Positions 1 through 41,088 of a stretch of DNA of 41,088 bases are shown one piece after another. Within the stretch, counting starts at the first letter, position 1; each line of letters opens with the position of its first letter. A program made the position numbers and the translations under genes. A model generated the notes under the pieces. That model ran no database searches, was not told the DNA's origin, and saw nothing but the letters and a program-made list of their open reading frames with translations. This DNA is from Campylobacterales bacterium (GTDB lineage Bacteria > Campylobacterota > Campylobacteria > Campylobacterales > Nitratiruptoraceae), in assembly GCA_027065825.1 (NCBI GenBank), contig JAMONM010000049.1, positions 1 through 41,088 on the forward strand, in the 5' to 3' direction.

Positions 1-447
1 ATCAAATTCGAAAACGGCGATCTTCAGCCCAAAAAGAGCAGATTCGATCTATGCGAACTGATACATGAGAGCGTAAAATTCATACTCGACAGATACAAAG
101 GAAGGAAAATAGCGGTAAATTGCGAGCCTCACGAAGTATACGCGGACAAAACGATGATCTATACTGTGTTGACCAATCTGCTCGACAACGCTTTGAAATA
201 TTCCGAAAGCGAGGTGGAGATAAGGCTACAACAGGGCCGGGTATCGATAATCGATCGCGGTATAGGCATAAAAGAGGAGGAACTCGAAAAAATAACCAGA
301 AAGTTCTACAGAGCCAGAAGAAACAGCTGGGACAATTCGATGGGCCTTGGACTCTACATAGTCAACTATATCCTAAGACTTCACAACGCTTCGCTGGAGA
401 TAGAGTCGAAATACTCCAAGGGATCGGTTTTTTCTTTCAAACTCTGA
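1..447 (+). CDS. Sensor histidine kinase, C-terminal part (5' truncated by window)
   Basis: Open from base 1 to a TGA at 445-447; only the last 148 residues are present. They form a HATPase_c domain: an N box with NLLDNALKYSE, a G1 box DRGIGI, an F box with FYRAR and a G2 box GLGLYIV. This is the ATP-binding part of a two-component kinase that autophosphorylates on an upstream His outside the window. The short ending directly after the ATPase fold is typical of OmpR-partner kinases. It lies on the same strand as the reductase operon starting at 698, a position comparable to TtrS before ttrBCA in Salmonella, but a terminator-like hairpin and 250 bases separate them, so a regulatory link is only a hypothesis. 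The family is clear; the stimulus is unknown. Confidence 0.9.
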   Translation: MKFENGDLQPKKSRFDLCELIHESVKFILDRYKGRKIAVNCEPHEVYADKTMIYTVLTNLLDNALKYSESEVEIRLQQGRVSIIDRGIGIKEEELEKITRKFYRARRNSWDNSMGLGLYIVNYILRLHNASLEIESKYSKGSVFSFKL

Positions 448-463
448 GCGTTCAGTTTTTTTT
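444..463 (+). terminator. Short hairpin plus T-tract after the kinase gene
   Basis: CTGA (444-447) pairs with TCAG (452-455) around GCGT and is followed at once by eight T (456-463). The AAA before the stem could pair with the first T residues across a two-base bulge. The kinase stop codon lies within the left arm. The stem is short, so it is a weak intrinsic terminator at best. Confidence 0.45.
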
Positions 464-487
464 ATATAGCATCTAAAATTGTTTTAT

Positions 488-507
488 TTTGTTAAACAAA
501 TGTTACT
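488..507 (+). promoter_or_regulatory. Palindrome TTTGTTAAACAAA and adjacent HP1021-type box TGTTACT
   Basis: Positions 488-500 are an odd-centred palindrome (TTTGTT-A-AACAAA). It is followed directly by TGTTACT at 501-507, which fits the Helicobacter HP1021 box consensus TGTTWCW. Because this window encodes an HP1021 homologue, the site is a candidate operator. A single 7-base match in AT-rich DNA is weak evidence. Confidence 0.25.
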
Positions 508-584
508 CCATTTTTTCAATTTTACGTTTTATTTACCGAAAATCGATTAAATTTATTTATGATTAAGTTTGGAATGTTAAGCTA

Positions 585-616
585 TATGTAACTACATAAG
601 TATCGGTAGTTACGTA
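585..616. promoter_or_regulatory. 11-bp inverted repeat upstream of the reductase operon
   Basis: TATGTAACTAC (585-595) and GTAGTTACGTA (606-616) form an inverted repeat separated by 10 bases. Eight pairs are perfect without interruption, then one T-G mismatch, then two more pairs. There is no T-tract after it, so it looks more like an operator than a terminator. It ends 81 bases before the first start codon of the operon, where an activator or repressor would be expected. The binding protein is unknown. Confidence 0.45.
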
Positions 617-697
617 GTTTAGCACATGTTATGCTATTTAGAAGCGTAGCTTATAACAGACCGTAGTACCGGTTTTATATTCTAAAAGGAGTGCATA

Positions 698-1342
698 ATG
701 AAGTTGGGCTTTTTGGTTGATCTCAACCTCTGTATGGGTTGCAAGGGGTGTGAGGTCGCGTGCAAAGTCGAAAACCAGGTGCCTCTTCATAGCTGGAGGC
801 TCAGAGTCAAATATGTGGACGTTGGAGTCTATCCGGAAACCAAAAGAACCTATACGCCGCTTAGATGTAATCATTGCGAGGATGCTCCTTGCGAAAGGAT
901 ATGTCCGGTAAGCGCCCTTCACTATCTGGATAACGGCATAGTGAATATCGACAAAGAAAGATGTATAGGTTGTGCAGGATGTATGATGGCGTGCCCTTAC
1001 GGCGCGATATATATGGATCCGGAAACCAATACGGCCGATAAATGCACCTACTGTGCGCACAGAGTCGCCAGCGAAATGATGCCGGCGTGCGTGGTGGCCT
1101 GTCCGGTGGAGGCGAATATTTTCGGAGACATAGACGACCCTACCAGCCATATATCCAGATATATTATGGCTCATCAAAAAGAGGGAGGCGTCAAGGTTAG
1201 AAAACCAGAGAAAAACACCAGACCCAAACACTTTTACGTTGGCGGAGGAGAGGTTCAGCTCAATCCTCTAGCCAGCAAAAGGGAAGAGGGCTACAACCTC
1301 TTTAACGATATTACCCATCTCGATCATATAGGAGGCCATTGA
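698..1342 (+). CDS. Four-cluster [4Fe-4S] electron-transfer subunit (PsrB/TtrB/NrfC type)
   Basis: A 214-residue electron-transfer subunit. Four cysteine groups are visible: C12/C15/C18/C22, C57/C60/C65/C69, C89/C92/C95/C99 and C116/C119/C131/C135, the DMSO-reductase-family B-subunit pattern with a long gap in the fourth group. No signal peptide is seen; such subunits normally travel folded with the Tat-exported catalytic partner. An AAGGAG ribosome site stands 6-7 bases before the ATG. The gene is first in a B-C-A operon, and its TGA overlaps the ATG of the membrane subunit by one base, implying translational coupling. It should pass electrons from the quinol-oxidising membrane subunit to the molybdopterin subunit. 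Whether the complex acts on polysulfide, tetrathionate or another oxyanion cannot be told from this subunit. Confidence 0.92.
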   Translation: MKLGFLVDLNLCMGCKGCEVACKVENQVPLHSWRLRVKYVDVGVYPETKRTYTPLRCNHCEDAPCERICPVSALHYLDNGIVNIDKERCIGCAGCMMACPYGAIYMDPETNTADKCTYCAHRVASEMMPACVVACPVEANIFGDIDDPTSHISRYIMAHQKEGGVKVRKPEKNTRPKHFYVGGGEVQLNPLASKREEGYNLFNDITHLDHIGGH

Positions 1343-2265
1343 TGGTAGAGCATACGGTAGCGGCCACCAACGCCGTGGTTACACTGGACGTTCCGATTCC
1401 CCAGGTAATATGGGGCTGGATGATTACGCTAAATATGTGGGCCAAGAGCATTGGAACGGGAGTGGTTTTCGTGGGTGCTTATCTGTTGGCCAGATATTCC
1501 GATAGAGTGGGACATAGCGTTAGGATCTGGATGCCGATCATATCTTTTGTCTTTTTGAACATATTTTTGCTATTTACATTGCTGGATCTGCACCAGCCTT
1601 TTAGAATGTGGCACATTTTCTTTTATCCCCACTTTACCAGCGCGATTACGGTAGGGGCGTGGATGGCTACGATATTTACCGGAATCATCTTTTTGATGAG
1701 TCTTATAGCGGTCAAAAAATATATTCTAAAGCGCGAATGCAAAATCGAACATCTTTACGACAAACTTTTAAAAGCCGCTGTGGTTTTGGCGGTACCGGTT
1801 ACTCTCTATACCGCTACCATAATGGGCGAGGCGACCGCTAGAGAGCTTTGGCAGACTCCGGCCGAGCTGGTTCAGATGATGCTGGCCGCTCTTTTATGCG
1901 GCAGTGCCGTGTTTTTGTTGATGGGCGGAGGATGGAGTTACGAGATCAAAAGAGATTTGGCGATAATTTTGGGATCTAGCGCTTTTTTGAGTTTCGTAAT
2001 ATATATGGGAGAGTACTATTTCGGTCATATGAAGGCCGAAGAGGTAGCCGCGGTTATCTCCTACGTTAAGGATAGCGGACCGTATCACGCGCTCTTTTGG
2101 GCGGGACAGTGGATCGCGTATATCGTTCCCATGGCTTTGGTGTTTTACAGTCTCAAAAGCAGAAGCTCGTCGCTTTTATATCTGGCGAGTTTTTCGGCTA
2201 TCGCGGGATTGTATATAACAAAGCACGTATGGCTGATCATTCCGCAACTACTACCTCTTAGCTAA
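1342..2265 (+). CDS. NrfD/PsrC-type membrane subunit of the reductase
   Basis: A 307-residue, very hydrophobic protein with about eight predicted membrane segments separated by short charged loops, as in the NrfD/PsrC family that oxidises (mena)quinol and anchors the complex. The ATG at 1342 is preferred over the TTG immediately before it, because AGGAGG at 1330-1335 is well spaced and the ATG overlaps the upstream TGA. An invariant-looking early region (residues about 15-45) contains P, W and K residues typical of the quinone-side helix. The family is clear. The order B, C, then A is that of ttrBCA and srdBCA operons rather than psrABC. Eleven bases separate it from the catalytic gene. Confidence 0.9.
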   Translation: MVEHTVAATNAVVTLDVPIPQVIWGWMITLNMWAKSIGTGVVFVGAYLLARYSDRVGHSVRIWMPIISFVFLNIFLLFTLLDLHQPFRMWHIFFYPHFTSAITVGAWMATIFTGIIFLMSLIAVKKYILKRECKIEHLYDKLLKAAVVLAVPVTLYTATIMGEATARELWQTPAELVQMMLAALLCGSAVFLLMGGGWSYEIKRDLAIILGSSAFLSFVIYMGEYYFGHMKAEEVAAVISYVKDSGPYHALFWAGQWIAYIVPMALVFYSLKSRSSSLLYLASFSAIAGLYITKHVWLIIPQLLPLS

Positions 2266-2276
2266 GGAGAGAAGAT

Positions 2277-5200
2277 ATGTTTTTAGAAAGCAGAAGAAAT
2301 TTTTTAAAAGGTACCGCGGCTACGGTCGCAACCGCAGTGGCCGCTAAGGGAGTCTTTTCGGTAATCGCCGAAACTCCTGCCGAAGCGGCTGCTACCGCAG
2401 GATTTACCGATACTCCCAAAACTTTGCAGTTTTATCCGCCGCTGAGCGAATGGGACGATTTCAAAGAGCTCGACGGCGAAGACTGGAAAAGAGGCGGGAT
2501 ATCCAGAAAAGGTGTGCAGACTCCGGAAAATCCCGACGGAATCAGAGTCAACGATTACGTAATAGTTCCCACCGTGTGCAGCAACTGCGAAGCCGGTTGC
2601 GGTCTGACGGCCTGGGTGGACAAAAACAGTTTGACGGTGAAAAAGTATATGGGAAACCCTCTCCATAGCGCCTCCAGGGGAAGAAACTGCGCCAAAGGGT
2701 ACGGAACCTGGTCTCAGATGTACGATCCGGATCGGATACCTTTCCCGCTAAAGCGTGCTCCCGGCAGCAAGAGAGGAGAGGGCAAATGGGTAAGAGTTAC
2801 TTGGGACGAAGCCATGAAAGATATCGGCCAAAAGCTCTCTTCTATGCTGAAAAAGGGCGACGAGATAAGCAAAAAGATGTTTATTTATCACGTAGGCCGT
2901 CCGAACGAGAACGGTTTTGGAAACAGAATCCCGCATACTCTGGGCGTTGACGGATACGACTCTCATACGAATATATGCAGCGCCGGCGCTAGACAGGGTT
3001 CTATCCAGTGGGCCAACGACGACAGGAACTCTCCGGATTGGGCAAACGCTAAACTGATATTTTTACAATCCTCTCACGCGGCGGATGCCGGACACTATTT
3101 TCAGCAGAGCGCGGGTTTGATAGCCGACGCTAGAAAGCGGGGAGCCAAAATGGTGGTTATCGATCCCAGGCTGTCGAATTCTGCTGGTATGGCCGATCTG
3201 TGGATTCCGGCATGGCCCGGCACCGAAGCGGCTCTTTATCTATATCTGGCCAATAGAATTTTGAACGAAAAGGGCAAAAACGGAGAGGATCTGATAGATC
3301 ACGAATTCGTCAAAAACTGGATCAACTGGAAAAAGTTGATGAAGGATAAAGAGTATCTCAAGCTGATGCTCGATAGAAAATATATCTCAAAAATGCCTTC
3401 TGATGAGAGTTACGAGAGCTTTATAGAGATGCTAAGAGAGCTGTACGCCCCCTATAATCTCGATTTTGTCGTTAGAGAGTGCAGACTCGAAGGCCAAGAA
3501 TACAAACTTGAGAAGCTTTTTGAGATGGTGGTGGATGCGGAGGATAAAATAGCCACTTATATGTGGAGGGCCGGAACGATAGGGCACAGAGGCGGATGGA
3601 TGAATACAAGAAGCGCCTTTTTGGTTCTGGCTCTCAGGGGAGCTCTCAGGGGCGACGTAGGAGGAACCAGTTGGCACCACTGGCACAAGGCCAGCGTAAA
3701 CGGAAAATGGTTCGATGCCGTAGAGAGCGACGGGAAAAAGCCGCCTAAAGTCGAGGTTTGGAACGAGTATCCATGGCCGCCAGAATATCCTCTGGCCACC
3801 TACGAGCTCAGCTTTTTGCTGCCCCATCTGTTGATGGACGAGGAGTGGAAGGAAAAATGGAGAAAGAGGGGATTCAAGATTCCGGACAAATTGGCGGTAT
3901 GGGTTCCCAGGATGTACAATCCGGTCTGGATAAATCCGGACGGTTTTAGATGGATAGAGTGCTTAAAGCGCGAAGATCTGATGGAGCTGACGTTTAATCT
4001 CTCTCCCACCTGGAGCGAAACAAACTGGTACTGCGACTATGTGCTGCCTACCGGACTGGCTGGAGAGAGGCACGATCAGCAGAGCGAACCTTCAAAACCG
4101 GAAAAGTGGGTGGCGTTTAGGCAGCCCGCTTTGAGAGTGGCGCTGGAAAAGATGGGATGGAAACCGAAAGATCCCACCAGAGCCACGCTGGAAGCCCATA
4201 TGAAAGCCGGTCTGGGAGAGATATGGGAAGAGGTGGAATTTTGGGCCAACCTGATAGTCAAATACGTGGATCCCGACGGTAGTTTGGGCATCAAGAAATA
4301 TTGGGCCAGCAAGGAGGATCCGAGCCGCCCGGTTACGATACCTGAATTCTATCAGGCGGCATTTTCTCTGCTGCCGAATCTAAAGCGCGCGGCTGAGGCT
4401 GCGTATCCGAACAGCAAATATCCCTGTTACGAATTTATGAGAGACAGGGGAGCCTTTACCGAGGAGACCAATATCTACAAGCCTCAGGAGGAAGAGGTAG
4501 AATTTGACGGTGAATATTACAGGGTTCACGGACACAGATACCACAAAAGCGAAGTCATCAAAGACGACGAGGGCGTCTTGTGGGTGGAGTCCAAAGGGCA
4601 TAGAAAATCGATCGGCGTAGAGATTGACGGTAAAGTGTACCAAGGATTCCATACGCCGGATAAGAGGCTCGACTTTTTCGTAGACTGGTTAAAAGAGTAT
4701 CAGTGGGCCGAATACGCTATTCCTATTTATCCTAGAAACGAAAACGAGCGAAAAGAGATGATCCATCTGGTTACCCACGTCCATCACGACTATATGAGGG
4801 CGGATAACGAGTTCGCTCTGAATACGATTTACAGACTTCCTTATATGATACATACCAGAAGCGTCAACTCCAAACATCTAATGGAGATTAGCGTCAACCA
4901 CAACCCGGTCTGGATACATACCAGCGACGCAAAAAGACTCGGGTTGAAAAGAGGAGACAAGATAAAGGTCAGGATAGTCGATACCGTAAGCGGTTTAGAG
5001 AGCGGATATTTCATAGCTATGGCTGTACCAACCGAAGCCACCAGACCGGGAGTGTTGGCGTGCAGCCACCATGCCGGTAGATGGAAACTCAAAAACGCGG
5101 TAGAGATTCCGGGCTTTGAACACAAGCTGGGCGTCATGGGTGTCGGAGCGCCTCTGTACGAGATGAGCATGGACGGCAAAGTGGCCAAAATGAGAGCCAA

Positions 5201-5591
5201 AGAGGGTATAAAAGAGGGCGTGTTAAAAAGAGAGGAGAGCTGGCAGTTTAAAAATATCAACAAGGATTTGGACAACATCTGGTGGGACGGTTTGACCGGA
5301 GCCTGGCAAAACGCGGTTGCGCCGGTTCATCCCGATCCGATCGCCGGAAACCACGCATGGCATCAAAAGGTTATAATAGAGAAGGCCGGCGCGGAGGATA
5401 GGCTGGGAGACGTATACGTCAACTACGAGAACAATTTTAAAACCTATCAGGCTTGGAGGGATAAACTGACCAGGCCTCTAAACGAAAAGATAAAATACAG
5501 ACGCCCTATGCATATGCCAAGACCCGCCGTTCCACTCAGTGAAAAAGCCTATTTGAACCCTATGTACAAATCGGACCATGAAGAGGCGTAG
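2277..5591 (+). CDS. Tat-exported molybdopterin oxidoreductase, large catalytic subunit (Ttr/Srd/Psr-like)
   Basis: 1104 residues. The N-terminus carries a twin-arginine signal (SRRNFLKG, residues 5-12, followed by an Ala-rich stretch to about residue 40). C101, C104, C108 and C138 form the N-terminal [4Fe-4S] site (CxxCxxxC...C). C234, in the motif SHTNICSAGAR, is the probable molybdenum-coordinating residue. The usual bis-MGD signatures follow (YVLPTGLAGERHDQQ region; C-terminal cofactor-cap domain with HNPVWIHTSDAKRLGLKRGD). At about 1100 residues it is far longer than PsrA or PhsA (roughly 750) and nearer TtrA. The operon contains the partner B and C subunits, and a TorD-type chaperone lies downstream. 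A periplasmic reductase of a sulfur or metalloid oxyanion is inferred. Tetrathionate, polysulfide/sulfur, selenate and arsenate remain possible. Confidence 0.88.
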   Translation: MFLESRRNFLKGTAATVATAVAAKGVFSVIAETPAEAAATAGFTDTPKTLQFYPPLSEWDDFKELDGEDWKRGGISRKGVQTPENPDGIRVNDYVIVPTVCSNCEAGCGLTAWVDKNSLTVKKYMGNPLHSASRGRNCAKGYGTWSQMYDPDRIPFPLKRAPGSKRGEGKWVRVTWDEAMKDIGQKLSSMLKKGDEISKKMFIYHVGRPNENGFGNRIPHTLGVDGYDSHTNICSAGARQGSIQWANDDRNSPDWANAKLIFLQSSHAADAGHYFQQSAGLIADARKRGAKMVVIDPRLSNSAGMADLWIPAWPGTEAALYLYLANRILNEKGKNGEDLIDHEFVKNWINWKKLMKDKEYLKLMLDRKYISKMPSDESYESFIEMLRELYAPYNLDFVVRECRLEGQEYKLEKLFEMVVDAEDKIATYMWRAGTIGHRGGWMNTRSAFLVLALRGALRGDVGGTSWHHWHKASVNGKWFDAVESDGKKPPKVEVWNEYPWPPEYPLATYELSFLLPHLLMDEEWKEKWRKRGFKIPDKLAVWVPRMYNPVWINPDGFRWIECLKREDLMELTFNLSPTWSETNWYCDYVLPTGLAGERHDQQSEPSKPEKWVAFRQPALRVALEKMGWKPKDPTRATLEAHMKAGLGEIWEEVEFWANLIVKYVDPDGSLGIKKYWASKEDPSRPVTIPEFYQAAFSLLPNLKRAAEAAYPNSKYPCYEFMRDRGAFTEETNIYKPQEEEVEFDGEYYRVHGHRYHKSEVIKDDEGVLWVESKGHRKSIGVEIDGKVYQGFHTPDKRLDFFVDWLKEYQWAEYAIPIYPRNENERKEMIHLVTHVHHDYMRADNEFALNTIYRLPYMIHTRSVNSKHLMEISVNHNPVWIHTSDAKRLGLKRGDKIKVRIVDTVSGLESGYFIAMAVPTEATRPGVLACSHHAGRWKLKNAVEIPGFEHKLGVMGVGAPLYEMSMDGKVAKMRAKEGIKEGVLKREESWQFKNINKDLDNIWWDGLTGAWQNAVAPVHPDPIAGNHAWHQKVIIEKAGAEDRLGDVYVNYENNFKTYQAWRDKLTRPLNEKIKYRRPMHMPRPAVPLSEKAYLNPMYKSDHEEA

Positions 5592-5605
5592 GCCTCTTCA
5601 CATGG
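5576..5605. terminator. Bidirectional hairpin between convergent genes
   Basis: CCATGAAGAGGC (5576-5587) pairs over 12 bp with the right arm at 5592-5605, with a two-base bulge (5600-5601) and a GTAG loop. It contains the stop codon of the molybdopterin subunit (plus strand) and the stop codon of the convergent cytochrome (minus strand). No T-tract follows on either side. Confidence 0.6.
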
Positions 5606-5939
5606 CGTCGCTGAGATCGTACTCTTCGTAATATCTTTTTGGGCTCTCTTTGAGAGTGGAGAGATACTCGGCGACCGCTTTTATCTCTTCGTCGCTTAGC
5701 GATTTTGCGAAGGGTTTCATCATATCGGCTCTGTATGAATTTATCGTACCGTTTTTGTAGCCGTTCAGTCTGTTTAATAGATAGTCGTAGCTTTTGGAAG
5801 CCAAAGATGGATAGTCTCCGTTCCCTTTTGCGTCTATTCCGTGACAGCCGTAACAGCCGTAGGAGGTGTAGACCTTTTGACCGTCTGCGGCAAAAAAGTG
5901 GGTTATAATTACAAAAAGAAGTGGGACTGCGATTTTCAT
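5598..5939 (-). CDS. Small periplasmic class I cytochrome c
   Basis: 113 residues with an N-terminal signal peptide (hydrophobic residues 4-17). A single haem-binding CYGCH motif lies at residues 29-33, and a candidate axial Met (M73 or M74) in the ADMMKPFAKSLSDEE context is followed by the C-terminal helix ending EYLSTLKE, the normal layout of a mono-haem class I cytochrome c of the c553 type. It is transcribed toward the reductase gene, sharing the hairpin at 5576-5605, and divergently from the TorD-like gene. It may be an electron carrier for this or another respiratory chain; the location suggests but does not show a link with the reductase. A TATAAT on the minus strand at 5978-5973 lies 33 bases before its start. 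Confidence 0.88.
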   Translation of the reverse strand: MKIAVPLLFVIITHFFAADGQKVYTSYGCYGCHGIDAKGNGDYPSLASKSYDYLLNRLNGYKNGTINSYRADMMKPFAKSLSDEEIKAVAEYLSTLKESPKRYYEEYDLSDAM

Positions 5940-5994
5940 GGCCGTCTCCGAAAAAAAAGATTTACTGCAATAATTATATACAAAAGAGGTCTAT
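5940..5994. promoter_or_regulatory. Compact divergent promoter region (cytochrome / TorD-like operon)
   Basis: These 55 bases separate two divergent start codons. The stretch 5971-5980 (TAATTATATA) gives a perfect minus-strand TATAAT (5978-5973) for the cytochrome and a plausible plus-strand -10 (TTATAT) for the chaperone operon. The two transcripts would compete for almost the same bases. AGAGG at 5985-5989 is the ribosome site of the plus-strand gene. Confidence 0.45.
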
Positions 5995-6603
5995 ATGGAT
6001 ATAACCGGACAAAGAGCTGGCCTTTACGCGCTGATTTCGAGGATTTTTCTATCCGAGATGGATCCCGATACTCTTTCGGCTATCGAAGGTATGGAGAGCT
6101 TCAACACATTTTTTCCCGACTACAGCCGATGGGATATCAGAAACATAACCGATAGAAAAACGCTTGTAGAGCGTTATTTGAACGTTGATTACACGGATAT
6201 AGCGATTATGCATCTGATTCCCTATGAGAGCTTTTATACCACCGAAGAGGCCATGATCGAAACCGGGGGCGCAAATCCGGTGGTTTCCGTCTACAACGAA
6301 TACGGCTATCGAGTCGACCTGGATAGAGCAAGAGTGGTGAGTCCCGATCATATAGGGGTGGAGCTGGAGTTTATGAAGATTTTGTGCGAGGCCCAACAAA
6401 AAGCTGAAAAAGCCGAGGATGAAAAGGCCGCCGTCGATATCAAAGAGATAGAGAGAGGATTTTTAAAGGATCATCTACTCAGGTTTGCTCCCATGTATCT
6501 TATTAATGTGGCTGAACAGGCCAGGACGCCCTTTTACAAGGACGCGGCGAAAGTGGCTTTGGAGTTTTTGCTGGAAGATTACGAATATCTATCTGGAAGA
6601 TGA
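5995..6603 (+). CDS. TorD/DmsD-family molybdoenzyme chaperone
   Basis: A 202-residue, all-helical protein without signal peptide. Size and landmarks fit the TorD family: an N-terminal helix with RAGLYALISRIFL, a central Y-E-S-F segment (residues about 76-80) where family members often read P-Y-E/aromatic, a D-H-L-x-R-F-A-P segment (about 158-165) and the terminal helix beginning TPFYKDAAKVALEFL. Such proteins bind the Tat leader of a molybdopterin enzyme and hold the apoprotein for cofactor insertion. The only visible client is the subunit encoded at 2277-5591. AGAGG precedes the ATG by five bases. The stop overlaps the next start (ATGA), so it is co-translated with the ferredoxin gene. Confidence 0.85.
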   Translation: MDITGQRAGLYALISRIFLSEMDPDTLSAIEGMESFNTFFPDYSRWDIRNITDRKTLVERYLNVDYTDIAIMHLIPYESFYTTEEAMIETGGANPVVSVYNEYGYRVDLDRARVVSPDHIGVELEFMKILCEAQQKAEKAEDEKAAVDIKEIERGFLKDHLLRFAPMYLINVAEQARTPFYKDAAKVALEFLLEDYEYLSGR

Positions 6604-7616
6604 GCGTGAAAATTTCTCTCGATAGCTCTTTGTGCGTCAGATACGCCTCCAAATTCAGCGGGTGCGACTCGTGTCAAAAGGCGTGCCCGATAGAGGTTAT
6701 AGATATAAACGAAAGCCGCGTGGACATTGACGTCTTTTCCTGTATAGGTTGCGGAGTATGCGCCGGCGCGTGTCCCACGGAGGCCATAAGGGTAAGTGAA
6801 ACGGAGATATACGAGAAGGTTTTTGAGCTGATCTCCTCCAAAGAGAGCGTGATAGGATGTAGATACAACTTTTTCTGTTTGGCGGCTATAAACGGAGAGT
6901 ATCTGGCTACGATGGCTCTTGTAAACGATATCGTTTTGGATGTCGGTTTTTGCAAGGAGTGCGAAATCAAAGAGGAGTGTTACGATAGAATCTTGAATAA
7001 CGTAAGCGAAGCGGATTACATCCTGCAAGCCCTGGGCGTAAACGCAAAGATCGAACTTAAAGATCTCAAAAAGGTTTCCGATATCTCAAAAGAGAGACGG
7101 GAACTGTTTTCGTCTTTCGCCTTTGGCAAATACGCCGACAAGGAGGCGCAAAACGGATCTTTCAAAAGAGAGAAGATCCCCCCAAAGAGACGGCGGCTCT
7201 TTTTGGCGGTTTTGAAGCAGTTGGGTATAGAGGGATCCAGCAAGCTATTGGAGTCGAAATATCTCGGTTTTTTCAGCGACAAGAGTATTGACGACAGCTG
7301 CGACAACTGCTCCGTATGTTATAGAGTCTGCCCCACGGACGCCCTATCTTTCGGTTCGACAGGGGAGATACTTTTTGATGCGGCTTTTTGCGTCAGATGC
7401 GCGCTCTGTCACGATGTCTGCGAGAAAGAGAGCGTAAAAATGGAGGAGTTTTTCGATTTCGAATCGGTTACGGCCAAAGAGCCGAAAGTTCTAAAAAGAT
7501 TTAAAATGGCTATATGCGATGAATGTTCGAACCCTTTTGCCTCTATCTCCGGAGAGAGGGTTTGCCGCAGATGCCGTATCGAAGAGGAGGAGGCGAAAAC
7601 TTTATGGGGATTGTAA
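6600..7616 (+). CDS. Multi-cluster 4Fe-4S ferredoxin-type protein with C-terminal CxxC pairs
   Basis: 338 residues, no signal peptide or membrane segment. Four ferredoxin-like groups: C12/C22/C25/C29, C48/C51/C54/C58, C234/C237/C240/C244 and C264/C267/C270/C274, arranged as two pairs. Between them (residues 87-127) lies a domain with C87, C93, C118, C121 and C127. The C-terminus has C306/C309 and C322/C325, spaced like a zinc ribbon. Similar polyferredoxins sit beside formate dehydrogenase and other molybdoenzyme operons, so a cytoplasmic role in electron supply or maturation is inferred. Its start overlaps the TorD-like stop by four bases (ATGA). The first group is irregular (CxxxxxxxxxCxxCxxxC), with an enlarged first gap. 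The exact partner is unknown. Confidence 0.8.
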   Translation: MSVKISLDSSLCVRYASKFSGCDSCQKACPIEVIDINESRVDIDVFSCIGCGVCAGACPTEAIRVSETEIYEKVFELISSKESVIGCRYNFFCLAAINGEYLATMALVNDIVLDVGFCKECEIKEECYDRILNNVSEADYILQALGVNAKIELKDLKKVSDISKERRELFSSFAFGKYADKEAQNGSFKREKIPPKRRRLFLAVLKQLGIEGSSKLLESKYLGFFSDKSIDDSCDNCSVCYRVCPTDALSFGSTGEILFDAAFCVRCALCHDVCEKESVKMEEFFDFESVTAKEPKVLKRFKMAICDECSNPFASISGERVCRRCRIEEEEAKTLWGL

Positions 7617-7626
7617 AGGAGTAGCC

Positions 7627-7986
7627 GTGGAAAAAGCCGCTATTTTCGGAAAAAGACTAGTTGCTTTGGCCGGCGCGGAAGCTGCGGGCAAAGATATAAT
7701 AGAGGTAGTTAACATGGAGATTAGCGATAGCTCTATGTTTTTGATCGGCATAGATATAAAAAGAGACGACTTCGATTTTTTCATATCGAATCTTCCAAGG
7801 TCGAAAGTGGAGGCGACGATTTTTATGCCTGAGTTTCAGCGTATGGCCGCCGAAGCCTTCGGCAAAGAGGGATATCTGGTGGCGCTGTATAAAAAAGAGG
7901 GTTCGATAAAGAGCCTGGTAGAGGATTCAAAAAGAGATATCGAGGATAGAGACCTTTTGGAGATTTTGAAAATTATAGGAGAGTAG
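7627..7986 (+). CDS. Unrecognised 119-residue protein in the TorD/ferredoxin operon
   Basis: No family recognised. The reading frame stays open further upstream, but the GTG at 7627 is chosen because AAGGAG (7616-7621) lies five bases before it and an upstream start would run deep inside the ferredoxin gene. The predicted product is cytoplasmic and alpha/beta in appearance, with one cysteine-free hydrophobic strand (SSMFLIGIDI, about residues 37-46) and charged ends. It starts 10 bases after the ferredoxin stop, and the next gene follows its stop with no spacer, so it belongs to the same transcript. A link with molybdoenzyme assembly is inferred only from context. Confidence 0.7.
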   Translation: MEKAAIFGKRLVALAGAEAAGKDIIEVVNMEISDSSMFLIGIDIKRDDFDFFISNLPRSKVEATIFMPEFQRMAAEAFGKEGYLVALYKKEGSIKSLVEDSKRDIEDRDLLEILKIIGE

Positions 7987-8427
7987 ATGAAAATCGATTT
8001 TGAGGATCTAAAAAGGGATTTCGAGGCTATCGGTGCGAAAAAGGAGGAGGAGTCCCAAAATTATGCCGGCAACGATCTTGTGGAATCGGTTTGCGAGCTG
8101 GCTCTGGCTCCGGCTCTATGCGGGGTATATTTTTCCAGACTCGATATAAAAGTGATAGGATTGAAATTCGGCGAGGATGTTCAAATCAGAGAGAGAAAAA
8201 GGATGCTCAGAGACATTCTCAGAGCCGTTACCTCCAAAGAGGAGCTGTGGAAAATAGTTGAAATCATTATAGAATCGGCCCACGAAAAAGCCGCCGTTTA
8301 CGATGAGTTATGCGAAAAATTCCCCTCTTCGCGCGAAATTTTCCAAGATTATAAAAAGAGGATCGGCGATTTTGAAAAGAGGCTCCGACAAGTTGCCCGC
8401 CGGTTCGAAAAGAGTCTCTTTTTGTGA
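7987..8427 (+). CDS. Unrecognised 146-residue helical protein, last gene of the TorD/ferredoxin operon
   Basis: No family recognised. The ATG follows the preceding stop directly (TAG ATG), with a ribosome site inside the previous gene (AGGAGAG). The sequence is almost wholly helical and charged, with an N-terminal stretch of acidic residues, a central hydrophobic segment ending ALCGVYFSRLDIKVIG (about residues 38-59) and a C-terminal Arg/Lys-rich helix. Three cysteines (about residues 36, 44 and 108) show no metal motif. It ends in a hairpin shared with the convergent pgpA gene. Like the gene before it, the product may be an accessory of the reductase, from position alone. Confidence 0.7.
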   Translation: MKIDFEDLKRDFEAIGAKKEEESQNYAGNDLVESVCELALAPALCGVYFSRLDIKVIGLKFGEDVQIRERKRMLRDILRAVTSKEELWKIVEIIIESAHEKAAVYDELCEKFPSSREIFQDYKKRIGDFEKRLRQVARRFEKSLFL

Positions 8428-8431
8428 GACT
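8413..8431. terminator. Bidirectional hairpin between convergent genes
   Basis: AGTCTC (8413-8418) pairs with GAGACT (8426-8431) around a seven-base loop. The plus-strand stop (8425-8427) and part of the minus-strand pgpA stop (8431-8433) overlap the right side. Read on the minus strand, the stem is followed by four T. It is a modest terminator candidate. Confidence 0.5.
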
Positions 8432-8892
8432 TAAAAGTTGGAATAGATCAGATAAATTATACCGGTAGACAAAGAGGCTACGACTCCGGCTAGCAGATCG
8501 TCGGCCATTACAGCCCAGCCGCCTTTTAATCTCTTTTCGGCTTTGCCTATCAAAGAGGGCTTTGTTATATCGAATATCCTAAACAGAACAAAGAGTACGG
8601 CTATCCAGATCAGCGTAGGTTCAGGAAGAAAGCTCATACCGACCCAAATACCGGCTATTTCGTCTATTACTATACTTTTATCGTCGTGAGCGCCTCCCTC
8701 TTTTTCGAATCTGTCGATCTCTTTTACGGCTATCACTGTTACCAAAACGGCCAGCATGAACAGCGTCGATTGAGGTAGATACACCAAAACCAGCACTCCC
8801 AAAAAGGCTCCAAAGAGAGTGCCCCAGGTTCCCGGCGCCTCTTTTATCAGCCCGAAGTAGCATCCGGTCAAAAAGCATCTTCTAATATTCAT
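8431..8892 (-). CDS. pgpA: Phosphatidylglycerophosphatase A
   Basis: 153 residues, the normal PgpA length. The signature GLIKEAPGTWGTLFG near the N-terminus and DEIAGIWVGM in the middle are the conserved PgpA motifs, and several hydrophobic helices are membrane segments. The enzyme removes phosphate from phosphatidylglycerol phosphate at the inner membrane to give phosphatidylglycerol. AAGGG lies 6 bases before the ATG. It is last in the ispDF operon, eight bases after the Sat-like gene. In C. jejuni the same neighbour follows Cj1609, as I recall that map. Confidence 0.92.
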   Translation of the reverse strand: MNIRRCFLTGCYFGLIKEAPGTWGTLFGAFLGVLVLVYLPQSTLFMLAVLVTVIAVKEIDRFEKEGGAHDDKSIVIDEIAGIWVGMSFLPEPTLIWIAVLFVLFRIFDITKPSLIGKAEKRLKGGWAVMADDLLAGVVASLSTGIIYLIYSNF

Positions 8893-8900
8893 ATACGCCC

Positions 8901-10091
8901 TTATGTCAACGATGTTGTCTGGTAAAGTTTCATCAGTTCGATATAAAAATCCTTTTCGCTATGTTCTTCCATAATACCCGAAAAGGGTATAAAGTTGTAG
9001 TATAGCTTTTCCAGATTTTTAAACCTGGCCGGAAAGAGTTCGCTCAAAATTATGGCGCTGATCTCCTTTCTGACCAGAACCGCCGGCGGCAAAATGCCCA
9101 GTTTGAACAGCTCCATTATCGATTCGCTGTGGTAGGATATGTGGTGATGGCTTCCGTGCGGGCAGGTGTTTGTGCTCACAAGGGTTTTGCACTCGTTGCA
9201 GTAGACAAACTCGCTGATAGTCTCTATTTCGATATTTATACCCTTTATGGTATCGAATACGCTTTTGATCGAGTTTTTGTCGTAATATAGACCAACTCCC
9301 GCATGGTTTTTTCCTATAACGAGCCTGTTGCAACCAAAATTCTGAGCGACTATAGCATCGAGTATCACCTCGTTGAATCCGGCGAAAATGTAGGTGTTTT
9401 CGAGCGGAACGACCAGCACTCTGTTTTTGGGTAGAAAGTTTTTTACGAAATAGTCCATGACTTTGTATCGTACCTCGTACGAGAGACAGTCTCTGGAGTA
9501 GGGTTTGAGTAGAAAAATCACCACTAGATCGCTCTTTTCCAGAGTTAGTCTGATCAACCTTTCGTGGGCTCTGTGAAAAGGTTTGGCCGCCATCATGATA
9601 GCCGTGACGTTTTTGGCTCCTATGGCTTTTTTCGCCTCCTTTATCCGCTCTTTGGTAACAGAAATCTGGTCGAACTCGACTCTGTATTCTCCGCTAATGG
9701 CGTATTGTCCCAGTCTCTTTAGCGTTTCAGTCACTCCCGGATGGCTCATGTCGTCGGTGCCGTATATCTTTTTTACCCTCTCTTTGGGATCTATTTTAAA
9801 AACCTCTTCGCACCTGATCTCGCCTACTTTTTTTTGGTCCACCACCAGATCCAGAGTCTCCCCTTTTTTGCACTCTTTTAGTATCTTTTCGTTCTTTTTC
9901 CCTCCAGGTGCGAGAATGAAGGAAAAGGGAAATGTTTTATTATGATATATTCCGGTTTTGTCTACCTCGTCGGCCTCTTTTTTGTTCATCAAGCCTTTGA
10001 CAGGACTCAGGATGCCTTCTTTGGCCAGAGCCAGCGTGGCCAGTGCCTCTTTGTCGATAAATAGCGCTCTATTTTTTCTTGAAGATTTCAT
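8901..10091 (-). CDS. ATP-sulfurylase (Sat)-like protein with altered substrate motifs
   Basis: 396 residues with the Sat layout: N-terminal PUA-like domain, then a nucleotidyltransferase domain. HRAHE (173-177) and a GKNHAG version (260-265) of GRDHAG are kept, as are cysteines like those of zinc-containing bacterial Sat (C298, C301, C310 with H312). However, the QTRN motif before HRAHE, whose Gln and Arg contact substrate in characterised sulfurylases, reads MAAK (167-170), and the usual GTKVR segment before the final proline pair reads YHSESIM (320-326). The fold is clear, while sulfate activation is doubtful. It starts inside the end of the HP1021-like gene (23-base overlap). It probably corresponds to Cj1609 of C. 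jejuni. Alternatives: a Sat with shifted contacts, or a different adenylyltransferase. Confidence 0.8.
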   Translation of the reverse strand: MKSSRKNRALFIDKEALATLALAKEGILSPVKGLMNKKEADEVDKTGIYHNKTFPFSFILAPGGKKNEKILKECKKGETLDLVVDQKKVGEIRCEEVFKIDPKERVKKIYGTDDMSHPGVTETLKRLGQYAISGEYRVEFDQISVTKERIKEAKKAIGAKNVTAIMMAAKPFHRAHERLIRLTLEKSDLVVIFLLKPYSRDCLSYEVRYKVMDYFVKNFLPKNRVLVVPLENTYIFAGFNEVILDAIVAQNFGCNRLVIGKNHAGVGLYYDKNSIKSVFDTIKGINIEIETISEFVYCNECKTLVSTNTCPHGSHHHISYHSESIMELFKLGILPPAVLVRKEISAIILSELFPARFKNLEKLYYNFIPFSGIMEEHSEKDFYIELMKLYQTTSLT

Positions 10092-10959
10092 ATTTTTTCC
10101 TCTTTTCCCAAAGGCTCTTTCTGGAAATGCCGAGTTTTTTGGCCAGAGCCGTATCGGGGAATTTGTTTTGGTAGTTTAATATGATGTATTTGACGTAATC
10201 GTCTATGGAGAGGATATCGTTTCTGTCGAATATTTTATTGTCGCTTTTGATTTCGATGCTGTTTATCGGAATCTCTTCTTCTAGGGAGTCGGTGGTAGAG
10301 ACAAGGGCGCTTTTGTTTTCGATCGTCTCCATAAAGAGTCTTCTTTCGCTCTTTTTCAATACCTGAAAATCAGTTATATAAAGTAGCTGGGACTCCTTTT
10401 CGTTTTTTATGGCGTTTATGGCGCCGCTTTCGCTCAGGGAGTAGAATTTAAAGGGCTCTTTTACCCTCTTTGAAAATTCAAAAGCGAAAAAGTCCGCGTA
10501 TTTTTGGTAATTTGTTTTTATCAGGAGAGGGAGTTTCACTTTAGTGTTGAGATTTTCTATATTGATGCCTTTTAACGAAAAAGATAGATATCTTTTAAAG
10601 CTTTCGTTTTCTTTTTTGATCTGTTCGAATTCTCGAAAATGGTCTATTTTTCTGATGAGCTCCTCCATCATAAAAGGCTTTAGGATATAGTCTTTGGCTC
10701 CGGCTCTGAGAGGATTCGAGACGGTGTCGTTGCTGATATACGATACCAGCAGTATTATTATAGAATCGTTATAGTGTTCTATAATAGGATAGAAATCCTG
10801 TCCGTTGATGTTGGTGGAGAGCAAAACCGCGTCGTAGTGCTCATCTTTGATCGCCTCCTTGACGGTTGCCGCCACTTCGCAGATATGACCGATTTCGGCT
10901 AGTTTGGCGGCGATACTCTGGGCGAGATAGATCTCGTTTTCAACTATTAATATTTTCAT
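10069..10959 (-). CDS. HP1021/Cj1608-type orphan atypical response regulator
   Basis: 296 residues: a receiver-like domain (1-115), a linker and a C-terminal Fis-type helix-turn-helix (DTALAKKLGISRKSLWEKRKK, about 266-286). The receiver lacks the phosphoacceptor: the aspartate position in the LLDxxLPG segment is S48 (VLLSTNING), and the acidic pair reads E7-N8. The conserved Lys is retained (ILKPF). This is the pattern of HP1021 of Helicobacter and Cj1608 of Campylobacter, regulators described as phosphorylation-independent, redox-responsive and involved at oriC and in metabolism. Only one cysteine (C27) is seen in the receiver, fewer than in HP1021. It overlaps ispDF by four bases (ATGA) and shares the operon with the Sat-like gene, matching Campylobacter gene order. 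Confidence 0.85.
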   Translation of the reverse strand: MKILIVENEIYLAQSIAAKLAEIGHICEVAATVKEAIKDEHYDAVLLSTNINGQDFYPIIEHYNDSIIILLVSYISNDTVSNPLRAGAKDYILKPFMMEELIRKIDHFREFEQIKKENESFKRYLSFSLKGINIENLNTKVKLPLLIKTNYQKYADFFAFEFSKRVKEPFKFYSLSESGAINAIKNEKESQLLYITDFQVLKKSERRLFMETIENKSALVSTTDSLEEEIPINSIEIKSDNKIFDRNDILSIDDYVKYIILNYQNKFPDTALAKKLGISRKSLWEKRKKYEIFKKK

Positions 10960-12092
10960 GAAACGCTCCCTGCCTCTTTTGTCCAGTCGAAAAACTCCAA
11001 CGAGGCCGTAGCCATGGCGGCAAGACCCTCCTCTCTGCCTATAAATCCCATTTTTTCGGCCGTAGTGGCTTTTATGTTTATAAAAGATCTATCCAGTTCC
11101 AAAATTTCGCACAGCCGTTTTCTGATTTGATTTTTAAAGGGGGAAATTTTGGGTTTTTGGGCTATTATTGTCAGATCCACGTTGTTGATTACAAATCCCA
11201 AAGAGTCCAAAAGCCTCTTTGTTTTTGCCAGTAAAACGGCAGAATCGGCGCCTTTGTAGCTATCGTCGCTATCTGGAAACAGTTCTCCGATGTCTCCCAG
11301 CCCGGCCGCTCCCAAAAGGGCGTCTATAATCGCGTGTATGGCCGCGTCGGCGTCGGAATGACCGGCCAGTCCGTACTCTTCGCTGACCTTTACCCCTCCT
11401 AGAAACATTTTAGAGTCGCTCTGATACGGATGGACGTCAAATCCGCTTCCGCACATGGTTATCTTTGCCGGCGGCTCCAGGCAGGATAGCTTGTTTATGT
11501 CCTCGGCGGTAGTTAATTTGTGATAATCGGGACTCCCTTTTATATAGACGACTCTGCCTCCCGCTTTTAGTATCGCGCCGCTTTCGTCGGTGGATTCGGG
11601 AAAGCTTTTTAGAGCCTTTGTCAACGTATCGGTTTTTGAGAGCTGTGGCGTCTGTATCAGTTTTACTTCGTCTCGGTTTACTGTTTCGTTTTTATACACA
11701 ACGGTGTCGTGAACCTTTATATAAGGCGCCGCGCAGTCTGCTTCGCCTATACTATCTATTATTTTTTCGACCATCTCTTTTTTTATGCAGGCTCTGGCTA
11801 TATCGCTGACCAGTACGTATGGCGTATCCACCTCTTTTAGCGCGTTTAGCAGCGATTGCGTTCTGCTTTTTCCTCCCTCGACAAAAGTGTGATCGGAAAG
11901 TTTTTGCATGAATCGGATCTCATCCTTATGAGCTACTATTAAAACTTTTTTGAAATGGTAAAAGGAATCAAAACGATTCGTAACATATAGCCAAAGCGGC
12001 TTTTTACCGACCCTGAGCCACTGTTTTTTTACTTTTAGCCCGAATCTGCTAGACTCGCCTGCACCAAGTAACACCAGAGATAAATCAGACAA
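10956..12092 (-). CDS. ispDF: Bifunctional IspD/IspF of the MEP isoprenoid pathway
   Basis: 378 residues joining two enzymes. Residues 1-205 are the cytidylyltransferase IspD (GAGESSRFG at 10-18, KKQW at 22-25), which makes CDP-methylerythritol. Residues 213-378 are the cyclase IspF: D219 and H221 in GFDVHPY and H253 in GHSDADAAIH are the metal ligands, in the same spacing as D8/H10/H42 of E. coli. The fusion skips IspE, as in Campylobacter and Helicobacter. It is the first gene of a minus-strand operon; a perfect TATAAT lies 31 bases upstream, with an HP1021-type box between it and the gene. Confidence 0.96.
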   Translation of the reverse strand: MSDLSLVLLGAGESSRFGLKVKKQWLRVGKKPLWLYVTNRFDSFYHFKKVLIVAHKDEIRFMQKLSDHTFVEGGKSRTQSLLNALKEVDTPYVLVSDIARACIKKEMVEKIIDSIGEADCAAPYIKVHDTVVYKNETVNRDEVKLIQTPQLSKTDTLTKALKSFPESTDESGAILKAGGRVVYIKGSPDYHKLTTAEDINKLSCLEPPAKITMCGSGFDVHPYQSDSKMFLGGVKVSEEYGLAGHSDADAAIHAIIDALLGAAGLGDIGELFPDSDDSYKGADSAVLLAKTKRLLDSLGFVINNVDLTIIAQKPKISPFKNQIRKRLCEILELDRSFINIKATTAEKMGFIGREEGLAAMATASLEFFDWTKEAGSVS

Positions 12093-12113
12093 AGTTTATC
12101 CTTTTTCTTAATG

Positions 12114-12169
12114 TGTTACAAAATTATACATAACAAAAGCTTTTTTTTATCTTTTTTATGTAACATAAT
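12114..12169. promoter_or_regulatory. Divergent ispDF/thiC control region with two inverted TGTTACA boxes
   Basis: TGTTACA (12114-12120, plus) and its inverse TGTAACA (12159-12165) match the HP1021 box consensus TGTTWCW and face each other across 38 bases. Between them a minus-strand TATAAT (12128-12123) is a good -10 for ispDF, and CATAAT (12164-12169) is a possible plus-strand -10 for thiC. One box would cover the ispDF transcription start, and the other would overlap the thiC -10. Because ispDF is co-transcribed with the HP1021-like gene, autoregulation is likely if the boxes are real. Confidence 0.5.
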
Positions 12170-12214
12170 GGTGAGAGTTGAGACGTTTTATCGTAAAAAG
12201 GTGATACAGAAGCA

Positions 12215-12232
12215 TAAAGGGAAACCCCTTTA
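12215..12232 (+). promoter_or_regulatory. Leader hairpin 25 bases before thiC
   Basis: TAAAGGG (12215-12221) pairs perfectly with CCCTTTA (12226-12232) around an AAAC loop. No T-tract follows, and the hairpin ends just upstream of the ribosome site AAAGGA (12246-12251). It could affect translation or RNA stability. None of the usual TPP riboswitch signatures is visible in this leader. Confidence 0.4.
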
Positions 12233-12233
12233 G

Positions 12234-13592
<1,359 letters not shown>

Positions 13593-13599
13593 TCCGTAA

Positions 13600-13631
13600 T
13601 TGATTAAGATCAACGAAATTTAATATAAAAT
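13600..13631 (+). promoter_or_regulatory. FNR-type box overlapping the mrp promoter
   Basis: TTGATTAAGATCAA (13600-13613) is a perfect TTGAT-N4-ATCAA palindrome, the classical FNR consensus. TTGATT at 13600-13605 could also be a -35, with TATAAA at 13624-13629 after 18 bases as the -10, so a bound regulator would sit on the -35. This would make mrp responsive to oxygen or nitrosative signals through a Crp/Fnr-family protein not encoded in this window. Confidence 0.5.
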
Positions 13632-13678
13632 AGGATAAGATTACTCCTAATTAAAGTTTATACCAAGGAGTACCCGAA

Positions 13679-14815
13679 ATGTTGAACGAAGAGAGAGTTT
13701 ACGAGGTTTTAAAGAGCGTTACCTATCCCGGATTTACGAAAGATATCGTAACGTTCGGATTCGTAAAGGCCGTTGAGGTCGATTCAAAGAGAGTTTTCGT
13801 AGAACTAGACATCACTTCGAGCGCTCCCGAAGTGGCCCAGCAGCTTAGAGACGAGATAAGAAAAAAACTTGAGATTCAGGGCGCGGAAGAGGTTGTTGTT
13901 GCGATAAAACAGCCGCAGATGCCCAGAGAGACCTCCAGCAGAGGTAAAAATCTCGCTCCTCAGGTTAAAAATTTCGTTATGGTCAGCAGCGGAAAAGGTG
14001 GAGTAGGCAAATCCACTACAACCGTGAATCTGGCCATAGCTACGGCTATGCAGGGGAAAAAGGTAGGGATTTTGGATGCGGATATCTACGGTCCTAACGT
14101 TCCGAGAATGATGGGTATAGTGGGTGCTCAACCGGAAGTCGTCGGCAATAAAGTCAAGCCGATAACAGCGTACGGCGTCGAGGTGATGAGTATGGGCGTT
14201 TTGATGGAGGAGGGCCAGTCCCTGATCTGGAGAGGCGCCATGATTATGAAAGCGGTCGAACAGTTTCTTAGGGATATTTTATGGGGAGACCTGGATGTTT
14301 TGTTTATAGATATGCCTCCTGGAACCGGAGACGCTCAGCTGACTTTGGCGCAGAGCGTTCCGGTTACCGCCGGCGTGACCGTTACCACTCCGCAGATGGT
14401 GAGCCTCGACGACAGCAGAAGAAGCCTGGATATGTTTAAAAAGCTACATATACCCATAGCGGGATTGGTTGAGAACATGAGCGGTTTTATCTGTCCCAGC
14501 TGTCAGACCGAAAGCGACATATTCGGTAAAGGTACGGCGATGGAGGTGGCTTTGGAGTATAATACCTCCGTATTGGGCCAGATACCGATAGAGCCTGCCA
14601 TCAGAGAGGGCGGAGACGCCGGAAAGCCGGTCGTGTATCATCATCCCGATAGCGAAACGGCCAAACGATTCCACAAGGCTGCCGACAATTTATGGAAATT
14701 TATTGAAAAGGTAAACGCCGAAGGCGGCGTAAGCAACGAAGCGATTCAGCCGACTACGCCTCCAGGCGTTAGCGCCTGCTCTAGCGGGGCGCACTCCGGA
14801 GGATGTTCCCACTAA
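13679..14815 (+). CDS. mrp: Mrp/ApbC-family Fe-S cluster carrier ATPase
   Basis: 378 residues. An N-terminal MIP18 (DUF59) domain (about 1-80) precedes a P-loop ATPase with deviant Walker A SGKGGVGKST (about 104-113), switch DMPPGTGD (211-218) and the CxxC pair C272/C275 (CPSC), which binds the bridging cluster in this family. It is a cytoplasmic Fe-S carrier. AAGGAG lies upstream of the ATG. The tail, after residue 350, is rich in Pro, Ser, Gly and contains two extra cysteines and several histidines, a less conserved addition. Mrp is Cj1606c in C. jejuni, beside ispDF; here thiC lies between. It is preceded by an FNR-type box. Confidence 0.94.
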   Translation: MLNEERVYEVLKSVTYPGFTKDIVTFGFVKAVEVDSKRVFVELDITSSAPEVAQQLRDEIRKKLEIQGAEEVVVAIKQPQMPRETSSRGKNLAPQVKNFVMVSSGKGGVGKSTTTVNLAIATAMQGKKVGILDADIYGPNVPRMMGIVGAQPEVVGNKVKPITAYGVEVMSMGVLMEEGQSLIWRGAMIMKAVEQFLRDILWGDLDVLFIDMPPGTGDAQLTLAQSVPVTAGVTVTTPQMVSLDDSRRSLDMFKKLHIPIAGLVENMSGFICPSCQTESDIFGKGTAMEVALEYNTSVLGQIPIEPAIREGGDAGKPVVYHHPDSETAKRFHKAADNLWKFIEKVNAEGGVSNEAIQPTTPPGVSACSSGAHSGGCSH

Positions 14816-14825
14816 GGGGCATCCT
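14800..14825 (+). terminator. Terminator-like hairpin at the end of mrp
   Basis: AGGATG (14800-14805) pairs with CATCCT (14820-14825), and inside it CCC (14808-14810) pairs with GGG (14817-14819). The mrp stop codon (14813-14815) is in the loop. Only TTTAATTCT follows. Termination is probably partial. Confidence 0.4.
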
Positions 14826-14852
14826 TTAATTCTCCATTTAGCTGCTCTTTCT

Positions 14853-14858
14853 TATAAT
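14853..14858 (+). promoter_or_regulatory. -10 element before the ParA-like gene
   Basis: A perfect TATAAT lies 26 bases before the chosen start codon. No good -35 is seen at the usual distance (TTCTCC at 14830-14835 is poor). It suggests that this gene can be transcribed apart from mrp. Confidence 0.4.
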
Positions 14859-14884
14859 ATCTGCAGTATATGCAAAGAGGTGCG

Positions 14885-15685
14885 ATGAAAAGATACAAGG
14901 TTGCCATTTTAAACACGAAAGGCGGGGTAGGAAAGAGTACCGCCAGTATGCAGTTGATGGTGCCGTATCTCTATCAAAAGAGCGGTTCCGCCATCTCATA
15001 TTTCGAGTTTGACGACGAAAACGAGGACGCGGTCTCTTTTGACAAGAGTCAGCTGGTCTGGATAGAAAAAGTCAACGTTACCGGAATCGATCTGAGAGAG
15101 CAGCTAAGAGACATTTTGCTGCTTGAAAACTCTATCTGCATCGACGTGGGAGCCAACAAAACCACCGTTTACGTGATGGAGGCTCTAATAGACAGCGGTA
15201 TGGTTCATGCGCTGGATCTCGTGGTCATTCCTTTGATGGACGGAGAGCTGGACGCGGTCAGCGCTATAAACGTCTATCATAAAATAAAAGAGGCCAACGA
15301 GGATATAAAAGTTGTGTTCGTTTTGAACAGATGGAACGAAAACAGGGAGATTGAATCGCAGTTCGATCTCTTTTTGGGAGATAAGTACGGCTTTTTCGAC
15401 ACGAAAGGGTTGGTAAACTATATAGAGGAAAAAGATAGAAACTATATAGTGTTGGCGGATAGCGACGCTATCAAGTATTCAAGAGGTTTCGGCATGACTC
15501 TGTGGGAGATAGCTCTTAGTAGCGACTCCATCGATCAGGAGTTGAAAGAGGCTATAAAAAATGGAGCTTCCAAAGAGGAGATAAAAAAGCTCAGTTTTAT
15601 AAAAGGTCTCAAAAAAGATTGCAAAGAGTATCACGATAGGGTACTAAAGCCGGCTTTTGAACGGCTGGACGAGATTTTGGGGTAG
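14885..15685 (+). CDS. ParA/MinD-superfamily ATPase of unknown cargo
   Basis: 266 residues. The deviant Walker A KGGVGKST (12-19) with its signature lysine marks the ParA/MinD ATPases that dimerise on ATP and position cargo. The A' segment reads FEFDDEN instead of the usual DxDPQ, and the C-terminal third (from about 200) is a helical extension. No ParB or centromere-like repeats are near, so chromosome or plasmid partitioning is not supported. The ATG at 14885 is chosen over one 15 bases upstream because AGAGG lies four bases before it. It lies head-to-head at its 3' end with the chemotaxis operon. A role in placing a chemotaxis array or other complex is conceivable but not shown. Confidence 0.75.
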   Translation: MKRYKVAILNTKGGVGKSTASMQLMVPYLYQKSGSAISYFEFDDENEDAVSFDKSQLVWIEKVNVTGIDLREQLRDILLLENSICIDVGANKTTVYVMEALIDSGMVHALDLVVIPLMDGELDAVSAINVYHKIKEANEDIKVVFVLNRWNENREIESQFDLFLGDKYGFFDTKGLVNYIEEKDRNYIVLADSDAIKYSRGFGMTLWEIALSSDSIDQELKEAIKNGASKEEIKKLSFIKGLKKDCKEYHDRVLKPAFERLDEILG

Positions 15686-15696
15686 GCGTCTACCCC
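15679..15696. terminator. Bidirectional 7-bp hairpin between convergent genes
   Basis: GGGGTAG (15679-15685) pairs perfectly with CTACCCC (15690-15696) around GCGT. The TAG of the left arm is the stop of the ParA-like gene, and the CTA of the right arm is the stop of the minus-strand PAS gene, so both ends are built into one stem. No long T-tract is present. Confidence 0.65.
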
Positions 15697-17132
15697 GTTT
15701 GAACGAAGATATCTTCGTATTTTTTCTCCAGTTTCAAAATCTTGTTCTCTATCAGATCGTTTATTATATCGATCGAGAGATTCTCTTCGCTGGCGGTGGT
15801 TATGTTTGTCTCCAGATCTATGATCTGGGCTTTGGCCGCCTCCACCAGCTTTAGCATCTGTGAGAATATTATCGTAAAACTTCCGCCGTCGCTGCCGGTA
15901 TGCGCAGATTCTATTAGACCGTTGATATGTATAAAATCGAGTCTGTTTATCAGAACGTTTAGATCTTTTATGTTGTAGTAGATGTTTCTTAGTTTGCTTT
16001 TGGATTCGTATACGTTGCTCGAGAGCTTTTCGGAGTAGAATTTTAAAAGCTCAAAGAGATCTTTGATGTTTTGGATAACTTCTATTTCCTCCTCTTCGCT
16101 GATTGTTATTTCTGCGAGTTTGGTCAGCAGCTCTTTCAAAAAGTACACCACCATGTCGATTTGGAGTTTGGAAGATAGTATATTGAAGCTGGTGGTTTCA
16201 ATGTCCTTGTTGGTTTCGTTGATGAGTTCGGTGAGCTTTATTATCTGTCGTTCGCTATATTCGGCGTTCTTTCTCATCTCCTGGGAGAGAGTGGAAAAGG
16301 ATACGCCCTCTTTTTTGATTTTGTAGCTCTCTATCGAGGCGTTTAGCGAGAGGAGTCTGATCTCTTCGGCAAGCTGAAACACGAATTTCGATTTGTCGCT
16401 TAGATCCTGGTTCATATCCAAAAAGACGTTTATTTTGTTGTATATGTTGTTGAAATATCTATTGAGTCTCAAAAAGATCGTCTGCAAGGAGCATAGCTTA
16501 TCCGCGAGCTCTTCGTTCTCTTTGCTGACGGCACCTTCGCCGCCCATTCCGCAGGCGGTTATGTTTTCCGCTATCGATTTTTCTCTGCTGCGCATCTCTT
16601 CGAGAAAGGCTTTTTTACTAAAGTCGTCATAATCTTCGTAGCCCATCTCCTTGATCTTTTCGATCATGAACTCCAAAGCCTTATCGACTCCATCCATCTG
16701 TTCAATTTTCATTATCTCTTTGTAAAAGTCGGGGATGGTTTTGAAAAGATCGGAAGTCGGTTTTAATCTGATAGAGAGAAATTTTTTGATTTTTCCTTCG
16801 GAGTCGAACATAGGATATATGCACGTCAAAACCCAGTAATAGCTGCCGTCTTTGGCCATGTTTTTAACGTATCCCACGAAAGGTTTACCCGATTTTATGG
16901 TGTCCCAGACCGCTTTAAATATCGATCTGGGCATATCTGGGTGTCTGATTATGTTGTGAGGTTTGCCTATGAGCTCCTCTTTTTTGAATCCGGAGACTCT
17001 GATGAAAACCTCGTTACCGGAGAGAATTATCCCCTTGGGATCCGTGGTTGAAAAGAACAGCTCCTCTATTTCGAATCTCGATTCGATATTTTTTGGCTCT
17101 ATTCCTCTTTTGTTGTAGCTGCTTTTATACAT
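15690..17132 (-). CDS. PAS-domain protein with degenerate chemoreceptor signalling region
   Basis: 480 residues with no membrane segment. Residues about 25-125 are a PAS domain of the Aer type: NxxFxRVSGF, IIRHPDMP (62-68), then KDGSYYWV. The rest is coiled coil. Where methyl-accepting proteins have [15 protein letters not shown], this has LLSLNASIESYKIKKEG (260-276), and the following FAVVADEVR motif is not recognisable. It resembles an Aer/CetB-like redox sensor whose signalling hairpin has decayed or been repurposed. It is the last gene of the chemotaxis operon, 15 bases after the TlpD-like receptor, so a role in energy or redox taxis is likely. Whether it contacts CheA/CheW is uncertain. 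Confidence 0.75.
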   Translation of the reverse strand: MYKSSYNKRGIEPKNIESRFEIEELFFSTTDPKGIILSGNEVFIRVSGFKKEELIGKPHNIIRHPDMPRSIFKAVWDTIKSGKPFVGYVKNMAKDGSYYWVLTCIYPMFDSEGKIKKFLSIRLKPTSDLFKTIPDFYKEIMKIEQMDGVDKALEFMIEKIKEMGYEDYDDFSKKAFLEEMRSREKSIAENITACGMGGEGAVSKENEELADKLCSLQTIFLRLNRYFNNIYNKINVFLDMNQDLSDKSKFVFQLAEEIRLLSLNASIESYKIKKEGVSFSTLSQEMRKNAEYSERQIIKLTELINETNKDIETTSFNILSSKLQIDMVVYFLKELLTKLAEITISEEEEIEVIQNIKDLFELLKFYSEKLSSNVYESKSKLRNIYYNIKDLNVLINRLDFIHINGLIESAHTGSDGGSFTIIFSQMLKLVEAAKAQIIDLETNITTASEENLSIDIINDLIENKILKLEKKYEDIFVQTG

Positions 17133-17147
17133 TTGCCGCCTTTAATG

Positions 17148-18482
17148 TTAACTTTCGAATGCTTCTCTCTCTTTGGAACTTACTATGGTATATATTTTCA
17201 TCAGGTTGTTGACGAACTCTTTCGTTACGTTAGCCAGCTGATTTAGAGTCTCAAACAGCTCGTCGCTTCTGCTCTCTCTTTTTAGCCTTACCGCGTCGAA
17301 AACGAGATTGTGAATATCTTTATGCAGCGGCTCAAGATCGCTTAACAAAGAGAGAACTTCGTCGCCGTACTTTTTCAGTTCGTTGAAAGCCTGGTTCGAA
17401 TAGTACCACTTTCCGAAGTTACAGCTGGTGTAGTCTTTGATCTCTTTTGAGGTATCGCCGTCGAGAACTTTTGTAATATCGGTCAAAAAGACCGAGTGGT
17501 CGTTGATGGCCGCCAAAATCTTTGTGGAGTCTGTCTGGAAATGGCGGGAGAGTATGTCGTATCCGTGTTTGGCGTGCTCCACGGAGTCTATAATCTGTTT
17601 TCCGAGTCTCTCGGCCAGGGTTCTGACCTGGTTGAGTTCGCTGTTGATCTCCTCCATCTCTTTTGTTAGGTTTCTCGTGTTGTTTTCCTGTTTTTTCGTA
17701 AGTTCTACCTGTTTTTTTATCAAATCGGTGACGGAGTTGGAGTTGTCTTTGATCTTTCTGAAAATTTTTGCAACGTTGTTGGAGCCCTCTGCGCTGTCTT
17801 CGACGATACTTTTTGCGTAGTTGACCACTTTGGAGGTGTTGTCCATCTCGTCCATAACCGAAACGGTCACCTCTCTGATTTCGCCGGCGCTTTTAGAGGT
17901 CTTTTCCGCCAGTTTTCTAACCTCGTCCGCCACTACGGCGAAGCCTCTGCCCACCTCTCCGGCTCTGGCCGCCTCGATAGCGGCGTTTAGAGCCAGTAGG
18001 TTTGTCTGCTCGGTAATTTCCAAAATTACGTTTAGTACGTGATCTATGCCGCTGATTCTTCTTTTGAGCTCTTCGGTGGTTTTGGTCAGGTTGTCCATAG
18101 CTTTTACCGACTCGAGGATATCTTTGTTGGTTTTGTATAGATTCTCTTCGCCCTCTTCGATAAAATCGTTGGTGACCTTTTGAGCCTCCTCCACCTGATT
18201 GATCGAGCTTAGCAGCTCTTCGGCGTATTTGAGGTTCTCTTCGCTCTTTTGTGTAACGCCGTCGAGACCGTCTTTTAGCTCTACGAATCTGTTTTTGAAT
18301 CTATAAATACCGGTTTGAACCAACGCGCCGTTAAAGGTTGATTCCGCCAGCTCCGGAGCCGCCTCCATCCAGTCGAGGTTGCTCTGCTTTTGAATCTGGG
18401 CTGTCTCCTCTTTGAGTTTTTGTATCTCCTCGATATATTCGAGGCAATCCTCTTTTTTCTCGAATTCGTTCTTTTTACCCAT
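17148..18482 (-). CDS. Soluble chemoreceptor with CZB zinc-binding domain (TlpD-like)
   Basis: 444 residues with no membrane segment. The methyl-accepting signalling domain is intact ([16 protein letters not shown] at 161-176 and [16 protein letters not shown] at 180-195). The C-terminal part is a CZB domain: H329, C354 (SCNFGKWYY), H387 and H391 form the expected 3His/1Cys zinc site. Helicobacter TlpD has this architecture and responds to oxidants and acid; a similar cytoplasmic redox or hypochlorite sense is inferred. It lies 10 bases after cheY in the operon. The N-terminal 140 residues are helical and contain no known sensor domain. Confidence 0.9.
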
Positions 18483-18492
18483 TTTAGACTCC

Positions 18493-18888
18493 TTATTTTT
18501 TTCTTGCGGCGAATATCTTTTCCATCTTCTCTTTTAGAACTTCCGCGGGGAACGGTTTTACGATATAGTTGTTGACGCCCGCTTTTATCGCCATGATGAC
18601 GTTCTCTTTTTTTGCTTCGGCCGTAACCATCAAGATAGGTAGATGTTTGAGGTTCGGATCTTTTCTGATCTCCTGAACCATCTCCAGGCCCGTCATGTTG
18701 GGCATATTCCAGTCTGTTACCACAAAATCGTATTTTCCGCTTCTGAGTTTTTGCAGTCCTGCCAGACCGTCTTCGGCTTCGTCGATATTTTTGTATCCCA
18801 GCTGCATAAGTAGATTTTTGATTATTCTCCTCATGGTACTCATATCGTCTACCACCAGGATTTTTATGTTTCTATCAGGCAATGACAT
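18493..18888 (-). CDS. cheY: Chemotaxis response regulator CheY
   Basis: 131 residues, a single receiver domain. The acidic pocket (VVDD), the phosphoacceptor in [11 protein letters not shown] (about residue 59), the threonine in MVTAEA and the lysine in VKPF are all present. The phosphorylated form binds FliM and alters motor rotation; fliM and fliG lie in the neighbouring plus-strand units. It is fifth in the operon, 13 bases after cheV and 10 before the receptor gene. A dedicated phosphatase, the CheZ-like protein, is encoded at the head of the same operon. Confidence 0.96.
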
Positions 18889-18901
18889 TGCTCCTCCCTA
18901 A

Positions 18902-19864
18902 CTATTTTTTTATCGCATATTCGTGAACGATATGCAACAGGTCTTTCGTGTCGAATTTTACCAGATGGGCGTCCGCTTTTACGAATTTGGCTTTGTCTAC
19001 CGTCGCCTTGTCCGAAAGCGAGGTGTTTATGACCACCGGAATTTTGGAAAAGATAGGATCCTCTTTGATCTTTTTGGTAAAGGTCAGTCCGTCCATTCCA
19101 GGCATCTCTATATCGCTGATGATTAGCTGTATCTTGTCGGTGATGTCCACACCCTCCTTTTGGGCCTCAATCAGAGTCTGGTTTAGAAAATCTAGTCCTT
19201 CCAGCCCGCTTTGGACCTCGAATATTTTGTGACCCTCTTTCTCCAGTATCTGCCTGATTATTTTTCTGGCTACCGGGCTGTCATCAAGTACCAAAACGTT
19301 GTATTTATGTTCGCTTCTGCCTATCTCCTCCGAATCGTCGACGTTAAAGACCTTGATCATTCCCAGTTCGTCCAAAATTCCCTCAAAGTCTAGCAGTAAC
19401 AGCAGTTTTCCCTCTTCTACCTCTATTACGCCTACGACTTTGCCTCCAAGTTTCTCGTCTATGCTGGCCGGCGGTTTGTTGATGTCGGTCCATTTGATTC
19501 TGCGAATTCTTTTTGCGTCGTGGATGACGATTCCTATAATTTCACGCAAAAACTCCATTACGATAACGTATTTACCGCTTTTTCCTTGCGGCTCTTTGAT
19601 CTTCATCCAGCTGGCGAGGTTGACAATGGGAATGACGTTTTCCCTGATTTTGGCAACCCCCTCCACCTGTTCGGGGAGTCCGGGCGTTTTATAGATGTTG
19701 TCCGGTTTTTGGATAACCTCTTTGACCTTGGCAACGTTGACGCCAAGGATCCATTCGTAGACTGAACCGTCTTCGAGCTCTTCGTACATTCTAAAATCTA
19801 TTATTTCGAGTTCGTTGGCTCCCGTTTCCAGAATTTTAGGCAAAACCTCTTTGCTGTTTTTCAT
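18902..19864 (-). CDS. cheV: CheV coupling protein (CheW domain plus receiver)
   Basis: 320 residues. An N-terminal CheW-like domain (about 1-170) is followed by a receiver domain (about 188-318) with LDDSPVARK, the phosphoacceptor in ISDIEMPGMDG and a KF rather than KPF lysine motif, the form usual for CheV. CheV links receptors to CheA and is thought to damp signalling when phosphorylated. One copy is seen here, whereas Helicobacter has three. It sits one base after the cheW stop. Confidence 0.95.
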   Translation of the reverse strand: MKNSKEVLPKILETGANELEIIDFRMYEELEDGSVYEWILGVNVAKVKEVIQKPDNIYKTPGLPEQVEGVAKIRENVIPIVNLASWMKIKEPQGKSGKYVIVMEFLREIIGIVIHDAKRIRRIKWTDINKPPASIDEKLGGKVVGVIEVEEGKLLLLLDFEGILDELGMIKVFNVDDSEEIGRSEHKYNVLVLDDSPVARKIIRQILEKEGHKIFEVQSGLEGLDFLNQTLIEAQKEGVDITDKIQLIISDIEMPGMDGLTFTKKIKEDPIFSKIPVVINTSLSDKATVDKAKFVKADAHLVKFDTKDLLHIVHEYAIKK

Positions 19865-19865
19865 A

Positions 19866-20381
19866 TCATACCTCTTCCTGGGTGTTCTCGTCGTTTTCGA
19901 ACAGTTTGACTATATCCAGCAGTATGAGCAGGTTTCGCTCACCGCTCTCTTCGTCTTTGGCCATGACCACGCCGGTTATATATTTTGAGTCTATTCCGAT
20001 GGCGTTAATCGGAGTGGGCTGTATCTCTTCGGGTTCGATAGTGTTCGCTCCCACTATTTTATCCACCATCAGACCTATATTTCCGAGATCTGAATCGATT
20101 ACCAGGATAAACTTTGTCTCCTCCTCTTCGTTGTTAGGAAGATCCAGCATCTTTTTAAGATCGACGACCGGAACTATGTTTCCCCTGAGATTGATAACTC
20201 CCAATATATACTCTTTGGTTTTCGGTACGGGAGTTATATCCAGTTCCTTCGTAATTTTTACGATCTTTTTTATATCTATGCCTATAAGCTCTTCGTTCAG
20301 TTTAAAAGATATCACTCTCTCTTCGTTTTTGGAAAACTCTTTTGTATTCTCCTTGACGCCGAGCACTTCCATTTCAGCCAT
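19866..20381 (-). CDS. cheW: Chemotaxis coupling protein CheW
   Basis: 171 residues forming one CheW domain, with the typical strand and loop sequences GIDIKKIVKITKE and GVINLRGNIVPVVDL. It bridges receptors and CheA. The ATG overlaps the cheA stop by one base (TGATG), so the two are translationally coupled. A 20-residue charged N-terminal tail precedes the domain. Confidence 0.95.
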   Translation of the reverse strand: MAEMEVLGVKENTKEFSKNEERVISFKLNEELIGIDIKKIVKITKELDITPVPKTKEYILGVINLRGNIVPVVDLKKMLDLPNNEEEETKFILVIDSDLGNIGLMVDKIVGANTIEPEEIQPTPINAIGIDSKYITGVVMAKDEESGERNLLILLDIVKLFENDENTQEEV

Positions 20382-22423
20382 CAGATAACTCCTGTAAGTT
20401 CGTTTTTCTTGTCGTTAATGAGCGAGTTGATATCCAGTATCAAAACCACTTTTCCGTCTCCGGTAATGGTGGCTCCGGCTATTCCGTGAACGTCGCTGAG
20501 CAGTTTGCCAAGAGGCTTGATTACGATCTCCTCTTCGCCGTAGAGTTCGTTGACGGCAATTGCGATGTTCTTTTCGCCCACGTTGATTATTATGACGAAT
20601 TTGTTTTCGCTCTCTTGTTCCAGATCGAACAGCTCGTTTAGATTAAATAGGAGATAGACCTTGTCTCTGAGCATCAAGGACTTGTAATGACCAACGTCTT
20701 TTATATCCTCGGGGTTGTATTGGATAATTTCGGCTACGCTGAATATGGGAATCGCAAAGACTCGGTCGTTTGACCCGACCATGAGGGTTCTGATTATCGC
20801 TACCGTCAGAGGCAGCTTCATTGTGATTTTTGTTCCTTGCCCCTTTTCGCTGTCTATCTCTATCGTTCCTCTGAGGGAATGTATGGTTGATGCCACCACG
20901 TCCATACCGACTCCTCTACCGGATACGTCGCTGATCTGCTCGGCGGTGGAGAAGCCCGGGAGGAAGATTAGCTCGAATATCTCTTTGTCGCTCATATTCT
21001 CTGCCTGATCCGGCTTTATTAGACCCTTTTCGATTGCCTTGTTCTTTATTACCTCGGGATCGATACCTTTACCGTCGTCTTCTATCGATACGATAATCCT
21101 GTCTCCCTCCTGAAAGGCGGCCAGTTTTATTGTGCCGGTTTCCGGTTTGCCTGCGGCCACTCTTACGTCCGGAGTTTCTATTCCGTGATCTATGGAGTTT
21201 CTTACCAGGTGAATGAGCGGATCTTCGAGTTTGTTCAGTATCGATCTGTCGATTTCGGTATCCTCTCCCTCCATCTCCAGATTGATTTTTTTGCCCAGTT
21301 TTTTGGCCAGATCTCTGACAATTCTTGGGAATTTACTAAAAATTCTCTTGACCGGCTGCATTCTAAGCTTCATAACTGCTTCTTGCAGATCGCTGACGGA
21401 TCTGCTCATGCCGGCTATAGCCTCGTTTAACTCCTCGGCCACTTCGGACTCTTTATCGAGGCTGGAAAATCTAGAGGCCAGTTTGACTATTCTGTTCCTA
21501 TCCAGAACCAGCTCGCCGACCAGGTTCATCAATACCTCTACTCTCTCTATATCCACCCTGATCGTTTCGTTTTCTTCTTTTTTGGCAGGTTTTTTGGGCT
21601 TTTGAGATTCGCTTTTTTGAGGTTTGCTCTGTGGTTGCTGTTGAGGAGCCGGTTTGGGCTCCTCCTTTTGCTCTTGTGGCTCTTGGTGCTGTTCAGGTTG
21701 TTGGGGGGAGATCTCCCTTTTTTCTTGGATCAGATCTTCTACATCTTTGCCCTCTTCGATCAGTTTATCTATCTTTTCTATCAGTTCCATATCCCTCTCT
21801 TCGGGCGGAAGCAGAATCAATTCGTCGAGAATCTCCTTGAAGTTGCTGTTGGGATATTTTTTAATGATCTCCTGTACCGCGGGATCGACTCCCTCTTTGA
21901 ATACTATTTCGATTCGGTTCTCCTCCTCTTTGGAGGGATCACTCTCTTTTGTTGCTTCGCTCTGCTCTTCGTCGCCGTTATGTTGGGGTTCGTTTTGTTG
22001 GTCGTTTTGGACGGGAGTCTCTCCATCAAGAAGCGAGTCGAGTTTTCTCAAAATTTCCGTTAACTCATCCATATCCGGGATTTCATGCTCCTCTTTGAGC
22101 CTGATGATGCCGTTTTTTAGTTGATCGATACCTTCTAGTATTATATCCATCTTGTCCGAATCGAGGCTCATTTCGTCGTTTCTGAGTTTATCGAAAATGC
22201 TCTCGATCTTATGAGCCAGTTCTATAATCGATTCCAGCCCCAAAAAGCCGGCTCCACCTTTTAGGGTGTGCATTCCTCTAAAGATTTTGTTGAGCAGCTC
22301 TTTGTCCGTCGGATCGTTTTCCAGTTCCACCAGCTCCTGGTCGAGATTTTCCAAGATCTCTTCGGCTTCGAGCATAAACTCGTCGAAAATCTCTTTCATA
22401 TCGTCGGTAAACTCGATTCTCAT
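20381..22423 (-). CDS. cheA: Chemotaxis histidine kinase CheA (no fused receiver)
   Basis: 680 residues. The Hpt domain holds the phosphorylated His, H52 (MHTLKGGAGF). A hydrophilic segment follows, with a Pro/Gln/Glu/Lys-rich linker at about 238-285. Dimerisation (from about 288), HATPase (LVRNSIDHGIETP, DDGKGID, GRGVGMDVV) and CheW-like regulatory domains complete it. The protein ends with the CheW-like domain, so the C-terminal receiver found in the CheAY proteins of Helicobacter and Campylobacter is absent. It lies second in the operon, 10 bases after the CheZ-like gene, and its stop overlaps cheW. Confidence 0.97.
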   Translation of the reverse strand: MRIEFTDDMKEIFDEFMLEAEEILENLDQELVELENDPTDKELLNKIFRGMHTLKGGAGFLGLESIIELAHKIESIFDKLRNDEMSLDSDKMDIILEGIDQLKNGIIRLKEEHEIPDMDELTEILRKLDSLLDGETPVQNDQQNEPQHNGDEEQSEATKESDPSKEEENRIEIVFKEGVDPAVQEIIKKYPNSNFKEILDELILLPPEERDMELIEKIDKLIEEGKDVEDLIQEKREISPQQPEQHQEPQEQKEEPKPAPQQQPQSKPQKSESQKPKKPAKKEENETIRVDIERVEVLMNLVGELVLDRNRIVKLASRFSSLDKESEVAEELNEAIAGMSRSVSDLQEAVMKLRMQPVKRIFSKFPRIVRDLAKKLGKKINLEMEGEDTEIDRSILNKLEDPLIHLVRNSIDHGIETPDVRVAAGKPETGTIKLAAFQEGDRIIVSIEDDGKGIDPEVIKNKAIEKGLIKPDQAENMSDKEIFELIFLPGFSTAEQISDVSGRGVGMDVVASTIHSLRGTIEIDSEKGQGTKITMKLPLTVAIIRTLMVGSNDRVFAIPIFSVAEIIQYNPEDIKDVGHYKSLMLRDKVYLLFNLNELFDLEQESENKFVIIINVGEKNIAIAVNELYGEEEIVIKPLGKLLSDVHGIAGATITGDGKVVLILDINSLINDKKNELTGVI

Positions 22424-22433
22424 CTTTTCATCC

Positions 22434-22784
22434 TTATAGTCCGTAGCTTTTTAAAATATCGTCTACGTTTTCCTGTTCTATCTCTTTTTCCCAGGCGAAC
22501 TCTTTTAAGGCTATCTCGCTCTGGTGCGTACTGATACTATTATCGGTCTGAATCAAAAATTGTTGAACCTTTTTTAGCCTTTGGGCCAAAATGTCCTGAA
22601 ACTGCAGTAGCTCCAACTGTTTTGTCAAGTTCTCTACGAAAGTTTCGCGATCTATTCCGTTTTCGTTGACCAGCTCGATGTTTTCGTGAATAAGCTCTAT
22701 CGCCTTTTTTACGGCTTCTTCGCTCTCTTCGATCGATTTTTGCAGATGTTCGTAAGCTATTTGGAAGTCTCTATTTTTCATCAT
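22434..22784 (-). CDS. cheZ: Short CheZ-type CheY phosphatase
   Basis: 116 residues, helical, about half the length of E. coli CheZ. Two hallmarks are kept: the catalytic DxxxQ helix, D64 and Q68 in QFQDILAQRLKKV (compare QDFQDLTGQ of E. coli), and a C-terminal CheY-binding peptide QENVDDILKSYGL, close to QDQVDDLLDSLGF. It removes phosphate from CheY-P in the cytoplasm. It is the first gene of the chemotaxis operon, ten bases upstream of cheA. AAGGGG lies eight bases before the first of two adjacent ATG codons. Campylobacterota CheZ proteins are remote and easily missed, so this is probably annotated as hypothetical in most pipelines. Confidence 0.85.
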   Translation of the reverse strand: MMKNRDFQIAYEHLQKSIEESEEAVKKAIELIHENIELVNENGIDRETFVENLTKQLELLQFQDILAQRLKKVQQFLIQTDNSISTHQSEIALKEFAWEKEIEQENVDDILKSYGL

Positions 22785-22817
22785 AGTCGAAACCCCTTTG
22801 GTATGAATTTGAGGTTC

Positions 22818-22834
22818 ACCCGGCTGCTCCGGGT
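22818..22834 (-). promoter_or_regulatory. Hairpin in the 5' leader of the chemotaxis operon
   Basis: ACCCGG (22818-22823) pairs perfectly with CCGGGT (22829-22834) around five bases, inside an otherwise AT-rich region. It lies 34 bases before the cheZ start on the transcript, just upstream of the ribosome site. A second CCCG (22835-22839 on the complement) could make an alternative pairing. It might modulate translation or RNA stability. No known riboswitch was recognised. Confidence 0.35.
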
Positions 22835-22875
22835 CGGGTAAAACTTCATTTTCGCGAGATTTCCAAGTATTATCG

Positions 22876-22904
22876 TATAATTAAATTTAATTTTAAATTA
22901 AAAT
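22876..22904. promoter_or_regulatory. 29-base pure A/T segment with palindromes between divergent operons
   Basis: This stretch contains only A and T. It includes ATTAAATTTAAT, a perfect 12-bp palindrome, and a TATAAT at 22876-22881. It separates the chemotaxis operon (minus) from the receptor/pilZ/fliG unit (plus) and is the likely divergent promoter core. A convincing -35 was not found for either direction. Confidence 0.35.
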
Positions 22905-22947
22905 CATTACAATTAAGCTATATTTTCGTTTTTCAAGGACCGATTTG

Positions 22948-24003
22948 ATGGGTGTCTCTATTTATCTGCTGGCGCTGGAGTTTTTTTCGGTGGTAATGGT
23001 GTTCGCTTCGTTGAGTATCTGGAACTCTATATGGGGAGGAGCGCTTTTTGCCTCGCTGTTTGTTGTTTTGAGATCCATCTCTTTTCTCAAGAGCAAAAAG
23101 AGGACTTACGATATGACCGTTTCGGATCTGATTTCCCGGCTGGGTTTTGAGGAGGAACAAACAAAAAATATCGCCGAACTGCTGAAGCGCTGCGCTCAAA
23201 AGGATCAAGAATCACGAAGCGATCGAGAACGTTTCGAGGCTTTCTATACGAAAATAAGCTCTATTTTGGAAAACTCCAAGGACAAAAACAGAGTAATGAG
23301 AGAAAAGATTACGGATCTTTCTTTGTTGGCCGAGCTTTTAACGAAATCCGTCAGAGGGGTTACCAACAATATAAACTTCGTCTACGACTCCATCAAAGAG
23401 GTAAACGAGTCTACGCAAAAAGGGGACGAAAGAGTCTCCACAACGATCGAGAACGTGGAGGAGTTCGCCAACAGCGTAATAGAAGTAAAGGAAAACTCGA
23501 TCTCATTGCAAAACGAATCTCAAAAGATCAAAGAGATGGTGCTTCAGATAAAAAATATCTCCGATCAGACCGATATGTTGGCGCTAAACGCCGCTATTGA
23601 GGCCGCAAGAGCCGGCGAGTATGGCAAAGGTTTCGCGGTGGTGGCCGACGAAGTCAGAACTTTGGCCAACAAAACGAAAGCCACCGCGGAGAATATCGAA
23701 AAAATCGTGCACCTTATTACCGACTCCATCGATACCATATCGGCGAAGCTAAATCAGCAAAGCAGCAGGGCCGAGACCGTAAAAAGCGACGTTAGAACCA
23801 CCAAAGAGAGTTTTGACGAGATCAAACAGAAGATGGAGAGAGTATCAAAAGGCACCGGAGATATTTTCGGACTGATTCAGGAACAAAAGGCCTCTTTGGA
23901 TTTTGTAAAAGAGGCGGTATGCGAGATAGACGAGAGTTTTTCAAGATGCGAAGAGAACCTAAAAAGTCTGAGGAGCGCAGCCGACGAGGCGGGCTCCGCG
24001 TGA
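22948..24003 (+). CDS. Methyl-accepting chemotaxis protein with N-terminal membrane hairpin
   Basis: 351 residues. The ATG at 22948 is used (AAGGA at 22935-22939, eight bases upstream) instead of the adjoining TTG. Two hydrophobic segments at about 4-25 and 30-46 leave almost no periplasmic loop, so there is no external ligand domain. The rest is a cytoplasmic coiled coil with the intact signalling tip [16 protein letters not shown] and [16 protein letters not shown]. It probably senses membrane state or an internal cue. The gene begins a plus-strand unit with a PilZ protein and fliG and is divergent from the che operon. Confidence 0.9.
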
Positions 24004-24013
24004 GGAATTTAAA

Positions 24014-24652
24014 ATGAATTTCAACCAAAATGAACGTTACGAGGGTTTCGTAATCGAACCTATCACCTGCGAAAGTGGCGAGAGCCGCGATTTTGCGCTA
24101 TATTTTAGCCTAAAGGTAGAAAGAGTAGAGGATGAGAGACTATTTTTCTCAAAGCCCAACCCGGCTAAAATTGTGCAGATGCTACAAAAAAAGGAGGAGT
24201 TCTATCTAATAGGTTTCGAGGGCAACAAAAAGTTAATAGCGAGAATGAGACTGGAGGATATGGAAAATATGAGCGCTTTGGTGCTGGAGAGAGATATCAC
24301 TCTCGAGCGAAGAAGATACGACAGGTTCAATCTGTGTCCGGAAGATTTGGGTAGTTTTACTCTGTATACCCGGGGAACCGTTAGAAGTTCGGCGGCTTAT
24401 ATAGAGGATATTTCGGTAGCCGGAATCAGAGTCGCCCTGAGCGACGATCCCGGTATTACCGGCGGCGAGAAGATAGAGTTAAGAAGAGAGAAAAACCATT
24501 TTAATCTTTTTTTCGAACTGGAGACGGTAAACGTACAAAGAGGGGGCAGAGTCTACGTTTCCGGCAGAATAACCGAATCCAGCGTCAGCGTGGCGAAACT
24601 GATAAGCGAAATCTATCTTCGCAAGGCTAAAAAAATTTTGATGAAGGATTAG
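24014..24652 (+). CDS. PilZ-domain c-di-GMP-binding protein
   Basis: 212 residues. The C-terminal half is a PilZ domain with both nucleotide-binding signatures: RRRYDR (99-104, RxxxR) and DISVAG (132-137, (D/N)xSxxG). The N-terminal half (1-95) has the beta-rich look of a YcgR-N-type domain, though this is only a guess. YcgR-type proteins brake the flagellar motor by touching FliG or MotA when c-di-GMP is high. Here the gene sits one base before the fliG start, so such a role is the favoured inference. Confidence 0.85.
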   Translation: MNFNQNERYEGFVIEPITCESGESRDFALYFSLKVERVEDERLFFSKPNPAKIVQMLQKKEEFYLIGFEGNKKLIARMRLEDMENMSALVLERDITLERRRYDRFNLCPEDLGSFTLYTRGTVRSSAAYIEDISVAGIRVALSDDPGITGGEKIELRREKNHFNLFFELETVNVQRGGRVYVSGRITESSVSVAKLISEIYLRKAKKILMKD

Positions 24653-24653
24653 C

Positions 24654-25676
24654 GTGGAAGAGAAACAAAGTAGCGGTTTAAAAGGGATAGAAAAAGCGGC
24701 TATATTTATGTCGGCTCTACCGGAAGATAAAAGCGTAAAGATATTCAAACATCTAAAAGAGCACGAGATAGAGCGGCTGGTGAAGGCCTTTTTGTCGGTA
24801 GAGACGCCTACCAAAGAGCAGTTGAAGGCGGTTTTGGACGAGGCTTACGATTATCTTAGACAGATCTCGCCGGTTAAATTGGCTCCGGATCATCTAAAAA
24901 AGATTCTCCAGCAGGCTCTGCCGCCGGATGTTCTTGAAAAACTGCTCGAAGAGACGTTCAGCTCTCAAGAGGGAAAGCAGATATTTAAAGATCTCGAAAA
25001 GATGGACTCCAAAGCAGTCGCCAACATTATCAAAGACGAGCATCCTCAGGTTATAGCCTTGATTCTTTCGCAGATAAAACCCTCCAAAGCGGCCGAGGTT
25101 CTCCAGTTTATTCCCAAAAGAGCCGGGGTTACGAATATCCAGGAAGAGGTTATTCAAAGGATAGCTTCGATAGAAAAGATATCGAACCAGACGCTGAAGG
25201 TGGTGGCTTCGACTCTCGAAGAGGAGCTGGCATCGATGGGCGCCGGCAAAGAGGAGACCCTCAGCGGTATAGATATCGCGGCCGAGATTGTAAACGCTCT
25301 GCCCAAAGAGACCCAGCAGGAGATTTTGGACGATATCAAAAAAGAGAACGAGGTTCTCGCAAACAACATAGAAGAGAGAATGTTCAAGTTCGAGGATATA
25401 ATCAAACTGGACAACAAAGCTATAATCGAGATTTTGAAGAACGTGGACAAAAACGATCTGCTCGTCGCGTTAAAAGGCGCTCCGGAAGAGATTTTGAACA
25501 AGTTTTTGGCGAATATGTCAAAAAGAGCGGCGGAGATGTTCGTGGAGGATATGGAGGTTCTCGGTCCTATGAAAAAGAGCGACGTAGAAAAGGCCCAAAA
25601 GAAGATTATCGAAGAGATAAAAGCCCTCATAAACAAAGGCGTGATCGACTACGGCAGCGGCGAAGAGTATGTATAG
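24654..25676 (+). CDS. fliG: Flagellar switch protein FliG
   Basis: 340 residues, the normal length, starting with GTG (AAGGA five bases upstream). The EHPQ motif (DEHPQVIALILSQ), the middle and C-terminal domains with MSKRAAEMFVEDME and the charged torque helix are visible. FliG joins the MS ring to the C ring and contacts the stator. It is separated from its partners fliM and fliN by a hairpin and a strong promoter, so it is transcribed with the receptor and PilZ genes instead. Confidence 0.97.
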   Translation: MEEKQSSGLKGIEKAAIFMSALPEDKSVKIFKHLKEHEIERLVKAFLSVETPTKEQLKAVLDEAYDYLRQISPVKLAPDHLKKILQQALPPDVLEKLLEETFSSQEGKQIFKDLEKMDSKAVANIIKDEHPQVIALILSQIKPSKAAEVLQFIPKRAGVTNIQEEVIQRIASIEKISNQTLKVVASTLEEELASMGAGKEETLSGIDIAAEIVNALPKETQQEILDDIKKENEVLANNIEERMFKFEDIIKLDNKAIIEILKNVDKNDLLVALKGAPEEILNKFLANMSKRAAEMFVEDMEVLGPMKKSDVEKAQKKIIEEIKALINKGVIDYGSGEEYV

Positions 25677-25690
25677 CCCAGCTTCGCCGC
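25657..25690 (+). terminator. 9-bp hairpin at the end of fliG
   Basis: GCGGCGAAG (25657-25665) is perfectly complementary to CTTCGCCGC (25682-25690); the fliG stop (25674-25676) lies in the 16-base loop. No T-tract follows directly. It probably marks the end of the receptor/pilZ/fliG transcript ahead of the fliM promoter. Confidence 0.5.
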
Positions 25691-25758
25691 AAAGCTTCTT
25701 GACCAAATTGCGATAACTCCATTTTTTAAGAAAAAAAGTGAAAAAAGTGTGAAAAATA

Positions 25759-25787
25759 TTGCCAAACGCCTAATTTATCGCTATAAT
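25759..25787 (+). promoter_or_regulatory. Near-consensus sigma70 promoter of the fliM operon
   Basis: TTGCCA (25759-25764), 17 bases, then TATAAT (25782-25787); the -10 is perfect and the -35 has five of six bases... TTG-CA with one change. It lies 52 bases before the fliM ATG and is the strongest promoter in the window by eye. It implies that the large flagellar operon, including fliA, is housekeeping-driven and not dependent on sigma54. Confidence 0.7.
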
Positions 25788-25839
25788 ATTTTTAAAGTTA
25801 AGTAACGGGGAACTATTCTCTTTTTTTCCAAGGGGTTTT

Positions 25840-26799
25840 ATGGCTGAGCAGGATTTTCTATCTCAGGACGAAATCGATGCGCTTTTGGGAGGAGACGAAG
25901 AAGAAAGCGTCGAGGAAAAGAGCGACATAGCCCCTTTTGATTTCAACGAAATCGAAAGCATCAAAAAGGGCGGACTGCCCGGTCTTGAGATAATATACGA
26001 AAGATGGGTAAAATCTTTTAGGGATGCGATCAGAAAGATAGTTCCCAAAATCAATATGGTCTCCAAAGAGAACATCTATATAACCAGATTCAACTCTTTC
26101 ATGTCCAAGATCCCAATGCCTTCTAGCTATACCACCATAACGATGAGGCCGCTTAAAGAGAGTGCGCTTTTTGTAGTCGATTCCAGACTGGTCTTTACGA
26201 TAATCAGCGTGCTTTTTGGAGGACCGGCGAAACCTTTCAAGGTAGAAGGCAGAGAGTTTACCAAGCTGGAAGTTCAGATAATAGGCGAATTTATAGACGC
26301 CGCCCTTAGTACCTTCGAGGAGGTTTGGCAGCAGTTCTACCCAATCTCGGTGGAGAAGAAATCGATAGAGCTAAATCCCTCGCTGGCTAGAATTACCTCC
26401 GGAAACGAAAAGGTTATAGTCGTAGAATGCGGGGTCGAAGTTGACGGATACGAGGCGCCCATATATTTTTGTTTTCCCCAGGGTATGTTTATGCCCATAA
26501 AGGATATTATCTACACGGAGTTTATCGGCGAAGAGGACGGAGAGTGGCGTCAAAGACTCGAGCGCAGCGTACATTCGCTAAACGTAAAGGTTACCATGGA
26601 GCTTGGCAGGGAGAGATTCTTGCTCGGCGAGATTCTCTCCTGGCAAGAGGGCGACGAGATAGTCTTGAATATCGACAAGGAGAAGAATCTGGTTTTGGTC
26701 GTGGAGAACGAACCGAAATTTTGGTGTAAACTCGGGAAGATCAAAGAGAGATACGCCGCGCTGATCAAAGAGCCTTATAAAAAGGAAGATAATGAGTGA
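25840..26799 (+). CDS. fliM: Flagellar switch protein FliM
   Basis: 319 residues. The N-terminal CheY-P-binding peptide LSQDEIDALLGG (about 7-18) is intact, followed by the middle domain and a C-terminal SpoA domain that pairs with FliN. Part of the cytoplasmic C ring. AAGGGG lies about seven bases before the ATG. It is the first gene of the large flagellar operon and overlaps fliN by eight bases. Confidence 0.97.
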   Translation: MAEQDFLSQDEIDALLGGDEEESVEEKSDIAPFDFNEIESIKKGGLPGLEIIYERWVKSFRDAIRKIVPKINMVSKENIYITRFNSFMSKIPMPSSYTTITMRPLKESALFVVDSRLVFTIISVLFGGPAKPFKVEGREFTKLEVQIIGEFIDAALSTFEEVWQQFYPISVEKKSIELNPSLARITSGNEKVIVVECGVEVDGYEAPIYFCFPQGMFMPIKDIIYTEFIGEEDGEWRQRLERSVHSLNVKVTMELGRERFLLGEILSWQEGDEIVLNIDKEKNLVLVVENEPKFWCKLGKIKERYAALIKEPYKKEDNE

Positions 26800-27331
26800 A
26801 GAGTCCAAAGAGCAAGAAACCCCAAACAGCGATCAAAGTGACAGCGTAGATCAGGAGGAGCTGGCGGCTCAGTGGGAAGCCCAGGCTACCGAAGGAGAGG
26901 AGAGCTCTTCGGAGGTTGATCAGGATGATCTTGCGGCCCAGTGGGAAGCCGAGGCCGGAGGCGGAGATTCGCAGGAGGACTTGGCCGCCCAGTGGGAGGC
27001 GCAGTCCGCTCAGAGCGAATCGACGCAAAGCGCTCCCTCTTTTGGAGAGTATCAAAAAAGCGAAAACTCAAAGCTGAATCTGTTGATGGATATTCCTCTT
27101 GAGGTGACCGTTGAAATAGGATCTACGGAACTGCCCATAGAGGAGATTTTGAAATTGAATCCTAACAGCGTTATAGAGCTCGACAAACTGATCAGCGAAC
27201 CGGTCGATCTGAAAGTGAACGGAAAACTGATAGCCAAAGGCGAACTATATACCGTAAAGAACAACTTCGGAATAAAGATAACCAACATTATAACCCCCGA
27301 AGATAGAATGAAACTTTTGGACGAGGAGTAG
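26792..27331 (+). CDS. fliN: Flagellar switch protein FliN with a triple N-terminal LAAQWEA repeat
   Basis: 179 residues. The last 85 residues are a SpoA domain (LLMDIPLEVTVEIGSTELPI onward), as in FliN. The N-terminal 95 residues are acidic and carry three near-identical copies of (D/S)Q(E/D)(E/D)LAAQWEA: residues 20-32, 43-55 and 60-72. Other FliN proteins often have one short DDLW-like motif in this tail, so triplication is unusual. There is no FliY-type phosphatase domain. The protein completes the C ring and helps dock the export apparatus. It overlaps fliM by eight bases. Confidence 0.92.
   Translation: MSEESKEQETPNSDQSDSVDQEELAAQWEAQATEGEESSSEVDQDDLAAQWEAEAGGGDSQEDLAAQWEAQSAQSESTQSAPSFGEYQKSENSKLNLLMDIPLEVTVEIGSTELPIEEILKLNPNSVIELDKLISEPVDLKVNGKLIAKGELYTVKNNFGIKITNIITPEDRMKLLDEE
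26849..27007 (+). repeat. Three imperfect direct repeats encoding LAAQWEA in fliN
   Basis: Copies at 26849-26887, 26918-26956 and 26969-27007 (39 bases each) share the core CAGGA(G/T)...GC(C/G)GC(C/T)CAGTGGGA(A/G)GC. The two spacers differ (30 and 12 bases). Codon differences between copies show that they are not a very recent duplication. Confidence 0.85.
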
Positions 27332-27334
27332 ATT

Positions 27335-28054
27335 ATGGCGCTCAATATGCAGCCGGTATACGTATTGGCAAGCGGCGGATCTAGAGCAATGGAACAGCTC
27401 GACACCATCACCAACAACATCGCCAACGCCAATACCGCCGGATTCAAGAGAGTTTTAATGGAAGAGATGAGCCAGAAAATTCCGCAAAACGGAGGAGATT
27501 CAGCCAATCTGTTCGTATTTGCCAGATTCAAGGACTCGCCGGTGATTTTGGAACAGGGTTCATTGAGATTTACCCAAAACGGTTTCGATTTCGCTATAGA
27601 AGGAGAGGGCTTTTTCGTAGTCGAAAACGGCGCCGGCGAAGAGTTGCTGACCAGAAACGGACACTTTTTTCTTAACGCCGAAGGTTATCTAGTAGATGAC
27701 GGGGGCAACTACGTACTCGATGAGGATTCAAAGAGGATCTCTCTCGATGGGGACAAAGAGATCTCCGTCGGTTCCGATGGCAGGATCTTTCAAAACGGAG
27801 TATACATTACGAAACTAAAGACTCTAAATTACGAATCTGTTTACGCGGCCGGAGAGGGTTACTACAGACCCAGAGGCGCAGCCAAAGAGTCGAACGGGAG
27901 GATTTTGCAGGGATATTTGGAGAGTTCCAACGTAAATGTGGTAAAAGAGATGAGCGATATGATCGTAGCTCAAAGAAGATTTGAGATCTACGGCAATCTA
28001 ATAAGATCTCTGGACGCTCTGGAGCAAAAGAGCAACGAAATAGGCAAAGCTTAA
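27335..28054 (+). CDS. flgF: Proximal-rod / hook-basal-body protein FlgF
   Basis: 239 residues, with the rod-protein N-terminal motif NNIANANTAGFKR (about 29-41) and the C-terminal motif SNVNVVKEMSDMIVAQRRFE. Its place just before flgG and its length fit FlgF. A FlgG paralogue, as Helicobacter has, is the alternative. It is exported by the flagellar type III system without a cleaved signal. Three bases separate it from fliN. Confidence 0.85.
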   Translation: MALNMQPVYVLASGGSRAMEQLDTITNNIANANTAGFKRVLMEEMSQKIPQNGGDSANLFVFARFKDSPVILEQGSLRFTQNGFDFAIEGEGFFVVENGAGEELLTRNGHFFLNAEGYLVDDGGNYVLDEDSKRISLDGDKEISVGSDGRIFQNGVYITKLKTLNYESVYAAGEGYYRPRGAAKESNGRILQGYLESSNVNVVKEMSDMIVAQRRFEIYGNLIRSLDALEQKSNEIGKA

Positions 28055-28065
28055 AAGGAGAGATA

Positions 28066-28866
28066 ATGATAAGGGCGTTATGGACATCCGCTTCGGGTAT
28101 GCAAGCACAACAGACCAATCTGGACGTGGTATCGAACAATATCGCTAACGTCAACACGGTCGGATTTAAGCAAAGCAGAGCGAATTTCGAGGATCTGATC
28201 TATCAGACCATCAGAGACCCCGGTGTTAGAAGTTCCGACGAAAACATGGTGCCTTCCGGTATTCAGATAGGCCTTGGGGTAAAGCTTTCTGACGTGAGTA
28301 AAATATTTTCCCAAGGGAGCCTAAAACAGACAGAAAGGGAACTGGACGTGGCGATAGAGGGACGGGGCTTTTTTAAAATAGAGCTTCCAGGAGGCGGCGA
28401 AGCCTATACCAGAGCCGGAAATTTTCAGATCGACAACGAGGGTTATCTCGTTACTCCCGAAGGGTATAAATTGTCTCCTAATATTCAGGTAAACGCTCCG
28501 GAGACTCTGATATCCATCTCGATAAGTCCCAACGGTAAAGTGACCGCGGTTAGAAACGAGGGAGGGGTTCAGACCACGGAGGAGCTTGCCGATATAAAGC
28601 TGTATAGATTTATAAATCCTACGGGGCTCAAGGCGCTGGGACAGAATCTGTTTGTGATGACGGAAGCTTCCGGAGAGGCTATAGAGGGCAGTCCCAACAG
28701 CGACGGGTTCGGGAAGCTCGCACAGGGTTTTTTGGAAAGTTCAAACGTAAACATAGTGGATGAAATGGTAAATCTGATCGTCGCCCAGCGAGCGTACGAG
28801 ATCAACTCCAAAGGCATAACCACAGCAGATGAGATGCTCAGAACGGTTTCCAATCTCAAAGCTTAA
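28066..28866 (+). CDS. flgG: Flagellar distal rod protein FlgG
   Basis: 266 residues. MIRALWTSASGMQAQQTNLDVV begins the standard FlgG N-terminus; NNIANVNTVGFKQSRANFEDL and the C-terminal SSNVNIVDEMVNLIVAQRAYEINSK segment are diagnostic. It forms the drive-shaft rod. AAGGAGAG precedes the ATG by about four bases. Its last 38 bases overlap the start of flgA. Confidence 0.96.
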   Translation: MIRALWTSASGMQAQQTNLDVVSNNIANVNTVGFKQSRANFEDLIYQTIRDPGVRSSDENMVPSGIQIGLGVKLSDVSKIFSQGSLKQTERELDVAIEGRGFFKIELPGGGEAYTRAGNFQIDNEGYLVTPEGYKLSPNIQVNAPETLISISISPNGKVTAVRNEGGVQTTEELADIKLYRFINPTGLKALGQNLFVMTEASGEAIEGSPNSDGFGKLAQGFLESSNVNIVDEMVNLIVAQRAYEINSKGITTADEMLRTVSNLKA

Positions 28867-29788
28867 CGTAAAGGGGCTTTTTCTTCTTCTCTTTTTGCCC
28901 CTCTCACTCTGCGCGAAAATTATCATAGAGCTCTCTCCGGTCGTTTACGTGGACAAAGAGTATGTTACGATTGCCCAGATAGCCTCTGTTTCAGGAGCGC
29001 AAAAAGAGATCGTCTCCTTTATCCAATCCATCAGGGTTGATTTGCCAAAGAGCGAAGTGAGCAGACTCGACAAAGAGGATGTGAAAAAGGTTCTTAGAAA
29101 GAACTTTATCGATCTAAATCGCGTGGAGATCAAGGGAGATAGGGTTATCATAAAACGAAAACTCTACCATCTGGAGCCTGAAGAGATAGCGGCGATAGTG
29201 AAAAAGGAGCTAAAAAAGGAGCATCCGGGGATCGAAATTTTGTCGCTTTCGTTTTCGAGACGTCCGATAAAGATTTTACGTGGCGGCTCTTTGAAAAAGA
29301 GGCTCAGAATAAAATCGGAGACAAAAAACAGAATTTACGCCGCTTTGGATCTATATGTAAACGGACAGATGGTAAAGAGTCTGCCGATAACAGCAAACGT
29401 GAGATTCGAAAAAAAAGTGGTGGCCGCCAGGAGAGACATACCCTCGAAAAAGGTCATAACGGCAGAGGATCTTTATATGAAAAAAGTTACCTCTTCCGTT
29501 TACAGAAGCCATTATACCGATATAAAAGCGGTGGTTGGGAAGGTGGCCAAAAGGAGTATCGAAAAAGATAGTATAATAAAGAGAAACTTTATCGAACCCA
29601 GATATATAGTTCATAAAAACAGGAACGTCAAAATTGTTTACGACAGAGGGCCGATAAAGGTGGAGCTGATGGGTATAGCTCTCTCCAACGGAGTAGAGGG
29701 AGAGATTATTCCGGTTAAAAATATCTCTTCGGGTAAGGTGATAAAATGCGAAGTTATCGCGCCGTCGACGGCAAGATTTATCAAATAG
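28829..29788 (+). CDS. flgA: P-ring assembly chaperone FlgA
   Basis: 319 residues. The start chosen overlaps flgG by 38 bases with a poor ribosome site, but it is the only start that keeps the signal peptide: hydrophobic LFLLLFLPLSLCA ends near residue 29. The C-terminal SAF domain (RDIPSKKVITAEDLYMKKV..., from about residue 190) and the last segment VELMGIALSNGVEGEIIPVKN are typical of FlgA, a periplasmic chaperone for FlgI. It is longer than E. coli FlgA (219), as usual for Campylobacterota. It overlaps flgH by 43 bases. Confidence 0.9.
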   Translation: MRCSERFPISKLNVKGLFLLLFLPLSLCAKIIIELSPVVYVDKEYVTIAQIASVSGAQKEIVSFIQSIRVDLPKSEVSRLDKEDVKKVLRKNFIDLNRVEIKGDRVIIKRKLYHLEPEEIAAIVKKELKKEHPGIEILSLSFSRRPIKILRGGSLKKRLRIKSETKNRIYAALDLYVNGQMVKSLPITANVRFEKKVVAARRDIPSKKVITAEDLYMKKVTSSVYRSHYTDIKAVVGKVAKRSIEKDSIIKRNFIEPRYIVHKNRNVKIVYDRGPIKVELMGIALSNGVEGEIIPVKNISSGKVIKCEVIAPSTARFIK

Positions 29789-30441
29789 CCATATCTATTT
29801 TTGCCGCCGCCGTTTTCGTAGGTTGCGGAGCCGCCGCCAGACCGGCCGCGATTTATAATCCCTCTCCTCCCAAGGAGACCCAGGAGGCCGGCTACGGATC
29901 CCCGGGATCTGTTTACAACGGATACGACAATCTGTTTAGCGACGACAAAGCCCATAACGTCGGGGACGTGGTTACAATCAGAGTCGTAGAGAACATATCC
30001 GGTCAAGGGAGCGCAAACACCACGGCCACCAGGGCCAACAACATGAATCTGAACTTCCCTTCGGCTACCTTGATGGATAAACGTGTACCTGACAAAACCA
30101 CTGTTTTCGGTCTGAACCAGTCCTCTTCAAACAACTTTTCCGGTTCGGGAAATACCAGAAGAGACGCCAAGCTGGTCGCCACGGTTTCGGCCAGAGTGGT
30201 AAAGGTCTATCCCAACGGCAATCTATATATCAGCGGTAAAAAAATCATAAAGATAAACGAAGATGTGCAGGTACTTAAAATTTCCGGCATAGTCAAGCCC
30301 AACGACATAACCCAGGACAACTTTGTGGATTCCTCTAAAATTTCCGATATGTACGTGGAATATAACGGAGAGGGATTTATGGCCGACAATCAAAGCCCCG
30401 GCTGGCTAGCCAGATTTTTGATGAAAATTTGGCCGTTTTAG
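29746..30441 (+). CDS. flgH: Flagellar L-ring lipoprotein FlgH
   Basis: 231 residues. The lipobox VFVGC places the lipidated cysteine at C27 after a hydrophobic signal. VGDVVTIRVVENISGQGSANT and the C-terminal LYISGKKIIKINEDVQVLKISG and VNPxDI-like segments are typical of FlgH. It forms the outer-membrane L ring. TAAGGTG stands six bases before the ATG, so the long overlap with flgA (43 bases) is credible. Confidence 0.95.
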   Translation: MRSYRAVDGKIYQIAISIFAAAVFVGCGAAARPAAIYNPSPPKETQEAGYGSPGSVYNGYDNLFSDDKAHNVGDVVTIRVVENISGQGSANTTATRANNMNLNFPSATLMDKRVPDKTTVFGLNQSSSNNFSGSGNTRRDAKLVATVSARVVKVYPNGNLYISGKKIIKINEDVQVLKISGIVKPNDITQDNFVDSSKISDMYVEYNGEGFMADNQSPGWLARFLMKIWPF

Positions 30442-30449
30442 GAGAGTTT

Positions 30450-31532
30450 ATGAGAGTTTTGCTGATAGTTGTATTTCTTGTCGCCTTTTTGTCGGCCAAA
30501 GAGATTAAGATCAGAGACGAAGTGAACGTTATGGGCGTTAGAACCAACTATCTAACCGGTTACGGGATAGTGGTCGGACTCAACAAGACCGGCGACGGGA
30601 CGACTACGAAATTTACGCTGCTTAGTATTGCCAATATGCTGAAAAAAATGGGGATCTATATCGATCCCAAAGATGTCAAGACCAAAAACGCCGCCGCCGT
30701 AATAGTTACCGCAAGTATGCCGCCTTTCGCCAAGAGCGGAATGACTTTCGATGTGACCGTTTCATCGCTGGGCGACGCCAAAGATATAGGAAACGGTGTG
30801 TTGATCAGAACGCCTCTGTACGGACCGGATAGAAAAATCTACGCCTTCGCTCAGGGACCGGTCTCGACAGGAGGCGGTTTTAGCGAGTCCAACAAAGGCG
30901 GCAAGGTTCAGAAAAACTTTACTACCACTGGCATAGTCATGAACGGCGGGATAATGGAGCGGGATCTGGCATTTAATTTCGATTCTCTCAAGGAGCTAAC
31001 TTTAACTCTGAAGCACCCCGATTTTTCAAGAGCCGAGGCCATTGCCAGGGCCATCAACGAAGAGTTCGGGAATAGCCAGGCAAAAGCGGTAGACGCTTCA
31101 ACCGTTAAAGTACAGTTTTTGCCCGATATTCCCAGAGTGGATTACGTCTCGAAAATTCTGAATTTGAAAATTTCGGGCAATAGCGAGCCGACCATCGTAA
31201 TATACGAGAGAACAGGTACCGTGATAATGAGCGGCGACATAAAAATAGACACCCCCGTATACGTATCTCACGGCAATATATACGTATCTATCCAGAAAAA
31301 ACCGCTAGTGTCGCAACCGGCTCCGCTTTCCGGGGGAGAGACCGTAACGGCCCAAGAGGTAAACACGAGCGTAGTGGAGGAAAAAGGCAGAATTTTCGCT
31401 CTGGAGTCTCCCTCCTTGAAGGATCTGATAAAGGCTCTAAACGATCTGGGAATCTCTCCGAGAGATCTGATAGCGATCATTCAGGCCATAAAGAACGCGG
31501 GCAAACTGCACGCGAAAATAGTGATAATGTGA
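30450..31532 (+). CDS. flgI: Flagellar P-ring protein FlgI
   Basis: 360 residues. The ATG at 30450 (AGGAG at 30440-30444) is used rather than an upstream in-frame TTG. Signal peptide of about 20 residues ending LSA. RTNYLTGYGIVVGLNKTGDGT and the rest of the sequence are standard FlgI. It forms the periplasmic P ring around the rod. Eight bases separate it from flgH and from flgJ. Confidence 0.97.
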   Translation: MRVLLIVVFLVAFLSAKEIKIRDEVNVMGVRTNYLTGYGIVVGLNKTGDGTTTKFTLLSIANMLKKMGIYIDPKDVKTKNAAAVIVTASMPPFAKSGMTFDVTVSSLGDAKDIGNGVLIRTPLYGPDRKIYAFAQGPVSTGGGFSESNKGGKVQKNFTTTGIVMNGGIMERDLAFNFDSLKELTLTLKHPDFSRAEAIARAINEEFGNSQAKAVDASTVKVQFLPDIPRVDYVSKILNLKISGNSEPTIVIYERTGTVIMSGDIKIDTPVYVSHGNIYVSIQKKPLVSQPAPLSGGETVTAQEVNTSVVEEKGRIFALESPSLKDLIKALNDLGISPRDLIAIIQAIKNAGKLHAKIVIM

Positions 31533-31540
31533 GGTAGTCC

Positions 31541-31825
31541 ATGCGAATCGACAACGTAAGCGCTTATTGGGATATGGACGCCCTGTCCAAGATAGATAAA
31601 AGCGAAGAGGCGATAAAAGCCTTCGAGACCGAATTTTTGCACATTTTTTTAAAAGAGGTCAGAAAGGGTCTCGAAGGAGGAATTTTTAGCTCATCTTACG
31701 CCTCCAAATTTTATTGGCAGATGTTTGACATGCAGATGGCTAAAGCTTTGGGTGAGTCTGACGCTATGGGAATGCAGGAGTTCTTCTCCAGGGCGATCGA
31801 AGCTTATGAAAAGGGCGGCAAATAA
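31541..31825 (+). CDS. flgJ: FlgJ-type rod-binding protein without muramidase domain
   Basis: 94 residues corresponding only to the N-terminal rod-capping domain (FETEFLHIFLKEVRKGL ... YWQMFDMQMAKALGES), a form common in Campylobacterota. The peptidoglycan hydrolase domain of enterobacterial FlgJ is absent, so another lytic enzyme must open the wall. GAGGTAG precedes the ATG; three bases separate it from flhA. Confidence 0.88.
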   Translation: MRIDNVSAYWDMDALSKIDKSEEAIKAFETEFLHIFLKEVRKGLEGGIFSSSYASKFYWQMFDMQMAKALGESDAMGMQEFFSRAIEAYEKGGK

Positions 31826-31828
31826 CCT

Positions 31829-33922
31829 ATGACCGAAAGATTGACGCTCTTTTTCGAAAAGGTTCACGAGCATTCGGACGCCATAATCGTCGTTTTGATA
31901 CTGGCCATACTGGCCTCTATGGTACTGCCCATTCCAACCTTTTTACTCGATATTTTATTGACAAGCAGTATCACTCTATCTCTGATCATTTTGATGACGA
32001 CGGTCTATATCGGGAATCCTCTTCAGATATCATCTTTTCCTTCGCTGCTCCTTTTGGCGACGCTTTTTAGACTCTCTTTGAACGTGGCTACTACCAGGAC
32101 CATTTTGCTACACGGTCACGAAGGGCCGGACGCCGCGGGAAAGGTTATAGAGAGTTTCGGCCAGTTCGTCGTGGGCGGAAACTACGTGGTGGGAATTATA
32201 GTTTTCGTGGTTCTGGTAACGATAAATTTTATCGTTATAACCAAGGGAACTGAGAGAATCTCGGAAGTTGGCGCCAGATTCACGCTGGACGCGATGCCCG
32301 GCAAACAGATGGCTATAGACGCCGATCTAAACGCCGGTATTATAGACGAGAACGAAGCAAAACGGCGTAGAGAGGAGATAGCCAAAGAGGCTGATTTTTA
32401 CGGCGCCATGGACGGAGCCAGTAAATTTATCAGAGGAGACGCTGTAGCCGGAATCATAATCACCGTAATAAATATCGTGGGAGGGATCGCCATAGGGGTT
32501 TTGCAGCATAAAATGGACGTATCCACCGCAGCGGCGAATTTTACCCTTTTGACCGTGGGAGACGGACTGGTTAGCCAGATACCGGCTCTCATAACCTCCA
32601 CGGCGGCCGGTCTGATGGTAACCAGGGCGGTGTCTCAGGCCAATCTGGGCAAAGAGATCTTCACTCAGCTGACCAGTTATCCAAAAGCTCTGTACATGGC
32701 CTCTTTCGCCCTGCTGGCCATGGGTATAGTTCCCGGCATGCCTTTTGTCCCTTTTATGCTGCTGTCTATGATGATGGCTCTTGCCGGATATATGATGCAG
32801 CTCGATATAGCCAACAGAGAAAAAAGAGAGGCCGAGGAGAAGGCCAAAGAGATTATCAAGGAGGCTCAGGAGCCTTCCGAATCTCCGGAGGATCTCATAA
32901 GTCAGCCCGAGACCATATCTTTGGAGATAGGATACTCTTTGATTCCCTATGTTGACGAGAGCCAAAACGGAGAGATCATCAAGAGAATCAAATCTCTGAG
33001 AAAACAGTTGACCAAAGAGCTGGGACTGATAATTCCCCTGATACATATCAAGGACAATCTGGAACTAAAGCCCGGAGAATACAGGATATTGATCAGAGAC
33101 GTAGAGATCGCAAAAGGGGAGGTTGAGCCTAATAAGGTTTTGGCTATCGATACCGGTTCCACCAAAGGGGAGATCGGAGGCAAGGAGACGATCGAACCTA
33201 CTTTCGGATTAAAAGCCTACTGGATTGAGGAGTCCCAGGCAGAAAAGGCGAAGATTTTAGGATATACCGTAGTCGATATTCCTACGGTTATAATCACCCA
33301 TCTTTCCGAAACAATAAAAAATCACGCCTACGAGATCCTGGGCAGAAGCGAAACCAAAGAGCTCGTCGAGGGACTTGCGAAAAAATATCCTATCGTCAAA
33401 GATATCGTTCCGGAGCAGGTATCCTATTCGATTCTGCACAGAGTGCTGCAGAATCTGCTAAGAGAGAATATTCCGATAAAAGATCTGCTTTCGATTATAG
33501 AGGCGCTTTCGGACAATATAGTCAAAAGCAACGATCCAGATATTCTAACGGAGTTGGTGAGGCAGTCTCTGGCTAGATTGATAACCTCCATCTACGCCAA
33601 AGATGGCAAACTCTACGCTTTGACTCTTGGTGCCAGGGTTGAAAACCATATTCTTCAGAAAATCAAGGAGTACGAAGGAACCGTACCGCCGCTCGATCCT
33701 CTGATTTTGCAGCAGATAGTCAAGGATATCAGCGGTTCTATGGAAAAGTTCGTACTGCATCAGGCTACGCCGGTACTACTATGTTCGGCCAGCGTCAGAA
33801 GATTCGTAAAAAGAATAATAGAGCCCTATCTTTCGAACGTGGCGGTACTCTCCTATTCGGAGTTGGAACCGAGGACCAAATTGAATATTTTGGGCAAGGT
33901 AGAGATTGATGAAAATAAATAG
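31829..33922 (+). CDS. flhA: Flagellar export gate protein FlhA
   Basis: 697 residues. The N-terminal half has about eight membrane helices with the FHIPEP loop (RFTLDAMPGKQMAIDADLNAG, about residues 148-168). The C-terminal half is the cytoplasmic ring domain that receives export chaperones. It belongs to the type III export gate. The last 14 bases overlap flhF. Confidence 0.97.
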   Translation: MTERLTLFFEKVHEHSDAIIVVLILAILASMVLPIPTFLLDILLTSSITLSLIILMTTVYIGNPLQISSFPSLLLLATLFRLSLNVATTRTILLHGHEGPDAAGKVIESFGQFVVGGNYVVGIIVFVVLVTINFIVITKGTERISEVGARFTLDAMPGKQMAIDADLNAGIIDENEAKRRREEIAKEADFYGAMDGASKFIRGDAVAGIIITVINIVGGIAIGVLQHKMDVSTAAANFTLLTVGDGLVSQIPALITSTAAGLMVTRAVSQANLGKEIFTQLTSYPKALYMASFALLAMGIVPGMPFVPFMLLSMMMALAGYMMQLDIANREKREAEEKAKEIIKEAQEPSESPEDLISQPETISLEIGYSLIPYVDESQNGEIIKRIKSLRKQLTKELGLIIPLIHIKDNLELKPGEYRILIRDVEIAKGEVEPNKVLAIDTGSTKGEIGGKETIEPTFGLKAYWIEESQAEKAKILGYTVVDIPTVIITHLSETIKNHAYEILGRSETKELVEGLAKKYPIVKDIVPEQVSYSILHRVLQNLLRENIPIKDLLSIIEALSDNIVKSNDPDILTELVRQSLARLITSIYAKDGKLYALTLGARVENHILQKIKEYEGTVPPLDPLILQQIVKDISGSMEKFVLHQATPVLLCSASVRRFVKRIIEPYLSNVAVLSYSELEPRTKLNILGKVEIDENK

Positions 33923-35060
33923 ATACGTAGGTTACGACCTCGACGCTTTGATAGAAGAGGCTAAAAGAGAGCTGGGAAACGATATAAAAATTCTTAGCTA
34001 CGAAGTGGAGGAGGAAAGAGCTCTTTTGCCTTTTAAAAAAAGGAAAAAGTATACTCTCTTCGTAGAGGTTCCGACGCCGGAAGAGAGCTTTTTGAGTATG
34101 CTCTCCAAAGAGGAGCGGAGCGAAGAGATAGAGAGATTTTTATCCAGAATCGAGTCGATGATAGATAAAAAGATCGCCTCGCTGAATATTCAAAACAGAA
34201 TCGAGTTGCCCACTCCGCCTCACGGCGAGAATATAGGCCTCAAAAGGGAAGAGTTTGAGGAGTTCGGCGGAGACGCCCTGGAGTTGATAAAGAGTCTGAT
34301 AAAAAAGGACGTGGAGCCAAAGATCGCGAAGCTGGTCGTAAAAGAGGCCTGCGGGCTAGATATAGATACCAACAAATTCGATCTAAATACCTCTTTGTTC
34401 AAGGACGCTCTCATAAAGGGGATTTCAAAAAAGATCAGATTTACCGGCCCGCTAAAGGTTCAAAAAGGGGGGCTCAAAATCAAAGCTTTCGTAGGACCCA
34501 CGGGAGTCGGCAAAACGACAAATCTATTTAAAATAGCCTCCGAGTTGGTAATAAAACAGAATCTAAACGTGGCGGTAATCAGTATTGATACGTTCAAGGT
34601 AGGAGCGATTCAGCAGGCAAGAGCGTATGCCAATATCTTGAATATCCCCTTCTTTGCCGTTACCGACTCTAAAAATCTGAGAAAAACTCTATCGAACATG
34701 TCCGATATAGACGTGGTTTTGATAGATACCGTAGGCAGAAGCCATTACGACTATTGGAGACTGGGGGAGATGAAAGAGATTCTAGGCGGCGGAAACGATC
34801 TGATAGATGTCTCCTTGGTCATTAGCTGCAACTATAAAAATAGCGAAGCTATGGAGATCGTAAACCGTTACAGAACATTTTTTGCGATCAACTCCATCTT
34901 TTTTACCAAGATAGACGAAACCTATAAGCCGGGAATTTTGGTTAATCTCCCGATAAAGAGCGATATAGCCGTTTCGTTTATTAGTACGGGTCAGAGGGTG
35001 CCTGAGGATATCAGGCTTTTAAATGCCGAGAGAGTGGCCGAATATCTGTTGGGTGAGTGA
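33909..35060 (+). CDS. flhF: SRP-family GTPase FlhF
   Basis: 383 residues. The ATG at 33909 is preferred over the TTG just before it. After an N-terminal basic/helical domain the NG domain shows GPTGVGKTTN (G1), DTFKVGAIQQARAYA and DTVGRS (G3, where most have DTAGRS). FlhF places the flagellum at the pole, together with FlhG. It overlaps flhA by 14 bases and flhG by one. Confidence 0.95.
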   Translation: MKINRYVGYDLDALIEEAKRELGNDIKILSYEVEEERALLPFKKRKKYTLFVEVPTPEESFLSMLSKEERSEEIERFLSRIESMIDKKIASLNIQNRIELPTPPHGENIGLKREEFEEFGGDALELIKSLIKKDVEPKIAKLVVKEACGLDIDTNKFDLNTSLFKDALIKGISKKIRFTGPLKVQKGGLKIKAFVGPTGVGKTTNLFKIASELVIKQNLNVAVISIDTFKVGAIQQARAYANILNIPFFAVTDSKNLRKTLSNMSDIDVVLIDTVGRSHYDYWRLGEMKEILGGGNDLIDVSLVISCNYKNSEAMEIVNRYRTFFAINSIFFTKIDETYKPGILVNLPIKSDIAVSFISTGQRVPEDIRLLNAERVAEYLLGE

Positions 35061-35914
35061 TGTTGGATCAGGCGCAAGGACTCAGAGAACTCGCGAAAGA
35101 GCGCAGAAAAAACAGCAAATTCATTACCGTTGCCAGCGGAAAGGGCGGCGTTGGCAAAACAAACTTTAGCGTAAATTTCGCCTATACGATGGCCCGTCAT
35201 TTTAACAAGAGAATACTTTTGATAGACGCCGACATAGGAATGGCTAACGTACACATTCTGTTAAACAGCGACCCTTCGAAGAATATAAAAGCTCTTTTCC
35301 AAGGGGAGAGTATAGAGAATATTATCGTCAAAAGCCACGGTTTTGACGCAATTTTGGGTTTTTCCGGAGTCGATTCCATCGAAGAGATGGACGAAACTTC
35401 GGTTGCTCTTTTGATAAACTCTTTGGAGAGGGTTTCTTCGGAGTACGACTACGTTATAATAGATACTGGTGCGGGAATAGACGAGAAAATAGCCGCCTTT
35501 TTAAGAGCGTCTACGAGATCGTACGTTATAACCACGCCTGAACCTACCGCATTGATGGACGCCTATGCTCTGATTAAGTCAATTTATAACATATATGGAT
35601 ATAATAACTTTAAAATTGTGGTAAATATGGTAAAAAACAAAGAGGAGGCCGAAACGACCTTTAACAAACTGAGACTTTCGGCCAGAAAATTTCTGGATAT
35701 CGATCTGGAGTTTTTGGGATATCTTCCCCTGACCCAGAATCTAAAAAGGAGCGTCAAACAAAAAGAGCTCATAACTAAAATTTCGCCCACGGATCCATTT
35801 TCGATGCAGATGAGAAGAATATGTGCGGTTGAGTGCGGAATCGAAACGAAAGAGCATAGCGGTAGATTTTGGGAGCGGGTATTCGATTTTTTAGGTAACA
35901 AGCGGGGAAAATGA
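35060..35914 (+). CDS. flhG: MinD-family flagellar number regulator FlhG
   Basis: 284 residues. The start is the ATG overlapping the flhF stop (TGATG). The N-terminal DQAQGLRELA is the segment that stimulates FlhF. SGKGGVGKTN is the deviant Walker A; LLIDADIGMANVHILL is the usual switch region. FlhG limits flagellar number and, in Campylobacter, division position. It overlaps fliA by four bases. Confidence 0.95.
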   Translation: MLDQAQGLRELAKERRKNSKFITVASGKGGVGKTNFSVNFAYTMARHFNKRILLIDADIGMANVHILLNSDPSKNIKALFQGESIENIIVKSHGFDAILGFSGVDSIEEMDETSVALLINSLERVSSEYDYVIIDTGAGIDEKIAAFLRASTRSYVITTPEPTALMDAYALIKSIYNIYGYNNFKIVVNMVKNKEEAETTFNKLRLSARKFLDIDLEFLGYLPLTQNLKRSVKQKELITKISPTDPFSMQMRRICAVECGIETKEHSGRFWERVFDFLGNKRGK

Positions 35915-36552
35915 GAGTTGACAAAGAGGAAAAGCAGCGAATCATTCTGGAAAACACGCCTTTGGTAAAGAAGGTGGCCAGCAAAATCTATTTCAAACTT
36001 CCCAAGGATTGCGGGATAGAGTTTGATGAGCTGGTCAATACCGGTATCATCGGCCTCATTAAAGCTATAGACAAATATAACCAAGATAGAGCCAAGTTCT
36101 CCACTTACGCCTATATCAAGATAAGGGGAGAGATTTTGGACTATTTGAGATCTCTCCATATCGTACCGAGAACAATGAGAGACAAAATAAAAAAAGAGAA
36201 AGACGAAAATCCGGACAAAGCTATACCTTTGTCAAATTTGGCTATAATGATAAGCATGGAGAAAGCCCTGGGGTCTGAAGAGGGCTCTTTGCGTCTGATG
36301 GATACCCTGGTTTCCGAAGACAAAAGCCCCGAAGAGGAGGCTATCAGTTCGGAGATGGGCGAAATGCTGAAAGAGGCGATGATGCAGCTAAATGAAAAGG
36401 AGCGCATCGCACTGCAGATGTTCTTTTTTGAGGAGAGGGAGCCCAAAGAGATATCAGAATATCTTAACATATCGCAGTCCAGGGTTTCGCAGCTGAAATC
36501 ACAGGCGATCAACAAGATCAAGAGGATTTTGACAAATTCGGAGCGTATCTGA
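35911..36552 (+). CDS. fliA: Flagellar sigma factor FliA (sigma28)
   Basis: 213 residues with sigma regions 2 (FSTYAYIKIRGEILDYLR), 3 and 4 (EISEYLNISQSRVSQLKSQAINKIK). It directs late genes such as flagellin. Its position directly after flhF-flhG is widely conserved in flagellates, while Campylobacter and Helicobacter have largely dispersed this set. It overlaps flhG by four bases and fliK by one. Confidence 0.95.
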   Translation: MRVDKEEKQRIILENTPLVKKVASKIYFKLPKDCGIEFDELVNTGIIGLIKAIDKYNQDRAKFSTYAYIKIRGEILDYLRSLHIVPRTMRDKIKKEKDENPDKAIPLSNLAIMISMEKALGSEEGSLRLMDTLVSEDKSPEEEAISSEMGEMLKEAMMQLNEKERIALQMFFFEEREPKEISEYLNISQSRVSQLKSQAINKIKRILTNSERI

Positions 36553-38291
36553 TGAATATTTTCGACATGCTGCTCGTACCGGGCGGCAACAAGACCGGTT
36601 CCGGTTCGAAAGCCCGGCCAAAATCGGATGCTTATCCAAAAACCGACTTTTTCAAAATCCTCGCTCTCAATTTGGGGCAGAAAGATTTATCTTTGTCCAC
36701 CCTCAACGTAAAATCGGGCGGATTTTCGCGTAACGACGTTTTTGCGGATACCGAAAATGGCGCGGATTTGGCAGATATAGATTCTTTAAGCGCGCTCTTT
36801 GAGGGAACCAAGAGCTTTTTTTTAGATGGCGGATCGCGTAAAGATTCCAAATCCTCTTCAATATCCTCCTTGGCTAACCTTTTTACGTCACAAAAAAGCT
36901 TTATAAAAGACGATAGTTTAGAGTTTGCGAGCAACAAAAATGTAAAAAACGGCAACCGGGCTTTTGAAAATAAAGAGATAAAGATCGATTCGGATCAAAA
37001 AGAGAGTAAAAACGATTTGAAAATAGGCTCTTTGGCCGTTGCCGCTTCTTTGGAACCGGACCTTGCGTCCAGATCTAAAAACGGCCAAAAAGTAAACGAA
37101 AAAGTTTTAAACGGTTCGGTAAGAATAGAAAAAAACTCTTTAAAAGAGGATCCTCTCAACCGCAAGAGCGTTTTGTTAGAACCTAAAAGTGTCGATATTT
37201 ATAAAAGCGCCGAAACCGCTACGAACGACGAAGAGAGATCTATATGGGCGGTTGCCGGCGGTTTGGAGGAGAGTTTCAATAACGGCGGGTTTGTTTTTTC
37301 GGCAAAACCTGAAAAACCGGCGGATTTCACCGACTCTTCTCGTACCGATTCGGGCAAAGAGCATCCAAGGGCTGTTTTTGGTTCTTTTGACGAAGTCTCG
37401 GGATTCAAAAAAAACATGAGTGCGGAAAAAGCGGAAAAGATCGAAAAAGAGAGTTTTAAAACCGATGAGCATTTTGATGAGAGGATCTTGAGGAAAGAGA
37501 TCCCAAAAAGAGATTTGCAAATAGTCAAAAACGTTTCCGTACAAAACCCTATAAGTGAAACAGAGCCTAAAAAAGCTCCATCCCCTCAAGAGGATATTTT
37601 GAATTTGCGAACTGAACAGAAAAACAGTGTTGCGGTTGGCGTCGAAAGTCCTGAATTGAGAGGGCATGAGACAGATAGAAACGGCAAGGATCTCTTGGAG
37701 GGTTTTAATCGCAAATCGGAAATCCATAAAGAGACGGCATCTAAAAAGGATATCGTTAAAACCGTCCAAAGCCAAAGGGTTGAGGATAAATTTTTTGCGG
37801 AATCTACGACCCAAACCGGCGAGTCTGCCAAAGAGTCGGTTTCGGCTCAATCTATACAGCAGCAGGCACCCGTTGCCAAAGAGCAGCCCTTGCCGCTTTT
37901 TGCTCTCTCTTCCTCTGTTTCAGAGGCTTCTTCGGGATCCTTTTCAAGCACTGACAATGGCGGCGGCGAAGGCGGCGGCCGATTCGAAGAGGGCGGCGAC
38001 GTTCAGCCCAAGACTACGCAAAACGGCAAGAACAGTTTTACCTTTAGGTTGAACGATACGGTCATAAACGCCACTATTAAAAACCAGCATCTCAATCTTG
38101 TTCTTAGCGCCCATTCGACCGTTTTTACCCCTTCGCTGGAAAGAGAGATCCAGACCATCTTGAGAGACTCCGGATTCAAGACCTTCTCCCTTACCTTGAG
38201 AGATAGAGAAAAAAGAGTATATCTAAACTACGACGAAACCAGAACTACCTCCAAAAGAGCCCACCAGAGCCGAATAAATGTTATGGCGTAG
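36552..38291 (+). CDS. fliK: Probable hook-length control protein FliK
   Basis: 579 residues. Most of it is hydrophilic, Ser/Lys/Glu-rich, apparently disordered, as expected for the molecular-ruler part of FliK. Only about the last 90 residues look folded (NQHLNLVLSAHSTVFTPSLEREIQTILRDSG...), with hydrophobic alternation like the FliK C-terminal switch domain. No catalytic motif. FliK sequences are poorly conserved, so the call rests on composition, length, the C-terminal pattern and location between fliA and rod genes. A TGATG overlap joins it to fliA, and it overlaps the next gene by 14 bases. Confidence 0.65.
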   Translation: MNIFDMLLVPGGNKTGSGSKARPKSDAYPKTDFFKILALNLGQKDLSLSTLNVKSGGFSRNDVFADTENGADLADIDSLSALFEGTKSFFLDGGSRKDSKSSSISSLANLFTSQKSFIKDDSLEFASNKNVKNGNRAFENKEIKIDSDQKESKNDLKIGSLAVAASLEPDLASRSKNGQKVNEKVLNGSVRIEKNSLKEDPLNRKSVLLEPKSVDIYKSAETATNDEERSIWAVAGGLEESFNNGGFVFSAKPEKPADFTDSSRTDSGKEHPRAVFGSFDEVSGFKKNMSAEKAEKIEKESFKTDEHFDERILRKEIPKRDLQIVKNVSVQNPISETEPKKAPSPQEDILNLRTEQKNSVAVGVESPELRGHETDRNGKDLLEGFNRKSEIHKETASKKDIVKTVQSQRVEDKFFAESTTQTGESAKESVSAQSIQQQAPVAKEQPLPLFALSSSVSEASSGSFSSTDNGGGEGGGRFEEGGDVQPKTTQNGKNSFTFRLNDTVINATIKNQHLNLVLSAHSTVFTPSLEREIQTILRDSGFKTFSLTLRDREKRVYLNYDETRTTSKRAHQSRINVMA

Positions 38292-40236
38292 CATTTTTTT
38301 TGCGGCGATACTTTTTTTCGTATCTCTAGCCGATACGAACGTAACCGTTGAGGACAAAAACGTAACCCTCAACAAAGAGAGATTTGAGCGTTTTTTATTC
38401 AAAAACGCCATGCGCGATTACGAACTGGGCTCTTATTACGAGGCTCTGGACGAATTTTTGCAGATTATTAAAAACCCCAAATCCCCTTTTTATACGGATT
38501 CGCTTTTGATGCTGGGCAAAGTCTATCTTCAGATCGCGAAAAGAACCGGTATGAAAAAATATCTATGGACGGCGGATTCGTACTTGAACATATATTCCTC
38601 TAAAGCCAAAAAACTGGGATGGGAGTACTACTATACCAAAGCCAACATATATGAGACTCTCGGTTTTTACGAAAAGGCGTTGGCCCACTATAGACGCTCT
38701 TTGCAAAAGAGCGTGGCCGAGAGGGAACAGATAGAGAGTATAATCGGTATTTTGAGAGTGGCTGTCTGGCTGAAAAAACTCGATCTTGTTACCAAATATA
38801 TGATCATTTTAAACGTTAGCACTCTTCAAAAAGAGCAGAAAAAAGAGCTCGATTTTATAAAAGGTATGGAGCTCTTCAATCAGCAAAAATACAAGGAGGC
38901 TTTTAGATATTTCGAAAAGACCTACCGCGAATTCGAATCCTACCTGATAGACAATCCCGAATACTACTATCTAGTCGCCGAAACGGCCTATAGAAAAGGC
39001 GATATAAAGTTTGCCGAAAAGCTGTTTAGGAGAATTTTGAATCTTATCAAAAACAGGGAGGTTCTAAAAAAAGCTCTATTGAGAATGGGCGATATCGGTC
39101 TGAAAAAAGGGAACGTCAAAAGCGCTACCAACTACTATTATCAGCTAATTGCCAAATATCCCGAATCCAAAGAGGCCACGGTTGCCAAATTGAAACTTAT
39201 ATCTTTGATTTCGAGGGACGAAAGGCTCGCCGAGAGCCTCAAAGAGCTGCTTCCCGATGCCGAGTTTTTGACCGATCCGGAATCTTTCGTGGTTAAGACG
39301 CTGATTAAAAACAGAACCAACTATATAGGCAGATTCGCTCTGGCCAATTTCGGAGTGATAACATTTGAGCTGGACAGCGACAAACTATACAAACGTTTGG
39401 GATGGGAACTCTCTCTCATTTCCGCCGACAGAACCGATTATGAACAAAAGGAGTATTTTAGAGATCTTTGGAGCAGCTATTTGCTGATACTGGATCACGT
39501 GAGAGTATGTCCTTTGTACCTTTCGAACGAGAGGTTTTTTCAGGAGGTATTTGAGCAGAACATATTGATAAAAATATCCTCCGATCTAGGCGAGTGCAAA
39601 AAAGAGAACAAAAGAGTGGCGCTGTTGGAATATATCTTGAAAAGATGGAACAACGACAACAATAGATTTTTGCTGGCAAAAGCTCTGTATGAGTACGGAG
39701 ATTACGACAGAAGCGTTGCTGTTTTGAACTCTATGAAACAAAAAGGGTGCGAGTTTTATAAACTTCTGGGCAAAAACTGCGTAATGCTCGACAACGGCTC
39801 TAAAGAGTGTATACAGGGTATGGAACGATCGCTGCAAGCCTGTTCCGAAGCCGATTTCGAGGCGTTGATTCTCTCCAGGTACGCACTTTTGATGAAAGGT
39901 AAGGAGCCTAAGAAAAAGTTTGTTTCTCTCTACGCGGAAAAGATTGCCTCTCTTTTCGAAAAAGATCCCATTATAAAGAAATTTGTAGTAAAATACTCCG
40001 AGGCGCTTATAAACAGAGCCGACTATACGGGATTGATTAGAGTACTCGAACCTATTTCGCAAAAGCTCAATAGAAACTGTTATATTGACAGTCTGTTAGC
40101 TTTGTCTTATATTAGAACTGGTAAAATGGAGTACGCAAAGAGTCTCGTGAGCGATTTGAGAAAGTGCGAAGACCCTTGGTCTAAAGTAGCCGTAGAGGTG
40201 TACGAGTCCGAAAAACTTAAAGCGAGCGTGAAATGA
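38278..40236 (+). CDS. Periplasmic TPR protein, PflA-like
   Basis: 652 residues. A signal peptide (residues 1-18, ending SLA) is followed by repeated helix pairs of TPR/Sel1 type (for example ALDEFLQIIKNPKSPFYTDSLLMLGKVYLQIA, and KFAEKLFRRILNLIKNREVLKKALLRMG). No enzyme motif seen. Campylobacterota motors carry periplasmic disk proteins PflA and PflB needed for high torque; PflA is a periplasmic TPR protein of about 790 residues. The position inside the flagellar operon, export signal and repeats suggest the PflA role, but this is not proved by motif. It overlaps fliK by 14 bases and flgB by four. Confidence 0.65.
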   Translation: MLWRSIFFAAILFFVSLADTNVTVEDKNVTLNKERFERFLFKNAMRDYELGSYYEALDEFLQIIKNPKSPFYTDSLLMLGKVYLQIAKRTGMKKYLWTADSYLNIYSSKAKKLGWEYYYTKANIYETLGFYEKALAHYRRSLQKSVAEREQIESIIGILRVAVWLKKLDLVTKYMIILNVSTLQKEQKKELDFIKGMELFNQQKYKEAFRYFEKTYREFESYLIDNPEYYYLVAETAYRKGDIKFAEKLFRRILNLIKNREVLKKALLRMGDIGLKKGNVKSATNYYYQLIAKYPESKEATVAKLKLISLISRDERLAESLKELLPDAEFLTDPESFVVKTLIKNRTNYIGRFALANFGVITFELDSDKLYKRLGWELSLISADRTDYEQKEYFRDLWSSYLLILDHVRVCPLYLSNERFFQEVFEQNILIKISSDLGECKKENKRVALLEYILKRWNNDNNRFLLAKALYEYGDYDRSVAVLNSMKQKGCEFYKLLGKNCVMLDNGSKECIQGMERSLQACSEADFEALILSRYALLMKGKEPKKKFVSLYAEKIASLFEKDPIIKKFVVKYSEALINRADYTGLIRVLEPISQKLNRNCYIDSLLALSYIRTGKMEYAKSLVSDLRKCEDPWSKVAVEVYESEKLKASVK

Positions 40237-40607
40237 GTGAAATGTTCGAAAGCATCGATAAACTTTCGAGTAGGGCCTCCTTTTATCTCGAAAGAAGCAA
40301 AGTTATCCAAAGCAATATAGCCAACGCCGATACGCCCGGATATATAGGCAAGGATATAACCTTTAAAAAGGTTTTAGAAGATCAGCTGGCCCTAAAAAGA
40401 GAGGATCCAAAACATATCGATCCGGCCGCAGAAAGTCAAAAAACGGCCGTATACGAAATAGAGAGCTATATGGGATACGACGAAAACAGAATCGACGTTC
40501 AAAACGAGCTGGCCAAACTGGCTGAGAGCTCTATAATGTACAAATCGCTGGTAGAGACTATGAAAAAAGAGTTTTCGAAATTAAAACTGGTAATTACCGG
40601 GAGATAG
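40233..40607 (+). CDS. flgB: Flagellar proximal rod protein FlgB
   Basis: 124 residues, normal length. The rod-protein motif SNIANADTPGYIGKDITF (about 29-46) and the C-terminal helix ending YKSLVETMKKEFSKLK are diagnostic. The start overlaps the preceding stop (ATGA). It is followed by flgC after two bases, the standard order. Confidence 0.95.
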   Translation: MSEMFESIDKLSSRASFYLERSKVIQSNIANADTPGYIGKDITFKKVLEDQLALKREDPKHIDPAAESQKTAVYEIESYMGYDENRIDVQNELAKLAESSIMYKSLVETMKKEFSKLKLVITGR

Positions 40608-40609
40608 GA

Positions 40610-41032
40610 ATGATTTTTAAAGGGTTGGAGATTGCCACGGCCGGCATGAGCGTTCAAAGAGTCAGAATGGATATAGTTGCCAGCAATCTGGCCAACGTGA
40701 ACTCTACCGACAGAGGCGACGGTACTCCGTATCGAAGGAAGATACCTGTTTTTGAATCCCTCTTTGAAAAAGAGTTGAAAAGTTACGGAGAGATACCGCT
40801 TTCTAGCGTAAAAGTCAAAGAGGTGATGGAAGATCCCGCCCCTTTTAAGCTCAAGTACGATCCGGACAACCCTCTGGCGGACGACAAAGGATATGTAAGA
40901 TTGCCGAATATCGATCCGATGAGAGAGATGGTTGATATGATTTCGGCCATGAGGAGTTACGAGGCCAATTTAACGGCTTTTAACACGCACAAGGACATGC
41001 TGCTCAAATCGCTGGAAATAATCAGAGTGTAA
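40610..41032 (+). CDS. flgC: Flagellar proximal rod protein FlgC
   Basis: 140 residues. MSVQRVRMDIVASNLANVNST and the C-terminal REMVDMISAMRSYEANLTAFNTHKDMLL segment are FlgC hallmarks. It forms the proximal rod with FlgB and FlgF. TAGGA lies upstream of the ATG. Confidence 0.96.
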   Translation: MIFKGLEIATAGMSVQRVRMDIVASNLANVNSTDRGDGTPYRRKIPVFESLFEKELKSYGEIPLSSVKVKEVMEDPAPFKLKYDPDNPLADDKGYVRLPNIDPMREMVDMISAMRSYEANLTAFNTHKDMLLKSLEIIRV

Positions 41033-41041
41033 GGAACGTAG

Positions 41042-41088
41042 ATGAAAATTTCCCCAGTATACGAGAGGCCGGCTTTTGAAAGCATTCA
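41042..41088 (+). CDS. Start of the next gene (possibly fliE), cut by the window
   Basis: An ATG at 41042, six bases after AAGGA (41031-41035), opens a frame of 15 codons reading MKISPVYERPAFESI before the window ends. In most flagellates fliE follows flgB-flgC, so FliE is the expected product, but the residues seen are too few to confirm this. Confidence 0.5.
   Translation, partial: MKISPVYERPAFESI

Follow-up and report, generated by a model that had tools for sequence, protein, structure and literature searches.

Does a protein with the fold of an ATP sulfurylase (Sat) also have to activate sulfate? The question is raised by a sat-like gene on the minus strand (8901..10091) of the 41,088-nucleotide Campylobacterales sequence analyzed here, referred to throughout as the window. 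The open reading frame runs from an ATG start at 10091 to 8901 and encodes a protein of 396 amino acids, for which we coined the label SatL and in which a PUA_2 and ATP-sulfurylase fold is combined with a remodelled active site. The protein carries the Pfam domains PF14306 (PUA-like, PUA_2; 61 bits) and PF01747 (ATP-sulfurylase; 202 bits), and it scores 144 bits against the NCBIfam Sat model TIGR00339 (cut-off, 323) and 192 bits against NF003166 (cut-off, 387), in both cases less than half of the curated cut-off. An AlphaFold model of SatL (window protein and 38 relatives) has a pLDDT of 86 and a pTM of 0.85. Its best 33 PDB matches are all Sat-fold chains, either ATP sulfurylases or fused Sat/APS-kinase proteins (TM of 0.62 to 0.76 by query length), with CoaD and NMNAT coming next, and the nearest solved structures are the ATP sulfurylases 8A8D from Methanothermococcus and 1V47 from Thermus (TM of 0.72 to 0.86, by query or target length). 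SatL has in common with these enzymes the fold, the domain order, the HxxH motif, the Cys3His zinc site, and most of the Gly/His ribose contact.

The active site, in contrast, has been altered. In the Sat from Allochromatium, sulfate is bound by Gln199, Arg201, and the backbone of Ala299; the alpha-phosphate by Thr200, Arg201-NH, and Asn202; the ribose by Gly295, Arg296-O, and His298; and the pyrophosphate by Asn202, His205, His208, and Arg365 (PMC3779200). At the position of the QxRN loop, which contacts sulfate and the alpha-phosphate (roles as in PMC3779200), the window protein has MAAK (codons 167 to 170; 9582..9593, minus strand, as for all motifs below), followed by HRAHE (codons 173 to 177; 9561..9575), in which the HxxH nucleotidyltransferase signature is kept. 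The GRDHAG position is occupied by GKNHAG (codons 260 to 265; 9297..9314) and that of the pyrophosphate-binding SGTxxR motif by HSESIM (codons 321 to 326; 9114..9131), so that residues 320 to 326 read YHSESIM. Furthermore, the GxxKxxD loop of Sat is altered and an arginine, R208, has been gained. The segment CNECKTLVSTNTCPHGSHHH (codons 298 to 317; 9141..9200) retains the Sat zinc cluster (C298, C301, C310, and H312), after which come three new and nearly invariant histidines, H315 to H317, and the protein ends in a tail that true Sats do not have (residues 369 to 396; 8904..8987), with its FY and QTxSL elements conserved. A first-pass annotation of this DNA had described a Sat-fold protein with MAAK in place of QTRN and YHSESIM at 320 to 326, and all of these motifs were found where it had placed them. 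Its statement that HRAHE and GxxHAG are kept is correct for the former; for the latter, the frame is preserved, but the Arg and Asp of GRD within it have become Lys and Asn.

The same changes run through the 92 distinct SatL sequences that we read, all of which belong to one clade. The sulfate-binding Gln or Arg of QxRN is kept in none of the 92, the Arg of GRD in only 5, and the Arg of SGTxxR is absent from at least 85% of the members. The residue equivalent to Asn202 is K, N, D, or R, and the other listed contacts are gone save for the histidines of HxxH (the second, H176, in 92/92 and the first, H173, in 87/92) and, in most members, the ribose-contacting Gly and His (H263 in 85/92). In 14 true Sats, from Thermus, Deinococcus, Bacillus, Sulfobacillus, and Campylobacter and relatives, by contrast, there is little or no variation at the Gln, Thr, and Arg of QxRN, at the Arg and Asp of GRD, or at the Thr and Arg of SGTxxR, and when the SatL substitutions at these three motifs were sought in these enzymes, as the first-pass annotation had proposed, none of the 14 had them.

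SatL has also gained features of its own. R178, R208, the histidines H315-H316-H317 after the inherited zinc site, and Y320 are new and nearly invariant; at K196, 83 of the 92 sequences have K or R; the cluster CxxC...CPHGxHHHxxY is shared; and the C-terminal FY...QTxSL tail is conserved across SatL and present in no true Sat. Values of dN/dS range from 0.015 to 0.09 in five of eight close pairs (dS being saturated in the other three), and SatL is at least as conserved as its neighbours ispDF and pgpA. The remodelled pocket has thus been fixed under strong purifying selection and the gene is not decaying, and the recurrence of one pattern in 92 distinct homologues with low dN/dS excludes chance or sequencing error. 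SatL is a lineage in which all of the sulfate-holding residues of Sat have been lost across the Campylobacter phylum and a fixed set of its own gained.

A scan of bacterial genomes returned 42 loci, in Nitratiruptor, Sulfurospirillum, Campylobacter, and other Campylobacterota, and a phylum-wide genome sample yielded only the window's own order. A PF01747 protein scoring above the cut-off is encoded in 306 of 397 genomes of the class, one of which has a true Sat only. SatL-type proteins are present in approximately 305 of the 397, a count that takes matches left unread as SatL-type and that is supported by the scores, as true Sats reach 249 to 281 bits, whereas no other match in the list exceeds 209. 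In a maximum-likelihood tree, a long branch with support of 100/100 sets all SatL proteins apart, and the true Sats of Campylobacter group with other Sats, far from SatL. Five Campylobacterota genomes have two PF01747 matches, and one of each pair is a true Sat; the second protein was SatL-like where checked, by sequence in one genome (G216) and by score in another (G120). The best match in a plasmid search, from Sulfurovum mangrovi, is a SatL that is annotated as a sulfate adenylyltransferase, and the seven other matches that were read are true Sats.

A role of SatL in sulfate assimilation was considered and rejected. On another contig of the window genome, CysH, CysD, a CysN-like GTPase, and sulfite reductase are encoded in a row; an APS kinase was looked for in this genome, and none was found. 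Across the class, SatL and CysH (match at E < 1e-30) are anticorrelated, with 52 genomes having both, 253 SatL without CysH, 37 CysH only, and 55 neither (odds ratio of 0.31; as the genomes are not independent of one another, the p-value serves as an indication only). The proposal that this lineage may not activate sulfate is very probably right, given the loss of the pocket side chains other than the HxxH histidines, and it gains from the presence of CysDN in the same genome, the lack of an APS/PAPS reductase in most carriers, and the coexistence of true Sats with SatL in some genomes. We are confident that SatL is something other than an ordinary sulfate adenylyltransferase, and very probably it does a different job.

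True Sats with QTRN were seen in some genomes of the Campylobacter family (L045, L046/L075, L047, L048, and L049). These proteins share the Pfam family, the phylum, and the zinc cysteines with SatL but have QTRN, GRDHAG, and mostly SGTxIR and are phylogenetically distant from it. A pyruvate-kinase-like protein is encoded after the true Sat in L044 to L047 (Pfam-checked in L075), and in L075 an APS kinase precedes the true Sat and a sodium/hydrogen exchanger-type gene lies further down. CysH is absent there, and loci combining a true Sat and an APS kinase may be PAPS-making cassettes for sulfation.

In the window, satL lies between an HP1021-type atypical response regulator gene (10069..10959, minus strand), which overlaps its start by 23 nucleotides, and pgpA (8431..8892, minus strand), the last gene of a conserved operon that begins with ispDF (10956..12092, minus strand). 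The order ispDF-HP1021-SatL-pgpA was seen in nearly every locus read and across most families of the class, Sulfurovum mangrovi being an annotated example; the SatL gene usually overlaps the end of the HP1021 gene by about 20 nucleotides, and thiC and mrp often diverge upstream. The cooperonic arrangement with an HP1021-type regulator reported by the first-pass annotation is thereby borne out. In 10 of 12 sampled SatL-free genomes a full-length HP1021 orthologue is present, and in five genomes having both genes the two are unlinked (G044, G134, G249, G350, and G356). The operon is thus old, yet the regulator does not need SatL. G007 and G117, of family f6, have neither SatL nor a full-length HP1021 orthologue, unlike the other SatL-free genomes. 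In family f7, probably Arcobacteraceae, SatL is located away from HP1021 (L083, L084, and L085; unlinked SatL in L108), and the unlinked gene is followed by one for a conserved predicted lipoprotein of 125 to 141 amino acids with no Pfam match and by an endonuclease IV-like gene; reading these f7 contexts for functional hints gave no clear clue.

What, then, might SatL do? Weak matches to generic nucleotidyltransferase families (best E of ~1e-8 to 1e-4) were obtained in one short region. PF08218 matches 35 of 39 SatL proteins and PF01467 matches 10, with no match to either among the 14 true Sats, and TIGR00124 and TIGR00125 match 28 and 10 of the 39, respectively; the window protein itself stays below the family cut-offs (PF08218, 20.8 versus 20.9; TIGR00124, 19.4 versus 262). 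The predicted model has a Rossmann-like core with an [H/T]xxH motif, and Foldseek matches it to CoaD and NMNAT at E values of ~1e-5. With the C-terminal domain of citrate lyase ligase (PF08218 and TIGR00124) and the PF01467/TIGR00125 families, SatL shares the NPFxxxH region and the next strand but differs from these cytidylyltransferase-like proteins in its Sat-type PUA domain, zinc site, and Sat architecture. The ISTTxxR-type triphosphate motif of HxGH nucleotidyltransferases is not found in the window protein, where this segment is HSESIM. In five SatL proteins the first His of HxxH is N or T, giving DPFNxxH or APITxxH. Citrate lyase ligase and CoaD carry Thr at this position, and the first motif of SatL may have reverted to the acceptor-site pattern that is general in the superfamily.

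The reading towards which we lean is that SatL is a former ATP sulfurylase that works as a nucleotidyltransferase on an acceptor other than sulfate. SatL would be a repurposed paralogue that retained the PUA-like domain, the HxxH core, the structural zinc site, and most of the ribose Gly/His contact, and whose lost pocket was replaced by a [K/N/D]-P-[F/L]-[H/N/T]-x-x-H motif of generic type, the fixed CPHGxHHHxxY cluster, and a K-P-Y...R motif like that of nucleotidyltransferases of the phosphopantetheine, NMN, and citrate-ligase type. The protein would bind a nucleoside triphosphate, probably ATP, transfer or activate through the alpha-phosphate onto a non-sulfate acceptor, and serve a core function kept by most of the class and independent of sulfate assimilation. 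The fold, the missing sulfate pocket and its fixation by selection, the distribution, and the operon are observed here, and that SatL is catalytic, its nucleotide, and the class of its acceptor are points that we infer; all three triphosphate contacts of Sat (the Arg of GRD and the Thr and Arg of SGT) are altered, so that ATP binding is not guaranteed. The acceptor could be another anion, as the first-pass annotation had suggested, but the generic nucleotidyltransferase features fit an organic phosphate or a carboxylate equally well, and in the reading that we favour one of these two is a likelier acceptor than an inorganic oxyanion. More tentatively, SatL may be a nucleotidyltransferase or acyl-adenylate former with a reaction new to the ATP sulfurylase family, which most of the phylum would use for a core step and which would be indispensable in Campylobacter jejuni and Campylobacter coli. 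The possibility that it stands in for a missing classical nucleotidyltransferase was dismissed, as the genome encodes three PF01467 proteins as well as one of the FAD synthetase type, leaving no obvious gap to fill.

Other explanations have to be weighed against a nucleotidyltransferase. SatL could be a catalytically dead descendant of Sat that senses a ligand or a metal, with the zinc/His cluster and the tail as its functional parts, for example in regulating a partner in response to a nucleotide or a metal. Its most invariant columns are indeed C298, C301, C310, P311, H312, G313, H315 to H317, Y320, and the tail; conservation is higher in this cluster and in domain III than in the nucleotide loop, and the triphosphate contacts have been lost. 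However, SatL inherited the zinc site from Sat, and the conservation of this site is hence no new evidence of sensing, while P171, R174, H176, and E177 vary little or not at all and the first motif has shifted towards the generic nucleotidyltransferase consensus rather than decaying. We consider such a sensor unlikely, and less likely still is some other phosphorus chemistry on the Sat fold, i.e., a nucleotide hydrolase, phosphorylase, or phosphotransferase in which the HHH residues are catalytic or bind a metal. To our knowledge, no Sat-fold member has any of these activities, and retention of the HxxH core is typical of nucleotidyl transfer. What speaks for it is that the three added, nearly invariant histidines sit just before the former pyrophosphate site (location as in PMC3779200).

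That SatL is a true ATP sulfurylase holding sulfate in some other pocket, or one running in reverse on APS, would agree with the closest structures and HMMs being those of Sat and with the public annotation. We regard it as very improbable, since no sulfate-contacting side chain is left, the NCBIfam scores fall so far short, none of the 14 true Sats shares the substitutions, CysDN is encoded in the same genome, and most SatL carriers are without CysH. Even harder to uphold is a signalling partnership with the HP1021-type regulator. The overlapping reading frames and the retention of the operon by most of the class would suit it, but ispDF and pgpA are linked to SatL equally, the regulator is kept where SatL is missing, and the two genes come apart in five genomes; on these last two grounds, the redox signalling with its neighbour that the first-pass annotation had envisaged was not sustained.

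In C. jejuni, the gene order Cj1607 (ispDF), Cj1608 (HP1021 family), and Cj1609 has been described (PMC4435418, PMC11334517). The operon position of Cj1609 matches that of SatL, and a Campylobacter locus (L040) has both the operon and the motif. That Cj1609 is a SatL, as the first-pass annotation had thought probable, is thus supported by synteny and such Campylobacter loci. Transposon data identified Cj1609 as essential in six strains of C. jejuni and four of C. coli, and it is not listed as essential in all four species tested (PMC10077673). In an earlier study, Cj1607 (ispDF) and Cj1610 (at the pgpA position) were scored essential (PMC3229698), and the Cj1609 result could hence be a polar effect on pgpA. 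A literature search found no paper characterising Cj1609. If it is truly essential, Campylobacter has an enzyme of unassigned role that is open to direct testing.

Structural work described the substrate site as virtually identical across ATP sulfurylases and the reaction as allowing no substantial variation (PMC3779200); the SatL clade breaks this rule phylum-wide while being strongly constrained. The essential-gene survey assigned the Cj1609-type protein to sulfur metabolism (PMC10077673), and a Nautilia proteome paper probably made the same reading (PMC10092268; SatL identity inferred from lineage). Because SatL is annotated and read as a sulfate enzyme, the label misleads inferences from physiology and metagenomes.

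It is of note that the STT3/PglB oligosaccharyltransferase co-occurs with SatL (261 genomes with both and 77 with neither; odds ratio of 30). A role in N-glycosylation was not adopted, as SatL occurs in the absence of STT3 in 44 genomes and STT3 in the absence of SatL in 15, and most of the signal is probably a matter of common descent. STT3/PglB was seen within approximately 1 to 20 kb of SatL in several genomes of family f8 (L130 to L133). Near the operon in the window, positions 2277 to 7616 contain an open reading frame for a molybdopterin oxidoreductase-like protein (1,104 amino acids) with a twin-arginine-like start, one of 202 amino acids with a TorD-like appearance, and a ferredoxin-like protein; in Sulfurovum mangrovi (L122), an annotated TorD family protein and a 4Fe-4S dicluster protein are likewise encoded near SatL.
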